From contig JAJCYR010000056.1 in the NCBI GenBank assembly GCA_029262775.1, positions 248,001-312,000 on the forward strand: a stretch of 64,000 nt of DNA, given 5' to 3'. Below the pieces are notes generated by a model. That model made no database searches. It saw only the letters and a program-made list of their open reading frames with translations, and was not told the DNA's origin. Below are positions 1-64,000 of the stretch, one piece after another (positions within the stretch are counted from its first letter, which is position 1; each line of letters opens with the position of its first letter). A program made the position numbers and the translations under genes. This DNA is from Bacteroidota bacterium. Lineage in GTDB: Bacteria > Bacteroidota > Rhodothermia > Rhodothermales > UBA10348.

Positions 1-1897
1 GCCGATTTATCAGCTCGGTTCGGGCTTCCTCAAAACTTTTCTGCCTCGCGGGTTGAACGCCACTGTGTCGGAGCAGGATAGACCGCCCACTGCTCCGGAA
101 CGGATCGGTGAATTCACCTTTGTTCAGATCAAGGACCTGGTCAAAGGGCGACCCCGACCGGGCCGCGATATGCGTTGTATCGACCCGTATGTGGGTCCGC
201 ATGTCGTCAAGCACCACCGACGGGGATTCGCCGGCGCGCATTCGGTCCCGGGCAAGAAAAAGTACGGAATCACTGCTGGCGCTCATGGAGATCACTTCCA
301 CGCGCTCGGGAAACACCCAGTTGTCCGGGTGGGCGTCGTAGAGCGCCCGAAGGCCGGAGGAGTCGGAGGAAGCCGCAGACCAGACCGAATCTTCCATGAG
401 CCTGAACAGAAGGATGCCGTCGCGGAATTCGGCCATGGTGCGCCGGAACTCCGCATTACGGTCTTCCAAACGGGCCAATTCGTAGTCCAGGGCGTTCTCG
501 TCGAGGAATGTATTCAGCGAGGCCATCACATTCTGTCGGAGATCTCCGGACGCCGCCGGAAGGCGGGAGGAGCGGAACCACGCGCGGTAGTCTGCCACCG
601 TCCAGGTGGAGTCCCCGAGCGTAGCCAGTACGAGCTGCTCTTCTGCAGGCGCAAATTCTCCCTGGATGAGCGCCCGGTAGAGGGAGTCGCCCGGCATGCG
701 GGAAACCCAGTCGTCGACAACTGCCGTGTGAATGGAATCACCGAGTTCGGCACGCAGGGAGCGGGTGAAGGCCGTTTGTGCTGCCTCGGCCCGGGGAAGA
801 GCGCTGACCTGCTGCTTCAGCGTTTCGTACTCTTCTTCCAGCGATCCGAGAGGCACTTCGCGCAGGAATGTCAAGATATGGAAACCAAAACGCGTCCGGG
901 CCGGTCCGGAGAATGTTCCGGGAGCGGGGAGTGCAAACGCTGAGTCCCGCATGGCGTCAGGAAGTCCCTGGTCGAAGCCGAGTAGACCGATATTTCCACC
1001 ATTGGGAGCCGAATTACGGTCGTCTGACAGGTCAGCGGCGACGGCGGCGAATGCTTCGCCCGCGTGAAGGCGCTCCAGGGCCAGGTCCACGCGCCGCAGG
1101 GCATCGGCCGAGTCGACAGGCGACGGTCCCCGTGGTTGAATCATGATGTGCGCCAACTCCCGGGAAGGGGGGAGCGGGCGCCGGGCATCGACCTTCAGGA
1201 TATGATACCCGAATTGGGTACGGAATACGGGCGATACACCACCCACGGGTGTCTCATATGCATAATCTTCGAATGGCTGCACCATGCGGCCGCCACCGAA
1301 AAACCCAAGGTTGCCGCGGGAACCCGGTTCTCCCGGCTCCCGCTGTGCAGAGGGGTCCTGGGAATGGTTCAGTGCCAGACGGCCGAAGTCAGCGCCGGCC
1401 AATGCCGAATCCCGGAGGGTGGAGATCTGCCGGAATGCCGAGAGTGTGTCCGCAGCTGGAGCGTCCGGGCCGATGGTAAGCAGGATGTGTGACGCCTTAA
1501 CCGCCTCTTTGCGTCGCTCATAGAGTTGCCGAACGAGCGGGTCGGTAACTTCCTGGCCAACGAGGTAGGGACGCGCAAGTTGTGTCCGGTAAGACTGGAT
1601 TTCCTGCTCCACATCGGGACGCTCCGCATAGCCGGCACGCTGTGCCTCAAGGACTTTCAACCGGTAGTTGACGTAGCGTTCAAGAAATTCCGAACGGTTC
1701 TCGACCGAATCTGCGCTCGTGGTAAGCGCCCGGGCATATTGCTCTTCAAAATCAGCCTGCGTGAGCGGCTTGCCATCTATGACGGCGACAGGTCCGGAGC
1801 CCGGCAGCGGGGCTGACTGGTTGTCGGGCGGCCCGGATGTTCGGCACCCCCCAGCAAGTAGTAGGGCCGTGAAAATCAGGAAACGTGGATGTCGCAT
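1..1897 (-). CDS. Parvulin-type peptidyl-prolyl isomerase lipoprotein (SurA/PpiD-like), 3' end outside window
   Basis: Partial gene: it opens with ATG at 1895-1897 and stays open to base 1, so the C-terminus lies outside the window. The N-terminus is a lipoprotein signal ending in the lipobox LLAGGC, with the lipidated Cys at about residue 18, so the product should be anchored in the envelope. Two PPIC/parvulin domains follow. The first (about 133-240) runs from KASHILL through GNLGFFGGGRMVQPFE to FGYHILKV. The second (about 247-345) starts LAHIMI and ends FGFHIL. The remainder (about 350-632) is helical with no recognised domain. The family catalyses cis-trans isomerisation of prolyl bonds and chaperones exported proteins. 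It is divergent from the sigma/anti-sigma pair, which suggests but does not prove a link to envelope stress. Confidence 0.88.
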   Translation of the reverse strand, partial: MRHPRFLIFTALLLAGGCRTSGPPDNQSAPLPGSGPVAVIDGKPLTQADFEEQYARALTTSADSVENRSEFLERYVNYRLKVLEAQRAGYAERPDVEQEIQSYRTQLARPYLVGQEVTDPLVRQLYERRKEAVKASHILLTIGPDAPAADTLSAFRQISTLRDSALAGADFGRLALNHSQDPSAQREPGEPGSRGNLGFFGGGRMVQPFEDYAYETPVGGVSPVFRTQFGYHILKVDARRPLPPSRELAHIMIQPRGPSPVDSADALRRVDLALERLHAGEAFAAVAADLSDDRNSAPNGGNIGLLGFDQGLPDAMRDSAFALPAPGTFSGPARTRFGFHILTFLREVPLGSLEEEYETLKQQVSALPRAEAAQTAFTRSLRAELGDSIHTAVVDDWVSRMPGDSLYRALIQGEFAPAEEQLVLATLGDSTWTVADYRAWFRSSRLPAASGDLRQNVMASLNTFLDENALDYELARLEDRNAEFRRTMAEFRDGILLFRLMEDSVWSAASSDSSGLRALYDAHPDNWVFPERVEVISMSASSDSVLFLARDRMRAGESPSVVLDDMRTHIRVDTTHIAARSGSPFDQVLDLNKGEFTDPFRSSGRSILLRHSGVQPARQKSFEEARTELINR

Positions 1898-2068
1898 GAC
1901 TATGATAATTACGCAATATTAATGGGCGAAATGGACAAGAGGCCGTCCACGCAAGGCCACGGCCAATGGTTCCCCGCGGGATGGCGGTGTAAGGTTGGGG
2001 TCATGGAGCAACTTTGCGAATACTTCATGGTCCAACAGTTGTGCCCGTTACCGAATAATCAAGTCGAA

Positions 2069-2641
2069 ATGAACGAATACGATCTGATTGAAGCATTCAA
2101 GGAGGGAGACGAATTCGCATTCGTGTCGCTTTACAACCGATTCAAGTCGCCGGTATTCGCATTCTCGTTCAAAATGCTCATGGACCGGGACCAGGCAGAG
2201 GACGTCATGCAGGAGACGTTCCTTCGCGTGTACGAGAACCGGGATCGTCTCATGAAAACCTCCTCGTTCAAGTCCTGGTTGTTTACCATTGCGCGCAACC
2301 AGTGCCTTAATCAGATCAGGAAATCGGGGCGGCAGGTCGCCATGAGCCAGGATGCCCTTGAGAATCTGGTATCGTCCGATACGCCGCTCTCGCGAATGGA
2401 TAAAAGTGAACAGGTCGCATTCGTAACAGCGTTTCTGCATGAACTGAAGCCCGATTATCGGGAGGTGCTCATCCTGCGCGAGTACCAGAACCTGAGCTAT
2501 GAGGAAATTGCGGCTGTCACGCGCAGTTCCCTGAGTTCGGTCAAATCCCGTCTGTTCAAGGCACGGCGGAAGCTGTCGGTGCACATGCACGAGGCGGAGG
2601 CGCAGCGCCTGCGCCGTCTGGAGGCAAGGAGGTTCGTATGA
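2069..2641 (+). CDS. ECF-type RNA polymerase sigma factor (sigma-70 family, RpoE-like)
   Basis: A 190-residue ECF sigma factor. Region 2 carries DQAEDVMQETFLRVYENRD (about 45-63), the usual core-binding and -10-recognition segment. Region 4 carries YREVLILREYQNLSYEEIA followed by SSVKSRLFKARRKL, the -35-binding helix-turn-helix. The frame is open upstream to 1889, but ATG at 2069 gives the normal ECF length and a typical N-terminus (MNEYDLIEAFKEGDE); ATG at 2003 is an alternative. The stop overlaps the next start in an ATGA arrangement. That next gene encodes a zinc-finger membrane protein, the classic sigma/anti-sigma pairing, so the factor is probably held inactive at the membrane until a signal arrives. 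The signal is unknown. Confidence 0.92.
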   Translation: MNEYDLIEAFKEGDEFAFVSLYNRFKSPVFAFSFKMLMDRDQAEDVMQETFLRVYENRDRLMKTSSFKSWLFTIARNQCLNQIRKSGRQVAMSQDALENLVSSDTPLSRMDKSEQVAFVTAFLHELKPDYREVLILREYQNLSYEEIAAVTRSSLSSVKSRLFKARRKLSVHMHEAEAQRLRRLEARRFV

Positions 2642-3147
2642 CATGTCCATTACTGCTTGAAGAAGACCTGAACCTGTATCTCGACGGTGAACTGCCGACA
2701 GAGAGACAGCAGCCTCTGTTCAGCCACCTGTCCGAGTGCCGAGAGTGTCAGGCTACCATGGAATCGGTGTTGGCTTTCCGGCGTATGGGTCGTCAGGAAA
2801 TACTGGTCCCGTCACCGGCCGGAGATGAAGGTTTTTTCAAACGTCTGGCCCGTATGAAAGCGGCTGGAAGCCGACACAACCGCCTGCTTGAGCGCGGTCC
2901 AGTATGGCGCGAACGGCGCTCGGTTACGGTGCGTACGGCCTCCATGACCATTGCCGCTGTCTTTCTCATTGGTATCATGGCGCCGGGAATAGTGGGTTCG
3001 TCCGAGCCTGTGGTGTCGACCGAAATGGAGATGGTGGACTTCTCGACACCGGTCGATACCGGTCAGGTCGTTACGGTACGCCAGAGCTACATCCACGTGT
3101 TTTACCCGGGTATTACAGTCGAAGCAGATTCGCTGGACAAGCGCTGA
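2638..3147 (+). CDS. Anti-sigma factor with zf-HC2 zinc finger and one membrane segment
   Basis: A 169-residue protein translationally coupled to the sigma gene by a 4-base overlap. The N-terminus has the anti-sigma zinc-binding pattern: a His in FSHLSECRECQ with two cysteines spaced CxxC (about residues 30-38), preceded by the typical LNLYLDGEL helix. One hydrophobic segment (about 100-122, around MTIAAVFLIGIMAPGIVG) should place the C-terminal 45 residues outside the cytoplasm. The family binds and silences its partner ECF sigma factor, with release by proteolysis or conformational change. No sensor domain is recognisable in the short external part. Confidence 0.85.
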   Translation: MTCPLLLEEDLNLYLDGELPTERQQPLFSHLSECRECQATMESVLAFRRMGRQEILVPSPAGDEGFFKRLARMKAAGSRHNRLLERGPVWRERRSVTVRTASMTIAAVFLIGIMAPGIVGSSEPVVSTEMEMVDFSTPVDTGQVVTVRQSYIHVFYPGITVEADSLDKR

Positions 3148-3247
3148 TCCTGCGCGTATTCACGGCGCAATCACGTGGGCAGTGCTATTTTCGGAGGTTG
3201 GTCATCCCTTCCGATTACACACCTGAATGGCACACGCTGAACGGCAC

Positions 3248-4702
3248 ATGAGAGTACGCTTCGCCCCCAGTCCCACCGGCTACCTGCATATCGGTGGCCT
3301 CCGAACCGCCCTGTACAACTGGTTACTTGCCCGCAGTAGTGGCGGAGTGTTCATTCTTCGCATCGAGGACACGGACCGCTCCCGGTTTGTGGCCGATGCG
3401 GAGCAGGACATCATGGACAGCCTGCAGTGGGCTGGATTGGACATCGATGAGAGCCCGGAAAAAGGCTCCTACCGGCAGTCCGAGCGGACCGACGTGTACA
3501 ATGCCGCGCTTGGGCGCCTGCTGGCCGATGGCCGGGCGTATGTGGCGTTCGATACACCGGAGGAAATCGAGGACATGAGGTCGCGTCTGGCGACGGACAC
3601 GAATCCGAATCCGAGGTACGACTGGACGACGCGATCCAGCATGAAAAACAGCCTTTCGCTCAGCCCGGATGAGGTTGCGGTGCGCCAGAAACGCGGCGAC
3701 CCCTACGTCGTACGGCTGCGCGTGGACCCGGGGTCGGTCGTGCGCTTTACGGATGTGGTGCGGGGTGAGGTCAGTTTTCGCACGGATGACGTGGACGACC
3801 AGATTCTGCGAAAATCCGATGGGTTGCCGACCTACCATCTGGCGAACGTGGTCGACGACCATGACATGCAGATTTCGCACGTAATCCGGGGCGAGGAATG
3901 GCTCTCGTCCACGCCGAAACATGTGCTGCTCTATGAAGCCTTTGGTTGGGACGTACCGCAGATGGCGCATCTGCCGCTCATTCTCAGCCCAACGGGCGGC
4001 AAGCTATCGAAGAGAAACGCGGACAAGGAGGGGATTCCAGTGTTCGTTCGCGACTACATGGCTGCCGGATACGAACCAGAAGCGCTCTTGAATTATCTGG
4101 CACTACTCGGATGGCATCCCGGTGGGGAGCAGGAAGTATTCTCCCTGCGTGGCCTCGTGGATGCGTTTTCCCTCGATCGTGTGGGACAGTCAGGAGTACA
4201 GTTTGACAAGGATAAGTTGGCCTGGTTCAACGGACAACATCTCCGTCGCAGTGCTCCCAGTGACATTGCGCGCGGCCAGATGAATGCCCTTTGCGCAGCG
4301 TATGGCGACGTGGATGAGGAAAGGGCGGTCGAAGCGGCCTCGCTCATGCACGAGCGCATGGCGTTTGCTTCGGACCTGGTCGGGTTCGAGTACCTGTTCC
4401 AGGCACCGACAGGTTGGGACGAGGCGGCCGTCAAGAAGCGGTGGAAGGACGATTCGCCTGCCTTGGTCCTGGCCTACCGGGATGCGCTCCTGGAACTGGA
4501 TGACTGGACAGCCCCGTCGCTGGAGGCCTGCCTGCGAAAGGTGGCCGAGGAGCACAAGGCCGGGGCAGGGCGCCTCATTCACCCGGTTCGCCTGGCCGTG
4601 AGTGGTGTTTCCTATGGACCGGGACTGTTCGACCTGTTGATATTCCTGGGCCGGGACGCGGTATGCAGTCGCCTGGAGCGAGCGGTCAAGGCGCTCGCCT
4701 GA
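3248..4702 (+). CDS. gltX: Glutamyl-tRNA synthetase
   Basis: A class I aminoacyl-tRNA synthetase of 484 residues that charges tRNA-Glu with glutamate. The N-terminal signature RFAPSPTGYLHIGGLRTALY contains the HIGH-type motif (HIGG, about 14-17), and the KMSKS equivalent is KLSKRN at about residue 250. IEDTDRSR near residue 45 is also typical. The frame is open to 3227, but ATG at 3248 puts MRVRFAPSPTG at the family's usual N-terminus. The last 17 bases overlap the convergent gene on the other strand. Whether the enzyme discriminates tRNA-Glu from tRNA-Gln cannot be told from this window. Confidence 0.97.
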   Translation: MRVRFAPSPTGYLHIGGLRTALYNWLLARSSGGVFILRIEDTDRSRFVADAEQDIMDSLQWAGLDIDESPEKGSYRQSERTDVYNAALGRLLADGRAYVAFDTPEEIEDMRSRLATDTNPNPRYDWTTRSSMKNSLSLSPDEVAVRQKRGDPYVVRLRVDPGSVVRFTDVVRGEVSFRTDDVDDQILRKSDGLPTYHLANVVDDHDMQISHVIRGEEWLSSTPKHVLLYEAFGWDVPQMAHLPLILSPTGGKLSKRNADKEGIPVFVRDYMAAGYEPEALLNYLALLGWHPGGEQEVFSLRGLVDAFSLDRVGQSGVQFDKDKLAWFNGQHLRRSAPSDIARGQMNALCAAYGDVDEERAVEAASLMHERMAFASDLVGFEYLFQAPTGWDEAAVKKRWKDDSPALVLAYRDALLELDDWTAPSLEACLRKVAEEHKAGAGRLIHPVRLAVSGVSYGPGLFDLLIFLGRDAVCSRLERAVKALA

Positions 4703-5015
4703 CGGACGCCGCTGTCCTGACCTCGTAATGCGCGCTGAACGCATCCCAATGCGAGAGGAGCCGTTGGGCCGCTTCAGGCACGTATGCCCTTTTGTACTCG
4801 TCACCCTGGAAATTCCGGACGTCTTCCAGGCGGCCAAAGGTCATCATGGTCACAAATTCAACGTCAGTGTCCCGGCTCCGTCGGAGCACCTGGATTCCTG
4901 CATATCCTGGAATCTGCATGTTTTCGATGCCTGGAATAATCTCTTCGTGCAGTAGTGTTTCGTACGCGTCCGCGTTCGAATGGGGTGTGTATCCGTGCCA
5001 AATTCGCAGAATCAT
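4686..5015 (-). CDS. Antibiotic-biosynthesis-monooxygenase-like dimeric alpha/beta-barrel protein
   Basis: A 109-residue protein whose pattern ([19 protein letters not shown], then an EFVTMMTFGRLEDVRNF strand-helix unit) resembles the small ferredoxin-fold ABM-like barrels. No catalytic residue can be assigned. It is the last gene of a minus-strand operon: its start overlaps the meaB stop by 4 bases (ATGA). Its 3' end overlaps the convergent gltX by 17 bases. Tight coupling to the methylmalonyl-CoA mutase genes suggests a metabolic role linked to that pathway or its products, but this is inference. It could equally be a generic stress or haem-type small barrel protein. Confidence 0.7.
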   Translation of the reverse strand: MILRIWHGYTPHSNADAYETLLHEEIIPGIENMQIPGYAGIQVLRRSRDTDVEFVTMMTFGRLEDVRNFQGDEYKRAYVPEAAQRLLSHWDAFSAHYEVRTAASVRRAP

Positions 5016-6001
5016 GAATCTCCTGATATTTTTGTGTCCAGTTCGTTATAAAACCACGTGGCGGCACGCCAGGGACCCTCACTGGCGTCCTGTTCCATAC
5101 GCTCGCAAGCTGCTCTCAGGAGCTGGCCGAAGGGGCCGTTTCCCTGTTTCAGTGCGTGCGAAATGAGTTGTTCCATGCTTTCCCTGAATAATGTGGGTGC
5201 GTCCGGCATGAATGGCTTCGTACACGCCTGCAGACAGCGGTCCACTTCGAGGACAAGACGTTCCATGCCCTGTCCGGTTATTGCCGACGTGCCGAAGACG
5301 GGAACGCTTACATCTGCCCGCATGACGTGCATGGCGCCGGAGGTTTGCCGGATGGCAGCCTCCTGGGCATGTTCTTCCACGACATCCCCCTTGTTGAATA
5401 GTACGATGTCGGGAATTTCCAGAATTCCCCGCTTTATGCCCTGCAATCCATCGCCAGCACCGGCGAGCAGCATAAGTACGACGCATTGCACCATGGAGGC
5501 GACAGCGACTTCACTCTGCCCTACACCGACCGTTTCGATCACGATGCGGTCGTACCCGGCTGCGGCACACAGGATCATGGATCGCCGCGTGTGCGCGGCA
5601 ACACCACCCAGCGTCCCGCTCGTGGGTGAGGGGCGGATGAAGGCGTCTTCCGACCTTGACAGGCGCTCCATCCGGGTTTTGTCTCCAAGGACACTTCCGC
5701 CCGTTCTGAGCGAGCTGGGATCGACGGCCAGAACGGCCACGCGATGACCCTGCCCAACAAGGCGCATGCCGAGTTCGTCGAGCAGGGTCGACTTGCCCGC
5801 TCCGGGGACGCCCGTCACGGCAATGCTTCGGGCGGCGCCACAGAATGGGAGGCAGGCATCGAGGAGGGCCGCCGCGTTCTGCATGTCCGACGTGTGGCGA
5901 CTCTCAACCAGTGTAAGCGCCCGGCCGAGCGAAGCTCTGTGACCCCTTCGCAGGCCATCGAACAGTTCCGTCACACGGGTTGTGTCAGTGCGGGGCATCA
6001 T
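5012..6001 (-). CDS. meaB: Methylmalonyl-CoA mutase-associated GTPase MeaB (ArgK family)
   Basis: A 329-residue G3E-type GTPase that loads adenosylcobalamin onto methylmalonyl-CoA mutase and protects or reactivates the enzyme. The Walker A motif GVPGAGKST lies at about residues 62-71. It is followed by [34 protein letters not shown] (switch region) and the base-recognition motif FNKGD. The start ATG overlaps the mutase stop in an ATGA arrangement, exactly where the chaperone is expected. Two adjacent Met codons (ATGATG) could each initiate. Confidence 0.96.
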
Positions 6002-7995
6002 GCGGATTCGAGGAGCAGGCGAAGGAGGGAGGCCGCAGACTGGGGAATGGGAGTGCCGGGGCCGAAAACGTCCAGAACACCGACCTCCTTCAGAAAAGCC
6101 ACGTCACGCTCTGGAATGACGCCTCCGGCGACAACCTGTATGTCCGGCCGCCCCTCCCTGACCAGCGCCTCAAGGAGCGCGGGCACCAGTGTCTTGTGCC
6201 CGCCAGCGAGACTGGATACGCCCACCACATGGACGTCGTTTTCCACGGCCTGTCGCGCTGCTTCGTCGGGCGTCTGGAACAGGGGACCCATATCCACATC
6301 GAAGCCCATGTCGGCGAACGCTGTAGCAATGACACGAGCACCACGATCATGACCGTCCTGCCCCAGTTTTGCGATCAGGATCCGGGGCCTTCGTCCGCGG
6401 ACGTTCTCAAATTGTTGTGCCAGGGAAATGGCGTCCTGCATGGCATTACCCGTTGTATAGGATTTCGCATACACCCCGGTAAACAGTTCGTTTCGGGCCT
6501 GGAAGCGCCCGAAACGGTTTTCAAGAGCCGTGGAGATCTCGCCGAGCGTGGCTCGCGTACGTGCTGCCTCCACGCTGGCCGCCAGCAGGTTCATGTCTGT
6601 GCCGGAGGCGGCGCGTTCCAGCTTATCCAGTGTATGCGCGACGTCCTGCTCGTTGCGGGCGGCTTTCAGTGCCGCCAGGCGCTCCATCTGCATGCGGCGC
6701 ACGCGGGCGTTGTCTACTTCGCGTACGTCGAGCGTCTCCGCCTGGTCTGTTTCGAAGCGGTTGAGCCCCACGATGACCTCGTCGCCAGAATCAATGGCTG
6801 CCTGGCGACGGGCCGCTGCCTCTTCAATGCGGCGCTTGGGCAGCCCCTTGCCAATGGCCCGCGCCATGCCGCCCGCCGCCTCGACTTCGCGCAGATGCGC
6901 CCGTGCCTCCTCCATGAGCGCACGTGTACGTATTTCCAGCATGTCCGCACCGCCCAGCGGATCCACGTGTGAGGTCAGGTCGGTTTCATGAAGCAGGACC
7001 AACTGCGTGTTTCGTGCAATCCGCGCCGACTCATCTGTGGGCAGGGCGATGGCCTCATCATAGGCATTCGTATGCAGGGACTGCGTTCCGCCGAGTACGG
7101 CGGCGAGTGCTTCCAGTGTCGTACGCGAGACGTTGATCTGAGGATCTTGTGCTGTGAGCGACCAACCCGATGTCTGGCAATGCGTGCGGAGCATACTCGA
7201 CTTTGGGTTTTTGGGCGAAAAGGCTGACATGAGCTCGTGCCAGAGCACCCTCGCTGCTCGCAGTTTGGCCGTCTCTTCCATGGTACCCATGCCAATACCA
7301 AAGAAGAAGGAGATTCGAGGAGCGAAGGAATCAATGTCGAGTCCCCGCGCCAATGCCTGCCGGACGTACTCGAGCCCATCTGCCAACGTATAGGCCAGTT
7401 CAATGTCGGCCGATGCACCGGCTTCCTGCATGTGGTACCCACTTACGGAGATGGAGTTGAATCGGGGCATGAACTCCGACGTATATGCCATGATATCTCC
7501 AACTATCCGCATGGACGGTTCAGGCGGATAGATATAGGTATTTCGGACCATGAACTCCTTCAGGATGTCGTTCTGGATGGTCCCGGACAATTTATCGGGC
7601 GGGCAACCCTGTTCGTCCGCCGCCACGATATAGAAGGCCATGATGGGAAGCACGGCACCGTTCATGGTCATCGAGACCGACATCTGCTCCAGGGGAATGC
7701 CATCAAACAGCCGCTTCATGTCCTCCACGCTGTCAATGGCCACGCCAGCTTTTCCCACATCTCCCACGACACGTGGGTGATCCGAGTCGTAGCCGCGATG
7801 GGTTGGCAGGTCGAAGGCAACCGACAGCCCCCTCTGACCCGCCGCCAGGTTGGCCCGGTAGAAGGCATTCGACTCCTCGGCCGTTGAGAAGCCGGCATAC
7901 TGGCGTATGGTCCATGGCCGACCCGTAAACATGGTCTCGTAGGGTCCTCTCAAATAGGGTGGTGAGCCAGCTGGCGGTAAAGTATTGTGAGACAT
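5998..7995 (-). CDS. Methylmalonyl-CoA mutase, catalytic subunit with B12-binding domain
   Basis: A 665-residue adenosylcobalamin-dependent mutase interconverting methylmalonyl-CoA and succinyl-CoA. The TIM-barrel domain is well conserved ([65 protein letters not shown]). The C-terminal cobalamin domain has [16 protein letters not shown], where the His of DGHDRG (about residue 550) is the lower cobalt ligand. The enzyme is about 45 residues shorter at the N-terminus than Sbm/MutB-type enzymes of about 714 residues, and lacks the segment before the PPYLRGP motif. An in-frame TAA just upstream of the ATG rules out a longer form. It follows a mini small-subunit gene and precedes meaB. Confidence 0.95.
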
Positions 7996-8011
7996 GGTGT
8001 TGTACGCTGTT

Positions 8012-8710
8012 CTATATAAACTGGTTTACGCCCACGAAGACGCGTTTCTCGTCCTGGGGTCGACGCGGCCCATCGAGCCAGTCCATATCCTGCTGTAGCC
8101 GCTCGGCGACAGGCTCCGCGCCCTCCCTCCAGGCGTTCACCTCATCGATTAGGCGGGCCGTCTCGGCTTCAATTGCTTCCGCCCCGGTCAGTCCCCGAGC
8201 CATGTCGGCGAACCGGCTTTCATGTCTCAAAAGCCGGGTTACAGCAAGCGCATGCCGGGCTGCATCGATGTCTAAGAAGCCACACCTCAACACATTGTGC
8301 GGCAACACGCACACCTCGTCAGCACCTCCCCAGACACCCACTACGGACTGCACCGTTGTTCGTACGCGGTTGGTTCCATCGTCCAGCGGAGCCAGGTCAC
8401 GAACATCTCCAATTGTGGTTATATGGACTGGCCCCAGCAGTCGTCGAAGTGCCCACAATTTGGCTGTTTCGACGATGATTCTGGTCGATACGGAGACCAG
8501 CAGTGAGGCGCCTGCCGCGCGGCCTTCGAGCCGGTCCAGGATGAGTAGTATCTCAGACACGGGACCATACCCTGCTCGCCGCCACGCTGATGCATCGACC
8601 GTAAAATCCGGCCGTAAAAAACGCACGTCCTGACCGGAAAGGGCGCTCAGTTCATGGATCGTTTTCTCTCCATCCCATTGGATACAACCTTGCCAGTTGG
8701 TGCTTTTCAT
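8012..8710 (-). CDS. Miniature methylmalonyl-CoA mutase small-subunit homologue
   Basis: A 232-residue protein that aligns by eye only with the second half of the TIM-barrel domain of mutase small subunits. [19 protein letters not shown] resembles the LRTTTEA...AGVDSL segment. VCVLPHNVL, then [17 protein letters not shown], then [10 protein letters not shown] follow in the expected order. It has no cobalamin domain and none of the first half of the barrel, where full small subunits run to 450-600 residues. It sits 16 bp upstream of the catalytic subunit and overlaps the methylase gene upstream by 4 bases. The frame is intact and has no internal stops, which argues for a retained reduced partner rather than decay. 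The function as a structural subunit is inferred. Confidence 0.75.
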
Positions 8711-9216
8711 GAGCCGTGTGAATCATGTGACAGGTGAAAATGGACAAGAGCATGCATGGCTATTCCAACGGCCACACTCACGTTGAGCGACTGTTTCACT
8801 CCAAACTGCGCGATCTCAAACACGACGTCGCTGGCCACAAGCAGGTCTGGTGGTACCCCATCCACCTCATTACCGGCAATGAGCAGCATGGGAAAATGCG
8901 CTCCACGAACGTCTGCCAGCGCAATGGAACCCGGTGCACACTCGAGGGCAGCAATGGTGTATCCTTCACTCCTCCAGCGGTCGATTTCCGCCGAAGAGCC
9001 TTTAACACGCGTCCACGGGACGGACTGTTCGGCTCCAAGCGCTGTTTTCCGGATTTTTGGGTGCGTCGGGTCTGGTGTGAAGCCCGACAGGAGGACGTGC
9101 TCAATGTGCATGGCATCGGCTGTGCGGAAAACGGATCCGGTGTTGTACGCCGAGCGCAGGTTGTGCAGCAGAAGGACCAGCGGGGCACGCGGCGAAACTG
9201 TGTGCATTTTTGTCAT
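8707..9216 (-). CDS. SpoU/TrmH-family RNA 2'-O-methyltransferase
   Basis: A 169-residue SPOUT-fold methylase. Motif 1 is NLRSAYNTGSVFRTADA (about 19-35), motif 2 is AGNEVDGVPP (about 114-123), and motif 3 is FGVKQSLNVSVAVGIAMHAL (about 138-157), which together form the trefoil-knot AdoMet site. It lacks the N-terminal RNA-binding L30e-like domain found in RlmB or TsnR, so it resembles the short TrmL/TrmH-like members. The precise RNA target cannot be read from the sequence. It is the first gene of the mutase operon, coupled to the mini subunit by an ATGA overlap. Confidence 0.9.
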   Translation of the reverse strand: MTKMHTVSPRAPLVLLLHNLRSAYNTGSVFRTADAMHIEHVLLSGFTPDPTHPKIRKTALGAEQSVPWTRVKGSSAEIDRWRSEGYTIAALECAPGSIALADVRGAHFPMLLIAGNEVDGVPPDLLVASDVVFEIAQFGVKQSLNVSVAVGIAMHALVHFHLSHDSHGS

Positions 9217-9280
9217 ACACGTAAATTAAGGACTCCCGCTTCGTAGTTTTCCGACGTGTCCATAATCCATCGGGAATTGC

Positions 9281-9988
9281 ATGATTGTTGCCATTGACGG
9301 CCCCTCGGGCTCCGGGAAAAGTTCAACAGCGCGCGCCGTGGCCGAGGAACTCGGTGGCCTTTTTGTGGACACTGGGGCCATGTACAGGGCGACTTCCCTG
9401 TATCTGTCCAGATTGGGCCTGGAGCGTGCAGATGAGGTGGGTCCGGAGCATGTCCGCGACCTGGATGTGCGCCTGGAAGTATCCGGGAATGACGAAGGGG
9501 ACCGGCTGCGCGTCCTGTTGGGGTCTGAGGACGTGAGCCAGGAGATCAGGAAAGAATATGCAGGCCGACTTGCCTCCGAGTTTGCACAGTCTGACTGTGT
9601 TCGAAAGGCGATGGTTGCCCGTCAGCAGATGATGGCCCGGGAGGTGTCGTCCTGTGGTGGCACCGTGGTCATGGAAGGCCGCGATATCGGAACGGTGGTG
9701 TTTCCACAGGCAGACGTAAAAATCTTCATGACAGCCGACGATCGTGTCCGTGCCAGCCGGCGACGTGCTGAGTTGCTGGACCAAGGCCAGGATGTACCTC
9801 TTCAATCCATTCTGGATGACATGCGGGCGCGCGACGCGCGGGACAGGAGCCGCCTTCAGGCGCCGCTTGTAAAGGCTGTCGATGCGATCGGGTTGGATAC
9901 CACTGGACTGGACTTTGAGGAGCAGGTCGGCCGCATTGTGAAAATTGTGACAGAGAGGCAGTCTCAAATGCAAAGGGGAACGAATTGA
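9281..9988 (+). CDS. cmk: Cytidylate kinase
   Basis: A 235-residue (d)CMP kinase that phosphorylates CMP and dCMP with ATP. The P-loop GPSGSGKSS is at about residues 7-15. FVDTGAMYRA (about 29-38), GRDIGTVVFP (about 131-140) and the RASRRRAELLDQG lid segment are all characteristic. It lies directly upstream of rpsA, the common cmk-rpsA order in bacteria, with a 156-bp gap between them. It is divergent from the SpoU gene across 64 bp. Confidence 0.97.
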   Translation: MIVAIDGPSGSGKSSTARAVAEELGGLFVDTGAMYRATSLYLSRLGLERADEVGPEHVRDLDVRLEVSGNDEGDRLRVLLGSEDVSQEIRKEYAGRLASEFAQSDCVRKAMVARQQMMAREVSSCGGTVVMEGRDIGTVVFPQADVKIFMTADDRVRASRRRAELLDQGQDVPLQSILDDMRARDARDRSRLQAPLVKAVDAIGLDTTGLDFEEQVGRIVKIVTERQSQMQRGTN

Positions 9989-10144
9989 GCCATTGAACGT
10001 GTATTGTTGGCTACACCGTAATTGCGGTTGGTTGGCCGGGTCACGAAGAGGGAAGTGAGCGGGTCATTTGTTTCACATTGAAAACGAGAGTCTGTGCCTT
10101 CCCGATCCGGCGATGCCGAGGCAGAGAGACTCACCATCATTTCC

Positions 10145-12709
10145 ATGGCTGATAAACAGCACGACGATTCTCGGGCTCTGTCCGAAGAATCGGTAGCGCC
10201 TGTGCAGGAGCAGGCCGAAGAACCCACCCCCCAGGAAAAGGCGACGCCAGCGGCCCTTGAACCCGAGGCGGAAAAAACGTCTTCGAAAGAAGAACCTGTG
10301 GCAGAGGATGCGCCCGCGGCCGAAAAGCCTGTGGCAGACGAAGCTCCCGCGATTAAGGAATCTGAGGCAGAGGATGCGCCCGCGGCCGAAAAGCCTGTGG
10401 CAGAAGAGCCTGTGGCAGAAGAGCCTGTGGCAGAAGAGCCTGTGGCGGAAGACGCTCCCGCGGCCGAAGAGGCCAAAGAGCCTGTGGCAGAGGCCGCGCC
10501 TGCGGCCGAAGAGCCTGTGGCAGACGAAGCTCCCGCGATTAAGGAATCTGAGGCAGAAGATGCGCCTGCGGCCGAAGAGCCTGTGGCGGAAGACGCATCC
10601 GCGGCCACGGCCGACGAAGACGATTCAGACCTCATAGCCGCTGGCGAACCCGTCGCTGAAGCAGGGGAACGTGAGGCGCAACTGACGACGTCGAAGGGCA
10701 TGCTCGGGTATACAGGAGAAATTACCGGCGAGGTGTATTTGCTGGCTGACCTCGAGACAGCAGACGAGCCGGAAATCGGACATGTCGATCTTGGAGATTT
10801 GCAGGCCATGATCGAAAGCACGCTCACGACGATTACGGAAAACGAGATCGTTTCCGGTCGTGTGCTGAAGGTCGGCGACAAAGACGTTGTTATCGACATC
10901 GGATTCAAGAGCGATGGCATTGTCTCCCGCAACGAGTTTGGTCCTGAGCTCGAGCCGGGTGACGAAGTAGAGGTATTCCTGGAGCGGATTGAGGACTACC
11001 ACGGCCAACTCGTTCTCTCCAAGACCAAGGCGGACACGGTTCGTCGCTGGCGTCGGATTGAGGAAGCCTTTGAGAATGAGGAAGTCCTCGAAGGACAGAT
11101 TGTGCGCCGCATCAAGGGCGGCATGATTGTCGAGCTCTTCGGAGAAATGGAAGCCTTCCTTCCTGGTTCGCAGATTGATGTGCGTCCGGTACGTGATTTT
11201 GATGCGTACCTGGAGAAGCACATGGAATTCAAGATTGTCAAGCTCAATCCGGCCAATGAGAACATTGTGGTCTCCCACAAGGCTCTTATTGAAAAAGACC
11301 TCATGGCACAACGGGAGAAGATCCTCTCGACCATGGAGCCTGGCCAGATCCTCGAAGGCGTTGTCAAGAACATCACCGATTTCGGTGTATTCATTGATCT
11401 TGGCGGCGTGGATGGTCTGTTGCACATCACGGATCTATCCTGGGGGCGCGTGGCGCACCCATCGGAACTGGTGAGCCTTGATGAGAAAATGAACGTGGTT
11501 GTGCTCGACTACGACAAGGAACGTCAGCGTATTTCGCTGGGCCTCAAACAGTTGCAGCCGCACCCATGGGAGGAAATCACGCAGAAGTTCGGCGAAGAAT
11601 CGGTCGTGGATGGCAAGGTTGTGTCCATCACGGACTACGGCGCCTTTGTCGAACTTGAAAAGGGCATTGAAGGCTTGGTCCACATCTCGGAGATGTCATG
11701 GACCGAGCATATCCGGCACCCCTCCCAGATGGTGTCTCTCGGCCAGGTTGTGCAGGTCAAAATCCTGAACATCGATGGTGAGGGCAAAAAAATCTCGCTC
11801 GGCATGAAACAGCTCGAGCCTGATCCATGGGAAAACATTGCTGATCGGTATCCACCAGGAACAGTCATGCGGGGTAAGGTCCGCAATATCACCAACTTCG
11901 GTGTATTCGTTGAAATCGAGCCCGGTATCGACGGCTTGGTCCACATCAGTGACCTGAGCTGGACCAAGCGCATCCGCCATCCTTCCGAAATGGTCAAGAA
12001 GAGCCAGGAAATGGATGTTGTCGTGCTGAACATCGACACGGATGACCGTCGAATTTCGCTGGGCCACAAGCAGGTGGAAACCAACCCGTGGAATCAGTTC
12101 GCCCAGGTCTATGATGAGGGGGCCAAGACCAGCGGAACGGTGGCTCGAATCGAAGACAAGGGACTTGTCATTGAGCTTCCCATGGAAGTCGAGGCGTTCC
12201 TCCCACAGACGGAATTGCCGGGAGGCAAGACCATCGATTCGTACCGGGATGGTGAGGCGCTGGAAGATCTCACCGTGATCCGTTTCGATGCCAACCAGAA
12301 GGAAATTGTTGTCAGCCTCGTTGCTACAGAGCGTCAGGCGGAAGCGCTGGAGCGTCAGGCCGAGCGTCGCGAGAAAATGGAAGCGCGACGCGCTGCGGAT
12401 CACTCGGTCAAGCAGTTCATCGAAAAGGAGGGGGCTTCTGGTCCTACCACACTCGGAGAACTGTCCGGACTTGCTGAACTCAAGGCCCAAATGGAGGCGA
12501 ACGAAAGTGCAGTCAAGGCGGACGAGCCTGTAGCCAAGGCCAAGGCTGAGACCGCAAAAGCCGATTCAGAAGCGTCCCCTTCGGAGGAGGACAAGCCAGC
12601 GGCCAAAAAAGCTGTGGCCAAGTCCAAGAAGGCGACGTCGGGAAAGGCGGCAAAGAAAGAGGAGAAGAAAGAGGAGAAGGAAGAAGCCACCTCCGACGAC
12701 GCTTCATAA
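10145..12709 (+). CDS. rpsA: 30S ribosomal protein S1 with long acidic N-terminal repeat arm
   Basis: An 854-residue S1 protein, which helps load mRNA onto the 30S subunit. Six S1 (OB-fold) domains begin near residues 235, 313, 401, 486, 573 and 660. Domains 3 to 5 are the best conserved (ITDFGVFIDLGGVDGLLHI, ITDYGAFVELEKGIEGLVHI, ITNFGVFVEIEPGIDGLVHI). About 190 residues of Ala/Glu/Pro-rich low-complexity sequence precede them, built from EEPVAEEPVAEDAPAA-type repeats, and a mixed acidic/Lys-rich tail (KKAVAKSKKATSGKAAKKEE) follows. ATG at 10145 is preferred because MADKQHD begins the conserved-looking product; the open frame extends 17 codons further upstream. Confidence 0.95.
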   Translation: MADKQHDDSRALSEESVAPVQEQAEEPTPQEKATPAALEPEAEKTSSKEEPVAEDAPAAEKPVADEAPAIKESEAEDAPAAEKPVAEEPVAEEPVAEEPVAEDAPAAEEAKEPVAEAAPAAEEPVADEAPAIKESEAEDAPAAEEPVAEDASAATADEDDSDLIAAGEPVAEAGEREAQLTTSKGMLGYTGEITGEVYLLADLETADEPEIGHVDLGDLQAMIESTLTTITENEIVSGRVLKVGDKDVVIDIGFKSDGIVSRNEFGPELEPGDEVEVFLERIEDYHGQLVLSKTKADTVRRWRRIEEAFENEEVLEGQIVRRIKGGMIVELFGEMEAFLPGSQIDVRPVRDFDAYLEKHMEFKIVKLNPANENIVVSHKALIEKDLMAQREKILSTMEPGQILEGVVKNITDFGVFIDLGGVDGLLHITDLSWGRVAHPSELVSLDEKMNVVVLDYDKERQRISLGLKQLQPHPWEEITQKFGEESVVDGKVVSITDYGAFVELEKGIEGLVHISEMSWTEHIRHPSQMVSLGQVVQVKILNIDGEGKKISLGMKQLEPDPWENIADRYPPGTVMRGKVRNITNFGVFVEIEPGIDGLVHISDLSWTKRIRHPSEMVKKSQEMDVVVLNIDTDDRRISLGHKQVETNPWNQFAQVYDEGAKTSGTVARIEDKGLVIELPMEVEAFLPQTELPGGKTIDSYRDGEALEDLTVIRFDANQKEIVVSLVATERQAEALERQAERREKMEARRAADHSVKQFIEKEGASGPTTLGELSGLAELKAQMEANESAVKADEPVAKAKAETAKADSEASPSEEDKPAAKKAVAKSKKATSGKAAKKEEKKEEKEEATSDDAS
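10327..10588 (+). repeat. Tandem and segmental repeats in the rpsA 5' coding region
   Basis: Four head-to-tail 15-base units of gcctgtggcagaaga (last unit with one change) lie at 10393-10452. A longer block of roughly 76 bases at about 10327-10402 reappears 186 bases downstream at about 10513-10588 with only a few substitutions. All periods are multiples of three, so the reading frame is kept and only the acidic arm of S1 changes length. The near identity at DNA level, including third positions, points to recent slippage or unequal recombination. Confidence 0.9.
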
Positions 12710-12760
12710 GGCGACTGGCGCGGCCCTCGTGTCGCTCACGTCTTTTTTTGTGCAGGGAAG

Positions 12761-12800
12761 TGCGGGGGTAGGCCTTTGGGCCTACCCCCGCATTTGTATC
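12761..12800 (+). terminator. Hairpin terminator after rpsA
   Basis: A perfect 14-bp stem (TGCGGGGGTAGGCC at 12761-12774 with its complement at 12779-12792), a TTTG loop, then a short T-rich run (tttgtatctt). It lies 50 bp after the rpsA stop and 25 bp before the next start, so it most likely ends the cmk-rpsA transcript. Confidence 0.75.
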
Positions 12801-12824
12801 TTGGAGTATGAACGGGAAGGGATA

Positions 12825-13664
12825 ATGCAGGATTCTCACAGGGACGTACCCGACTGGACCCAGCCAACCGCGAAAGAACTGCAGTTGGATGCCATTCTTC
12901 TGTCCAAGACAGATGGCCGCGTGCATCATCTCCTGAAAGACCTGCTCGAGGACCAGGAGATAAACCTGTACCACAGCTATGCCAACGTGGTATCGGTCCG
13001 ACGACTGGGGTACAACGATCACGGCCCGGTCCATGCGCGCATTACGACGTACAATGCGCTCAAAATTCTCCGGCTGTTGCAAGAGGGTGGTGTAGCACCC
13101 AGTTTCGTTGCGGAAAATGTTGGCACCCAGGAGGATGCCGCGATGGTCGTGGTCCTCGGCTGCTTTCTGCACGATGTGGGCATGTCCGTCACGCGGGAAG
13201 CGCATGAGTGGCATTCCATAGTTCTGGCCGATACCATCATAAAGCGGTACCTGGAAACGCATTGTGCGGGCAATTTAGCGAAACAAATTGCCATGCGATC
13301 CATGATCCATGAGTGCATGGTTGGACACATGGCGCATGACCGCATCCATTCGGTTGAGGCCGGGGTTGTCCTGGTCGCCGACGGAACGGACATGTCCAAA
13401 GGCCGCTCACGCATACCTATGAACCTGGAGCGTGACCCTACGGTGGGAGACATGCACCGCTACTCGTCCCAATCCGTATTCCGTTTGGAAATAGAAAAAG
13501 GGACCCACAAACCGGTTGGTCTGACCATCAAGATGGAGAATGCCACGGGTTTGTATCAGGTCGAGGAGGTCCTGATGACAAAAGTTAAGGCATCGCCCAT
13601 CATGAGCCACATGGAAATCATGGTGGAAGTGGGCGGAGAGTCACCCAAGTGGTACCTCAGATAG
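12825..13664 (+). CDS. HD-domain phosphohydrolase
   Basis: A 279-residue protein with an HD-superfamily metal-dependent hydrolase core. Histidines occur in DHGPVHARIT (about 64-73), the central His-Asp pair in CFLHDVGM (about 113-120), later His residues in IHECMVGHMAHD, and a distal Asp in ADGTDMSKGRSR (about 184-195). Such proteins hydrolyse nucleotides or other phosphomonoesters or phosphodiesters; the substrate is unknown. ATG at 12825 is chosen because the longer open frame would run through the upstream terminator hairpin. The last 8 bases overlap the convergent FAD oxidoreductase gene. Confidence 0.82.
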   Translation: MQDSHRDVPDWTQPTAKELQLDAILLSKTDGRVHHLLKDLLEDQEINLYHSYANVVSVRRLGYNDHGPVHARITTYNALKILRLLQEGGVAPSFVAENVGTQEDAAMVVVLGCFLHDVGMSVTREAHEWHSIVLADTIIKRYLETHCAGNLAKQIAMRSMIHECMVGHMAHDRIHSVEAGVVLVADGTDMSKGRSRIPMNLERDPTVGDMHRYSSQSVFRLEIEKGTHKPVGLTIKMENATGLYQVEEVLMTKVKASPIMSHMEIMVEVGGESPKWYLR

Positions 13665-14700
13665 GTGATTGTCCCGCCAGGAGCTTCTGGGCGTCGTCAA
13701 AGGTCATTTCTCCGGCTGCGACACAGCAGAGCGTTTCGCCCACAAGTGCACCAAACTTGAAGGAGTGGCCCGATCCGCCGGCAAACCGTATGCCCTGGGC
13801 GGTCTCGTGAAGTTGAAACCGGTCGCCGCCCACCAAAGCGTAGTAGCACGCCGCGCCCGAGAGCGTAATGTGCTCCGGTAGTCCGGACAGTCGCCTGCGC
13901 GCAGCGGTTTTTATATAGTGGATTTCGCAATCGGTCAGCGAGCGTGCATCGTCCGGATGACCGGCACCGGACGTACGATGAATACCCAGTTTCCATCGTG
14001 TACCCGCCACGCCGGGCACCAGGTAGAAGCCGTCTGCGCCGACCAGATCCAGCACCATCGGATGGTTTCCGGTCCATGAGCCGGGCGGAGGATTGAAATA
14101 GGCGACGAGCTGGCGCGAGGGCTGCACACCCGGTGACCAGGCACCCTGCGTCCAGATCGCATAATCGGCGTGCGGGAAATCCTGGCCGGAAGCAACTCGA
14201 TAATCTTCATGTAGACGCACTTTTCGCTCCCGGCACGCCAATGCGAGCGCATGGAGAATGCGTTCTGCCAGCAGGACGCCTCCGCTCGGACTCCACATGA
14301 TTACTTCATCGTCGTGCAGAATTACGTGCGGTGAAATATTGCGAGCATGCCCTACGTCAATGATATCTGCCTCTACGCCAAGACGTTTCATAATGCGCAC
14401 ACTGGAATCGACATGTCCGGATTCTCGGCTGGAAACAGCAAGGGTACCGGTCGGCACATAGAGCGACCGACCGAGCACTGACCATAGGCGCTCCCAGGCC
14501 GGATATGCGAACCCAACGAGATGGGCGTACCCACCGTCATGCCCATATGCATATCGAATGAGCCGATGCTCATCGAAACTGGAGGAAAGCTGATTGGGGA
14601 TGCGATGCAGGTCGTAGACATCCACGTCCCAGCCCCTCTCTGCCGCCTGCAACGCCGTGCACAGGCCATGAATTCCCGCTCCGACAATGGACAGATTCAT
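13657..14700 (-). CDS. FAD-dependent amine/imino-acid oxidase (sarcosine oxidase/DAO family)
   Basis: A 347-residue flavoprotein. It opens with the Rossmann dinucleotide motif GAGIHGLCTALQAAERG (about 7-23) and an acidic residue ending the second strand (VDVYD). The C-terminus has the family's FAD-contact pattern FAGGSGHSFKFGALVGE (about 308-324), as in monomeric sarcosine, pipecolate and N-methyltryptophan oxidases, where a Lys in this segment helps activate oxygen. It is the last gene of a three-gene minus-strand operon and overlaps the OCD-family stop/start by 4 bases. Oxidation of a secondary amine such as pipecolate, sarcosine or proline is the likely reaction; the substrate is inferred from neighbours only. 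Confidence 0.85.
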   Translation of the reverse strand: MNLSIVGAGIHGLCTALQAAERGWDVDVYDLHRIPNQLSSSFDEHRLIRYAYGHDGGYAHLVGFAYPAWERLWSVLGRSLYVPTGTLAVSSRESGHVDSSVRIMKRLGVEADIIDVGHARNISPHVILHDDEVIMWSPSGGVLLAERILHALALACRERKVRLHEDYRVASGQDFPHADYAIWTQGAWSPGVQPSRQLVAYFNPPPGSWTGNHPMVLDLVGADGFYLVPGVAGTRWKLGIHRTSGAGHPDDARSLTDCEIHYIKTAARRRLSGLPEHITLSGAACYYALVGGDRFQLHETAQGIRFAGGSGHSFKFGALVGETLCCVAAGEMTFDDAQKLLAGQSPI

Positions 14701-15662
14701 GCGAGGTAGCCCAGCTTGGTCGCGACCAGTTCGGCCGCCACGAGGTCTTCAAGTGCATGACCGACCGATTTGAATACGGTGATGTCAGACGCCGCTCTGC
14801 CGGGCGCCGCAGGCGCCCGGCAGAGCGCAAACAGGTCAGATTCAATGGAATCTGGTGACAGGACGCCCTCGTCAATGGCCTGCCGGATGTCTCCGCCCTC
14901 TGCCAGGGCGCCCTCTCGCGTATCGACGAACACGCGAGCGCGCGCAAGGAGAGCGCCATCCGACTCCCGCATATCGGGCCGGAAGGCCCCGACGAGGTCT
15001 ACGTGCGTGCCAGGCGCGACCCACTCGCCGCGCACGAGTGGCACGGTGGAGAGCGTGGCACACGAGATCACATTGGCCTGCCGCACGGCCGCGTCGAGCG
15101 CGCCCGCGACTTCGAAGGTTACACGCTCTGAGCTGTCAGGCCGGGAGCGTTCTGGGCGCGAAAGCCGGGCAACCAGATCGTGCGCCCGTTCGGGTGTCCT
15201 GTTCCAGATGATGACACGGCCGATGGGGCGTGCCCATACGTGTGCTTCCACCAGCCGCTCGGCGACGGCCCCCGCTCCGATCATGAGCAGCGTGCGGCTT
15301 TCGGGGCGGGAGAGAAGCAGGGACGCCAGGGCGGAAGCAGCAGCCGTACGCCGTGTTGTCAGTTCACGTCCGTCGATGACGCACACCCGCTCGCCTGTTT
15401 GCTCGTCGAGCAACACATACGTTGCGTGTACGGCTGGAAGTCCTGCGCGGCCATTCTCCGGATGAACGGTAGCCACCTTCAGTCCCAGAAGGCCACCGCG
15501 CCTCCAAGCTGGCATGACCAGCAGCGTACCAGCCGGCATGGCAACGTGCATGCGCTCCGGAACGGATACATCCGATGCGAAAGCCGCACGCAAAGCCGGT
15601 ACAAGATCACCCCACGGCAGCGCACGAGCTACCGCACCATCCGGGATGATCTCCCCTGTCAT
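14697..15662 (-). CDS. Ornithine cyclodeaminase / mu-crystallin family NAD(P)-dependent enzyme
   Basis: A 321-residue member of the OCD/mu-crystallin family, whose activities include ornithine cyclodeaminase, alanine dehydrogenase and reduction of cyclic ketimines (pyrroline- and piperideine-2-carboxylate). The Rossmann motif MIGAGAVAERLVEAH lies at about residues 126-140, followed by IIWNRTPERA. GLLGLKVATVHPEN (about 57-70) contains the Lys that contacts substrate in the family, and LVGAFRPDMRE matches the usual PGxFxPxxxE-type segment. It is sandwiched between the ALDH gene (1-base overlap) and the FAD oxidase (4-base overlap), so the three are almost certainly co-translated. Confidence 0.88.
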   Translation of the reverse strand: MTGEIIPDGAVARALPWGDLVPALRAAFASDVSVPERMHVAMPAGTLLVMPAWRRGGLLGLKVATVHPENGRAGLPAVHATYVLLDEQTGERVCVIDGRELTTRRTAAASALASLLLSRPESRTLLMIGAGAVAERLVEAHVWARPIGRVIIWNRTPERAHDLVARLSRPERSRPDSSERVTFEVAGALDAAVRQANVISCATLSTVPLVRGEWVAPGTHVDLVGAFRPDMRESDGALLARARVFVDTREGALAEGGDIRQAIDEGVLSPDSIESDLFALCRAPAAPGRAASDITVFKSVGHALEDLVAAELVATKLGYLA

Positions 15663-17155
15663 CAGTCTTCCACGTTGTCAATCTGAGCCTTCTGCAGTCT
15701 ACCACTGTAGTCCACGTACACGGTCTTGGTCTCTGTATAGAACTCGAAGACCTCCCAGCCCCCTTCGCGGTGACCATTTCCGGTACCCTTGACACCACCA
15801 AATGGCATGTGGGCTTCCGCACCGATGGTCGGCCCGTTGATATACGTGATACCGGCCTCAATATCATGCATGGCCCGAAAAGCCATGGACACGTCCTTGG
15901 TGTAGATGGCCGACGAAAGCCCATACTCGATATTGTTGGCGACCTCAATGGCCTCCTCGTAGGATGAAATCCTGAGTACGGACAGCACGGGACCAAAAAT
16001 CTCTTCCCGGGCCACACGCATGTCGGGAGATACGTCCGTAAGAATGGTCGGCTGAATGAACCAACCGTCGTCCAGGTCTCCGCCTGAGGCTCGTTTGCCG
16101 CCCGTGTAAATGGTAGCTCCCTCGGCGTCTGCGATTTCAAGGTAATGCAGAATTTTCTCGGCACCCTTCCGATTGATTACCGGGCCCATGTCCACACCAT
16201 CCTCATTTCCATATCCAAGTTTCAGCGCTTCCGCCCGCTGTTTGAGGCGGGATACGAGTTCGTCGTGGACGTCTTCGTGCACGATGAGTCGGGAGGTCGC
16301 CGTGCAGCGCTGCCCCGTGGTGCCAAAAGCACCCCAGACGAGGCCTTCCAGTACCAGGTCGAGGTCTGCATCGGCCATGACCACAGCTGGGTTCTTGCCG
16401 CCCATTTCAAGAGAAAACCGCTTGTGCATGCGGCCGCATGCTTCACCGATTTTGGATCCGGTAGCCGTGGAACCGGTAAACGAGACGGCGTTCACGTCGG
16501 GATGCTCAACGAGCGCACTACCCGCACCGGCGGCACCCTGCACCAGGTTCAGGACACCATCGGGGAGCCCCGCATCGACCATTATCTTCGTCAGAAGCGC
16601 ACCGGAGTTTGGTGCTTCCTCGCTTGGCTTGAAGACGACGGTGTTTCCGGCAGCCAGCGCGGGAAACATTTTCCAGGTGGGAACGGCCACCGGAAAGTTC
16701 CAGGCGGTGATGACGCCCACCACGCCTATCGGGCGTCGGATGCTCATGTTGAACTTGTTCGGCAGTTCACTCGGCACGGTGCGTCCGAAAAGGCGCCGCG
16801 TTTCGGTTGCCGCATAATAGGCCGTGTCAATGGCCTCCTGTACGTCGCCCTTGGTCTCGAAGAATGGTTTGCCCATTTCGCGGGTCATCTGAAAGGCCAA
16901 TGCGCTTTTGTGCTCGGTCAGCAGATCTCCGATACGGCGCAGGATGTCTCCACGGGCAGGGGCCGGCATACGGCTCCACGTTTTGAATGCGGTGCGGGCG
17001 GCCCGTACGGCATCGTCCACATCTTCTACGCCCGAATCTGGAAAGGAACCGATCTCGTCCGAGTTGCGGGCAGGATTGATGTTCTTGAACGTGGCACCGG
17101 AGGCACTGTCCTGCCAGGTGCCACCAATGAGATTCTGAGTAATGACGTCCTTCAT
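15662..17155 (-). CDS. NAD(P)-dependent aldehyde dehydrogenase
   Basis: A 497-residue ALDH-superfamily enzyme oxidising an aldehyde to the acid. Key motifs are GVVGVITAWNFPVAV (about 137-151), FKPSEEAPNSG, the NAD-loop SFTGSTATGSKIG, the general base Glu in LEMGGKNP (about 250) and the catalytic Cys in GTTGQRCTATSR (about 285). The C-terminal PFGGVKGTGNGHREGGWEVFEFYTE region resembles the semialdehyde dehydrogenases of amino-acid catabolism rather than betaine-aldehyde enzymes. It is the first gene of the operon with the OCD-family reductase and FAD oxidase, which suggests aminoadipate- or glutamate-semialdehyde as substrate; this is inference. Confidence 0.93.
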   Translation of the reverse strand: MKDVITQNLIGGTWQDSASGATFKNINPARNSDEIGSFPDSGVEDVDDAVRAARTAFKTWSRMPAPARGDILRRIGDLLTEHKSALAFQMTREMGKPFFETKGDVQEAIDTAYYAATETRRLFGRTVPSELPNKFNMSIRRPIGVVGVITAWNFPVAVPTWKMFPALAAGNTVVFKPSEEAPNSGALLTKIMVDAGLPDGVLNLVQGAAGAGSALVEHPDVNAVSFTGSTATGSKIGEACGRMHKRFSLEMGGKNPAVVMADADLDLVLEGLVWGAFGTTGQRCTATSRLIVHEDVHDELVSRLKQRAEALKLGYGNEDGVDMGPVINRKGAEKILHYLEIADAEGATIYTGGKRASGGDLDDGWFIQPTILTDVSPDMRVAREEIFGPVLSVLRISSYEEAIEVANNIEYGLSSAIYTKDVSMAFRAMHDIEAGITYINGPTIGAEAHMPFGGVKGTGNGHREGGWEVFEFYTETKTVYVDYSGRLQKAQIDNVED

Positions 17156-17296
17156 GACGAGACCAGATTGATTGTCGATAAAGAACGCAAATTAATCGCC
17201 GCAGTCGAGGGCATCAATCAAAGATCAGGGGAAGACAGACGTCGAAAAGGAACGTATATTGCGGGTCCTGCTCCACCCGGACCCCGCTTTTGGTAT

Positions 17297-18502
17297 ATGG
17301 ACTTTTCAAACCGGCTTTCCGAACGCGTAAAAGAGGTGCCGCCCAGTGGCATCCGGCGATTCTTTGATATTGCGGCGACAATGAAGGACGTGATTACGCT
17401 TGGCATCGGAGAGCCCGATTTCGTATCGCCAGAACCTGTTCTGGATGCGGCCGGGGAATCCATGCTGCGCGGGCTCACCGGGTACACGTCGAATGCGGGC
17501 ATCCTGGAGCTCCGTGACGCCGTGTCGGAAGAATTGTCTTCCCGCTACGGGGTAACCTATGACCCCGGCACCGAAATATTGACAACGGTAGGGGTTTCCG
17601 AAGCGGTCCAACTGGCCATGCTGGCGTTGCTTAACCCCGGCGACGAAATTCTCATTCCGGAACCCTGCTTTGTGGCGTACGGGCCAACGGCCATCTTCGC
17701 GGGTGCGCGGGTCGTCTACGTTCCAACATCGGTCGAGAACGATTTCCAGGTCACAGCGGCCGACATTGAGGCCAGGATTACACCGAGGACCAAGATGCTT
17801 TTCCTGGCCTATCCGAGCAATCCAACCGGGGCCGTGCTGCGCAGGGAATTTCTTGAGGAAATCGCCGAAGTCGTTGAACGTCATGATCTTATTGTACTTT
17901 CGGATGAGATCTATGACCGATTGGTGTATGGGGAAGCGTACGAACGGGGCCACACCTGCCTGCCGTCCATTGGTGCCCTTCGTGAACGCACGGTGCTGCT
18001 TGGGGGCTTTTCGAAAGCCTATGCCATGACGGGCTGGCGCGTGGGGTACGTGTGCGCCCCAGGCGCAGTCTATGACGCCATGTACAAACTGCACCAGTAT
18101 ATCATCATGTCGGCACCTACGGCCAGTCAGTGGGGAGCGCTTGCGGCACTCAAACACTGCCAGCCCGATGTGGAGCGCATGCGTCAGGAGTACGACCGGC
18201 GTCGCCGGTTCATTGTGGATGGATTCCGCGCGGCGGGGCTTCCCACCTTCGAGCCAGAAGGTGCGTTCTATTGTTTCCCGGACATCCGTTCTACCGGGCT
18301 GGACTCAGAAACGTTTGCACAGCAGCTTCTGGAAGAAGAGAAAGTAGCCGTCGTTCCGGGCGATGCCTTCGGGCCGAGCGGTGCCGGCTACGTCCGCTGC
18401 TCCTACGCCAATTCCATGGGAAACATCCAGGAAGCCGTCCGGCGAATTTCAGCGTTTGCGAACCGCAGACAGGAATCGGCTGGCGGGGACGGGGACGCAT
18501 GA
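17297..18502 (+). CDS. Class I/II PLP-dependent aminotransferase (aspartate aminotransferase fold)
   Basis: A 401-residue fold-type I aminotransferase. The PLP-binding Lys sits in GGFSKAYAMTGWRVGY (about residue 239). Substrate and cofactor residues occur in YPSNPTGAV (about 174-182) and LSDEIYDRLVYG, and the C-terminal Arg in YVRCSYAN binds the substrate carboxylate. MDFSNRLSERV at ATG 17297 gives a normal-length N-terminus; the frame is open far upstream, but that stretch is only antisense to the ALDH gene. It is divergent from the ALDH-OCD-FAD operon across 141 bp, so the two may share control. Substrate specificity cannot be read directly. Confidence 0.93.
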   Translation: MDFSNRLSERVKEVPPSGIRRFFDIAATMKDVITLGIGEPDFVSPEPVLDAAGESMLRGLTGYTSNAGILELRDAVSEELSSRYGVTYDPGTEILTTVGVSEAVQLAMLALLNPGDEILIPEPCFVAYGPTAIFAGARVVYVPTSVENDFQVTAADIEARITPRTKMLFLAYPSNPTGAVLRREFLEEIAEVVERHDLIVLSDEIYDRLVYGEAYERGHTCLPSIGALRERTVLLGGFSKAYAMTGWRVGYVCAPGAVYDAMYKLHQYIIMSAPTASQWGALAALKHCQPDVERMRQEYDRRRRFIVDGFRAAGLPTFEPEGAFYCFPDIRSTGLDSETFAQQLLEEEKVAVVPGDAFGPSGAGYVRCSYANSMGNIQEAVRRISAFANRRQESAGGDGDA

Positions 18503-18849
18503 TCCGTCTGATGTCGGCTGCCGTCATTGTTGCCGTGGCGGCGCATGTGTTTCTGGGATGGATGTGGAGTCCTCTTGGAGCGGTTTTGGCAGGCTTTCTG
18601 GTTGAGAAGCGGGGCCCAGTTGCCGGCGCACTCAGCCTGCTGCTTGCCTGGGGCGCGCTCGTGGGATGGTCCTGGGTGCAGGCTCCCGCCGAGACGCAGG
18701 AAATGTGGCGTGTTGTGGGGGCCATCACAGGAAACCTTCCACCCTCGGTGACCGTCGTAGCGACACTCACAACTGCCGGCCTGCTTGGCATGACGGGTGG
18801 CTGGCTTGGCGCAGGTCTGCGGCACATCCAGTCTCCTGCATCCGAATGA
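18499..18849 (+). CDS. Small hydrophobic membrane protein of unknown function
   Basis: A 116-residue protein coupled to the aminotransferase by an ATGA overlap. Three or four membrane segments are visible: about 5-20, 24-36, 43-60 and 82-105, rich in Gly, Ala, Leu and Val. I recognise no domain. It ends 52 bp before prfB. It could be a membrane anchor or transporter accessory, but nothing in the sequence decides this. Confidence 0.7.
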   Translation: MIRLMSAAVIVAVAAHVFLGWMWSPLGAVLAGFLVEKRGPVAGALSLLLAWGALVGWSWVQAPAETQEMWRVVGAITGNLPPSVTVVATLTTAGLLGMTGGWLGAGLRHIQSPASE

Positions 18850-18901
18850 CGCCAGCAGCTTTACCCTGTTTTTGCACGCTTTTTTTACTTCGGAGAAAAA
18901 A

Positions 18902-20003
18902 ATGGATATCCAGAACGTACGTAGCCTGTTAGAGCGTGTTGACACGCTCGGGAGGTATCTTTGACATCGAATCTCACACAGAGCGACGTGACGAGTTGTC
19001 ACAAAAACGCCTCGATCCCACCTTCTGGGACGACACGCGAACGGCCAAACAGGTGGAAAAGGAAATATCCGTTCACAATGGCTGGATAGAGTCATGGAAC
19101 GGTGTCCTGGAGCGCAAGGAAAACATTGAGACGCTTCTCGAACTCGCTGAAGAGGAGGGGGAGTCTCTCGATGCCGAGTTGGAAACCGAGATGGTGCCTC
19201 TCGAAAAGGAGCTGTCTGCACTGGAGCTTCGCCAGATGCTGGATGGCCCGGATGACGATAGAAACGCCATTATCAACATCCATCCAGGCGCCGGTGGAAC
19301 GGAAAGTCAGGACTGGGCTGACATGCTGGTTACGATGTACACCCGATGGGGCGAGAAAAACGGGTACAACGTACATTTGTTGGAATATCAGGAGGGCGAT
19401 GTGGCAGGTATCAAAAGCGCTACCCTGCACATCGCTGGTCCCATGGCCTTTGGATATCTCAAGGCCGAGACCGGCGTGCACAGGCTGGTCCGAATCAGCC
19501 CGTTCGATTCCAGCGGTCGGCGTCACACGTCCTTTTCTTCCGTGTTTGTCTACCCTGAAATTGACGACACGATTGAGATCAACCTGAAGCCCGATGACAT
19601 TGAGCTGCAGACCTTCCGCAGCGGCGGAAAAGGTGGTCAGAACGTGAACAAGGTGGAAACCGGGGTGCGTTACATCTGGATTGGAACGCTGTCGGATGGT
19701 CGGGAAGAACGGGTTGTCGCCGAGTGCACCGAAGAGCGTAGCCAGTTGCAGAACAAGGAGCGTGCCATGACCATGCTCAAGTCACGTGTCTACCGCCTTG
19801 AGCAGGAAATACAAGAGGCCGCCAAGAGTGTCGTGGAAGGGAACAAGAAAAAAATCGAGTGGGGGTCGCAGATCCGCTCCTACGTATTTCAGCCCTACAC
19901 CATGGTGAACGATCACCGGACGGAAACGAAACTGACGGACGTGGAAGCGGTCATGGCCGGAGACCTGGACGAACTCATTCGTTCCTGGCTCATGCAGAAT
20001 TAG
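18902..20003 (+). CDS. prfB: Peptide chain release factor 2 with +1 programmed frameshift
   Basis: RF2 is encoded in two frames. The ATG at 18902 opens 20 codons (to YL) that end at an in-frame TGA at 18962. A +1 slip at CTT-TGA-C then continues as DIESHTERRDEL to the stop at 20001-20003, giving 366 residues, the normal RF2 length. The classic frameshift elements are present: an SD-like GGGAGG three bases upstream of CTTTGAC. Functional motifs include SPFDSSGRRHTSF (stop-codon recognition region) and GGKGGQNVNKVET (the GGQ peptidyl-hydrolysis motif, about residue 245). The frameshift lets RF2 level control its own synthesis through recognition of UGA. Confidence 0.97.
18932..18949. repeat. 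Palindrome copy 1 (GCGTGTTGACACGC core), inside prfB
   Basis: GAGCGTGTTGACACGCTC has 8-base arms around a 2-base centre. It lies in the first codons of prfB, directly 5' of the frameshift SD-like element. Its 14-base core is identical to copy 3 after nusA and nearly so to copy 2 after prfB. Confidence 0.7.
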
Positions 20004-20020
20004 GGTGTGTTAACACGCCC
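20003..20020. repeat. Palindrome copy 2 between prfB and nadB
   Basis: GGGTGTGTTAACACGCCC begins on the last base of the prfB stop codon. As RNA it folds into a short hairpin with one G-U pair. No T-run follows, so a simple intrinsic terminator is not obvious. Confidence 0.7.
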
Positions 20021-20034
20021 TACGTGTAAACATC

Positions 20035-21621
20035 ATGCGGGAACACGTCGATTATCTGATCCTTGGCAGTGGCGCGGCCGGACTGTCCATTGCGCTCGAA
20101 CTGGCGGAGCGTGGTCGCGTGGCGATTGTGACCAAATCCCAGGCTTCCGAGTCGAACACGAATTATGCCCAAGGCGGTATTGCGGCGGTTATGGATGCTG
20201 CCGACTCGTTCGAAAGTCACGTCCAGGACACGCTTCTTGCCGGAGCCGGGCTCTGCCGCGAGGATGTGGTCCGCAACATTGTTGCCGAAGGGCCAGCACA
20301 GATTCACCGGTTACAGGACGGGGGCGCCCGTTTTACGCGTAAGAACGGTTCATTGCACCTGGGCCGGGAGGGCGGTCATGCTCGCAGCAGGATTGTTCAT
20401 GCCGCCGATGCAACAGGACGCGAAGTTGAAGACTCGCTTCTGGGGCGGGTCCGGGCTCACGACAAAATCGACGTCTACGACTTCCATTTTGCCCTGGAAC
20501 TGATCACCCAGCATCATCTGGGCGAGAAGGTCACCCGATCCCGTGACGATATTGCCTGTTACGGCGCATATGTACTCGATGAACGCGAAGATCGGGTCAT
20601 CACCTTTCTCTCCAAAGCGACCATCCTGGCCACGGGTGGTGCAGGCCAGGTGTACCTGCATACGACCAACCCCGACATTGCAACGGGCGACGGAATGGCC
20701 ATGGCGTATCGGGCGAAAGCGCGGGTCTCCAACATGGAGTTCGTGCAGTTTCACCCGACGGCTCTGTACCATCCGGACGCCAATCGATTCCTCATTTCCG
20801 AGGCCGTTCGGGGAGCAGGTGCGCACCTCCTGAACCTGGATGGACATCGGTTCATGCCGGATTATGACGCGAGGGGCGAACTGGCTCCGAGGGACATCGT
20901 GGCACGGGCCATTGACGACCAACTGAAGCGCCTCGGACACACGCACGTACTGCTGAGTCTTGCTCACCTCGAGCGCGATGAGGTACTTGAACACTTTCCG
21001 ACGATCGCCGCAACGTGTGAGCAGTTCGGTCTGGACGTGGCCAGCGATTCCATACCCGTAGTGCCCGCTGCCCATTACATGTGCGGTGGTGTTCAGACGG
21101 ATGTCAACGGACAGACGTCCATCCGGGGGCTCTTCGCGTGCGGGGAGGTGGCATGTACCGGACTGCATGGTGCAAACCGACTGGCATCGAATTCGCTTCT
21201 GGAAGCGCTCGTCGTTTCGGTCCGGGCGGCGCGGGCTGCATCGCACCGTGAGAACCAGGTTGAACTGAACCACCAGGTGCCGGGCTGGGATAGCGAAGGC
21301 ACGTCGCTTCCGGACGAGTGGGTGCTCGTTTCCCATAACCGCGATGAACTTCAGCGAATCATGTGGGACTACGTGGGTATTGTTCGCTCCACACATCGGC
21401 TGGAGCGTGCTCGCCGGCGGACCCGGGTTCTTTATGAGGAAACCGAGGACTTTTTTCGCAAGGCAAAGCTGACGCGGTCACTGTGCGAATTGCGAAACAT
21501 GATTGCCATCGCCTATCTGATCATCGAATCGGCGTCCCGGCGCCAGGAAAGTCGTGGCCTGCATCATATGACAGACTTTCCCGGGAGTCAGGATGCATTT
21601 CTTCATGATACCATCATTTGA
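20035..21621 (+). CDS. nadB: L-aspartate oxidase
   Basis: A 528-residue flavoenzyme oxidising L-aspartate to iminoaspartate, the first step of de novo NAD synthesis. It has the FAD Rossmann motif LGSGAAGLSIALELAERG (about 10-27), SNTNYAQGGIAAV (about 40-52), ATGGAGQVYLHTTNP (about 201-215), FVQFHPTAL (about 238-246), and the catalytic-region segment AHYMCGGVQTD (about 345-355). The helical C-terminal domain typical of the succinate dehydrogenase/aspartate oxidase family is present. The nadA and nadC partners are not in this window. Confidence 0.97.
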   Translation: MREHVDYLILGSGAAGLSIALELAERGRVAIVTKSQASESNTNYAQGGIAAVMDAADSFESHVQDTLLAGAGLCREDVVRNIVAEGPAQIHRLQDGGARFTRKNGSLHLGREGGHARSRIVHAADATGREVEDSLLGRVRAHDKIDVYDFHFALELITQHHLGEKVTRSRDDIACYGAYVLDEREDRVITFLSKATILATGGAGQVYLHTTNPDIATGDGMAMAYRAKARVSNMEFVQFHPTALYHPDANRFLISEAVRGAGAHLLNLDGHRFMPDYDARGELAPRDIVARAIDDQLKRLGHTHVLLSLAHLERDEVLEHFPTIAATCEQFGLDVASDSIPVVPAAHYMCGGVQTDVNGQTSIRGLFACGEVACTGLHGANRLASNSLLEALVVSVRAARAASHRENQVELNHQVPGWDSEGTSLPDEWVLVSHNRDELQRIMWDYVGIVRSTHRLERARRRTRVLYEETEDFFRKAKLTRSLCELRNMIAIAYLIIESASRRQESRGLHHMTDFPGSQDAFLHDTII

Positions 21622-21679
21622 AACCGCGTTGAAGATGTCCCTGTGATCGGATAGGGCATCCAGGGGGTCGGCGCGGGAA

Positions 21680-21709
21680 TTGCATGATGTACGCCTTGTG
21701 ACGTATATT
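21680..21709 (+). promoter_or_regulatory. Candidate promoter of the rimP-nusA-infB operon
   Basis: TTGCAT at 21680-21685 and TATATT at 21704-21709 are 18 bases apart, a sigma-70-like arrangement. Transcription from here would start about 60 bases before the hairpin at 21774-21799. Confidence 0.45.
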
Positions 21710-21773
21710 CCGTATTCGAAGACATTCAAAAGCGGTTCTGCCGCACAGGATGTTGATGAGTGGATTCTGGCGG

Positions 21774-21805
21774 CGCCCGTCCGAGCTTCGGACCGGGCGT
21801 TTTTT
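21774..21805 (+). terminator. Intrinsic terminator in the rimP leader (possible attenuator)
   Basis: An 11-bp stem with one bulged C (arms 21774-21784 and 21788-21799), a GCT loop and six T residues at 21800-21805. It lies 32 bp upstream of rimP and downstream of the candidate promoter, so it would act as an attenuator. If no promoter exists upstream, it instead ends the nadB transcript. Confidence 0.75.
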
Positions 21806-21837
21806 GCACAGGGGCCTCTCGTCAATATGCACGGAAT

Positions 21838-22335
21838 ATGCCGGAGACGAGCACATATAAACACGAAAATGACACCTTGACCGGCGACCAGGCTCTGGCC
21901 GCGTCGGTAGGTCGTCTCGTGCGTGATGTCATTGCAGACCAGGATGTGTATGTGGTGGATATTGTTGTTCGGGGACGGAAAGGCTCACGCGTCGTGGAGG
22001 TATACCTTGATGGTGATAAGGGGGTAGGCGTGGCGGATTTGGCCGCCATGAGCCGCGAATTTGGTTTTCTGTTGGATGCGGAGGATATCATCAAGGGTGG
22101 GTATTCGCTCAATGTATCATCGCCCGGAGAGGATCGCTGTCTGCTGTTGCCCAAGCAGTTCGCCCGTCACATCGGGAAAGAGGTCGAAATCACGTTGATG
22201 GATGGAACCGTCATCACGGGTCGACTGGACGGCGTGGATGGCGAATCGGAGATCATTGTGGGTTCCGATGGGTCATCGGGCCAGGCCGTGGCGCATAGCG
22301 ATATCTCCAAAGCACGAATCAAGTTGCCCTGGTAG
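21838..22335 (+). CDS. rimP: Ribosome maturation factor RimP
   Basis: A 165-residue RimP needed for 30S subunit maturation. Recognisable segments are VYVVDIVVRGRKGSRVVEVYLDGD (N-terminal alpha/beta domain, about 34-57), the SRE(F/L)...LD pattern MSREFGFLLDAED, YSLNVSSPGEDRCL (family LEVSSPGLDRPL) and a C-terminal Sm-like barrel (EVEITLMDGTVITGRLDGVD). ATG at 21838 is used because earlier in-frame codons lie in the terminator hairpin. It heads the conserved rimP-nusA-infB-rbfA-truB-ribF order, 11 bp before nusA. Confidence 0.95.
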   Translation: MPETSTYKHENDTLTGDQALAASVGRLVRDVIADQDVYVVDIVVRGRKGSRVVEVYLDGDKGVGVADLAAMSREFGFLLDAEDIIKGGYSLNVSSPGEDRCLLLPKQFARHIGKEVEITLMDGTVITGRLDGVDGESEIIVGSDGSSGQAVAHSDISKARIKLPW

Positions 22336-22346
22336 GGCCTACACTC

Positions 22347-23609
22347 ATGCAAAGTTCAGATCTTGTTTCCTCATTTGCCGAGATTGCCCACGAGAAGGGG
22401 ATTGACCGGGACAACCTGCAGTTGATCATCGAAGATGTTTTCAAGGCGATGATCCGTAAGCGTTACGGCGCAGATGACTCCTTTGAAGTCATTTTCAATC
22501 CCGATCATGGGGATATGCAGATACTTCACATCAGGGAGGTAGTCGCCGACTGGGATGTAGAAGACCCGGTCACCCAGATCGGAGAATTAGAGGCCCAGTC
22601 AATTGAAGAAGGATTCGAAGAAGGCGACGAAGTGGCCGAGGAAATCGATGTGAAGGATTTTGGTCGGCGGGCCGTCATGACGGCCCGACAGACATTTGCG
22701 CAGCGCATTCGTGACATCGAGAAAGACAACGTGTTTGACTGGTACAGCGACCTTCTGGGCGAGGTCGTTGTCGGGGAGATCTATCAAATCCGGCGTCGTG
22801 AAATGCTCGTTATCCACAACAAGGTCGAACTGATCATGCCGCGGCAGGAACAGATTCTTCGTGATCGCTACCGCAAGGGAGACATGGTGCGCGCCGTCAT
22901 CAAGGAGGTTGTTCGTGATAGCGCGGGTAATCCGCAGATCATTATTTCGAGGGCCGCACCTCTCTTCATGGAGCGTCTTTTCGAGCTGGAAGTGCCGGAG
23001 ATTGACGAAGGTATTGTTGAGATCAAAAAGATTGTCCGTGAACCGGGAGACCGGGCCAAAGTGGCTGTGATCAGTCATGACGAACGCATTGATCCGGTTG
23101 GAGCGTGTGTCGGCATGAAGGGGTCACGCATTCACGCGGTGGTTCGCGAGCTGGGGAATGAGAATATAGACGTCGTATCCTGGACAGACGACAAGCACGA
23201 CCTTATCAAGCGTGCTTTGTCCCCGGCCACACCAGTTCAGGTCATCACCAATGACGAATTGAAGCCACCGCGGGCCAAAGTGGTCGTGCGCGCCGACGAG
23301 GTCAGCCAGGCTATTGGTCGTGGTGGAATCAACATCCGCCTTGCCTCCGCGTTGACCGGTTATGAAATAGATGTGTACCGTGAAATCGCAGAAGAGGAAG
23401 AGGACATCGAAATCGATGAGTTCGCTGACGAAATCCCCGAGGAGCTTCTCCAGAAGTTGCGGGACATTGGATGTGATACGGCCCGTGCTGTGCTGGAATT
23501 GTCACGGGACGAGCTTGTCCGTCGTTCCGGGATAGAACAGGAAAAGGCTACGGCCATTCTGAATATCATTAAAGCAGAATTCGAGGAGGAAGAAAGTGAC
23601 ACTGTCTGA
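22347..23609 (+). CDS. nusA: Transcription termination/antitermination factor NusA
   Basis: A 420-residue NusA. An N-terminal polymerase-binding domain is followed by an S1 domain (about 132-200), two KH domains with the GMKGSRIHAVVRELGNENID and AIGRGGINIRLASALTGYEID signatures (about 250-345), and a short C-terminal helix-hairpin-helix region (LLQKLRDIGCDTARAVL, SGIEQEKATAILNII, about 370-415). The protein binds RNA polymerase and modulates pausing and termination, which makes it a candidate regulator of the attenuator upstream of rimP. An acidic linker (EEEEDIEIDEFADE) separates the KH and C-terminal parts. Confidence 0.97.
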   Translation: MQSSDLVSSFAEIAHEKGIDRDNLQLIIEDVFKAMIRKRYGADDSFEVIFNPDHGDMQILHIREVVADWDVEDPVTQIGELEAQSIEEGFEEGDEVAEEIDVKDFGRRAVMTARQTFAQRIRDIEKDNVFDWYSDLLGEVVVGEIYQIRRREMLVIHNKVELIMPRQEQILRDRYRKGDMVRAVIKEVVRDSAGNPQIIISRAAPLFMERLFELEVPEIDEGIVEIKKIVREPGDRAKVAVISHDERIDPVGACVGMKGSRIHAVVRELGNENIDVVSWTDDKHDLIKRALSPATPVQVITNDELKPPRAKVVVRADEVSQAIGRGGINIRLASALTGYEIDVYREIAEEEEDIEIDEFADEIPEELLQKLRDIGCDTARAVLELSRDELVRRSGIEQEKATAILNIIKAEFEEEESDTV

Positions 23610-23613
23610 CCTG

Positions 23614-23631
23614 GGGCGTGTTGACACGCCC
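23614..23631. repeat. Palindrome copy 3 between nusA and infB
   Basis: GGGCGTGTTGACACGCCC has perfect 8-base arms. It lies 5 bases after the nusA stop and 42 bases before infB. It could fold in RNA or act as a protein-binding DNA site. Confidence 0.7.
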
Positions 23632-23673
23632 TGATTTGATCCGTGTTCTTCTTCTCGCTCTTCAACCCATTTC

Positions 23674-26547
23674 ATGGCTACGACTAAAAAATTCAAGAGA
23701 GTCCGACTCTTCAAGGTGTCAAAGGAACTCAATGTATCCATTGACCACATTGTTGAACAGTTGGAACACGCCGGACATGCAGACGCACTGGCCGGCAGTG
23801 GAATAAATGCAGCCATAACGACGGAAGAGGCCTATGTGAACCTCCTTGCTTTTTTTGCGGACGACAAGGAGCAGGCCGATCGCGTCAGCAAAAAACGAGC
23901 AGCCAGACAGGTCGATCACGAGCAGGATGAGATAGCAGCCTTGGCCGCAGAAGTGGTAGCCGCGCCGGAAGAGGTCGAGCCGGACGTGACGGCAGAGGAT
24001 GAGCCGGCAGAAGTTGCACCGGCGGCATCGTCCGGTGCTGTCCAGGAAGCCGAATCCGGGGTAGATCCCGACGAGGTGGCGAACGTGTCGCCGGTCGACG
24101 AGCCCGAACTACCGCAGGAGCTGCGTGCATCGACCGAAAAAGATGCCGGATCAGCGTCTGGTGCTGAGCCGAAGGAGGAAGCGGCTGCGCCAACCTCCGA
24201 TTCCGAAGCTGCTGAAGCCGCCGAAGATGCGACTGTGGCTGTGGCGGAGACTCCCTCAACGCCTGATGAGGCTCCGGCGCAGGAGCCCGCCGGGAATAAT
24301 TCCAAGGCTGAACCGGAAGCCGTCAATACGCCGCGCCCGGATTCCGAGGCTCCTGCCAAGGAAACAGAAATGGAGGCGTCACCAGAGGACGCTTCGTCGT
24401 CCGACGAGGATACGCCAGTTGACAGTGCCGCGGAAGCCCCCGGAATGCTTTCCGCTGACCGCTACCAACTTGCAGGTACGAAGGTTCTTGGCACCATCGA
24501 TCTGAGCTCCGTTGAGGATGACGCGGGTAGACGGAAGCGCAAGAGAAAGCGCATCGTCGCGACGGAGAGACCGGCACCGGCTGCGAAAGCGGCACCGTCG
24601 AAAGCCAAAAAGGACAAGGTTGCCAGGAAGGGCAAGAAGGTCGACGACGCAGAAGTGGAGCAGACCCTGCAGGAAACACTGCGGGAGTTGGAGATGGGTG
24701 CCAGCCGGGTCCGTCAACGTCGTCGCAAGCAGCGCCGCGATACGCGCGTGTCGGACAGGGAGCGTGAAAGCGGACTGAAGGAAGACGACGACAAGATCCT
24801 GGAAGTCACGGAGTTTGTGTCAACCGGTGAGTTGGCCAACCTCATGGAGGTGAGTGTCAACGACGTCATTTCGGCCCTGTTCTCGGCGGGCATGATGGTT
24901 TCCATCAACCAGCGCCTGGATGCGGATACCATCACCATCGTGGCCGATGAATTCGGCTTCGACGTGGAATTCATTTCGGACTACACGGCTACAGACGTTG
25001 TCATCGAAGACGACGACGAAGCCGACCTGCTGCCGCGCGATCCCGTGGTTACCGTCATGGGTCACGTAGACCATGGTAAGACCTCACTGCTCGATCATAT
25101 TCGCAAGGCGAACGTCGTTGCCGGTGAGGCGGGTGGCATTACGCAGCACATTGGAGCCTACCACGTGGAGCTCTCCAGCGGAAACTCCATGACCTTTCTG
25201 GATACTCCAGGTCACGAGGCTTTTACGGCCATGCGTGCGCGTGGCGCCCAGGTTACGGATGTTGTCATCCTGGTCGTAGCAGCTGACGACGCCGTCATGC
25301 CGCAGACGATTGAGGCCATCAATCACGCCTCAGCGGCCGGTGTGCCCATCATCGTAGCCATCAACAAGATTGATAAACCGGCCGCAAACGCAGATCGAGT
25401 CATGCAGCAGCTGGCCGACCACAACGTGCTGGTCGAGCAGTGGGGTGGCAAGGTGCAGTGTGAGCTTGTATCTGCCACGACCGGGCAGGGGATCGAGGAA
25501 TTGCTGGAACGCGTGGCTATCGAGGCGGAATTGCTTGAACTCAAGGCAAATCCCAACAGGCAGGCAGTGTGCTCAGTCATTGAATCGCGCCTTGAAAAGG
25601 GTCGGGGAAACGTAGCAACCGTACTCGTGCAGACCGGGACACTCAAAATTGGAGATGTTTTCCTGGCGGGTGCGTTTGCAGGTCGTGTACGCGCCATGTT
25701 CGACGAACGGGAACGACCAGTAAAGGAACGGGGCCCTTCGTTTCCCGCGCTCGTTGTTGGCCTTGATGGTCAACCGGAGGTGGGTGACTCCTTCATCGTT
25801 ATGCAGGAAGAAAAGGAAGCAAGGGAAATTGCCCAGCGCCGCCAGCAGATCATGCGCGAACAGTCACTCAGGCAGCGCAAGCACATCACACTCGACGAGA
25901 TTGGTCGTCGCCTGGCCCTCGGTGAATTCCGCGAACTGAACCTGATCGTAAAGGGAGACGTAGGTGGTTCCGTCGAGGCCCTCTCCGATTCGTTGTTGAA
26001 GCTTTCCAAGGAGGAAGTCGTCGTAAATATCATACACAAGGGTGTTGGGGCCATCAACGAAAGCGACGTCATGTTGGCATCTGCCTCCGATGCCATCATT
26101 GTTGGTTTCCAGGTGCGACCCGTCATCGGTGCCCGCCAGTTGGCCGAGAAGGAAGAAATTGATATCCGCCTCTACTCCGTTATTTACCATGCCATTGAAG
26201 AGGTTCGGGACGCCTTGGAAGGACTCCTGTCACCGGAAAAAAGTGAGAAAATCCTGGGAGTCGCGGAAGTGCGCGACATCTTCAAGGTGCCCAAGGCTGG
26301 CACGGTCGCTGGCTGCTCCGTAGTCGAAGGAAAAATTCGTCGTCCGGATCGCATTCATCTGATTCGGGATGGGGTGGTCATCTATGACGGCACGCTGTCC
26401 TCTCTTCGACGATTCAAGGACGATGTCCGCGAAGTAACCAGTGGGTACGAGTGCGGCATGGCCATAGACAAATTCAACGACATCAAAGTCGGTGATCAAC
26501 TGGAGGCGTACGAGATCGTGGAACGTCGGCGCACGCTTGATGAGTAA
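23674..26547 (+). CDS. infB: Translation initiation factor IF-2
   Basis: A 957-residue GTPase that brings initiator tRNA to the 30S subunit. The N-terminus has the IF2-N motif [23 protein letters not shown]. It is followed by about 250 residues of Glu/Ala/Pro-rich acidic sequence, a basic linker and a second IF2-N-type unit ([20 protein letters not shown]). The G domain starts near residue 455: [12 protein letters not shown] (G1), [18 protein letters not shown] (G3) and NKIDKP (G4). Domains II to IV follow to the C-terminal [18 protein letters not shown] region. ATG at 23674 fits the family N-terminus. The 3' end overlaps rbfA by 8 bases. Confidence 0.98.
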
Positions 26548-26926
26548 AAGCATTCGCACGGAACGAGTCGCGAGCCTGTTTCAACGGGAAATAGCCAAAA
26601 TCCTGTCGGAAGAATTTGCCGATCAACTGCGGCCCATGGTCACTGTCACAGGTGTGCGGGTGACCGCCGATCTGTCCATTGCTTACGTGGATGTATCCGT
26701 TCTGGGCGAGTCGACATCACAAAAAGAAGCCGCACTCGCGCACCTGCGTGACCTCACGTCACAGATTCGTGGAAGCCTTGGCAAGTCCATTCGCCACCAG
26801 GTGAAAAGCATACCGGAATTACGGTTTTTTCTTGACCTGTCGCTGGAAAAGTCAGCCCGTATGGACGAAATATTTGGCAAGATCAGGGAGGAACGTGCCA
26901 TTCGGGAACAGGGAAATGACGCCTGA
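26540..26926 (+). CDS. rbfA: 30S ribosome-binding factor RbfA
   Basis: A 128-residue KH-fold protein that binds the 16S rRNA during late 30S maturation. Typical segments are [16 protein letters not shown] (about 6-21), [21 protein letters not shown] (about 35-55) and [27 protein letters not shown] (about 86-112), where the family has PxLxFxxDxS. ATG at 26540 overlaps the infB stop, and the gene's own stop overlaps truB, so translation is probably coupled. Confidence 0.95.
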
Positions 26927-27611
26927 ACGTGTTCTTGCGTATCCAACTCTTCCCGATTCGTGGGATGACCTCGTACTGCTTGTCGACAAGGAGGAGGGTA
27001 TGACCTCGTTCGATATCATCCGCCGCCTGCGTAGGATATCTCCCGTCAGAAAAATTGGACACGCCGGCACGCTCGATCCCATGGCCACCGGACTCGTTAT
27101 CTGTCTTTCTGGCCGGGCAACCAAACGAATGACCACCTTCATGGACATGGAGAAAGTCTATACCGGTACCATTCGCCTCGGTGAGACCACCGCATCGTTT
27201 GACAGGGAAACACCAGTCGAAGTCGTACGACCGCCCGGAGATCTGTCTCGCGGTCGACTGGAGGAGACGGCGCGTCTGTTTGTGGGCGATATTACTCAGA
27301 CCACACCCGTGTATTCAGCCGTCAAGGTCGGAGGAGAGCGGTTGTACAGGAAAGCCCGCCGCGGAGAAAGGGTAACGTTGCCGACGCGCGATGTTCATAT
27401 ATCCGAATTCACGCTCGGTGAGCCGGATGGTGCCGACCTGCCCTTTCGTGTCATCTGTTCCAAAGGTACGTATGTGCGTTCCCTGGCCAGTGAATTCGGG
27501 GAAGCGCTGGGTTGTGGTGGCCACCTCATTGCCCTTCGGCGCCAGCAGATCGGGCACTACCGTGTCTGCGATGCGTGGCCGGTGTCTCAACTCCTGGATG
27601 CAATGTCATGA
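26916..27611 (+). CDS. truB: tRNA pseudouridine(55) synthase
   Basis: A 231-residue pseudouridine synthase that modifies U55 in the T loop of tRNAs. The catalytic Asp lies in GHAGTLDPMATGLVICLSGRATK (Asp at about residue 49). KVYTGTIRLGETTASFDRE and CSKGTYVRSLASEFGEALG are further family motifs. It is shorter than the E. coli enzyme and lacks most of the C-terminal PUA extension. The start overlaps the rbfA stop by 11 bases, and the stop overlaps ribF by 4 bases. Confidence 0.95.
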   Translation: MTPERVLAYPTLPDSWDDLVLLVDKEEGMTSFDIIRRLRRISPVRKIGHAGTLDPMATGLVICLSGRATKRMTTFMDMEKVYTGTIRLGETTASFDRETPVEVVRPPGDLSRGRLEETARLFVGDITQTTPVYSAVKVGGERLYRKARRGERVTLPTRDVHISEFTLGEPDGADLPFRVICSKGTYVRSLASEFGEALGCGGHLIALRRQQIGHYRVCDAWPVSQLLDAMS

Positions 27612-28525
27612 TAACGTACGTGCCGGGATTGACAAGCTATGGAACGGCCGTTGTTACGGTCGGCAGCTTCGACGGCGTGCACCTTGGTCACCGGGCTCTG
27701 GTGGAGGCGGCATCGCGGATAGCACGGGAGCAAGGTGCGGCATCCATTGCCTTGACGTTCGATCCGCACCCGAGGGAGGTTCTGGGTGGCCCAGGGATAC
27801 CACAATTGGCCTCTCTGGAAGAGCGCGCAGCACTGTTGCGGGCGGCTGGTGCGAATGAGGTTGCCATCATGAGGTTTGACCAACACGCGGCGGCACTGTC
27901 TGCTGGGGCCTTCGTGGAGAATGTTCTGGTCGGAGAACTGCGGGCATCTGCCGTCATCATGGGCCATGATCATCGGTTCGGCCAGGCGCGCGAAGGGGAC
28001 ACGGCGCTGATGCGGTCCATGGGCGGGGAACACGGGTTTGAAGTTTTTGAGGTTTCAGCTGTTACCGATGCGCACGGAGCCATTTCATCGTCCAGAATCC
28101 GGGGCGCACTGACCGCAGGCCACGTGGAAGACGCCGCTCGGATGCTGGGACGGACATTCAGCCTGAAAGGTATCGTGGTGAAGGGGGATGGCCGGGGCTC
28201 CACCATCGGCTTTCCCACCGCAAATCTGGACGTGGACAGGGTACGAACCGTACTTCCTGCACGGGGGGTCTACGCAGTCTGGGCATCCGCTGGCGGTATG
28301 TCTCCACGAAAGGCCATGTTGAATATTGGCGTTCGTCCGACATTTGGCGGGGATGAGGAACATGCCGAGGTCCACCTGCTGGACACCGAAGCGGATCTGT
28401 ATGGCTGTGAAGTTCGTGCGGAATTTGTAGCCCGACTGCGCGATGAGCGCAAATTCGATGGCGCAGAAGCACTTGTCCGGCAACTTAACGAAGACGGGTT
28501 GCGTTGCAGGGCCGCACTGAGATAG
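27608..28525 (+). CDS. ribF: Bifunctional riboflavin kinase / FAD synthetase
   Basis: A 305-residue enzyme that converts riboflavin to FMN and FMN to FAD. The N-terminal nucleotidyltransferase domain has VTVGSFDGVHLGHRAL (HxGH-type motif, about 15-30) and VIMGHDHRFGQAREGD. The C-terminal flavokinase domain has GRGSTIGFPTANLDVD (about 196-211) and GVRPTFGGDEEHAEVHLLD (about 240-258). ATG at 27608 overlaps the truB stop. It is the last gene of the rimP-to-ribF operon before the rpsO leader region. Confidence 0.96.
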   Translation: MITYVPGLTSYGTAVVTVGSFDGVHLGHRALVEAASRIAREQGAASIALTFDPHPREVLGGPGIPQLASLEERAALLRAAGANEVAIMRFDQHAAALSAGAFVENVLVGELRASAVIMGHDHRFGQAREGDTALMRSMGGEHGFEVFEVSAVTDAHGAISSSRIRGALTAGHVEDAARMLGRTFSLKGIVVKGDGRGSTIGFPTANLDVDRVRTVLPARGVYAVWASAGGMSPRKAMLNIGVRPTFGGDEEHAEVHLLDTEADLYGCEVRAEFVARLRDERKFDGAEALVRQLNEDGLRCRAALR

Positions 28526-28538
28526 ATATCTTCAGTGA

Positions 28539-28617
28539 TGCCGGGATGGTCCCGGCACAGTGAATTCCATTCCCTCGCGGAATGCGTGTTCTTCTTTAGC
28601 ATGGTATAATCTAAAGA
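28539..28617 (+). promoter_or_regulatory. Structured leader upstream of rpsO
   Basis: Three inverted repeats lie in the 102-bp gap before rpsO: TGCCGGGA/TCCCGGCA with a 3-base loop (28539-28557), CATTCC/GGAATG (about 28568-28584), and TCTTTAG/CTAAAGA (28593-28617), whose spacer contains TATAAT. The last ends just before the rpsO start region, where it could form an S15-binding fold or a promoter. Only the repeats themselves are seen; regulation is inferred from the known autoregulation of rpsO in other bacteria. Confidence 0.45.
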
Positions 28618-28627
28618 GGTTCTCTCC

Positions 28628-28894
28628 ATGATTTCGAAAGATGCAACCCAGGAGGCTGTCGAGAAATACGGCAAATCAGCCACCGACACCGGTACCCCTG
28701 AAGTCCAGATCGCGATTTTCACGCAGCGCATTAATGCGTTGACGGATCATCTCAAAGCCCACAAGAAAGATCACTCCACGCGCAGAGGTCTTCTTCAACT
28801 CGTTGGCAAGCGCCGTCGCCTCCTCAATTACCTGATGGATCGTGACATTGAGCGCTACCGCGCTATTATTGCAGAGTTGGGTATCCGCAAGTAA
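28628..28894 (+). CDS. rpsO: 30S ribosomal protein S15
   Basis: An 88-residue S15, a primary binder of the central domain of 16S rRNA. The conserved core is [21 protein letters not shown] (about 22-42), [22 protein letters not shown] (about 45-66) and the terminal [12 protein letters not shown]. The length matches the family. AGAGG about 9 bases upstream could serve as a ribosome-binding site. The neighbour order ribF-rpsO-pnp is common in bacteria. Confidence 0.98.
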
Positions 28895-28936
28895 GTACTT
28901 GTCGTACGTGTTAGTCAGAGGAAAAAACAAAAAAAC

Positions 28937-31189
28937 ATGTCTGAAGCAACCATCCGGGAAATTGAATTTGCCCCCGGAAAAGTCTTGTCCCTTGAAACCG
29001 GTCGCCTTGCAAAACAGGCTTCCGGTGCTGTCGTGGCCCGAATGGGCGATACCATGGTGCTGTGCACCGTTGTCGTCAACAAATCGGCTCGAGATGGACA
29101 ACCTTTCTTTCCACTCACTGTCGAGTATCGTGAGAAATTTTCAGCCGCCGGCAAATTCCCGGGCGGTTTTATCAAGCGTGAAGGACGCCCAACGGACAAA
29201 GAGGTACTGACCTGCCGGCTCATTGACCGGCCGGTACGTCCCCTCTTTCCCGAGGGGTTCATGAATGAGGTCCAGATCATTGCTTCGGTCATTTCGGCCG
29301 ATGACGAGAACGATGCCGACATGATCGCGGCGGTTGGCAGTTCTGCTGCATTGATGCTCTCGGGTGCACCGTTTGCCGGTCCTATAGCCGAAGTGCGTGT
29401 CGGTCGTGTGGACGGTCAGTTCATCGTGAATCCCTCCATGGCAGACCTGGAAGATTCCGACATGAACCTCATCATCGCCGGGAAGCACGAGGCCATTGTC
29501 ATGGTCGAAGGCGACATGGAGGAGGCGTCCGAAGAGGACATGCTGTCAGCGTTTGACGTGGGTCACGAGGCCATCAAGAAACTGTGTGCCCTCCAGCTGG
29601 AGTTGGTCGTCGCCGCAGGTGGCGTGAAGCCCATGGAGTTTTCGACGGTCGGTCCGGTTGTGGATCTGGTCGAAAAAGTGCGTCCCCTGGTCGCTGACCG
29701 TATTGCCTCGCATATCCATGCCCCCTACGACAAGGAGTCCTTCTACGCAGGCATAGACGAGATCAAAGCCGCCGCCACGGAAGCGCTTCTTGGCGCGGGT
29801 GACGACGCGGTCGGCGCCACAGAAGAGGGCTGGACGAAGGGCGATGTCAAGGATGCCGTTTCCGTCGTCGAGAAAGAGGTCATGCGCGAGATGATTCTCG
29901 CTGAAAAGAAGCGCATTGATGGGCGCGGGCTGACCGATATCCGCAACATCTGGTGTGATATCGGCTACCTCCCACGTGTGCACGGTAGCGCCATTTTCAC
30001 GCGCGGCGAAACGCAGGTGCTCTCGAGTGTCACGTTGGGAACCGGCCGTGATGTGCAGGCCGTAGACCAGGTGTTCGATCAGACGGATCGGTCGTTCTAC
30101 CTGCACTACAGCTTTCCACCCTTCTGTACCGGTGAAGCCAAGTTCCTCCGCGGCGCGAGTCGCCGCGAAGTCGGTCATGGATACCTCGCAGAACGGGCGC
30201 TCGCGGGCATGCTCCCAGACGAAGAAGAATTTCCCTATACGATCCGTATAAACTCGGATGTGCTGGAATCGAATGGCTCGTCATCCATGGCCAGTGTCTG
30301 TTCCGGATCCATGGCCATGATGGATGCGGGCATTCCGCTCCGCAAACCAGTCAGCGGGATTGCGATGGGACTCATTTCTGACGGTCAGCGTGTCGCTGTG
30401 CTGTCCGATATCCTGGGCACGGAAGACCATCTGGGCGACATGGATTTCAAGGTGACGGGTACGCGCGACGGCGTCACGGCCTGCCAGATGGATATCAAGA
30501 TCGATGGCCTTTCCCGTGACGTGATGTCGCAGGCGCTCAGTCAGGCCAGGGAAGGTCGTATGCATATCCTGGACATCATGGATGCAGCCATTGCTGCTCC
30601 GCGCGAGGAACTGTCGCGTCATGCACCCCGCCTTACGCGCATTGCCATTGACCCCAGCTTCATTGGAGCTGTCATTGGTCCCGGTGGTAAAATCATCCAG
30701 GGTATTCAGCGCGATACCAACACGAGTGTGGAAATCTCGGAAGAAGACGGCTTGGGATACGTTACCATTTCAGCGGTGAATGGGGACGACGCGCAGGCGG
30801 CGCTTGCCATCATCAAGGGCATTGTTACGCAACCGGAAGAAGGAGAAGAGTACGAAGGCACCGTGCGTAAGGTCGAAGGATTTGGCGCAATCGTCGAAAT
30901 ACTGCCTGGCAAAGAAGGTCTGCTTCACGTCTCCGAACTCGACTGGGGTTACGTGTCAAACGTGGACGAGTATGTACAGGTTGGTGACAAGATCAAAGTT
31001 AAACTCATTGAAGTCCGCGACGACGGTAAGCTGCGCTTCAGTCGCAAGCCCTTTATTGAGAAGCCGGAAGGGTATGAAGAGCGTCCTCCTCGTGAGGACC
31101 GTGGCGGTGGTCGGGGTCGAGACGGCGGTGGCCGTGGTCGTGACGGCGACCGACGCGGACGCGGCGGGGACCGGGGCGGTCGTCGATAG
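28937..31189 (+). CDS. pnp: Polyribonucleotide nucleotidyltransferase (PNPase) with Arg/Gly-rich tail
   Basis: A 750-residue phosphorolytic 3'-5' exoribonuclease. Two RNase PH-like domains are visible (N-terminal, with RLIDRPVRPLFPEGF; second, with GRGLTDIRNI, SYLLHYSFPP-type YLHYSFPPF and SSSMASVCSGSMAMMDAG), joined by the helical domain. A KH domain (FIGAVIGPGGKIIQGIQ, about 575-591) and an S1 domain (EGTVRKVEGFGAIVEILPGKEGLLH, about 640-665) follow. The last 35 residues are a run of RGG/RGRD repeats, an unusual basic tail likely to add RNA affinity. A strong hairpin follows the stop. Confidence 0.97.
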   Translation: MSEATIREIEFAPGKVLSLETGRLAKQASGAVVARMGDTMVLCTVVVNKSARDGQPFFPLTVEYREKFSAAGKFPGGFIKREGRPTDKEVLTCRLIDRPVRPLFPEGFMNEVQIIASVISADDENDADMIAAVGSSAALMLSGAPFAGPIAEVRVGRVDGQFIVNPSMADLEDSDMNLIIAGKHEAIVMVEGDMEEASEEDMLSAFDVGHEAIKKLCALQLELVVAAGGVKPMEFSTVGPVVDLVEKVRPLVADRIASHIHAPYDKESFYAGIDEIKAAATEALLGAGDDAVGATEEGWTKGDVKDAVSVVEKEVMREMILAEKKRIDGRGLTDIRNIWCDIGYLPRVHGSAIFTRGETQVLSSVTLGTGRDVQAVDQVFDQTDRSFYLHYSFPPFCTGEAKFLRGASRREVGHGYLAERALAGMLPDEEEFPYTIRINSDVLESNGSSSMASVCSGSMAMMDAGIPLRKPVSGIAMGLISDGQRVAVLSDILGTEDHLGDMDFKVTGTRDGVTACQMDIKIDGLSRDVMSQALSQAREGRMHILDIMDAAIAAPREELSRHAPRLTRIAIDPSFIGAVIGPGGKIIQGIQRDTNTSVEISEEDGLGYVTISAVNGDDAQAALAIIKGIVTQPEEGEEYEGTVRKVEGFGAIVEILPGKEGLLHVSELDWGYVSNVDEYVQVGDKIKVKLIEVRDDGKLRFSRKPFIEKPEGYEERPPREDRGGGRGRDGGGRGRDGDRRGRGGDRGGRR

Positions 31190-31217
31190 CGTCGACGGCT
31201 GTTCAGGAAGTACTGGG

Positions 31218-31262
31218 AATAGCGGAGGCCTCATTGGGCCTCCGCTATTCGTATATATATGA
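31218..31262 (+). terminator. Hairpin terminator after pnp
   Basis: A perfect 13-bp stem (AATAGCGGAGGCC at 31218-31230, complement at 31237-31249) with a TCATTG loop, 28 bp after the pnp stop. The downstream bases are AT-rich (gtatatatat), not a pure T-run. Confidence 0.7.
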
Positions 31263-31276
31263 CAAGGCGGTAACTG

Positions 31277-32509
31277 ATGTTTGAAAAGACCATTCTTGAC
31301 AACGGAGTACGTGTCGTCACGGAGACCATACCTTCCGTGCGCAGCGTCAGTATAGGTGCGTGGGTGCACACCGGAAGTCGTGATGAACGGGCCGACGAGA
31401 GTGGGGCGTGCCACTTCATCGAACACATGGTGTTCAAAGGCACGACCAAACGGCGCATGCATCACATCGCGCAGCGGATGGAGAATGTAGGTGGCTATCT
31501 CAATGCCTTCACCTCCAAGGAGTACACGTGCTTTTACGCGCGCGCCCTCGATGAACATACGCCGAGGGCCGTCGACACGGTCTGTGACCTGATTCTGAAT
31601 CCCGTATTTCCGGAACGTGAGCTGGAGCGGGAGAAGGACGTCGTGATCGAGGAAATGAAAATGTATGACGACACGCCGGAAGATCGGGTTTTCGATGTGC
31701 TCGACGAAACGCTGTTTCCCGACCATCCGATGGGACGTCCGGTCATTGGGACCGAAGACACGGTCCGGTCCTTTTCCCGATCAGGTCTGATGGATTTCAT
31801 GGCATCGACCTACACGCATGACCGGATCGTGATTGCTGCTGCCGGAAATGTATCTCATCGTCAGCTCGTCCGTCATGTAGAGAAAGCATTCAGGGAAAGC
31901 CTCCGTACTTTCGTCCGGAATCCGGTGGCCCTGGACCCCATACCGGACGCATTTCCAGGCTTTGTGTCGGAGAACAGACCCATTCAGCAGGCACACCTCG
32001 TGATAGGGCGGCGCGCCTACTCCGTGCACGACCCACGACGGGTGGCGCTCTCCATCCTGAATACGCTCCTCGGTGGGGGCATGTCGTCCCGGCTGAACCA
32101 GAATATCCGGGAGCGCTACGGATACTGCTACAACATCTATTCTTTTGCCAATATGCATGCCGATACCGGTGATTTCGGTATCTACATGGGCACGGATGGC
32201 CTTCGCGTGGACCACGCCCGCGAACTCATGCTCCGCGAACTCGACAAACTCGTGCAGCGCCCGGTCTCTGGACGCATGCTGGAACGGGCACGAAGCCAGG
32301 CCAAGGGAGGCGTCATGCTCGGCCTCGAAAGCATGGGTAGCCGGATGATGCGTATTGGCAGACAGGAATTATATTACGGCACCTATTTTTCACTCGACCA
32401 GATCCTGTCCATGATCGATGCCGTTACGCCCGGTGACGTCCTGGACGTGGCCCAGGACCTGTTCGATCCGACCTCGTTTTCCACGGTACGTATCCTCCCA
32501 ACGTCATGA
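31277..32509 (+). CDS. M16 family zinc metallopeptidase (pitrilysin/processing-peptidase type)
   Basis: A 410-residue M16B-type peptidase. The inverted zinc motif HFIEHMVF (HxxEH, about 46-53) is intact, and the third ligand Glu lies in DVVIEEMKMYDD (about 117-128). The C-terminal half is the second, inactive M16 domain, with LVIGRRAYSVHDPRRVALSILNTLLGGGMSSRLNQ. Family members clear signal or transit peptides and small peptides. No signal peptide is visible, so the protein is probably cytoplasmic. It overlaps the epimerase gene by 4 bases (ATGA). Confidence 0.94.
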   Translation: MFEKTILDNGVRVVTETIPSVRSVSIGAWVHTGSRDERADESGACHFIEHMVFKGTTKRRMHHIAQRMENVGGYLNAFTSKEYTCFYARALDEHTPRAVDTVCDLILNPVFPERELEREKDVVIEEMKMYDDTPEDRVFDVLDETLFPDHPMGRPVIGTEDTVRSFSRSGLMDFMASTYTHDRIVIAAAGNVSHRQLVRHVEKAFRESLRTFVRNPVALDPIPDAFPGFVSENRPIQQAHLVIGRRAYSVHDPRRVALSILNTLLGGGMSSRLNQNIRERYGYCYNIYSFANMHADTGDFGIYMGTDGLRVDHARELMLRELDKLVQRPVSGRMLERARSQAKGGVMLGLESMGSRMMRIGRQELYYGTYFSLDQILSMIDAVTPGDVLDVAQDLFDPTSFSTVRILPTS

Positions 32510-33441
32510 CTATCCTCGTTACCGGTGGCGCCGGCTTCATTGGATCACATATTGTCGATGCGCTGCTCGCCGATCATCATGACGTTCATATCCTGGATGA
32601 CCTCTCGGGCGGTTTCCGTCACAATGTGCCTTCCGGTGCCACGCTTCATGAACGTGACGTCCGAGACGCCGGTATTGCTGATCTCTGGCAGGAACATGGC
32701 TTTGAGGTCGTATTCCACCTTGCAGCACAGATGGATGTGCGACGTTCCGTGGCCGATCCCCGGTTCGATGCAGACGTCAATATTGGCGGACTGCTGAACG
32801 TGCTGGAAGCCGGGCGCAGCCGGGGACTGAAACACGTGATTTTTTCCTCGACGGGCGGTGCCATTTATGGCGAGCCGGAATATGCGCCGCAGAATGAGGC
32901 GCATCCGCTCAACCCGTTGTCTCCGTATGGTATAACAAAATTATGCTCGGAGAAGTATCTGCATTTCTACCACCATACGTATGGCATTACATGGTCGGCA
33001 CTCCGCTATGGCAACGTATACGGGCCACGTCAGAATCCGCACGGGGAGGCGGGTGTGGTGGCCATTTTCGCCCAGCGTCTTCTGGCTGGCCAGCCGACCG
33101 TCGTGAACGGCGATGGGCTGCAGACACGTGACTATGTCCATGTGCGCGATGTCGTAGCAGCCAATATGGCAGCGCTGTCAAAACGATACTTGGGCACGGT
33201 CAACATCGGGACCGGCGTGGAGACCAGCGTGAACCAGCTGTTCCGTATTGTACGGGATACGGTCGCTCCTGAAGTCGAGGAGCTGCACGGCCCGGCGAAG
33301 GCGGGCGAGCAGCTCCGTTCAATCCTGTCCTGGGAAAAGGCACACCGCGAGCTGGACTGGAAGCCCACTATCAGCGTGGACGAGGGCCTGCGGGAAACGG
33401 CCCAGTGGTTCAAAGATAAGGATACCGTCAACTCGCCCTGA
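32506..33441 (+). CDS. NAD-dependent sugar-nucleotide epimerase (UDP-glucose 4-epimerase-like)
   Basis: A 311-residue extended short-chain dehydrogenase. It has GGAGFIGSH (NAD-binding, about 7-15), the FHLAAQMDVRRSV segment, the catalytic Ser/Thr in SSTGGAIYGEP, and YxxxK in SPYGITKLCSEKY (about 141-153). The substrate-binding region YGNVYGPRQNPHGEAGVVAIF is typical of GalE-like enzymes acting on UDP-hexoses. The exact sugar cannot be told. It is coupled to the upstream M16 peptidase gene and precedes scpA by 16 bp. Confidence 0.9.
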   Translation: MTILVTGGAGFIGSHIVDALLADHHDVHILDDLSGGFRHNVPSGATLHERDVRDAGIADLWQEHGFEVVFHLAAQMDVRRSVADPRFDADVNIGGLLNVLEAGRSRGLKHVIFSSTGGAIYGEPEYAPQNEAHPLNPLSPYGITKLCSEKYLHFYHHTYGITWSALRYGNVYGPRQNPHGEAGVVAIFAQRLLAGQPTVVNGDGLQTRDYVHVRDVVAANMAALSKRYLGTVNIGTGVETSVNQLFRIVRDTVAPEVEELHGPAKAGEQLRSILSWEKAHRELDWKPTISVDEGLRETAQWFKDKDTVNSP

Positions 33442-33457
33442 AGCAATAACGGTAAGC

Positions 33458-34198
33458 GTGTACAAAGTTCAACTCCAACAATTCGAGGGTCCACTCGACC
33501 TCTTACTCTTCTTCATCCGAAGGGATGAGTTGGATGTGCATGACATTCCGATTTCCCGCATTGCAGACGAATTCCTGGCCTATGTCCAGTTCATGGAAGA
33601 TGTGGATCTGGACGGCGTGGGCGACTTCCTGTATATGGCAGCTCTGCTGATCGGAATAAAAACGCGCATGCTGCTGCCGTCATCACACGTGGATGAAGAC
33701 GGCGAACCCATTGATCCGCGTCAGGAGTTGGTGGAGCGCCTGCTGGAATATATCCGGTTCAAAGAGGTATCGGATCATCTGACGGCCCGGTATGAGGAGC
33801 GTATTCGACAGTTTACGCGCGGTGAGGCTGCCGCAGCCGTATTGACAGCCTCGGAATCGGGTAGCGAACTCGTAGAGGCAACGGTATTTGACCTCGTGAC
33901 GGCGCTTCGGCGCGTTCTGACGACCACTCCAGAGGTAGACGACCATGCCGTAGAGTCAGAAGCCTATACCATCGAAGAGCAGCAGGGATTTCTGGAAACG
34001 GCTCTGAATCTGAACGAGCGTACATCCTTTGTGACCATCATGCAAGGGCGAAGCAAACCTTTCATCATCACTGCGTTTCTGGCCGTACTGGAAATGGCAA
34101 GGCGCGGTGAACTGGATATTTTTATCGAAGGTCGCCATGATGATTTCTTCCTGACGCTGCTACCGAAAAATGATACGGAGACGGCTCATGAAAAATAA
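33458..34198 (+). CDS. scpA: Segregation and condensation protein A (GTG start)
   Basis: A 246-residue kleisin subunit of the bacterial SMC complex. The N-terminus YKVQLQQFEGPLDLLLFFIRRDELDVHDIPIS is the clear ScpA signature that binds the SMC neck. The C-terminal winged-helix segment FITAFLAVLEMARRGELDIF (about 205-225) binds the SMC cap. The only sensible start is GTG at 33458, because the upstream frame lies antisense/out of frame within the epimerase gene. ScpA overlaps scpB by 11 bases, as in many genomes. SMC itself is not in this window. Confidence 0.95.
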   Translation: MYKVQLQQFEGPLDLLLFFIRRDELDVHDIPISRIADEFLAYVQFMEDVDLDGVGDFLYMAALLIGIKTRMLLPSSHVDEDGEPIDPRQELVERLLEYIRFKEVSDHLTARYEERIRQFTRGEAAAAVLTASESGSELVEATVFDLVTALRRVLTTTPEVDDHAVESEAYTIEEQQGFLETALNLNERTSFVTIMQGRSKPFIITAFLAVLEMARRGELDIFIEGRHDDFFLTLLPKNDTETAHEK

Positions 34199-34868
34199 TC
34201 CAGACCAGACCTGTCATGATCGGTTGGAAAAGGCCGTGGAAGCCATTGTCTTCGCGGCCGATGAGCCGGTTACAGCGGCCCACATCGCTCGTGCATTCGC
34301 AGATGTCACGGGTAGCGAGGTTCCGGGGCCCGACGACGTCGAGCAGGTGGTCAATGCCATCAATGACCTCTACAGCAAAACCAACCGGTCCTTTCGAATT
34401 GAGCGCTGGGCGGGTGGATACCGCTTTGCCACGTTGGCTGAGATGGCTCCGTTCATGGAAGCCGTTCACGCCGCCGATCAGCAGCGTCGTCTTACGCGCA
34501 CGCTCATGGAAGCGCTCGCCATCCTTGCCTACAGGCAGCCAACGTCTCGGACAGATCTTGAATTCGTGCGCGGCGTCGATTGTGATTATGCACTCCGGAA
34601 ATTGCTGGAATACGGACTCATTGATGTGGTTGGACGCGCCGATACGGTGGGCCGGCCTCTGCTCTATGGCACCACAGACAAATTTCTGGAGACCTTCGGA
34701 CTGGCCGGTCTCGATGAACTTCCCAATCTGCGAGAAGTCGAGTCCATTCTGGACGATCCTGCCTTCCATCGGGAAAAGGCACGACTCATGATGACCTCGG
34801 GACTCACATTCGCGACCGAACAAAACGAACATGGCACGCAAACCCAGGACGAAACGTCCGACAGATAG
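34188..34868 (+). CDS. scpB: Segregation and condensation protein B
   Basis: A 226-residue ScpB, a winged-helix dimer that binds ScpA in the SMC-ScpAB condensin. Typical segments are LEKAVEAIVFAADEPVTAAHIA (about 11-32), YRFATLAEM, and ALAILAYRQPTSRTDLEFVRGVDCDYALRKLLEYGLI (second winged helix, about 109-145). DTVGRPLLYGTTDKFLETFGL closes the domain. ATG at 34188 overlaps the scpA stop. The 3' end overlaps rluB by 38 bases, more than usual for real gene pairs but seen here in a tightly packed operon. Confidence 0.95.
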   Translation: MKNNPDQTCHDRLEKAVEAIVFAADEPVTAAHIARAFADVTGSEVPGPDDVEQVVNAINDLYSKTNRSFRIERWAGGYRFATLAEMAPFMEAVHAADQQRRLTRTLMEALAILAYRQPTSRTDLEFVRGVDCDYALRKLLEYGLIDVVGRADTVGRPLLYGTTDKFLETFGLAGLDELPNLREVESILDDPAFHREKARLMMTSGLTFATEQNEHGTQTQDETSDR

Positions 34869-35634
34869 AAATTTCCCGAACGTGCCTGCGCGTACCATTC
34901 CGTCTGACAAGGAAGAGGTCAGACTCAATCGGTACATGGCCCGGTCGGGTGTCTGTTCGCGGCGTGAAGCGGACGAACTGATTGCCCGCGGGGAAGTGGC
35001 CGTGAATGGCAAAACTGTTGTTGAACTGGGCACGAAGGTGACTCCCAGCGATACGATAGAGGTACACGGGCGCAAGATTGTGCCGCTCAACCTGGCGTGG
35101 TATGTGCTCAACAAACCCACCGACACCATCACGACCACGAGTGACGAGCGTAGGCGAAAAAACGTGATGGACCTGTTTGACCTTCCTGATCGTGAAAAAG
35201 CAGGTCTTTTTCCGGTCGGTCGCCTGGACCGGGATACAACAGGCGTGCTGCTCGTCACGAACGATGGTGACCTGGCGCACCGCCTCATGCATCCGTCCTA
35301 CGAGATTGACAAGGTGTATCTGGTCGGGACGACCCGCAGGCTCACGGACGAGGATCTGGCCGCCCTCCTGGAAGGCGTCACGCTCGATGATGGCCTGGCG
35401 GCAGCAGGCAGGGCGGCGTTTCCGGACCCGATGGTTCGCAACGTGGTGGGCATATCCGTCCATGAGGGGCGCAACCGTCAGGTGCGTCGCATGTTTGAAG
35501 CTTTGGGTCACAAGGTCACATCCCTGGAACGCATCAACTACGCTGGGCTTTCAGCCAAAGGAATCCGACGGGGCAAATGGCGTCGGCTGTCCCGTGACGA
35601 AGTGTCCGCCCTGTACCGAAAAGTGAAACTGTAA
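34831..35634 (+). CDS. rluB: RluB/RsuA-family rRNA pseudouridine synthase
   Basis: A 267-residue pseudouridine synthase. An S4 RNA-binding domain ([21 protein letters not shown], about 31-51) is followed by the catalytic domain with the Asp in [21 protein letters not shown] (Asp near residue 133). [20 protein letters not shown] (about 211-230) is a further family motif. The enzyme most likely modifies 23S rRNA (RluB position 2605). The scpA-scpB-rluB order is widely conserved. The start could be slightly downstream given the 38-base overlap with scpB. Confidence 0.93.
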
Positions 35635-35638
35635 ATCT

Positions 35639-37132
35639 ATGAACGACAAGGAACTACACGTATCCCACCAGAAGTTTCGTGGTGAAGGGCTGACCTACGA
35701 TGACGTCCTGCTTGTACCTGCGCACAGCACCATCATGCCGCGGGATGTCAACACAGGCTCGCGTCTGACCCGTACTATCCGGCTCAATATTCCGATTCTT
35801 TCGGCAGCGATGGATACCGTCACCGAATCAGAACTGGCCATCGCACTCGCCCGTGAAGGTGGAGCGGGCGTGCTGCACAAGAACATGTCCATGGAGCAAC
35901 AGGCAGCGGAAGTGCGCCGGGTCAAACGCTCGGAAAGCGGTATGATCATGGACCCCATTACACTCGGTCCGCGCCGCACGGTCGCCGACGCACGCGCCAT
36001 GATGGCGCGCTACTCCATTGGTGGCATACCGGTCGTGGGCGATGGCAACGTGCTGGTGGGCATTGTAACCAACCGGGACCTTCGGTTCAAGGTCGACGGA
36101 AGTGCGCGACTCGAAGACGTCATGACCAGGACTCCCCTCGTGACAGCTCCGAAGGGCACCACTCTCGAAGCCGCCGAGGCGCTCCTCCAGGCCAGCAAAA
36201 TTGAAAAATTGCCGGTCGTGGATGAAGCGGGTCGGCTGACCGGTCTGATTACGTTCAAGGACATTCAGAAGAAACGGCAATTCCCGAATGCCTGCAAGGA
36301 CGAGCATGGGCGACTGCGTGTGGGCGCGGCCGTTGGCGTCACCTCCGACATCGAAGAGCGGCTCAGCGCGCTCGTGGAAGCTGGAGTGGATTTTGTTACA
36401 GTCGATACGGCGCATGGTCACAGCGAGGGTGTTCTGAAGGCTGTGGAGCGCGTCAAGGCCCATCGTCCGGATCTGGACGTCGTGGCCGGTAATGTGGCCA
36501 CACGTGAAGCTACGCTCGATCTCATTTCGGCGGGCGCCGACTGCGTGAAAGTGGGAATTGGCCCGGGTTCCATCTGCACGACGCGGATCGTCGCCGGTGT
36601 TGGGGTGCCCCAGTTGAGTGCCGTCATGGAATGTGCTGAAGCCGCCATGGAGCATGATATTCCGGTCATCGCCGACGGCGGCATTAAACAGACCGGTGAC
36701 ATTCCGAAGGCACTGGCTTCCGGCGCGGCCAGCGTTATGATTGGTGGCATGTTTGCGCGTGTCGAAGAAAGCCCCGGAGAAACCATTCTCTACGAGGGAC
36801 GCAAGTACAAAAGCTACCGGGGCATGGGATCGCTCAGTGCTATGCAGGCTGGCAGTAAGGATCGGTATTTCCAGGATGTGGAAGATGAGCTCGGAAAGCT
36901 CGTGCCCGAGGGCATTGAAGGGCGGGTGCCCTACGGTGGATCGCTGCACGAAGTGGTATATCAAATGCTCGGGGGACTCAGGGCGGCCATGGGATATACC
37001 GGTTGCGGGACGGTGTCTGAGCTCTATGAACGTGCTCAATTTGTACGCATCAGCGCGTCGGCGTTTGTGGAGAGCCATCCACATAACATTGCCATTACGA
37101 AGGAGGCCCCGAATTACAGTACCAAGACGTAA
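35639..37132 (+). CDS. guaB: IMP dehydrogenase
   Basis: A 497-residue enzyme oxidising IMP to XMP, the committing step of GMP synthesis. [19 protein letters not shown] opens the barrel. Two CBS domains (about 97-215) are inserted, and the catalytic Cys sits in [17 protein letters not shown] (about residue 312). The IMP-binding DGGI and the mobile flap region [16 protein letters not shown] follow. The length and organisation match bacterial GuaB. It starts 4 bases after the rluB stop. Confidence 0.98.
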
Positions 37133-37150
37133 CAAGTGACGAGCGACGCC

Positions 37151-38287
37151 ATGCCTGACACGTTCTACCGGGAACGGCAGCGGAATCTGGTCCAACAGGT
37201 CAGGAAGGAGGGCTGCGATGCCGTGCTTGTCTGCAGCAGGGGTACGCTCCGCTGGCTGTGCGGCTTTTCTGGATCGAATGGCGCTCTGCTGCTTACGGAG
37301 TCCGGATCGTGGTTTTTCACGGATGGTCGCTATGGGGGCGAGGCGCAGGGGCTCGTGTCGTCCGGGGCGGCTTCTGCGGTTGGCATTGTTTCGAGCGCCC
37401 TTCCAGCCGCTGTTTTTGGCCTGCCGGACTTCTCTGGGGCCATACGTGACATAACCGAGGCGGCAGGCCACTCGGCTCGCATTGCCGTAGAAGCCGATCA
37501 TGTCACGGTGGCGAGCCATGAGGCCATGCTGGCGGCGGTCTCCGAACATGCATGTGCCTGCCGGCTCTGTCCACTGTCCGGTCTCGCAGAGGCACTCCGG
37601 GCCATCAAGGGCGTAGCGGAACGGGATGCCATGACGCGTGCGCTCCGCCTGACGGAATCAGTTTTTCTGGATGTCTTGACGTTGGTACAGGAGGGCGTCT
37701 CGGAAAATGACCTGGCAGCCGAAATTGACTTTCGTCAAAAGAGGGCGGGCGCGAGTCGGTCCTCTTTCGAACCCATTGTGGCTTTCGGGAGGAATTCGGC
37801 CCGACCGCATGCGCGGCCGGGCCCTGACCGACTCGCGCCCGCCACCCCCATTCTTTTTGATTTCGGGTGCGAATTGGACGGGTATTGCAGCGATATGACG
37901 CGCATGGCATGCCTCGGACGGCCGCCACCTGAATTCATGCGCATCTGGTCCGTGGTCAATGCCGCGCGGGAGGCCGCCGTGGAGGCTGCCGTGGCTGGTA
38001 TGTCCACACTGGTCCTCGATCAAACCGCCCGCCGGGTGATCGAAGAGGAGGGCCATGGAGAGCATTTTGTCCATTCACTGGGACACGGGCTGGGTATCGA
38101 CGTGCATGAATGGCCCAGCGTGTCGCACAGAGCGGCTCACATCCTGCAGGAGCATATGGTGGTCACCATTGAACCCGGTATCTATCTGGAGGGGCGGTTC
38201 GGCATTCGCCTCGAAGACACCATCGTGATCACGGGGGCGCATTGTGAGCGGCTGAATCGTCTGTCGACTGAAACGGTGATTCTGTGA
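37151..38287 (+). CDS. M24 family metallopeptidase (Xaa-Pro peptidase type)
   Basis: A pita-bread-fold peptidase of 378 residues, cleaving next to proline. A creatinase-like N-terminal domain is followed by the catalytic domain, in which all five metal ligands are visible: two Asp in FDFGCELDGYCSDMTR, His in HSLGHGLGIDVHEW, Glu in TIEPGIYLEGRFG and Glu in IRLEDTIVI. ATG at 37151 is preferred; GTG at 37136 is also possible. No export signal is seen, so it probably acts in cytoplasmic peptide turnover. The stop overlaps the next start (TGATG). Confidence 0.93.
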   Translation: MPDTFYRERQRNLVQQVRKEGCDAVLVCSRGTLRWLCGFSGSNGALLLTESGSWFFTDGRYGGEAQGLVSSGAASAVGIVSSALPAAVFGLPDFSGAIRDITEAAGHSARIAVEADHVTVASHEAMLAAVSEHACACRLCPLSGLAEALRAIKGVAERDAMTRALRLTESVFLDVLTLVQEGVSENDLAAEIDFRQKRAGASRSSFEPIVAFGRNSARPHARPGPDRLAPATPILFDFGCELDGYCSDMTRMACLGRPPPEFMRIWSVVNAAREAAVEAAVAGMSTLVLDQTARRVIEEEGHGEHFVHSLGHGLGIDVHEWPSVSHRAAHILQEHMVVTIEPGIYLEGRFGIRLEDTIVITGAHCERLNRLSTETVIL

Positions 38288-39672
38288 TGGAACGGCGTCT
38301 CCGAGTTTTGGTAGTATCCTATTACTTTCCACCCATGGGTCTGAGCGGCGTGCAGCGTACGGCGAAGCTCGTCAAGTACCTACCCGACAGTGGGGTGGAC
38401 GTGTCCGTTTTGACCGTTCATCCTGGCGCCTATTTCGCCTTCGACCACACGCTGGCCACTGAACTCGAACGCCCCGGCGTCAGCATTCGTAGAACCCGTT
38501 CACTTGATCCGACACGCCTTTTCGGACAGCGGGAAACAACAGTGGCTCTCCCTGCGGAAGGGCGTCGAGGGTTCCTCGCCCGCTTGTCTCAGTGGGTGTT
38601 CCAGCCAGACAACAAGATTGGTTGGTATCCATTCGCACTGCACGCAGGGCGGCACATGCTCCGGGCACGGCCTCATGACCTCGTCTTTGCGTCCGCACCG
38701 CCCTACACGGGACTGCTCGTGGCCAAGCGGCTCGCCGAGCAGTTCGGGCTGCCCCTCGTACTCGATTTCCGCGATGACTGGGTTGGGAATCCGCGGCACA
38801 TGTACCCCACGCGCTGGCACGCCCGGATGGCGGCACGCATGGAGCGCCGCGTGATCCAGGCCGCCGCTGAAATCCATGTCATCAACCGCGTCATAGGAGA
38901 CGCGCTACGCGAAAGGAATGATCTTGATAATGCCCTCCTTCACATTGTGCCCCAAGGCTTTGACCCCGACGATTTCGCGTTGGAAAAGAGCCCGGGACTG
39001 GTTATATCGGAGGCGGGCAGATCCGGGCCGGGCAAATCCGGTTCACCGGGCGAATCGGACAGCGCCGCATCCAGGTGCACCTTCCTGTACACCGGAATAT
39101 TCTACGACGCGCAGAAGCCGGATGTATTCCTGCATGCATTCGCCGCCGCGGCGGCCACGGACCAGGAATTCAGAGGACAGGCACGGGCCCACTTCATGGG
39201 GCTCATTCCGGAGTATATGGATGACCTCGTGCATCGTCTGAAACTGAACGAACACGTCGTCTATCACGGATATCTCTCCCACAACGAAACGGTACGCGCC
39301 CAGCAGGCCGCCGATGTCCTCTGGCTTACGATCGGGGAGCGCCCCGGCAGCGAGGGAATTTCGACCGGCAAATTGTACGAGTACATGGGAGCCTGTCGCC
39401 CCATTCTGGGGCTTGTCCCAGTCGGCGTTGCGCGCGACGACATTGCCGCCCATGGCGCCGGATTCGTGGCGCATCCGGACCGGACCGGAGAGGTCACCGA
39501 ACGGTTGCTGGAACTCTTCCACCTCTGGAGGCGCGGCGCGCTCCCGATTCCGGACAGAAACCGGCTCAAAATCTTCGACCGTCGGGAGGGCGCGCGCCGC
39601 ATTGCAGATCATTTTCGTACTTTGGCGGGACGTTCAACCAGAACCCCCTGCCAGTGGCCAGACTCGAGATGA
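38287..39672 (+). CDS. Glycosyltransferase family 4-like
   Basis: A GT-B-fold glycosyltransferase of 461 residues. The N-terminus VLVVSYYFPPMGLSGVQRTAKLVKYLPDSGV is the usual start of GT4-like enzymes. The C-terminal donor-binding half contains FLYTGIFYDAQKPDVFLHAF, HYGYLSHNETV-like VYHGYLSHNETVRAQQAADVL and ISTGKLYEYMGACRPILGL, where the Glu of KLYEYM is the sugar-nucleotide ligand. The acceptor and sugar are unknown; envelope polysaccharide or glycolipid is likely. A start at GTG 38284 is one codon upstream. The stop overlaps the RsbW-like gene (ATGA). Confidence 0.88.
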   Translation: MERRLRVLVVSYYFPPMGLSGVQRTAKLVKYLPDSGVDVSVLTVHPGAYFAFDHTLATELERPGVSIRRTRSLDPTRLFGQRETTVALPAEGRRGFLARLSQWVFQPDNKIGWYPFALHAGRHMLRARPHDLVFASAPPYTGLLVAKRLAEQFGLPLVLDFRDDWVGNPRHMYPTRWHARMAARMERRVIQAAAEIHVINRVIGDALRERNDLDNALLHIVPQGFDPDDFALEKSPGLVISEAGRSGPGKSGSPGESDSAASRCTFLYTGIFYDAQKPDVFLHAFAAAAATDQEFRGQARAHFMGLIPEYMDDLVHRLKLNEHVVYHGYLSHNETVRAQQAADVLWLTIGERPGSEGISTGKLYEYMGACRPILGLVPVGVARDDIAAHGAGFVAHPDRTGEVTERLLELFHLWRRGALPIPDRNRLKIFDRREGARRIADHFRTLAGRSTRTPCQWPDSR

Positions 39673-40055
39673 CCATTCAAAGCTCGTTCGATGATCTTGA
39701 GAGGGTCGTTGATCAGGCAGAAGTTTTTTTTTCCAGATATTCAGAAGATGACGACATGGTGTACAGGGCGGTTCTTCTGGCATCGGAAGCGGTCACAAAC
39801 GCCATCGAACACGGCAACGAGTCCATTCTGGAAAAGAAAGTCGAAATCGTATTCGAGGAGCGGTTGGATGCGTTTATCATTGAAGTCGAGGATGAGGGCA
39901 AAGGATTTGTGCGCAGTGCCGTTGTAGACCCGCTCGATGAGGGAAATCTGCTGGAGGACGGGGGGCGTGGCCTGTTTCTGATAGAACGCTTGGCCGATGA
40001 CGTACGCTACGAGTGCGGCGGCCGACGAACTGTAATCCGTTTTGACCGGACCTGA
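39669..40055 (+). CDS. RsbW/SpoIIAB-like ATP-binding serine kinase (HATPase_c_2)
   Basis: A 128-residue single-domain GHKL ATPase of the anti-sigma serine-kinase group. The N-box ASEAVTNAIEHGN (about 39-51), G1 box VEDEGKGF (about 75-82) and G2 box GGRGLFLIERLADDV (about 99-113) are all intact, so ATP binding and kinase activity are plausible. ATG at 39669 gives an ATGA overlap with the glycosyltransferase. No STAS-domain antagonist, PP2C phosphatase or sigma factor lies next to it, so its partner is unknown. Placement between two glycosyltransferase-type genes is unusual. Confidence 0.88.
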   Translation: MTIQSSFDDLERVVDQAEVFFSRYSEDDDMVYRAVLLASEAVTNAIEHGNESILEKKVEIVFEERLDAFIIEVEDEGKGFVRSAVVDPLDEGNLLEDGGRGLFLIERLADDVRYECGGRRTVIRFDRT

Positions 40056-42099
40056 CGCCCGCATTGACGGTCCCTTTTCGCGGACATCGGCCATAGTTTT
40101 GGTCGTGCTGATGGCGACGGCGGCCCTTTTCATGTTACAGGCCGCGCAGCAGCAGCATACCTTTCCGGTTTTTGTGGCGTCGGCGCTTCTGCTTGGACTG
40201 TTCCAGGTGGTGGCATGGAAGCAGGACGGGCTTTCCACCAGTTTCGTCTTGGGCCTCGCCGTTGTGCTGCGGCTCGTGGCCTTCCCAACGCCTCCTGTAC
40301 TTTCGGATGACGTGTACAGGTATGTTTGGGATGGGTGGGTCGTACTGGAAGGAATGAATCCGTACGCATTCAAACCATCGGATGCCGTCTTTACGGACTG
40401 GCACGGTAACGCGCTCTATGACCTGCTCAATTCGGCCGATTTCCATTCGGTGTATCCACCCGTAACACAGCTATTTTTCGCGGCGGGTGCGCTGCTGGGC
40501 CGGGAAATACCGATTTTCGCCTCCATTCCCGGGCCTACGGCGACGTGGTGGCCGGCATGGATGGGGATCAAGTCGCTCTTTCTGGTAGCCGAACTGGTGG
40601 GTCTATGGGTGCTGTCGCGTCACGTCAGGGCCCGTACGTTGCAGCTCGTCGCGCTCAGCCCGGTTCTGCTCATCGCCGGCGCGCTCCAGGGGCATACGGA
40701 CATACTGCTGCTCCCGCTGCTCGCGGCGGGTGTGGCAAGCTGGTCGCGGGGCCGGTGGGGCATGGCCATTACATGGGTTACGCTGGCCGGCTGGGTGAAG
40801 CTGGTTCCGCTGGTGCTCCTTCCGTTTCTGATTCTCGGAGCGTTGCCGCATTGGAAGGGCCGGTTTCGCCTTGCGGGCGTTGCCGTACTGGCCAGTGTCC
40901 TGGTGTGGATTCCGTTTGCGGCGTCCTATGTGCCCACCCACGTGGCCAGCTCGCTGAATCTGTATGTGGTATGGTTCGAATTCAATGCCGGACCCTACTA
41001 TCTGGTCAAGGAGTGGTACGAACTGCGCACCGGTGCGGACTGGTCCAAGCAGATCGGGCCGGCGTTCCGTCAGATATACATGATGATTCTTGTGGCGTTC
41101 GGTGCTGTGGCTCTGATCGCCCCCCGACGGCTGCGTTTCGTACTGGACGAGGCGGCCGGTTCGCATGACCAGAATGGCGATGCGGGTGGAACGTCCGGAT
41201 GGTGGGCCTGGAAGGTTGGCTATTCCGCCTGGGCACTGTATCTGGTGTTTTCCACCACCGTCCATCCATGGTATCTGATTGGGGTGCTTGTACTTGGGGC
41301 CGTTCTGTTCGAAAACAGGATACCCTGGCACTGGTGGGCATTATCTGTCATGAGTGTGGGTACGTATTTGTTCTACTCCCATGGTCCGGAACCCTATTGG
41401 TGGGCCGTGCGCCTGGGTTGGGGGCTATGGTTCCTGATCTGGGTGGTAGTGCGTAGTCCACACTGGCTGCAGCACGTACTGGCGTGGCGTGCCGATGCGA
41501 AATATGCCAAATTGCGACGCTGGATTGGGCCGGGTGAAAGCGTGCTGGACGTGGGAGGGGGAGAAGGGTATCTGGCCTTGCGCCTGATACAGGAGGGGGG
41601 CGATCGGGGTGACCGTGCGCAGGAACAGATGCTGGACCGAAAGGTCGCGGTTGCTGAAGTCCGGTCCACGGTCAAGCTTCCCGTGGAAGAGGTGCAATAC
41701 GATGGATTCGTATTGCCACTGGAAGACAATGCCTATGATGTCGTAGTGATGACCTACGTGCTACATCATGCCGAGCATCCGGAACGTGTTTTCGAGGAGG
41801 CCCTTCGCGTCGCCCGTCGTCGGGTGGTTGTGCTGGAGTCTACCTACAGGACGGAGAGGGAGCAAAACCTGCTCCGCCGTCTCGACATGTTGGCAAACCG
41901 CCTGCGGTCGGCTGGCAGGCAGCCGGATGGCCGATCTGGCCGCAGCATGAAGCACCAGGAAGCCCATTTACAGCATCGGCCCGATGCGGCATGGATCCAG
42001 TTCGCAACCGGGCTGGGCGGCAACGTCGTGGCGTGCCGGCCCATTTGGCGACCGCTTCACCGGCAGTTCCTTTTCGTTACGATCCCTGGGAATAAATGA
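40042..42099 (+). CDS. GT-C-type polytopic glycosyltransferase fused to a SAM-dependent methyltransferase
   Basis: A 685-residue fusion. Residues 1 to about 475 hold ten or more hydrophobic membrane segments with the loop motif SDDVYRYVWDGWVVLEGMNPYAF near residue 90, as in polyprenyl-phosphate-dependent mannosyl/glucosyl transferases. Residues about 485-680 form a class I methyltransferase: SVLDVGGGEGYLALRLI (AdoMet motif I, about 501-517) and LPLEDNAYDVVVMTYVLHHAEHPE (about 560-583). The start is TTG at 40042, overlapping the RsbW-like stop by 14 bases; ATG at codon 24 is an alternative. The 3' end overlaps the convergent miaA by 23 bases. It probably modifies an envelope glycan or lipid; the substrate is unknown. 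Confidence 0.85.
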   Translation: MTGPDARIDGPFSRTSAIVLVVLMATAALFMLQAAQQQHTFPVFVASALLLGLFQVVAWKQDGLSTSFVLGLAVVLRLVAFPTPPVLSDDVYRYVWDGWVVLEGMNPYAFKPSDAVFTDWHGNALYDLLNSADFHSVYPPVTQLFFAAGALLGREIPIFASIPGPTATWWPAWMGIKSLFLVAELVGLWVLSRHVRARTLQLVALSPVLLIAGALQGHTDILLLPLLAAGVASWSRGRWGMAITWVTLAGWVKLVPLVLLPFLILGALPHWKGRFRLAGVAVLASVLVWIPFAASYVPTHVASSLNLYVVWFEFNAGPYYLVKEWYELRTGADWSKQIGPAFRQIYMMILVAFGAVALIAPRRLRFVLDEAAGSHDQNGDAGGTSGWWAWKVGYSAWALYLVFSTTVHPWYLIGVLVLGAVLFENRIPWHWWALSVMSVGTYLFYSHGPEPYWWAVRLGWGLWFLIWVVVRSPHWLQHVLAWRADAKYAKLRRWIGPGESVLDVGGGEGYLALRLIQEGGDRGDRAQEQMLDRKVAVAEVRSTVKLPVEEVQYDGFVLPLEDNAYDVVVMTYVLHHAEHPERVFEEALRVARRRVVVLESTYRTEREQNLLRRLDMLANRLRSAGRQPDGRSGRSMKHQEAHLQHRPDAAWIQFATGLGGNVVACRPIWRPLHRQFLFVTIPGNK

Positions 42100-42991
42100 G
42101 AGCGGCGGTCTCGACGGGCGACATGTCGTCCACGTCGAGCCACGTGGCATGCTCCATGCGGCGATACCACGTGAGCTGCCTTTTTGCATACCGCCGCGAA
42201 TTACGTTTCACAAGCTCGATCCCGCGCTGGAGCGAGTATTCGCCGCGCAGTACGGGGAAGATTTCCTGGTATCCAATAGTTCGAAATGCCGCGTCGTGCT
42301 CCGAGAAGCCAGCGTCATGGAAGCGCTGAACTTCCTGCAGTAGACCCTTTTCCACCATGCTGTCAACGCGCAGGTTGATATCCGTATAGAGATCACAACG
42401 GCGCCGGGAAAGAACAAAGACGCGATATGTGAAGCGCGGTGGCCGGTGATCCTGCTGGAACGAGGACAGCGTTCGACCTGTTGCCTCATACACCTCGAGA
42501 CCGCGCACCACGCGCTGTGATTTCGTCTGGTCAAGCGTGGCGGCATACGCTGGATCTACCACCGCCAACTCCTCGAACAGCGCTGCCGCTCCGTCTATTC
42601 GGAGCCGTTCGTTCAGTCGTTGTCGGATACGTGGCGGTACTCCTGGCGTCAGGCCCATGCCCTGAACAAGGGCACGAAGGTACAACGTCGAGCCCCCGAC
42701 AATGATGGGCGCATGACCGCGGCCCAGAATATCGGCAATCCGAGGCTCAGCCTGCGACTGGAACTCACCGGCAGAAAATGGTTGTCCCACATCGAGTTCG
42801 TTGATGAAGTGATGACGTAAAGCTTCACGTGTGGTCGCGGAAGATTTGGCGGTGCCGATGTCCATTCCACGATAGATCTGGCGGCTGTCACACGACACAA
42901 TTTCTGCACGACCCAGCAGGCGGCCAAGTTCAAGGGCCGTCCCGCTTTTTCCAACGGCCGTGGGGCCAGCTATGACGGGAATAGGAGGCAC
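42077..42991 (-). CDS. miaA: tRNA dimethylallyltransferase
   Basis: A 304-residue enzyme that adds an isopentenyl group to A37 of tRNAs reading UNN codons. It has the P-loop GPTAVGKSG (about 9-17), IVSCDSRQIYRGMDIGTAK (about 31-49), the HHFINELDVGQPFSAGEF segment and VGGSTLYLRALVQG (about 98-111). KRNSRRYAKRQLTWYRR near the C-terminus is the usual basic substrate-binding stretch. It follows the tyrosine recombinase gene by 18 bp on the same strand and overlaps the convergent fusion gene. Confidence 0.97.
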   Translation of the reverse strand: MPPIPVIAGPTAVGKSGTALELGRLLGRAEIVSCDSRQIYRGMDIGTAKSSATTREALRHHFINELDVGQPFSAGEFQSQAEPRIADILGRGHAPIIVGGSTLYLRALVQGMGLTPGVPPRIRQRLNERLRIDGAAALFEELAVVDPAYAATLDQTKSQRVVRGLEVYEATGRTLSSFQQDHRPPRFTYRVFVLSRRRCDLYTDINLRVDSMVEKGLLQEVQRFHDAGFSEHDAAFRTIGYQEIFPVLRGEYSLQRGIELVKRNSRRYAKRQLTWYRRMEHATWLDVDDMSPVETAALIYSQGS

Positions 42992-43009
42992 GTCAGCTAT
43001 ACGCCTTCG

Positions 43010-43936
43010 TCAGATGTCGAGATAGGTGCTGGAGGAATCGTCCGGCCTCGCGTGGCTGTACTTGCTCGTCGTCGTAAGCGACTTGTGCCCCAGTGTCTCC
43101 TTGACCAAATGCGTTGGGGCACCATGGTCAAGCGCATGGGACGCATGCGCATGCCGAAGCCAGTGAGGCGATACATCCTTGTCAATTCCGGCCGCGCGCG
43201 TCGCCGCCTTCACAATACGCCACATTTGCTGGCGGCTCAGCGGGCCACCCCGCGATGACCGGAATACCGCGTGCGACGCCTGTCCGTAGCCCGCCTGAAG
43301 TTCTTCCGCCTGCCACACCTGCAGATCCTTCCAGACCGATGCCGCCAAGAGTACATTGCGGGCCTTGTCGCCCTTTCCGACGACCGTAATCTGGCCGCTG
43401 ACGTGGTCGCGCGTCGTGCGCGCCGACACGTGTTTCCACTGCAGGGAGACCAGTTCCGACACGCGCGCACCCGATGCATAGAACAGCCGGAGCAGCAGGC
43501 GGTTGCGCATGGGCATATCGAGCGCAAGAATCTGCCCGAGTTCCTCTTCGGACAGAATGCGCTGCGCCAGCATGTCCGGAATGCGAGGTAACGACACCGC
43601 CGCGCCTACATTGAAGCCCGTATATCCAATGCGATGCGCAAAACTGAGCAGGCTCTTGACGGCTGCAAGCTTCCGGGCCCGCGTTGAAACGGCGAGTCCG
43701 TCGCGCCGCAGGTTTTCGTCCCACGCCCAGAGATGCTCCAGTTTCACGAGCAGCAGGTCGGTACCGGAATGCGCGAAGAAGGCCGATACGTCGCGAACGT
43801 AAGCATCGCGCGAGTTTTCGCTCTTACCGCGAAGCCATAACTGCACCACATGGTCGTCGCTGCGGGCCGACGACATGGCTTGCGGGGCGTTGTTACCGGC
43901 CCGCTGGTCGCGCTTTGTGGGGACCTTTGAATTCAT
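43010..43936 (-). CDS. XerC/XerD-type tyrosine recombinase
   Basis: A 308-residue site-specific recombinase. An N-terminal SAM-like core-binding domain (LWLRGKSENSRDAYVRDVSAFF, about 33-54) is followed by the catalytic domain. All catalytic residues can be seen: Arg in YASGARVSELVSL, Lys in VVGKGDKARNV, His-x-x-Arg in SPHWLRHAHASHAL, His in LGHKSLTTTSKY and the nucleophile Tyr in the same segment, STSKYSHA-type (TTSKYSHARP). The length and layout match chromosome-dimer Xer proteins rather than phage integrases. Its start codon lies 1 base from a dif-like 11-6-11 inverted repeat. Whether a second Xer exists elsewhere cannot be seen here. Confidence 0.92.
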   Translation of the reverse strand: MNSKVPTKRDQRAGNNAPQAMSSARSDDHVVQLWLRGKSENSRDAYVRDVSAFFAHSGTDLLLVKLEHLWAWDENLRRDGLAVSTRARKLAAVKSLLSFAHRIGYTGFNVGAAVSLPRIPDMLAQRILSEEELGQILALDMPMRNRLLLRLFYASGARVSELVSLQWKHVSARTTRDHVSGQITVVGKGDKARNVLLAASVWKDLQVWQAEELQAGYGQASHAVFRSSRGGPLSRQQMWRIVKAATRAAGIDKDVSPHWLRHAHASHALDHGAPTHLVKETLGHKSLTTTSKYSHARPDDSSSTYLDI

Positions 43937-43937
43937 A

Positions 43938-43965
43938 ATGCAACATAAGGTTAATTATGTTGTGT
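43938..43965. other. Candidate dif site (Xer recombination site) at the recombinase start
   Basis: 28 bases with the 11-6-11 layout of dif: left arm ATGCAACATAA, centre GGTTAA, right arm TTATGTTGTGT. The inner CATAA-N6-TTATG is identical to the core of the E. coli dif site. The inverted arms match over 8 bases (CAACATAA/TTATGTTG). It sits immediately 5' of a Xer-type gene and within 2 kb of the coding-direction reversal. An autoregulatory operator is the main alternative. Confidence 0.6.
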
Positions 43966-44036
43966 GTCAACAGGGACCGCCGCCGGGTCCTGTCGCGTAG
44001 CGGGATCGCCGGCCGGAACGAGGCGTTAGGCAAGCC

Positions 44037-44408
44037 ATGAGACTGTTTCTCCTGTTCGTAGTTGTCCCCGCCGCCGAGCTGGCGCTGCTCATCGAAATTG
44101 GCGGCCATATCGGTACGGCCAATACATTTGCCATTATTGTGGTGACCGGACTGGTTGGTTCCTGGTTGGCACGCACACAGGGCCTTTCGGTCTGGCGCCA
44201 GTTCCAGGAACGCCTCTCTCGTGGCGCCATGCCTGGAAATGAACTGGTCGATGGACTGATTGTGCTGGTTTCTGGTGCCTTGCTCCTGACGCCCGGGGTT
44301 CTGACCGATGCTGTTGGCCTGCTCGGGCTGATTCCACCGACGCGTCACGCCCTCCGGGGCGTCATAGTCGATAGACTGAAGGACCGCGTTCAGGACCGAA
44401 TTGACTGA
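44037..44408 (+). CDS. fxsA: FxsA-family membrane protein
   Basis: A 123-residue cytoplasmic-membrane protein of the FxsA family. E. coli FxsA relieves F-plasmid exclusion of phage T7; its normal role is unknown. Four hydrophobic segments are visible, with the family features VPAAELALLIEIGGHIGTANTF (about 10-31), GLVGSWLARTQGL (about 38-50) and GALLLTPGVLTDAVGLLGLIPPTR (about 80-103). It is a lone plus-strand gene between the dif-like site and a convergent terminator hairpin. Confidence 0.9.
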   Translation: MRLFLLFVVVPAAELALLIEIGGHIGTANTFAIIVVTGLVGSWLARTQGLSVWRQFQERLSRGAMPGNELVDGLIVLVSGALLLTPGVLTDAVGLLGLIPPTRHALRGVIVDRLKDRVQDRID

Positions 44409-44410
44409 AA

Positions 44411-44436
44411 CCCGTGGTCCATTGGTGACCACCGGG
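44411..44436. terminator. Bidirectional hairpin between fxsA and the TerB-like gene
   Basis: CCCGTGGTC (44411-44419) pairs with GACCACCGGG (44427-44436) with one bulged C and a 7-base loop. It lies in the 32-bp space between convergent stops, where a shared terminator is expected; no long T-run is present. Confidence 0.5.
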
Positions 44437-44440
44437 AGAA

Positions 44441-45247
44441 TCAGTCGAGCGGTGATACACGGACATCCACGCGCCACGCGCGCGATAGTGTTTCAATAAT
44501 GTTTTTTTCCGCCTGGCGCAGATCGCCGTCGGCTTCTGCAATGGCCAGCAGGTCGTCGAGTACGACGAGGCGCTGGGCGCGTGGCAGCATGTGACCAATG
44601 GAATCGATGGCCGCTCCCATATCAAAGGCCTCTGCCCCACCGGAATAATAGGTCAGCGCCGAGCGGACCACATCGCGTACCTCGGCATCGGTCATGTCTG
44701 GTGCCCAGCTTGAGACGCGGTCCACAATGACAGCTATTTCCTCGTTGGCCACGCTGCCGTCGGCGCCGTGCGCCATGACGATGAACAGGAAAGCGATATC
44801 ATGCAGGACGGTCCACTCCGGGCGGGCCTCTATTTCAACCAGTGTTTCCTCCAGCAGGCGATCCTTGGTAGCTCTGATGTCCCAGATCGAGGCCACGATA
44901 GACAGAATATTCTGCTCGGAATTGAGCAGAATGCCGTCCGCCTCGGCAATTCGCATGGCATCTTCGAGGGCTTCACGCCGTTTGTCGATGGTCAGCGCCT
45001 TTTCGAGGGTACGCACGGAGCGAACCACCTCTTCCTCTGCATCGGACTGCAGGTAGGCCGCAATGGATTCCAGCACGATCTCATGCACCTCGGCGCGCGA
45101 TGCTTCAGGCCGCCAGCGCGCAATGATATCTGTTATGACATCGACTTCTGCATTGGACAACTTCGAGTCAGTCGAATACGCCAACGCCAGAAAAACCAGC
45201 GTCAGGTCGTGCGCGTGCGACCAAGTGTCATAATTCGGGGCATCCAT
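44441..45247 (-). CDS. TerB-like protein with two repeats
   Basis: A 268-residue, strongly acidic and all-helical protein. Two related halves are visible: LTLVFLALAYSTDSKLSNAEVDVI (about 14-37) and IAFLFIVMAHGADGSVANEEIAVI (about 150-173). Each is followed later by an Asp-containing unit (AMRIAEADGILLNSEQNIL and LLAIAEADGDLRQAEKNII). This is the TerB/tellurite-resistance-type fold, in which acidic clusters may bind metal. No other ter genes are nearby, so tellurite resistance should not be assumed. The function is unknown. Confidence 0.78.
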   Translation of the reverse strand: MDAPNYDTWSHAHDLTLVFLALAYSTDSKLSNAEVDVITDIIARWRPEASRAEVHEIVLESIAAYLQSDAEEEVVRSVRTLEKALTIDKRREALEDAMRIAEADGILLNSEQNILSIVASIWDIRATKDRLLEETLVEIEARPEWTVLHDIAFLFIVMAHGADGSVANEEIAVIVDRVSSWAPDMTDAEVRDVVRSALTYYSGGAEAFDMGAAIDSIGHMLPRAQRLVVLDDLLAIAEADGDLRQAEKNIIETLSRAWRVDVRVSPLD

Positions 45248-45276
45248 GTGCGTGCGTGTTCGTGACGAACAACAAG

Positions 45277-45867
45277 TTACGACAAAGCCTCGGCCGGTAC
45301 ACAGGTCAAAAATGCGTGCACCAGTTCGCGCTCAATCTCAAGCCAGCCCGCATTTTCATACCAGTCGGATGTAGCCTGAACGAGGGCTGGCCCGTCTGCT
45401 CCCTCCTCCTGCAACTGTTTGCGATGCGAGACCAGTTTTCTGGCCTTGGGGCCCCACGTGCACAAATCGTTTCCCGCGCTGTCGCGCACGATGAGCTTCG
45501 GTACGGATCGCCCACCATTGGTCAGGTAGCGGTCCATCAGTTCCAGGTTTTCGTCGCGGACATAGATTTCGAGCGTGATGTCGCTGCCGAGATCGGGAAT
45601 GGAATCGATGACAGGAAACGAGTAGGCAGAATCAATGCACCAGTCCTCGGTCAGGTAGAGCAGACGCGCGCCTTGGGGCAGCGCACTGACAGCCTCCCGA
45701 AAAGCATCCGATGGCTTGAAACGCTCGGAAACGGCCTGTTGGCGCTCCCAATTGTATTTGGAGTAGAAAAAGTACTTCCGCTCGTCGGGAGACATGCCGG
45801 CACGCGAGCGCAAGAGACCTTCCTGCCAGCGTTTCCGGTATGCGGTACTTGTGAGTGGTGTTGCCAT
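45277..45867 (-). CDS. Thioredoxin-family protein with a single active-site cysteine
   Basis: A 196-residue thioredoxin-fold protein resembling the thioredoxin_9 group common in Bacteroidota. The active-site position reads YLTEDWCIDSAYSFPVID (about 78-95), so the usual CxxC is CxxS/A with one Cys. GGRSVPKLIV supplies the cis-Pro loop, and WGPKARKL follows. ATG at 45867 is preferred because the additional 26 residues of the open frame are basic and unlike the family. A monothiol, chaperone-like or bacillithiol/CoA-linked role is possible. It is 30 bp upstream of the TerB-like gene on the same strand. Confidence 0.75.
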   Translation of the reverse strand: MATPLTSTAYRKRWQEGLLRSRAGMSPDERKYFFYSKYNWERQQAVSERFKPSDAFREAVSALPQGARLLYLTEDWCIDSAYSFPVIDSIPDLGSDITLEIYVRDENLELMDRYLTNGGRSVPKLIVRDSAGNDLCTWGPKARKLVSHRKQLQEEGADGPALVQATSDWYENAGWLEIERELVHAFLTCVPAEALS

Positions 45868-45946
45868 GACGCGGTGCACTTCGGTTTGTGAGAATTTCAG
45901 GTACTTGCTGCGGATGATACCGTTCGCCTTGGTGTGCCGAAGCAAC

Positions 45947-47728
45947 TTATCTGTTACAACAACTTCCTATGTAGGCGGCGTGCGCATCCAGATACTGTTC
46001 GGTGTACATGGCAGCGAGGTCTCGGGTAGCCATAAAATGAGCGGAAAAGCCCGGGCGTACGGGGTCAATGCAGAGCGCTGCCGCATGGCGGAAATGCTCG
46101 AGGAGGTCGAGGGGATCCTCATCTCCCACCGCTATTCTGATGGTGGTTGCAGCAATACCGGCGCTGCGGAGCGCTTCCGGGCTGAGTTCGCTATGTGACG
46201 TGAAAGCCGGGCATAGAACGGTGGTATTGCACTGGCCGAGCGAGACCTGGTGGTGAAACGCAGGCGAAAGGCTGTCAAAGAAACTTACGAAGGTTTCCCG
46301 GGGTAATCCGGCCTGCTCAAAGTCGATCGTAAAAAGGGGTGCGGGGAGCCCGAATCGCAACTCCTTCCTGGCGAGGGCATGATTTGGATTGCTTTCCAGT
46401 GCATTCGAGTGCACGGTGATGTCCGGATGTGCATCCAGGAACACAGCCATGAGCCGCGTGCTGATGGTCTTTCGGAGCATGCGAAGATCGAGTGTGCGTA
46501 TACCGGAAATGACCTCGAAGGCCTTGTCCGAGTCGAGAAACGCACCCTTGATGAAATAGGCATCCCAGAACAGCGTGTCGTTCCATGAGACACCGCCAAA
46601 GGTTTCTCCCTTTGGAATGAACATACGTTTGTTCTCGGCAATCACAACACCAGCCGTGGCGTTGCCCGAACCCGTAAGATCCTTCGTATAGGAGTGCACG
46701 AGGTAATCAGGGCGCTCGGCCATGTCGTCCCGCTGCAGGGGCTTGGATAAAAACGGTGTGGAAATGGTAGCATCGTGAATCACAGTCCACCCCCGCTCAT
46801 GCGCCACGCGCGAAATACCGGATACATCCAGAACGTATCCGTGCGGATTACACGGCGACTCCAAATACACGACAACACGCCCTTTCCGGCCGAGTCGCTC
46901 GGAATACTCCGCTTCGACCTGCTCGGCGTGGAGGGCAAAGCCGGCTGCGTCGTATCCATCGAACCAGGACAACCCGACGTTCATTTTCCGCGGGTTGGCG
47001 TAATAATCGGCCAGCAGCTGGTGGGTGCCGCCGTAGACGTTGCGGCTGGCAATGATGATGTCCTCATGGCCCAGGACATGGCCCAGCAGCGTATCGATGG
47101 CGGCCATCCCGGAATTGAAGTTCCAGGCGAGGTACTGATCGGCGTACGGACCGGCCTCGAGGTCCACAATGTAGTTGGCGAGTGAAATCGACGTCGGATT
47201 CAGGAGCCGAGAATAGATTTCGTGCAGTTGCTCCTTGCCGTGAAAGGCGTCATCGACCCATTCCGTGCACGCATAGATGTACGTAGCGGTGCGCACGATA
47301 ACGGGGGTAGCGGAAAAAAGGGCCGTGACGTTGTCGAAAATGGGGTATGGGCCTTTTGCCTGCTGCGAGGCATCGGAAAAGCCGAGTGCCTGGTAGCTCT
47401 TGCGAAAGGGGTTCTGGGCGGTGTCGAGGATCTTGGCAATCTGGAAGGAGAGGAATTTCTTCGCCGAGAAACAGGCAATGCGATCTTTCTCGTCCAGTGA
47501 ATCCATGACCTCGGCCGTCACGCGCCAGAGCCGGGCGACGTCGGCGTGAGCCGCATAGAGGTGTTTCACGGCTTCCAAGAGGGCCTCTCCCACCGGGCTT
47601 TCGGGTTGCAGGCCGAAGTGGAGCAGCTGCTCCCGGGCCAGTTCATCTATGGTCTCGGCGCTCGTGCTGGATCGCCGGGGAGATAGCATGCGAATGGCTT
47701 CCTGGTCCGTCATCATATGCGGGATCAA
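45947..47728 (-). CDS. Cys/Met-metabolism PLP-dependent enzyme with long N-terminal extension
   Basis: A 593-residue fold-type I enzyme of the cystathionine gamma-synthase/methionine gamma-lyase group. Cofactor-binding segments are NSGMAAIDTLLGHVLGHED (about 203-221), SRNVYGGTHQLLADYY, ESPCNPHGYVLDV, HDATISTPFLSKPLQ and the Schiff-base Lys in VHSYTKDLTGSGNATAGVV (about residue 346). About 150 residues precede this core and match nothing I recognise; canonical members are near 400 residues. An Lrp-type regulator is divergent across 85 bp of AT-rich DNA with repeated operator-like sites, suggesting amino-acid-responsive control. The reaction (synthase or lyase) is not decided by sequence. Confidence 0.88.
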   Translation of the reverse strand: MIPHMMTDQEAIRMLSPRRSSTSAETIDELAREQLLHFGLQPESPVGEALLEAVKHLYAAHADVARLWRVTAEVMDSLDEKDRIACFSAKKFLSFQIAKILDTAQNPFRKSYQALGFSDASQQAKGPYPIFDNVTALFSATPVIVRTATYIYACTEWVDDAFHGKEQLHEIYSRLLNPTSISLANYIVDLEAGPYADQYLAWNFNSGMAAIDTLLGHVLGHEDIIIASRNVYGGTHQLLADYYANPRKMNVGLSWFDGYDAAGFALHAEQVEAEYSERLGRKGRVVVYLESPCNPHGYVLDVSGISRVAHERGWTVIHDATISTPFLSKPLQRDDMAERPDYLVHSYTKDLTGSGNATAGVVIAENKRMFIPKGETFGGVSWNDTLFWDAYFIKGAFLDSDKAFEVISGIRTLDLRMLRKTISTRLMAVFLDAHPDITVHSNALESNPNHALARKELRFGLPAPLFTIDFEQAGLPRETFVSFFDSLSPAFHHQVSLGQCNTTVLCPAFTSHSELSPEALRSAGIAATTIRIAVGDEDPLDLLEHFRHAAALCIDPVRPGFSAHFMATRDLAAMYTEQYLDAHAAYIGSCCNR

Positions 47729-47800
47729 ATTATATTTGGTGTAATGGCCGTATTTTCGTATATAATTTGTTAAATAGTTACAAGAACCGAATTATATACG
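47725..47800. promoter_or_regulatory. Lrp-type operator region with three related sites
   Basis: The AT-rich gap between the PLP enzyme and the Lrp gene holds CAAATTATATTTG (about 47726-47738, a dyad), CGTATATAATTTG (47757-47769) and CGAATTATATACG (47788-47800). The last two are inverted copies of one another with one mismatch. Multiple phased AT-rich dyads are typical of Lrp/AsnC sites. Promoters for both genes must lie in the same stretch. Confidence 0.65.
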
Positions 47801-47813
47801 GGATTATTCACAC

Positions 47814-48290
47814 ATGAAACGGATTGACCGAACAGATGAACGCATTCTGAGCCTTCTGCAGAAGAATGCACGAACCAGCAATCGCGACGTGGCGGAGGCC
47901 ACGGGCGTCTCACCCTCCACGGCGCTCGAGCGTACGAGACGCTTGGAAGAGATCGGGGTCATTCGGGGCTATCACGCCGACGTGGATCCAGTCCATATGG
48001 GCGTAAATCTGCTGGCGCTGATAGCCATCCGCCTGACGAAGCACAAACCGGGGGGCGTGCGGGATTTCATGGCGCACGCCGAGTGCCTGAAAGAAGTCCG
48101 TGAGGTCTACCACGTGGCCGGTGCAGACGACTTCCTGTTGCACGTGGCGGTCCGGGACTCGGAACACCTCAGGCGTTTTGTCCTCGAATCCGTGACGGCG
48201 CGGCCCGAAGTGGATCACGTCGAGACCAACCTCATATTCGCCCATGAGGCGAACCACGCCCTTCCTTCTCTCTGGAATAACGACGACTGA
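47814..48290 (+). CDS. Lrp/AsnC-family transcriptional regulator
   Basis: A 158-residue feast/famine regulator. The N-terminal helix-turn-helix is RIDRTDERILSLLQKNARTSNRDVAEATGVSPSTALERTRRLEEIGVI (positions 3-50). The C-terminal RAM/ligand-binding domain includes VREVYHVAGADDFLLHVAVRDSEHL (about 97-121), where amino acids bind at the dimer interface. It is divergent from the PLP enzyme and most likely controls it and itself through the intervening sites. It converges on the permease gene with 9 bases between, and a short CTGACG/CGTCAG hairpin spans that junction. Confidence 0.95.
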   Translation: MKRIDRTDERILSLLQKNARTSNRDVAEATGVSPSTALERTRRLEEIGVIRGYHADVDPVHMGVNLLALIAIRLTKHKPGGVRDFMAHAECLKEVREVYHVAGADDFLLHVAVRDSEHLRRFVLESVTARPEVDHVETNLIFAHEANHALPSLWNNDD

Positions 48291-48299
48291 CGCAGGCCG

Positions 48300-50909
48300 T
48301 CAGCACCGGAGATTGTCCACCACACGGGAACGGGCTGCACGTACTGTCTGGGATGCGACCGTCAACACCGCCAGGAAGGCAATAAGGAGGACCGCCCCGG
48401 CTATCGTTGCAACGTTCGGTTGAATACCATTGCTCAGATTCGACAACCAGAAATTGTTCACCAGCCAAGCAATGGGTGACCCAATGGCCACGCCAATCAG
48501 CATCGTGACGATCGTCTCCCTGGATAGCAGTAAAGCCACCTGTTCGTGCGACGCACCCAATGCCTGGCGTATTCCGATTTCACGCGTTCGGTGACGGGCA
48601 GCGTACATGGCCATGCCGAACAGCCCCAGGCACGAAATGAGCACGGCGAAGAACGCAAATACACCGATGATGGACAGCAGGTCAGCAAATATGAGGACGA
48701 TGAAGTTGTCGGTCAGTTCATCATCCAGGACCTGCAGGATGGGTGCGTGAACGGTCGGCAGTTGTGACCACTCCCTCGTAATTCCCGAAATGGCATCCTG
48801 TACGCCACCCGGTACGGTTGTGACGACTGCGTACCGGAAGTCGGCTGGCCGGTATCGGACCGAAATGGGATCGCCTGAACGCGTCGGATCTGCCGATATG
48901 AAATCGGCGATGACACCGATGACAGTGGTTGGATGACCGTCCACCGTCAAAATGGCGCCCACAGCATCCACTGGGGATGTAAACCGAAGGGTCTTCACCG
49001 CTGACGCCCCGAGGATTACGGCATCGGTCGAGTCGGTGGCACGTGCCGGGTCGAAATTGCGCCCGGCCAACAGCGTGAGGCCCATCACGTCAATCCAGGT
49101 CTCATCGACTGAGAAATGATGGGAATTGACGGAATCGGCCAAGCTCGATCGGTTCAGCCAGGCGCCATTCGTGGAGCCAAGTCCCGGGACCTTATCGCTG
49201 CCGGCAATTCGCAGTATCGATGGATTCGACGCAAGCGTGCTTTTCAGCTGATTGAACGGCACATCCTGAAGGGCGATGTTGACGATGTGCTCCCGGTTGA
49301 AACCGTAGTCCGTGTTGGCCATGTGCCGGAACTGTCCGAGCATCATGAGCGAGGTCACCACAAAGACGATTGAAAACGCAAATTGCGCGGTTGTAACCAC
49401 TTTCCGGAAGCGCCCCCGTTCCGGATTTCCGCCAGAGCCTGTTCCGGCCAGGACGGCCGTGGGATCGATTCGGGTGAACCTGCTGGCCGGATAGGTTCCG
49501 GCCAGGATTCCGACACCCAACGTGAATGCGATGGCAAGGCCATATATCCACATATCCTTGCCCAGGTCAATCAAGATCTGGTTCTCGGAAAATGAAATGA
49601 GTGCCAGGCTGTTGAAAGCCGGAAGCAGCCACGTCAGGATGCCTCCCGCCAGGAATAGAGCCAACAGGGCAATGAGCACGGCCTCCACAATGAATTGCAG
49701 GAATATGGAAGATTTTCCTGCCCCCATCGTCCGCCGGATACCGATTTCCTTGAAACGGGTCGTGCCGCGGGCGATGGTCAGTGTGACATAGTTGAATCCG
49801 GCTATCAGCATGACGACCAGTCCAAACCCGGCCAGGAAAATGGCGGCAATCCGTGGCATGACCGCTCCAAGTTGGTTGGCCATGAGGGCGCCCAGATTTA
49901 TCTCCGTCAGCGGCTGCAGAATGAACGCATCGTAGCGGTGCTCGCCGGATGGATCCGTATAGGCTGATGTCCGGAGCCGCTCCAGTGTTTGCTGCAGGCG
50001 GGAAATGGCGTTCTCCGGAAGAACCACGTAGGTATAAGAGCGGGACATCGACATCCGCCAATCTGCAATCTGCGGGGCTGCGTCGGGATCCTCGGTCAAG
50101 GTGGACAGCGATGCCAATGCATCGAATCGAAAATGGCTGTGGGGATTCGCCTCAATGAGTCCGGTTACCGTGAACGTCCTTCCTCCCGGCTCAATGAGCA
50201 CCTGCCCCACTGGATCGACATCCCGGCCGAACAACTTGGTGGCAGACTCCGGTGTGAGCACGATGGATCCAGGGGCTGCAAGCGCCGACTCCGGGTCTCC
50301 ATCGAGCAGCGGGAAGTCGAACGTCGCCAGAAAGTCCGGGCCAGCGTACATTCCCGGAATCTGGAGGGCATCGTCACCGACAATGAACTCGCCTGTAAAG
50401 CCATCTCTGACATGTACGGCGCTTTCCACTCCGATGCCTTCGGCCAGCAACAACTCGGCCATGGTCGATGGCGATGTCGCGTACATTTCCGAGTCCACAT
50501 TGGAAGGTGATTTGTAGTCCGAGACGATCCGGTAGGTTCTGTCGGCGTCCTCATGGAACGTGTCGTACCGTCGCTGGTCGGCGATGAAGAGCAGCACGAG
50601 CAGACACAACGCCATGCTGACACCCAATCCGAATACATTGATGGCTGAAAAGACGGCATTGCGGGAAACAACCCGGTAGCCTGTTTTGAGATGGTGTGTC
50701 CACATCATGGCGAGCCACAGGAGATATTGTTGAAGGAGAAACAGGAAGGAATGCAGGATGACAGCCAGCAGGCGGGAACGGGCCCTTGCCGGTCCGTACT
50801 CGGATGCATACCAGACGTGTTCTTCGGAAAGGTCACCGACGAGGTGATGCAGATCCTTGGGCAACAGGTACGCCAGTACACGAAGGGGTATGGGTTCCCG
50901 GATGCTCAA
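48300..50909 (-). CDS. FtsX/MacB-type ABC transporter permease with permease-prefix domain
   Basis: A permease of about 869 residues. The N-terminal prefix PIPLRVLAYLLPKDLHHLVGDLSEEHV is followed by two copies of the MacB_PCD periplasmic plus FtsX membrane unit. Each unit ends in the family pattern ETIGIRR-like FKEIGIRRTMGA and TREIGIRQALGAS. About eight or nine membrane segments are visible. No ATP-binding subunit lies beside it. The frame is open to an ATG at 51005, but that would overlap padR by 100 bases. TTG at 50907-50909 gives a TTGA overlap with the padR stop and starts right at the prefix domain, so it is preferred. PadR very likely regulates it. Confidence 0.85.
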   Translation of the reverse strand: MSIREPIPLRVLAYLLPKDLHHLVGDLSEEHVWYASEYGPARARSRLLAVILHSFLFLLQQYLLWLAMMWTHHLKTGYRVVSRNAVFSAINVFGLGVSMALCLLVLLFIADQRRYDTFHEDADRTYRIVSDYKSPSNVDSEMYATSPSTMAELLLAEGIGVESAVHVRDGFTGEFIVGDDALQIPGMYAGPDFLATFDFPLLDGDPESALAAPGSIVLTPESATKLFGRDVDPVGQVLIEPGGRTFTVTGLIEANPHSHFRFDALASLSTLTEDPDAAPQIADWRMSMSRSYTYVVLPENAISRLQQTLERLRTSAYTDPSGEHRYDAFILQPLTEINLGALMANQLGAVMPRIAAIFLAGFGLVVMLIAGFNYVTLTIARGTTRFKEIGIRRTMGAGKSSIFLQFIVEAVLIALLALFLAGGILTWLLPAFNSLALISFSENQILIDLGKDMWIYGLAIAFTLGVGILAGTYPASRFTRIDPTAVLAGTGSGGNPERGRFRKVVTTAQFAFSIVFVVTSLMMLGQFRHMANTDYGFNREHIVNIALQDVPFNQLKSTLASNPSILRIAGSDKVPGLGSTNGAWLNRSSLADSVNSHHFSVDETWIDVMGLTLLAGRNFDPARATDSTDAVILGASAVKTLRFTSPVDAVGAILTVDGHPTTVIGVIADFISADPTRSGDPISVRYRPADFRYAVVTTVPGGVQDAISGITREWSQLPTVHAPILQVLDDELTDNFIVLIFADLLSIIGVFAFFAVLISCLGLFGMAMYAARHRTREIGIRQALGASHEQVALLLSRETIVTMLIGVAIGSPIAWLVNNFWLSNLSNGIQPNVATIAGAVLLIAFLAVLTVASQTVRAARSRVVDNLRC

Positions 50910-51226
50910 TTCGACGGCACGGGGGTCAGGCCGGCCCAGGCGGTTTCGGTCAATGCCCGCACTGCGGAAAGCGCCCGTATACCCTTGTCTGACAATCGAT
51001 AACATTTCTTGGAACGACCTCCGCGGACATCTATCGGATCACTGTCCCAGCTTTCGAGGAAACCGGACCGGGCCAACCGCTTCAGCGGACTGTAAACGGC
51101 ACCGATCGACCATTCCGAGCCGGTCAGTTCGCCCAGCATGGACCGGATGGTCAAACCGTAAGCGTCTGACTGAAGACGCCAGACAACCAACAGTATGAGT
51201 TCTTCCGTACGAGAGAGATAGTCCAT
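50906..51226 (-). CDS. PadR-family transcriptional regulator
   Basis: A 106-residue winged-helix repressor. The PadR signature is clear: LSRTEELILLVVWRLQSDAYGLTIRSML (about 4-31), then SIGAVYSPLKRLARSGFLESW (about 40-60) and GGRSKKCYRLSDKG (about 68-81). It is the first gene of an operon with the permease, a recurrent pairing. A perfect 10-bp inverted repeat lies 2 bases upstream of its start codon and probably forms its own operator. Confidence 0.93.
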   Translation of the reverse strand: MDYLSRTEELILLVVWRLQSDAYGLTIRSMLGELTGSEWSIGAVYSPLKRLARSGFLESWDSDPIDVRGGRSKKCYRLSDKGIRALSAVRALTETAWAGLTPVPSN

Positions 51227-51227
51227 G

Positions 51228-51256
51228 GTATTTGTTCGGTATAATAGAACAAATAC
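51228..51256. promoter_or_regulatory. PadR operator candidate overlapping a -10 box
   Basis: GTATTTGTTC (51228-51237) and GAACAAATAC (51247-51256) are perfect inverted arms around a 9-base spacer containing TATAAT. The arms lie between divergent padR and the phosphatase lipoprotein gene, so a bound PadR dimer could block promoters in both directions. Confidence 0.75.
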
Positions 51257-51286
51257 GTGGGTTCTGGTTGGTGGTTACATTCCTGG

Positions 51287-51880
51287 ATGAAAAAACTTTT
51301 CCCAGCCCTCTCGGTGCTCGCGTGCATCCTTTCTGCGTGTACGTCATCGCCTTCGACCACCGATCGCCACGTTTTTGTCGTCCGGCACGCCGAAAAATGT
51401 ACGCTCCCTGCCGACGATCCACCGCTCACGCCTGCTGGCCGTCAACGCAGCCAAGACCTGATCGGGGCATTGGCAACAGAAGACATTGGCGCGGTGTATT
51501 CAACCCCGTTCGTGCGCACGTTGGAAACCGTTACTCCCATCGCCGAGGAGAGAGGACTTGATATCATCCGGACACCGATGTTTTCCGGCTTCGTGCAGGC
51601 TCTGGCTGACACCGCGCGCGCGTCCACCGAGAACGGAATCCTGGTGTCGGGACACAGCAATACCGTAGCACGATTGGTCAATGTGTTGGTGGGCACAGAC
51701 TATCCAGATCTGGACGAATCGGTATACGACCTCTTGTACGTGGTTACCCTCAGGGCGGACAGCACAGAAAGGGTCGAAGTGCGGACGTATGGCGGGCCAT
51801 CCATGGGCGTCGCTGATTGCAGAAATCGGAGCCAGGAACCTCAGTTGGCACCTGGCCTGTCGGTAGAGACCGGGCCGGTG

Positions 51881-51883
<3 letters not shown>
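51287..51883 (+). CDS. Histidine phosphatase-family lipoprotein
   Basis: A 198-residue protein. MKKLFPALSVLACILSAC is a lipoprotein signal with lipobox LSAC (Cys at about 18). The mature part is a phosphoglycerate-mutase-like histidine phosphatase: catalytic His in FVVRHAEKC (about 29-37), ARG-equivalent VYSTPFVRTLETV (about 70-82) and the second His in VSGHSNTVARLV (about 119-130). An envelope-anchored member should act on periplasmic phosphate esters; the substrate is unknown. ATG at 51287 is used because it begins the signal peptide. The TAG stop overlaps the 3' end of the tRNA on the other strand. Confidence 0.88.
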
Positions 51884-51953
<70 letters not shown>

Positions 51954-52026
51954 GTGCTCAGGCGCTCATCTACTCGCATGAGGGGGTCGGGTTTCCGGGC
52001 GGGTGCGACAGCGTTCTGGTAATCTT

Positions 52027-53958
52027 CTATACATCCAATTCGTCAGCTTCTTCGGCGCGGTTCATGATGAAATTGAATCGTGCGGCAGGATCCTTGCCCA
52101 TGAGGTCCGAAATGGTCTGCTCCGTCACCATGCGTTCCGTGTCGGGAATGGTGACCTGCAGGAGGCGCCGCGTATCCGGGTTCAGCGTGGTTTCGTTCAG
52201 CGTGGCGGGCATCATTTCGCCAAGGCCCTTGAACCGCTGCAGTTCGATTTTTGACTTGGGATTGGACCGTTTGATTTTAGCCACAATCCGCTCCCGGTCC
52301 TGTTCGTCGAGCGCCCACCAGGTCTTTTTGCCCGCATCGATTCGGAAAAGCGGTGGCTGGGCAATGTATACGTAACCTCCGTCAAAAAGGGGGCGCATGT
52401 ACCGGTAAAGGAACGTAAGAAGGAGCGTCGAAATATGGTGCCCGTCCGAGTCGGCATCCATGAGCAGGATGATTTTGTGGTAGCGCAGTTTCGACAGGTC
52501 CAGATTGTCACCGATACCGCAGCCGAGCGCCTGCACGACGTTGGAGAGCTCCTTGTTTTCGGTGACTTTCTTGAGCGTGGCCTGCTCGGCGTTGAGCACC
52601 TTGCCCCTGAGTGGTAGCACAGCCTGTGTCTGGCGGCTGCGCCCCTGCTTCGCAGACCCGCCGGCCGAGTCCCCCTCCACAATGAACAACTCGCTTTCCG
52701 CGGGATCGGTCGATGAACAATCGGTCAGTTTGCCGGGCAAGTTGAGCCGGTGGGACACGTTCGACTTGCGCCGTACGCTCGACGCCGCTGCCCGGCTCGC
52801 CTGACGGGCTTTGGCCGCTTGGACAATGCGCGTGGCAATGGCATCGCCGGTTGTTGGATGTTGGGTCAGGAACTGCTCGAGATCAAGGCGGACAGCACTC
52901 GTAACGAGCGACTTGATCTCCGGGTTATTGAGTTTCTCCTTGGTCTGGCCCTGGAATTGCGGATCGACCACGAACAGGTTGATGATCCCGACAATGCCCT
53001 CCCGAATGTCATCGGCCGTGATGTCGAGCTTGCGCGGCAAAAGGTCGTGCGTGTCCATATAGGCCCGGACGGCCGAGCGGATGGCGTCCCGGAATCCCTG
53101 TTCGTGCGTACCACCATCTTTCGTCGAAATGCCGTTCACAAACGAACGGACCACCTCGCGCGGCGCCTCGGTCCACTGCAGGGCGACTTCTACCCGCGCT
53201 CCACCCGTCATTCCTTCCTGCCGTACGACGAACGGGTCAGCATGGACTGGACGCGATGCGGACACCTCCAGCAGATGCTGCTGGAATTCTGCGATTCCGC
53301 CCTCATGGTGGTATTCGTGGCGCTCACCGGTGACTTCATTTCGGAACGCAATACGCAGTGCCCCATTGAGATAGGCCTTCGTCTCAAGGTTGTCTGTGAT
53401 CCACTCCGGATCGAAGTCAAGCGTCTCGAAGATCTCCGGATCGGGCCGGAAAAACAGGGTCGTGCCCGTACCGCGGCTGACGGGGCCGGTTTTTTTGAGT
53501 TTTGTGACGGGCGCCCCCTTTGCATAGCGTTGCTCCCAGACGCCACCGTCCCGTTTGATGGTGACGACGAGCTCTTCCGAAAGCGCGTTCACAACGCTTG
53601 CGCCTACGCCGTGCAGGCCACCCGATGTGATGTAGTTCGACGAATCGAACTTGCCACCCGCATGAAGCGTCGTCAGAATGAGCTCGACGGTCGGGATTTT
53701 CCGGGTCGGGTGGTTGTCCACCGGAATGCCCCGCCCATTGTCCGAGACCGTCATGGAGCGGCCGTCCCGGTGGAGGATGACTTCAATATGCGACGCATAC
53801 CCATTGGTGGCCTCGTCGACAGCGTTATCGACCACCTCCCACAGCAGGTGATGCAGGCCCGGCTTGCCGGTGCCGCCTATGTACATGCCGGGGCGCTTCC
53901 GGACCGGATCGAGTCCTTCCAGGACCTGGATGTTTTCGCCAGTATAACTTGCGCTCAT
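52027..53958 (-). CDS. parE: Type II DNA topoisomerase subunit B (ParE-like; GyrB possible)
   Basis: A 643-residue ATPase subunit. The GHKL ATP site has [26 protein letters not shown] and [14 protein letters not shown]. The TOPRIM domain has [20 protein letters not shown] (Glu nucleophile-associated, about 422-441) and [11 protein letters not shown] (DxD metal site). [10 protein letters not shown] completes the signature. The length and adjacency to a short 773-residue A subunit favour topoisomerase IV over gyrase, but the two cannot be separated with certainty from this window. Its start overlaps the parC stop by 4 bases. Confidence 0.9.
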
Positions 53959-56276
53959 GACAGCTGAATTTCAACCGGTTCGTAAATGACCTTGGCCAGC
54001 GTGCCCCGTTTAATGATGAGCCGGCCCTTATTGCCCCGGTTGGATACGTCGAATTTGGTCGTTCGCACGGTCTCCGTGCGGCCGCGGGATGTTTCGACGA
54101 CAAGTCCCTGCCGCGCGGCCTGCGACAGCGTGGCGCCGGCTACGGCATCTTTCGCGCCCAGACGCATGGCCCGGACTCCTTTGGCCGCATTCTTCATGAC
54201 AGGAACCTGGGATACGGGGAAAATCAGACAAAACCCCTCCTTCGATGCGATGCACACGTTTTCCGCACCTCCTGTAGGCTCCGCCCGGAGCAGCGCCGCC
54301 CCCTTTTGGAGGCGGATGAACAGGCGCCCGGCAACGGTGGACGGATCAGAAAAATTGGCCAGAGGAAGCCGCAGTATATGCCCATCGGACGTGACGCCGC
54401 AGAGGGTTACACCCGCATTCTGTTCGGTACCGTCCTCGCCAAACAGTTCAGGCGCCGGCTCGCCAGGATCGGCAGGCACCGGGAGCGCGCGCACGTCGGT
54501 ACACACCACGCCGACCAGGTATTCGCGGTCCGAGAATTCGAACATTTTCTGGACCGGGTGGCCATGGCCCGTGGTGCTCAGCAGGGACTCGACGCGGGCG
54601 GTGTACGCCTTGCCGAAATTTGTGATGAAAACAACGGCCTCGCGTGTCGAAGACGGAAGAACCCAGGCAACCTTGTCGCCTTCCCGTACGCGGATACTGT
54701 CGAGGTCGGTATAGGACCGCTGACGCTTCACCCAGCCATCTTCGGTCACGATTACGATCACGTCCTCATCTACGATGTAATCCTCAGCCGAGTAGGCCAC
54801 ATCCGCATCTGGGCCGGCGATCGGCGTGCGGCGCCCGTCAGCGAATTTCTTCCGGAGTGCCTTCAGCTCGGCGGTGATAATGCGCCAGCGTGCCGATTCG
54901 TCGGCGAGCAGAAGACGGAGTTCGGAAGCGGCGGCCTCTTTCTCGTCGAGCTCCGTGCGGATGGCATCGATTTCAAGCCGGGACAGCTTGTAGAGCTTCG
55001 TTTCGAGGATGGCATCGGTCTGCACGTCGTCGAGCGCAAAGCGGTGCATGAGGCGCTGGGCGGCATCGGATTTGTTACTCGAGGAGCGGATGATCCGGAT
55101 GGCTTCATCGAGCGCATCGAATATTTTCTCGAATCCGCGCAGGATATGGATGCGCTTTTCGAGCTGCGCGAGCTCGAATTCGAGGCGTTTGATCGTGACT
55201 TCCATACGGAAGTCGAGGAAATGCCGCAGGATCGTCGTCAGGTTGACCCGTGACGGCGCGCAGACATCGGGCTTGTCGGTCGGGAGCAGGCACGTCATGT
55301 TCACGTGAAAGCGGGTCTGCAGTGACGTGTGTTTGAGCAGATAGGCCATGGCCACGCCGGCGTCCGCGCCACGCTTTATTTCGAGCACAATGCGGACGTC
55401 GACCGTGGACTCGTCGCGCACGTCGGTCAGCTGAGGTACTTTACCCTTGATGATGTGCTCAGCAATCTGCTCAATGAGGGTACTTTTGGTCAGGCTGTAC
55501 GGAATGCTCGTAATAATGACACGGGATTTTCCCTCCTCTTGATACTCCCCGCGCAGATCGATCGTGCCTTCTCCGTTCTCATAAATGGCCTGGATGGATT
55601 CCGGTGTGTTGAGGATGCGCCCCCCCGTAGGAAAGTCCGGCCCCTTGATGTAGTTCTGGACCAGCGTATCGACGCGCGCACCGGGATTCGAAATGAGATG
55701 CACGAGCGCATCGACCAATTCCCCCAGGTTGTGCGGCGGAATATTGGTGGCCATGCCAACGGCAATGCCCGATGCGCCGTTCAAGAGCATGTTCGGGACG
55801 CGCGTCGGGAGTACGACGGGCTCGAACAGCGTGCCGTCGAAGGTGGGCCGGTAGGCTACCGTCTCCTTGCGCAGCTCCTCCAGCATTTCCATGGCAATGG
55901 GCTGCAGACGGGCTTCGGTGTATCGCATGGCGGCGGGCGAATCCCCATCGAGCGATCCAAAATTGCCATGCCCATCCACAAGGGGTGCTCGCAGAGCAAA
56001 TGGCTGGGCAAGGCGCACCATGGCGTCATATATGGCCGAGTCGCCGTGCGGGTGGTACTTGCCCATTACCTCTCCCACCACCGTCGCGCTCTTGCGAAAA
56101 CGGGAGTCCGGGTAGAGATGAAGATTGGTGAACATGGCATACAGGATGCGACGCTGCACCGGTTTCAGACCATCCCGAATGTCAGGAAGGGCCCGGCTGG
56201 TAATAACGGACAACGCGTAGTTCAGATACCTGGAACGCGTTGTTTCATGCAATGGGATGACATCTACGACAGGCAT
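53955..56276 (-). CDS. parC: Type II DNA topoisomerase subunit A (ParC-like; GyrA possible)
   Basis: A 773-residue DNA-breaking subunit. [22 protein letters not shown] and the quinolone-determining region [22 protein letters not shown] (His-Pro-His-Gly-Asp-Ser) are conserved. The DNA-linking Tyr lies in [10 protein letters not shown] (about residue 120). The C-terminal beta-pinwheel lacks a canonical GyrA box (QRRGGKG), having only [12 protein letters not shown] near the end, which supports ParC rather than GyrA. Topoisomerase IV unlinks daughter chromosomes. The gene is coupled to parE by an ATGA overlap. Confidence 0.9.
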
Positions 56277-56322
56277 GCGCAGAAAACAATAACGGAAGTG
56301 AGCAAAAAAGACAAGTTACGGA

Positions 56323-56973
56323 TTATTCGGCCATGTGCAGCGTAAAATATTCTCCGCTCTCCCGTCTGTGCTGGGTCAAGACACCGGCACGGGTCATGGT
56401 AACGAGCACATCCCCGGCTTCGTGGCGCGGCAAATTGGCTACCTGTGACCATCCGTCGGCCGTCACGTGGCCGTACTGCTCCAGATACCGAAAGAGCAGC
56501 ATTTCGCGCTCTCCCAGTTCAAAAAAAACGTCGTTGGCCTGGTCCTGGGTCCGGAGTAATTCGACTGTTTCCGGGCTGGCTTCCATGCTCCGGTCTTCCA
56601 CGCGGATGTAGGCGGGACCGGAAAAACTGGTACTCGACTCGGTCATGAAATGGGGTTTCTGTTTCGAAGCGGGCACGGTGATGACAATGACTTCACGGCG
56701 CCGGCTCAGGGGGACGCGGTAGCTGCGCCACGTGATCACAGGCCGGCAGTGGGCGCTGACCGCATGACGAATGGAGAACTCCTCCTCTTCCACGTCCTTG
56801 ACGCCCACAATGGAGCCGTCGTCATTGACCCCCACCAGAAGCGTTCCTCCTCCGCTGTTGGCGAATGCCAACATTTCCCGGGCCATACGTTCGGGACGGG
56901 GTACACGGAGTTTGAATTCGATGTACTGCCCTTCCCCGCGTGCGGCAATGCGCTTCACGCCGGCGAGCGTCAT
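56323..56973 (-). CDS. AlbA_2/Schlafen-domain putative DNA-binding protein
   Basis: A 216-residue protein. The N-terminal AlbA_2 (divergent AAA-4) domain is clear: EGQYIEFKLRVPRPERMAREMLAFANSGGG (about 14-43), then LLVGVNDDGSIVGVKDVE and a basic RRREVIVITVPAS strand. The C-terminal 75 residues (LGEREMLLFRYLEQYGHVTADGW...) look like a winged helix. Family members occur in regulators and some defence proteins. It overlaps the gpsA gene by 4 bases and follows it. The function is unknown. Confidence 0.82.
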   Translation of the reverse strand: MTLAGVKRIAARGEGQYIEFKLRVPRPERMAREMLAFANSGGGTLLVGVNDDGSIVGVKDVEEEEFSIRHAVSAHCRPVITWRSYRVPLSRRREVIVITVPASKQKPHFMTESSTSFSGPAYIRVEDRSMEASPETVELLRTQDQANDVFFELGEREMLLFRYLEQYGHVTADGWSQVANLPRHEAGDVLVTMTRAGVLTQHRRESGEYFTLHMAE

Positions 56974-57995
56974 AATTCCTCAGCAGTAAGCCAGTCTTCC
57001 TGTTTGGCGGAACGCGTCATCAGATCCGAAACGGCCTCCAGTGGTGGTTTGCCCTCGAACAGAATGCAGTAGACGGCTTCCGTAATGGGCATATCCACGC
57101 CCAATTTTTTGGCCAGATCGTGCACCGATGCCGTGGTCCGGACGCCTTCCGCCACCATGGTCATCTCGGACTCCACCTGCTCCAACGTTTTACCACGCCC
57201 TATTTCTTCGCCAAAGTGCCTGTTGCGGCTCAGTCCGCTCATGCACGTCACGACCAGGTCTCCTATTCCGGCCAGGCCGGCGAATGTCTGTTGTTGCGCT
57301 CCGAGCGCCATTCCGAGGCGCCTGATTTCGGCAATTCCCCGCGTGAGAAGCGCCGCCTTTGCATTATCACCAAAACCGACGCCATCACTGATGCCAGCGG
57401 CCACCGCCAGGATATTCTTCACACTGCCAGCAATTTCCACTCCTCGGACGTCAGGATTTACATAGACGCGCAGCGATGGCGACATGAAGGCATGCTGAAT
57501 ACGCTCGGCAACGGCCAGATCGTAACCCGCCGCCACGACGGCCGTGGGAACGCGGCGCACCACTTCCTCGGCATGGCTGGGACCGTAAAGCACCACAATG
57601 TTTCGGAGCGGGACGGCCGGGAGTGCTTCGTCCAGCACGCAGGACGTCGTAAGGAGCGTGCCATTTTCAATCCCTTTTGCGACTGAGACCACGACGGTTC
57701 GGGGTGTCGCCAGGTGGGCAATGCGCGACGCGACCTGACGCACAACCTGTGACGGCGTGGCAAACACCCAAATGTCGGCCTGCTCCGTGAGCTCCTCCAG
57801 GTTGCTGGAAATTTGGATGCCACCCGGAAGTACGGCATCCGGAAGGTAGGACGGATTGCGACGCGACGAGCGCATTTCACGTGCTGCTTCTTCACGGCGC
57901 GCCCAGAGCCGCACGTCATGTCCACAGTCTGACAGTGAGATAGCAAGCGCTGTACCAAAACTGCCACTGCCAACGACGGCAATGATTTCCGACAT
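56970..57995 (-). CDS. gpsA: Glycerol-3-phosphate dehydrogenase [NAD(P)+]
   Basis: A 341-residue enzyme reducing dihydroxyacetone phosphate to sn-glycerol 3-phosphate for phospholipid synthesis. The Rossmann motif VVGSGSFGTALAISLSDCG is at about residues 6-24. YGPSHAEEVVRRVPTAVV and the catalytic-Lys segment IAGSVKNILAVAAGISDGVGFGDNAKAAL (about 190-218) are intact. It overlaps plsY by 1 base; the two enzymes act in sequence, so coupled expression makes sense. Confidence 0.97.
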   Translation of the reverse strand: MSEIIAVVGSGSFGTALAISLSDCGHDVRLWARREEAAREMRSSRRNPSYLPDAVLPGGIQISSNLEELTEQADIWVFATPSQVVRQVASRIAHLATPRTVVVSVAKGIENGTLLTTSCVLDEALPAVPLRNIVVLYGPSHAEEVVRRVPTAVVAAGYDLAVAERIQHAFMSPSLRVYVNPDVRGVEIAGSVKNILAVAAGISDGVGFGDNAKAALLTRGIAEIRRLGMALGAQQQTFAGLAGIGDLVVTCMSGLSRNRHFGEEIGRGKTLEQVESEMTMVAEGVRTTASVHDLAKKLGVDMPITEAVYCILFEGKPPLEAVSDLMTRSAKQEDWLTAEEL

Positions 57996-58678
57996 CAGAG
58001 CTCCCCCCGGCCCTTCATGCCCTGGGCGGGCCGGAAGGTGCGAATCCGGTTTTCATTGCCGTCCAGAAGACGTCGGATGTTGGATGCGTGTGCCAGAAAG
58101 ATTCCTGTCGCGAGTACAAGAGCAAAAAACAGGATGCTGGCGTCGATCGCATTCGAGTCGAGAAGGTACTTGCTGATGGCAATGGCCGATGGAAACGTCA
58201 CGGTTGCCGAGAGCGACGCCAGTGAGACGTAACGGGACAAAAATAGAACGAGCAGAAAAATGCCGATTGTAAGCAGCATGGTCGCGGGCGTGAGGGCCAG
58301 CAGCATGCCAGCTGTCGTGTTTACACCCTTCCCACCCTTGAAGCCCGCCCAGATGGGATACATATGCCCCATGACGGCGGCTACGCCGGCCATCAGGCAC
58401 ACCACTGTTGCGGCATCCCAGAAGCCAAAACCCGGTGGCAGCGTGTCGACCCGAAACGTGGCGATGAAGCCCGCCGCCAGGATGCCCTTGCCAAGATCAA
58501 CGATGGTGGCAAGCATTCCCGACTTCCATCCAAGCACCCTGAACGTATTCGTGGCCCCTGCATTTCCACTTCCGTGTTCTCTTATGTCTATGCCGTGCAT
58601 TAGCTTACCGACCAGTATGCTGCCAGGAATGGAACCAACCAGATAGCTCAACATGAGAATGAGGGCAACAGACAACAT
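57995..58678 (-). CDS. plsY: Acyl-phosphate:glycerol-3-phosphate acyltransferase
   Basis: A 227-residue integral membrane acyltransferase that makes 1-acyl-glycerol 3-phosphate using acyl phosphate. Five or six membrane segments are visible. The cytoplasmic motifs GSIPGSILVGKLMHGIDIREHGSGNAGATNTFR (about 15-48) and FKGGKGVNTTAG (about 113-124) are the conserved active-site loops. It lies directly upstream of gpsA, which makes its substrate. plsX is not in the window. Confidence 0.96.
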   Translation of the reverse strand: MLSVALILMLSYLVGSIPGSILVGKLMHGIDIREHGSGNAGATNTFRVLGWKSGMLATIVDLGKGILAAGFIATFRVDTLPPGFGFWDAATVVCLMAGVAAVMGHMYPIWAGFKGGKGVNTTAGMLLALTPATMLLTIGIFLLVLFLSRYVSLASLSATVTFPSAIAISKYLLDSNAIDASILFFALVLATGIFLAHASNIRRLLDGNENRIRTFRPAQGMKGRGEL

Positions 58679-58702
58679 GGCACAACGAAGATTCTGGATT
58701 TC

Positions 58703-59698
58703 CTATCTCACGCTTCCAATCCGGATCGGTTCTTCGCCCACGGAGGAAAGCGCACTTTCCACGGCCGGTACATCGGCGGGGGAAACGATGAGCACGAGGC
58801 CGATGCCAAGGTTCAGCGCAGAGCGCATATCTTCTTCAGGAACCTGCCCCAACGTCTGGATCAACTGGAAGAGCGGGGGCCGCTCCCACGCGCCGTAATC
58901 CACGTCAAGCTTCAGCCCGCCGGGAAGGACCCGCGCCGTATTCCCGGGAATACCGCCCCCGGTGATATGGGCCATCGCCGCTACTTCCCCGGCCGACATG
59001 GCAGCCTGTATGGCATGCAGGTAAGATCGATGCACGGCAAGCAGGGCATTGCCAACGCTCGTGCCCTCAAGCTGGTCGGGCGTATCGTGTACGCTGAAAT
59101 GCTCGAAGAGCACCTTCCGGGCGAGCGAATACCCGTTCGTGTGCAGGCCGGTCGATGGCAGCCCAATGGCAATATGACCTCTCTTGACGCCTGCACCATC
59201 TACGATGCGACTTTTCTCAACGACACCGGTGATCATTCCGGCCAGATCATATTCTCCCTCCGTATAGATGTCTGGCATTTCGGCGGTCTCCCCGCCAATC
59301 AGAGCGCACCCGTTTTCCACGCAGGCCGTTGAAAAGCCCTCCACCACCGAGACTGCGACATCGGGCGAGAGTGTGCCCGTGGAGAAATAGTCCATGAAGT
59401 AGAGCGGACGTGCGCCACAGACGGCAATGTCGTTGACACAGTGGTTCACAAGATCCTGACCCACGGTGTTATGCCGGTTCATGGCGAAGGCCACCTTGAG
59501 TTTCGTCCCGACACCATCCACGGACGAGACCATGACGGGCGCCTGCATCGAAGCCCAGTCGACTTCAAAAAATGCGCCGAAGGCACCAATATCTGTGAGC
59601 ACACCCGGCGTAAACGTCCGCCGCACCAGCGGTTTTATTCGCCGAACCGTTTCTTCTCCTGCCGCAATGTCTACTCCGGCCTCCTTGTATGTGACCAT
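58703..59698 (-). CDS. purM: Phosphoribosylformylglycinamidine cyclo-ligase (AIR synthetase)
   Basis: A 331-residue purine-biosynthesis enzyme making aminoimidazole ribotide. It starts at ATG 59698 (MVTYKEAGVDIAAGEE), the usual N-terminus; the frame is open 16 codons further upstream. The ATP and substrate motifs SSVDGVGTKLKVAFAMNRH (about 58-76), ALIGGETAEMPDIY and AHITGGGIPGNTARVLP (about 247-263) are conserved. No other purine gene except guaB is in the window. It begins 12-16 bp after an orphan gene on the same strand. Confidence 0.97.
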   Translation of the reverse strand: MVTYKEAGVDIAAGEETVRRIKPLVRRTFTPGVLTDIGAFGAFFEVDWASMQAPVMVSSVDGVGTKLKVAFAMNRHNTVGQDLVNHCVNDIAVCGARPLYFMDYFSTGTLSPDVAVSVVEGFSTACVENGCALIGGETAEMPDIYTEGEYDLAGMITGVVEKSRIVDGAGVKRGHIAIGLPSTGLHTNGYSLARKVLFEHFSVHDTPDQLEGTSVGNALLAVHRSYLHAIQAAMSAGEVAAMAHITGGGIPGNTARVLPGGLKLDVDYGAWERPPLFQLIQTLGQVPEEDMRSALNLGIGLVLIVSPADVPAVESALSSVGEEPIRIGSVR

Positions 59699-59709
59699 GA
59701 AATATGAGT

Positions 59710-60165
59710 TTATTTGAATGCGGTTTTGCTGAACATGGTTTGCCATGCAATGTGTAGCCTGGCGAGCAGACCCAGGGTGATCGGGCCCACCTCGGTTCGC
59801 TTTTTAACCTTCACGATGACTTCGATCATGGTGAACCACCACCGTCGTACGTCACGGGCACGGGAGCGGTCCATCTCCTCCACAATTTGTGCTATTTCAG
59901 ACTGACGCTGCTGTATCAGGATCAGCGTTCTCCACGCGAAGTCCGTATTCAGGTTGCTGACGAGCGTGACATGAGCCGTGATGGCGCTCGCGACGGCCTC
60001 CTTCTGCCACACGTAGCGAAACCCCGCCTCATTGCCGTGTCGGGCAACGATATCCTGGACGGCTTCCACGTCCGTTTCACGCTGAAGAAGCGGCTGTACG
60101 TGTTTCATGAGCGGTGGCGTCACCAGCCGCTCGAGGGCCTGATTGAGAGCGTGTTCAGCCAGCAT
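59710..60165 (-). CDS. Hypothetical protein of 151 residues
   Basis: No domain recognised. The product is mostly helical with an amphipathic pattern (ALNQALERLVTPPLMKHVQPLL near the start) and a basic stretch FTMIEVIVKVKKRTEVG near residue 115. There is no signal peptide, membrane segment or Cys pair. It is on the same strand as, and 9 bp after, the crotonase gene, and just before purM, so it is likely expressed with them. It appears genuine because the frame uses the same codon style as its neighbours and fills the gap exactly. Confidence 0.65.
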   Translation of the reverse strand: MLAEHALNQALERLVTPPLMKHVQPLLQRETDVEAVQDIVARHGNEAGFRYVWQKEAVASAITAHVTLVSNLNTDFAWRTLILIQQRQSEIAQIVEEMDRSRARDVRRWWFTMIEVIVKVKKRTEVGPITLGLLARLHIAWQTMFSKTAFK

Positions 60166-60174
60166 GCGTCTGGT

Positions 60175-60981
60175 TCAGGCAGGTTCGGTGTGATCTTTAT
60201 CCCACGCACGTACCCAGGGTGGGTCCTGTCGATTCAGGAACGCATGTACTCCGGCCTGGCATTCCGGATCTTGACGTGCGTCGGCATTGCGAACCGCCGC
60301 TACATCCATTCGCTCCCGAAATACGTCTGAATCGCCGATCAGCATGGCCTTGGTCCTGGCGACTGCATGGCGGCTCGTATTGCGGGCAATATCGCTGGCC
60401 GTTCTCTCTACAATCCGGTCCAGGTCCGAGGCGTCGACCACCCGTCCGATGAGCCCGAAGCGGACCGCATCGTCCGCACCAACGAGCCGTCCTGTCAGAA
60501 GCAGGTCGTGCATGTGCGCACCCGACATGCGGCCTTCCAGCAATACCGAAACCAGTGCTGGCACAAAACCGATCCGGACCTCGCTGAACCCGAACCGCGC
60601 CTCGCGCGCACTGATGGCCATGTCGGCTGCGGCCACCAGGCCACACCCGCCGGCAATGGCGTGACCGTGCACGCGGGCAATGACCGGAAACGGCACGGTC
60701 CGGATGGTGGTAAAGAGCCCAGCCAGCAGGCGGGAGTCCTCCAGGTTTTCCTGGAAGGAGGCCGATTGCAGCGCCTGGAGGGCCCCAAGGTCTGCCCCGG
60801 CCGAAAAAACAGGACCACGTGCCGCAAGAATCACGGCCCGGATCCGGTTATCCGACGCAAGGTCTGAGAAAATGTGCGTCAATTCGCGCACGAGTCCGGC
60901 ACTGAGGGCATTCCGCTTTTCCGGTCGGTCCAGCGTAACGGTCACAATCCGGTTGTCGGGGCTGTGGTCAAGTGCAGTCAT
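60175..60981 (-). CDS. Enoyl-CoA hydratase/isomerase (crotonase) family protein
   Basis: A 268-residue crotonase-fold enzyme. VTLDRPEKRNALSAGLVREL (about 15-34) opens the fold. The first oxyanion-hole segment is ARGPVFSAGADLGALQ (about 51-66) and the second is RVHGHAIAGGCGLVAAADMAIS (about 103-124). The usual catalytic Glu pair is not obvious: SEVRIGFVPA has the first, but the second position reads Ala/Gly-rich, so the reaction could be hydratase, isomerase or methylglutaconyl-type. It lies between a LuxE-like gene and the orphan on the same strand. Confidence 0.9.
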   Translation of the reverse strand: MTALDHSPDNRIVTVTLDRPEKRNALSAGLVRELTHIFSDLASDNRIRAVILAARGPVFSAGADLGALQALQSASFQENLEDSRLLAGLFTTIRTVPFPVIARVHGHAIAGGCGLVAAADMAISAREARFGFSEVRIGFVPALVSVLLEGRMSGAHMHDLLLTGRLVGADDAVRFGLIGRVVDASDLDRIVERTASDIARNTSRHAVARTKAMLIGDSDVFRERMDVAAVRNADARQDPECQAGVHAFLNRQDPPWVRAWDKDHTEPA

Positions 60982-60987
60982 GAGCCT

Positions 60988-62001
60988 TCAGGAGTCGTTT
61001 TCAAACAGGAAATTGCATCCGCGGAGTTGTGCCCCCTCTTCCCTTCCCAGAATGGTCACACGGGATCCCCGGCGAACGGCTCGGTCCTGTGTTCGAATAA
61101 ACGAGAGCGAGAACATGTTTGCAAGGTCGGTGACCACCAGCACGCCCTCTTCTCCGTCGGCACAGGGCGCGTCGGGAACGTCCGCGCGGTGAACATCGAG
61201 GCGCATCCAGGGCGGCGCGTGGAACCATTCGTTTGCACGGAGCGGCGAGGCGACCCGCGGAGCGCCCCCCCGCGTGGTATAACACTGCGAGAGCAGCTCG
61301 CACATACCGTATTCAGAATGGATGGATGCGAGGGGCACACCGAAACCTTCGGAGAGCGCCTCGTGCAACTCCTGCCGACGTGCGGTCCGCCGGTGCGTTT
61401 TCATGCCCCCTGTTTCCACCACCAGCGAACCGGCTGGCAGCGAAACGCGGTCGCGCTCCACGATGTCCATGAGCCCAAAAGCGGCTCCGAACAGCAGGAG
61501 CGGCTGCTCGAAAGAGGCCACACGTGCCGCTTCCATGATGTCATTTCGCGCATCCGATATCACGCGGGAGCCGGGCGCACCGGCCTCCCGGATCAGGTGC
61601 TGCAGCATCCAGACGAGCGAGGAGTCGGGCGCATAGGCCGGAAGGTGGGCAACGAGAACAAACGGCCCGTCCCCGAATGCGTACTGAAACCCGGCGAGCG
61701 CTGAGCGGCCATAGACCTCAATATCGCGCACATGATGCTCGGCCCGCCTGTCGGCTTGGCCCGTTCCGGAGCTCCGAAACACAACGGTCGTCGCCTCCGG
61801 CGGAAACGACGCCACTCGGGCGTACTTGAAAACCTCTACCGGCACAAAGCGACCGGCATCGTACCGCGCGAATACCGGATTATGGCGCTTCTGATACGCC
61901 TCCACGACGGACGCCGCGTGATCAAACTCGGTGGACGTGGATATCCGGTGGAACCCGGTGCGAACGTCGTCGATGGTATCGAACGAGAGGGCGGTTGACA
62001 C
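60988..62001 (-). CDS. LuxE-like acyl-protein synthetase / acyl-adenylating enzyme (GTG start)
   Basis: A 337-residue protein of the LuxE (acyl-protein synthetase) type, related to the AMP-forming acyl ligases. The ATP-binding motif VFRSSGTGQADR is at about 74-85. VVETGGMKTHRR (about 195-206), SEYGMCELLSQCY (about 227-239) and a C-terminal LRGCNFLFE are visible. The Cys of RGC matches the position of the acyl-accepting Cys in LuxE. The start is GTG at 61999-62001, overlapping the M14 stop by one base. No luxC or luxD partner is here, so bioluminescence is not implied; activation of a carboxylic acid is the likely chemistry. Confidence 0.82.
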   Translation of the reverse strand: MSTALSFDTIDDVRTGFHRISTSTEFDHAASVVEAYQKRHNPVFARYDAGRFVPVEVFKYARVASFPPEATTVVFRSSGTGQADRRAEHHVRDIEVYGRSALAGFQYAFGDGPFVLVAHLPAYAPDSSLVWMLQHLIREAGAPGSRVISDARNDIMEAARVASFEQPLLLFGAAFGLMDIVERDRVSLPAGSLVVETGGMKTHRRTARRQELHEALSEGFGVPLASIHSEYGMCELLSQCYTTRGGAPRVASPLRANEWFHAPPWMRLDVHRADVPDAPCADGEEGVLVVTDLANMFSLSFIRTQDRAVRRGSRVTILGREEGAQLRGCNFLFENDS

Positions 62002-63593
62002 TACTCTGGCGTACGGAAAACGGGGTATGAACGACCGGCCTGAAGCGTATCGCCCAGCAGTCCCCAGTTGGCCAGGCCGTCGTCGCTTCGCGGATCGAGC
62101 AGGTAGTGAGCCAGTCGCCCGAGGGGCTGGCGGGACGGAACTACGATCGCGGAGCCGGTGAGCGGCTCACTGCGCCGCATCCACCGTCCGAACACGGTGA
62201 CTTCGTTTATCTGTTGGAAGGCGCGGTCTGCAACCTGGAGGGAATCGATCATGAAGGATTCCACGTCTATGCTGCTGAGCTCGCTGCGGGCATAGATAAT
62301 ACCGTGCGCATTGAGGGCATCGATCAGGGTGGCGGGCGCATTGGGGATGATCCACTGCCGCGGCACGCGACTGGTCTCGGTGGGTTCGAATGCACCGAAT
62401 TCCGGCATGACGACAGGCCGGACCACGTCGAGCCGCTCAAGGACGGGCTGGCCTGTTCCCGGATGCCGCGTCGTGGCCACATCGCCCATGAGGATTTCCG
62501 TGGCCGGGCTGGACTCGGCAATCTGGCTCCGGACAGCAAGGTGCCGGCCTGTGACGGGCGTGGCATCGATTTCGGCAATCAGGGCAGCAATGCGGCCGGC
62601 CTCGGCGTGGACCAGATACAGGATGTCTTCCGTGAAGTCGCGTGTCGAGAGGACACGGTTGCGGAACGTATCGTAGGCGAAGGCCTCGCTCAGAATGGCA
62701 ATCCGTCCGCGCAGGCCGATATAATTGTTGTTGAAGCGGGGCCGGTGGTCGAACGTGCTCCACGTCTGCTCCCCTGATCGGAACGGGAGGTTTCCATAAT
62801 ACCACACGAGCCAATCGGTATCATTTTTCATGGTCTTCGTCAGCGCCGGCAACCATTCATCCCGAAGCAGGGAATCAATAGCCCCGGGCGTATTCGGGTT
62901 GAGGGGCGGCGCATACGTCAGATTGTAGGCGTGCCGGGTCCCGTTGGTGGTGTGCAGATCCACCGATACATGTGGGTCGTACCCGGTCATGAAACGGAGC
63001 ACGGAGCGTGCCTCCGGAGACCGGAATTTCATGTGGTCCCGGTTCAGGTCCAGGCCGTCGGCGTTCGGACGCTGGCCCATCCCCCCGACGGGCCCATTCT
63101 GGCGGGGTCGGTTGTCCAGGCGGACGCGCTCGTTGCCATCTACGTTGTATATGGGCGCCACCATGATGACGAGTGAGTCGAGCAGCGCGTCATGGCGCCC
63201 GGAAGCGAACTCCCGCAGGAGCATCAACAGCGCCTCCTTGCCGCAAACTTCGCCGGCATGGATGTTGCCCTGCAGGTACACGCGTGTTTTTCCGCTTCCC
63301 CGAACGGCATCGGGTCCGGCATGCGCAACCCGGCCAAAAACAACGAGCGGGATGGCCCGGCCCTCCACGGAATATCCCATCTGCGTCAGGTGCAGGTGCT
63401 CGTGCTGACGCACGACGACATCCAGGAAGCCAACCAGTTCATCGTAGCGCGTCGTTTCCTCGTACTGAGTCTGCTCGGCGCGGGTCAACAGGAAGCTCAG
63501 ATCGGTCTGTCTGGATGCGGCGCTCTCCGGCATTACGGATGCAGCGACGCACAGAAGAAAAGTGAAGCGCAACAGATGACGTGGTGCGGTCAT
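62001..63593 (-). CDS. M14-family zinc carboxypeptidase, secreted
   Basis: A 530-residue metallopeptidase. MTAPRHLLRFTFLLCVAASV followed by ASRQ looks like a cleavable signal peptide, so the enzyme should be exported. The zinc ligands are in GNIHAGEVCGKEA (HxxE, about 113-125) and DLHTTNGTRH (third His). The substrate-binding Arg/Asn region NVDGNERVRLDNRPRQNG and DLNRDHMK are also typical. The catalytic Glu probably lies in IAILSEAFAYDTF. The frame allows a start 10 codons upstream at 63623; ATG at 63593 puts the signal sequence first. The last 250 residues are a domain I do not recognise. Confidence 0.9.
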   Translation of the reverse strand: MTAPRHLLRFTFLLCVAASVMPESAASRQTDLSFLLTRAEQTQYEETTRYDELVGFLDVVVRQHEHLHLTQMGYSVEGRAIPLVVFGRVAHAGPDAVRGSGKTRVYLQGNIHAGEVCGKEALLMLLREFASGRHDALLDSLVIMVAPIYNVDGNERVRLDNRPRQNGPVGGMGQRPNADGLDLNRDHMKFRSPEARSVLRFMTGYDPHVSVDLHTTNGTRHAYNLTYAPPLNPNTPGAIDSLLRDEWLPALTKTMKNDTDWLVWYYGNLPFRSGEQTWSTFDHRPRFNNNYIGLRGRIAILSEAFAYDTFRNRVLSTRDFTEDILYLVHAEAGRIAALIAEIDATPVTGRHLAVRSQIAESSPATEILMGDVATTRHPGTGQPVLERLDVVRPVVMPEFGAFEPTETSRVPRQWIIPNAPATLIDALNAHGIIYARSELSSIDVESFMIDSLQVADRAFQQINEVTVFGRWMRRSEPLTGSAIVVPSRQPLGRLAHYLLDPRSDDGLANWGLLGDTLQAGRSYPVFRTPE

Positions 63594-63777
63594 GTCGTGT
63601 GGTGGCGGGATGGTTTTATGCAAGATATATCCCCTGCACGAACACTGTCGTGTGAATATTGGACCTTTTCCTTTCGATCAAGAAACGTAGATGAACGGTA
63701 TTGGTTTGGCGCCCGTTGCAAAGACCATCACGAAATGGTACGTTGCCGCTTGCTGAGTCGACACAAACTTACTACCC

Positions 63778-64000
63778 ATGGCCTCATCACCCCGGGATAT
63801 TACCCTTTCCATCCAGCCCGAGAGCCGTGTTGATGTTATCGATGTGGCTGAGCGGGTGCGTGACGAGGAAGAGGGCTTTTTTGAACGATTCGATCGGAGT
63901 GCATTCACCTCCTACCACACGACGGCTGGCTACTTTGAGCAGAGCTTTGCCAACCGGCTGAAGAACAACCCAGAGGCCCTCGAAGCCTATCTCGAGACGT
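63778..64000 (+). CDS. Unidentified protein, 3' end outside window
   Basis: Only the first 74 codons are seen, starting at ATG 63778 (MASSPRDITLSIQPESRVD) with the frame open to the edge. The segment is polar, acidic and helical (AERVRDEEEGFFERFDRSAF), followed by TSYHTTAGYFEQSFANRL. I do not recognise the family with confidence. It is divergent from the M14 peptidase; the 184-bp gap between them is AT-richer than the flanks and should contain both promoters, but I see no clear box. Confidence 0.6.
   Translation, partial: MASSPRDITLSIQPESRVDVIDVAERVRDEEEGFFERFDRSAFTSYHTTAGYFEQSFANRLKNNPEALEAYLET

Follow-up and report, generated by a model that had tools for sequence, protein, structure and literature searches.

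Introduction

The locus described here raises the question of whether a 28-bp palindrome touching the start of a gene for a Xer-type tyrosine recombinase is the chromosomal dif site on which that single recombinase acts. The palindrome lies in a stretch of 64,000 nucleotides (the window) of contig C56 (404,675 bp), which belongs to a 3.34-Mb draft genome of the Rhodothermales (103 contigs; completeness 94.7%, contamination 5.3%). Single-Xer systems already described are XerS, XerH and XerA (PMC5357621) and XerL of Legionellales (PMC9765430), and the literature searched describes single-recombinase dif sites so far only in streptococci and lactococci, epsilonproteobacteria, Legionellales and archaea. 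Predictions of dif sites in 19 Bacteroidetes genomes were limited to strains with XerCD orthologues, and Salinibacter and Rhodothermus are not mentioned there (PMC3025954). Our literature search found no report of a single-Xer/dif system in Rhodothermales (Rhodothermus, Salinibacter), subscription papers being mostly outside its scope. The evidence below indicates that the palindrome very probably serves as the chromosomal dif in a system of chromosome dimer resolution with one recombinase, the activity of which is untested.

Anatomy of the site and its recombinase gene

On the forward strand of the window the site reads ATGCAACATAA-GGTTAA-TTATGTTGTGT, and in the orientation of the gene ACACAACATAA TTAACC TTATGTTGCAT. 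The 11-6-11 inverted repeat of the preliminary description is present as claimed, one base from the start of the recombinase open reading frame. Its arms are complementary at 9 of 11 positions, and the inner eight bases, which had been called nearly symmetrical, are perfectly so. The gene-proximal arm resembles TTATGTTAAAT, the XerD half-site of E. coli. The contig contains 108 palindromes of the 11-6-11 type with at least nine matches, and ATAA/TTAT inner ends occur only in the dif-like site. A search of the 3.34-Mb draft genome for further copies of the 28-mer or a better dif, as the preliminary description had advised, returned neither another copy at up to three mismatches nor a canonical dif at up to two; the reversed 28-mer, used as a control, has no copy in the genome either.

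The recombinase, called N-type here, carries the two Pfam domains of simple tyrosine recombinases. Alignment with E. coli XerD matches all of R148, K172, H244, R247, H270 and Y279, in agreement with the earlier claim of a complete enzyme. It reaches the cut-off of none of the four family models applied, scoring 180 bits against a cut-off of 329.6 for XerD, 168 against 335 for XerC, 150.9 against 220 for XerA and 59 against 267 for the NCBIfam XerS model. XerD is the top match in a search of PDB sequences, in which no XerH chain passes an E value of 1e-20. The same recombinase profile matches residues 22-283 of chain 14 of PDB 9i5v, a chain of 401 aa named RaiA, which suggests that Xer and RaiA are fused in it or that it has been mislabelled.

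Table 1 Features of the dif-like locus (positions in the window)
Feature	Position	Strand	Remark
dif-like site	43938..43965	-	unique; 28-bp element conserved, flanks unconserved
gene-distal arm, gene-oriented ACACAACATAA	43955..43965	-	
6-bp central region, gene-oriented TTAACC	43949..43954	-	conserved in most relatives, exactly or with minor changes
gene-proximal arm, gene-oriented TTATGTTGCAT	43938..43948	-	
possible promoter overlapping the site, TTGACA (43970-43965)-17 bp-TATGTT (43947-43942)	43942..43970	-	inference
Xer-type tyrosine recombinase (N-type), 308 aa	43010..43936	-	catalytic R-K-H-R-H-Y complete
miaA	42077..42991	-	neighbour common to the loci of both recombinase types and to many detached sites
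cumulative GC skew maximum, inferred terminus	56776	.	contig C56 position 304,776

The recombinase gene has miaA and fxsA as neighbours. A single open reading frame at 40042-42099 has a C-terminal third that matches methyltransferase families (MetW, Methyltransf_11), preceded by a long hydrophobic, membrane-like part; it is possibly a fusion.

Conservation of the site across Rhodothermales

Conservation was surveyed in 94 Rhodothermales genomes, each at least 85% complete, of which 40 carry the N-type enzyme. When family f13 is left out, the site is found in all 29 N-type genomes and in only one of the 47 genomes without the enzyme. This single match, in G017, has three mismatches and is not palindromic, and looks like chance. 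A Fisher test was applied to this co-occurrence of site and gene without correction for relatedness, so that shared descent is ignored. Among 60 relatives, the site precedes orthologous genes down to about 45% protein identity, with the exception of two f15 genomes, and conservation upstream of orthologues, another of the proposed checks, is thereby observed. The conserved block is exactly 28 bp long, with up to 2 bits per position in the site against a mean of 0.3 bit in its flanks. No clear N-type site was found in G038.

The start codon is not conserved in the relatives, in which the distance between site and conserved domain ranges from tens of bp to over 100 bp, so that the contact between site and start codon seen in the window is incidental. 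In family f15 the site is often detached altogether, separated from the gene by kilobases (at most about 33 kb) or placed on a different contig. These detached copies are usually still near miaA, and in several genomes their arms match at 11 of 11 positions.

The detached copies bear on the possibility that the palindrome is only an operator, through which the recombinase or another protein regulates the expression of its own gene. Such a role would fit a site that abuts the start codon and overlaps the possible promoter of Table 1, and a bound recombinase could plausibly regulate its own gene in addition. However, the f15 copies are kept far from the gene, often with perfect symmetry, and for this reason a pure operator role is considered ruled out, or at the least highly improbable. 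Conservation of the asymmetric 6-bp core and the position of the site at the terminus, described below, also speak against it. The TTG of the possible promoter is frequent in the flanks of gene-linked sites and is not evident at detached copies. The site may therefore have autoregulation as a second role, its overlap with the possible promoter being seen where the gene is adjacent.

Position of the site at the inferred replication terminus

The analysis of GC skew covered the 404-kb contig and samples, not the whole genome. Along contig C56 the skew is positive to about 300 kb and mostly negative beyond. The site, at contig position 291,938, is 12.8 kb from the cumulative maximum. GGGNAGGG, the KOPS motif of E. 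coli, is oriented toward the site from either side, with 30 forward and 9 reverse copies before it and 1 and 16 after it. The reversed-motif control, GGGANGGG, is less polar (31 and 17 before the site, 8 and 18 after it).

The complete chromosome of a relative, OX638318.1 (3,198,349 bp), whose recombinase is 59% identical, has its site at 3,136,370. There the skew in 2-kb steps turns from positive to negative at about 3,134,000, that is, at the site; samples taken between 1.52 and 3.10 Mb are positive with few exceptions, those from the remainder of the chromosome negative with few exceptions, and the opposite turn lies at about 1.5 Mb. The preliminary description had asked whether the skew turns at this locus, and it does so 12.8 kb away on contig C56 and at the site itself in the relative's chromosome. 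The Xer genes of two further genomes, which we presume to be those of Salinibacter ruber DSM 13855 and Rhodothermus marinus DSM 4252, likewise lie at or near a skew turn. One site per chromosome, placed at the terminus or GC-skew shift, is what defines a dif site in position, and the palindrome conforms to it.

Absence of canonical XerC and XerD

A search with the XerD model at E <= 1e-60 in a mixed sample of Bacteroidota returned at least two genes in each of the 53 genomes outside the Rhodothermales and none in the eight Rhodothermales. In 60 Rhodothermales genomes no canonical XerC or XerD passes the XerD cut-off. The order thus lacks the two canonical, catalytically active recombinases of a XerCD/dif system.

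The window genome contains one other Xer-like gene, G000:C18:23554-24366, which BLAST missed and the XerD profile found. Its product, in which K, H, H and Y are intact, is shared by most of the order, and it might serve the N-type enzyme as an XerC-like partner in a two-recombinase system. However, both catalytic arginines are missing in all intact copies examined, R148 being replaced by S or G and R247 by T; the protein is badly degraded in G040 and not found at the cut-off in G059; and the arms of the site are alike, as they are not in a dif bound by two enzymes. Two cooperating recombinases are accordingly very unlikely here. The arginine-less protein could still act as an architectural partner, and because the genome is a draft in 103 contigs, a plasmid-borne partner of the recombinase cannot be fully excluded. 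The single-Xer reading of the preliminary description stands as far as canonical XerC and XerD are absent, and requires the qualification that a second, arginine-less Xer-like gene exists.

XerC of Bacteroidota is often encoded beside hpf/raiA. No such neighbour of the arginine-less gene was seen in the four loci read. Contig C81 (4.5 kb) carries an integrase that was discounted, being only a weak match and located on so short a fragment.

How a single recombinase may act at the site

The events proposed at the site, from binding to dimer resolution, are inferred. Two monomers of the adjacent recombinase would bind the two similar arms, and two sites so occupied on a dimeric chromosome would be brought into synapsis at the terminus. 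The recombinase would then cleave beside the ATAA/TTAT ends and exchange strands across the 6-bp core, yielding monomers. FtsK with its gamma domain, which is encoded in 26 of 27 genomes (at G000:C21:36236-36418 in the window genome), probably unites the two sites by tracking along the polar motifs; this control, too, is an inference. The symmetric detached sites and an enzyme of 308 aa offer a simple test case of how one recombinase orders two like half-sites.

A second module at the miaA locus

Other Rhodothermales carry a different Xer protein, called D-type here, which is about 25% identical to the N-type and forms a separate clade. It has a complete active site and its own upstream palindrome, GATAA-N6-TTATC, found within 1 kb of the gene at 19 of the 27 loci with sequence in front. 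In family f1 the D-type gene adjoins miaA, where the window genome has the N-type gene.

The two types alternate among close relatives. In genus g5, G013 and G017 have the D-type and G007 and G020 the N-type. G007 retains a leftover D-type gene with an altered active site, and in G020 a fused remnant of the two ends of the D-type gene lies between the N-type gene and miaA. In genus g9, G015 has the N-type and five other genomes the D-type. Outside f13, 2 of 29 N-type genomes also carry the D-type, and in the three f13 genomes checked the D-type protein has lost catalytic residues and the N-type is complete. Strict mutual exclusion of the two types was rejected as an absolute rule, since both are carried by Salinibacter-family genomes and by G146. 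No catalytic residue has been lost from the D-type copy of G146, and at this locus (L374, G146:C131:12977-15480) complete genes of both types lie side by side in divergent orientation and are separated by the N-type site, which may represent an exchange in transition. At three Salinibacter-family loci (L329, at G038:C1:1873811-1876290, L373 and L376) a D-type gene that has lost catalytic residues is followed directly by a complete N-type gene; in some cases the catalytic boxes of the N-type gene are parted by an insertion.

The pattern is read most parsimoniously as D having been replaced by N in place, and repeatedly, its direction being inferred from the observed remnants of the displaced module. 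A recombinase related to those of plasmids and phages would, together with its own site, have moved into the terminus locus next to miaA in several lineages, each time as an incoming N-type module replacing an older, different single-Xer module. The single-Xer system foreseen for this lineage is supported, with the correction that the order has two different modules rather than one. Since neither type is detected at the cut-offs used in 10 of 76 non-f13 genomes, the order is not fully explained. The genome pairs constitute natural before-and-after cases of a joint swap of recombinase and dif. If the fuller scenario of the next section is true, chromosome dimer resolution would be a replaceable cassette whose exchange has been caught at several stages, including the decayed remains of the loser.

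Origin of the N-type module

Relatives of the N-type enzyme outside the order are found in cyanobacteria, armatimonads, acidobacteria and others, on 127 plasmids and, at about 40%, in two Acetobacteraceae phages. In a tree built by a quick method and without XerH rows, all these relatives join the N-type with an SH-aLRT support of 100, and XerC/XerD and the D-type stand apart. In front of the genes of distant relatives an 11-6-11 palindrome with at least nine matches is present in 19 of 57 cases, against 3 in a downstream control. Most of the 11 plasmid genes sampled have no obvious 11-6-11 palindrome in front, and on these genes a palindrome directly upstream was rejected as a general trait of the plasmid relatives. 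The clade grouping and the excess of palindromes make it plausible, without proving it, that a plasmid-type resolution kit was recruited. The two-enzyme machinery is gone from the order, and its place appears to have been taken by a one-enzyme kit akin to those of plasmids. The odds only slightly favour the fuller scenario, in which Rhodothermales lost XerC/XerD, two distantly related single-Xer/dif modules displace each other beside miaA, and the module of the window derives by domestication from a plasmid-type kit for multimer resolution, having arrived together with its own dif.

The same relatives raise the possibility that recombinase and site are part of a phage or mobile element that has integrated at the terminus, with the palindrome as its attachment site. 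The closest relatives outside the order are indeed on plasmids, in the two phages or among multi-copy cyanobacterial genes, and elements often integrate at dif. However, the N-type gene and its site are present in single copy with no second att site, the neighbours miaA and fxsA are housekeeping genes, and both long-term conservation across families and the terminus position have been kept. An integrated element is therefore regarded as extremely unlikely, and a resident dif module remains the preferred interpretation.

Comparison with known single-recombinase systems

Each of the four known systems shares features with the N-type module. In XerS/difSL of streptococci and lactococci, a single recombinase is likewise genetically linked to its own terminus site, but XerS is longer, at about 356 aa, and difSL, with its 31 bp, is atypical (PMC5357621), unlike the 308-aa enzyme and symmetric 28-bp 11-6-11 site of the Rhodothermales. 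XerH of epsilonproteobacteria is also a single recombinase with difH near its gene; it has 354-362 aa and an imperfect site (PMC5357621), and the N-type enzyme is about 50 aa shorter. The kinship with XerS- and XerH-type systems implied by the preliminary description holds for the use of a single recombinase; the enzyme itself does not match the XerS model and groups with the plasmid, phage and cyanobacterial clade in a tree without XerH rows. XerL is an order-wide single-recombinase replacement of XerCD in Legionellales, with a palindromic terminus site and, in Coxiella, a plasmid connection that recalls the N-type; it differs in its lineage and in its larger size, as judged from a catalytic tyrosine at 387-389 (PMC9765430). 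The archaeal XerA acts alone on a 28-bp 11-6-11 site, sometimes as an individual xerA/dif module, but without FtsK (PMC5357621), whereas FtsK with a gamma domain is present in the Rhodothermales genome.

The simple tyrosine recombinases of plasmids, phages and cyanobacteria fall in the same clade as the N-type, and about a third of the distant relatives have the 11-6-11 palindrome; they are often plasmid-borne or multi-copy, whereas the N-type gene is single-copy, chromosomal and at the terminus. Class-specific simple recombinases possibly replacing Xer have been proposed, a cyanobacterial subgroup included (PMC8138268), and the N-type relatives perhaps overlap this 'Cyan' subgroup. The D-type resembles the N-type in its miaA-adjacent locus in family f1, its own palindromic site and its complete active site, and is set apart by sequence, clade and site motif. 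A Bacteroidota-related order that lacks XerCD and has two self-contained Xer/dif modules as alternatives adds a new lineage to the single-Xer systems.

Other dif-like palindromes

A second near-perfect N-type-like palindrome, with one mismatch, lies near a contig end at G050:C29:159-186 (L110), perhaps on a plasmid. A second dif-like family has a divergent left arm, GAGACATAA-N6-TTATG. Its copies are found at positions 3592 and 7505 of L370 (G128:C131) and at G129:C27:27741, G128:C70:27825 and G073:C36:1198. In G128, two sites of the GAGACATAA type are embedded in related cassettes of small genes, an arrangement that elements exploiting the dif system would be expected to show.
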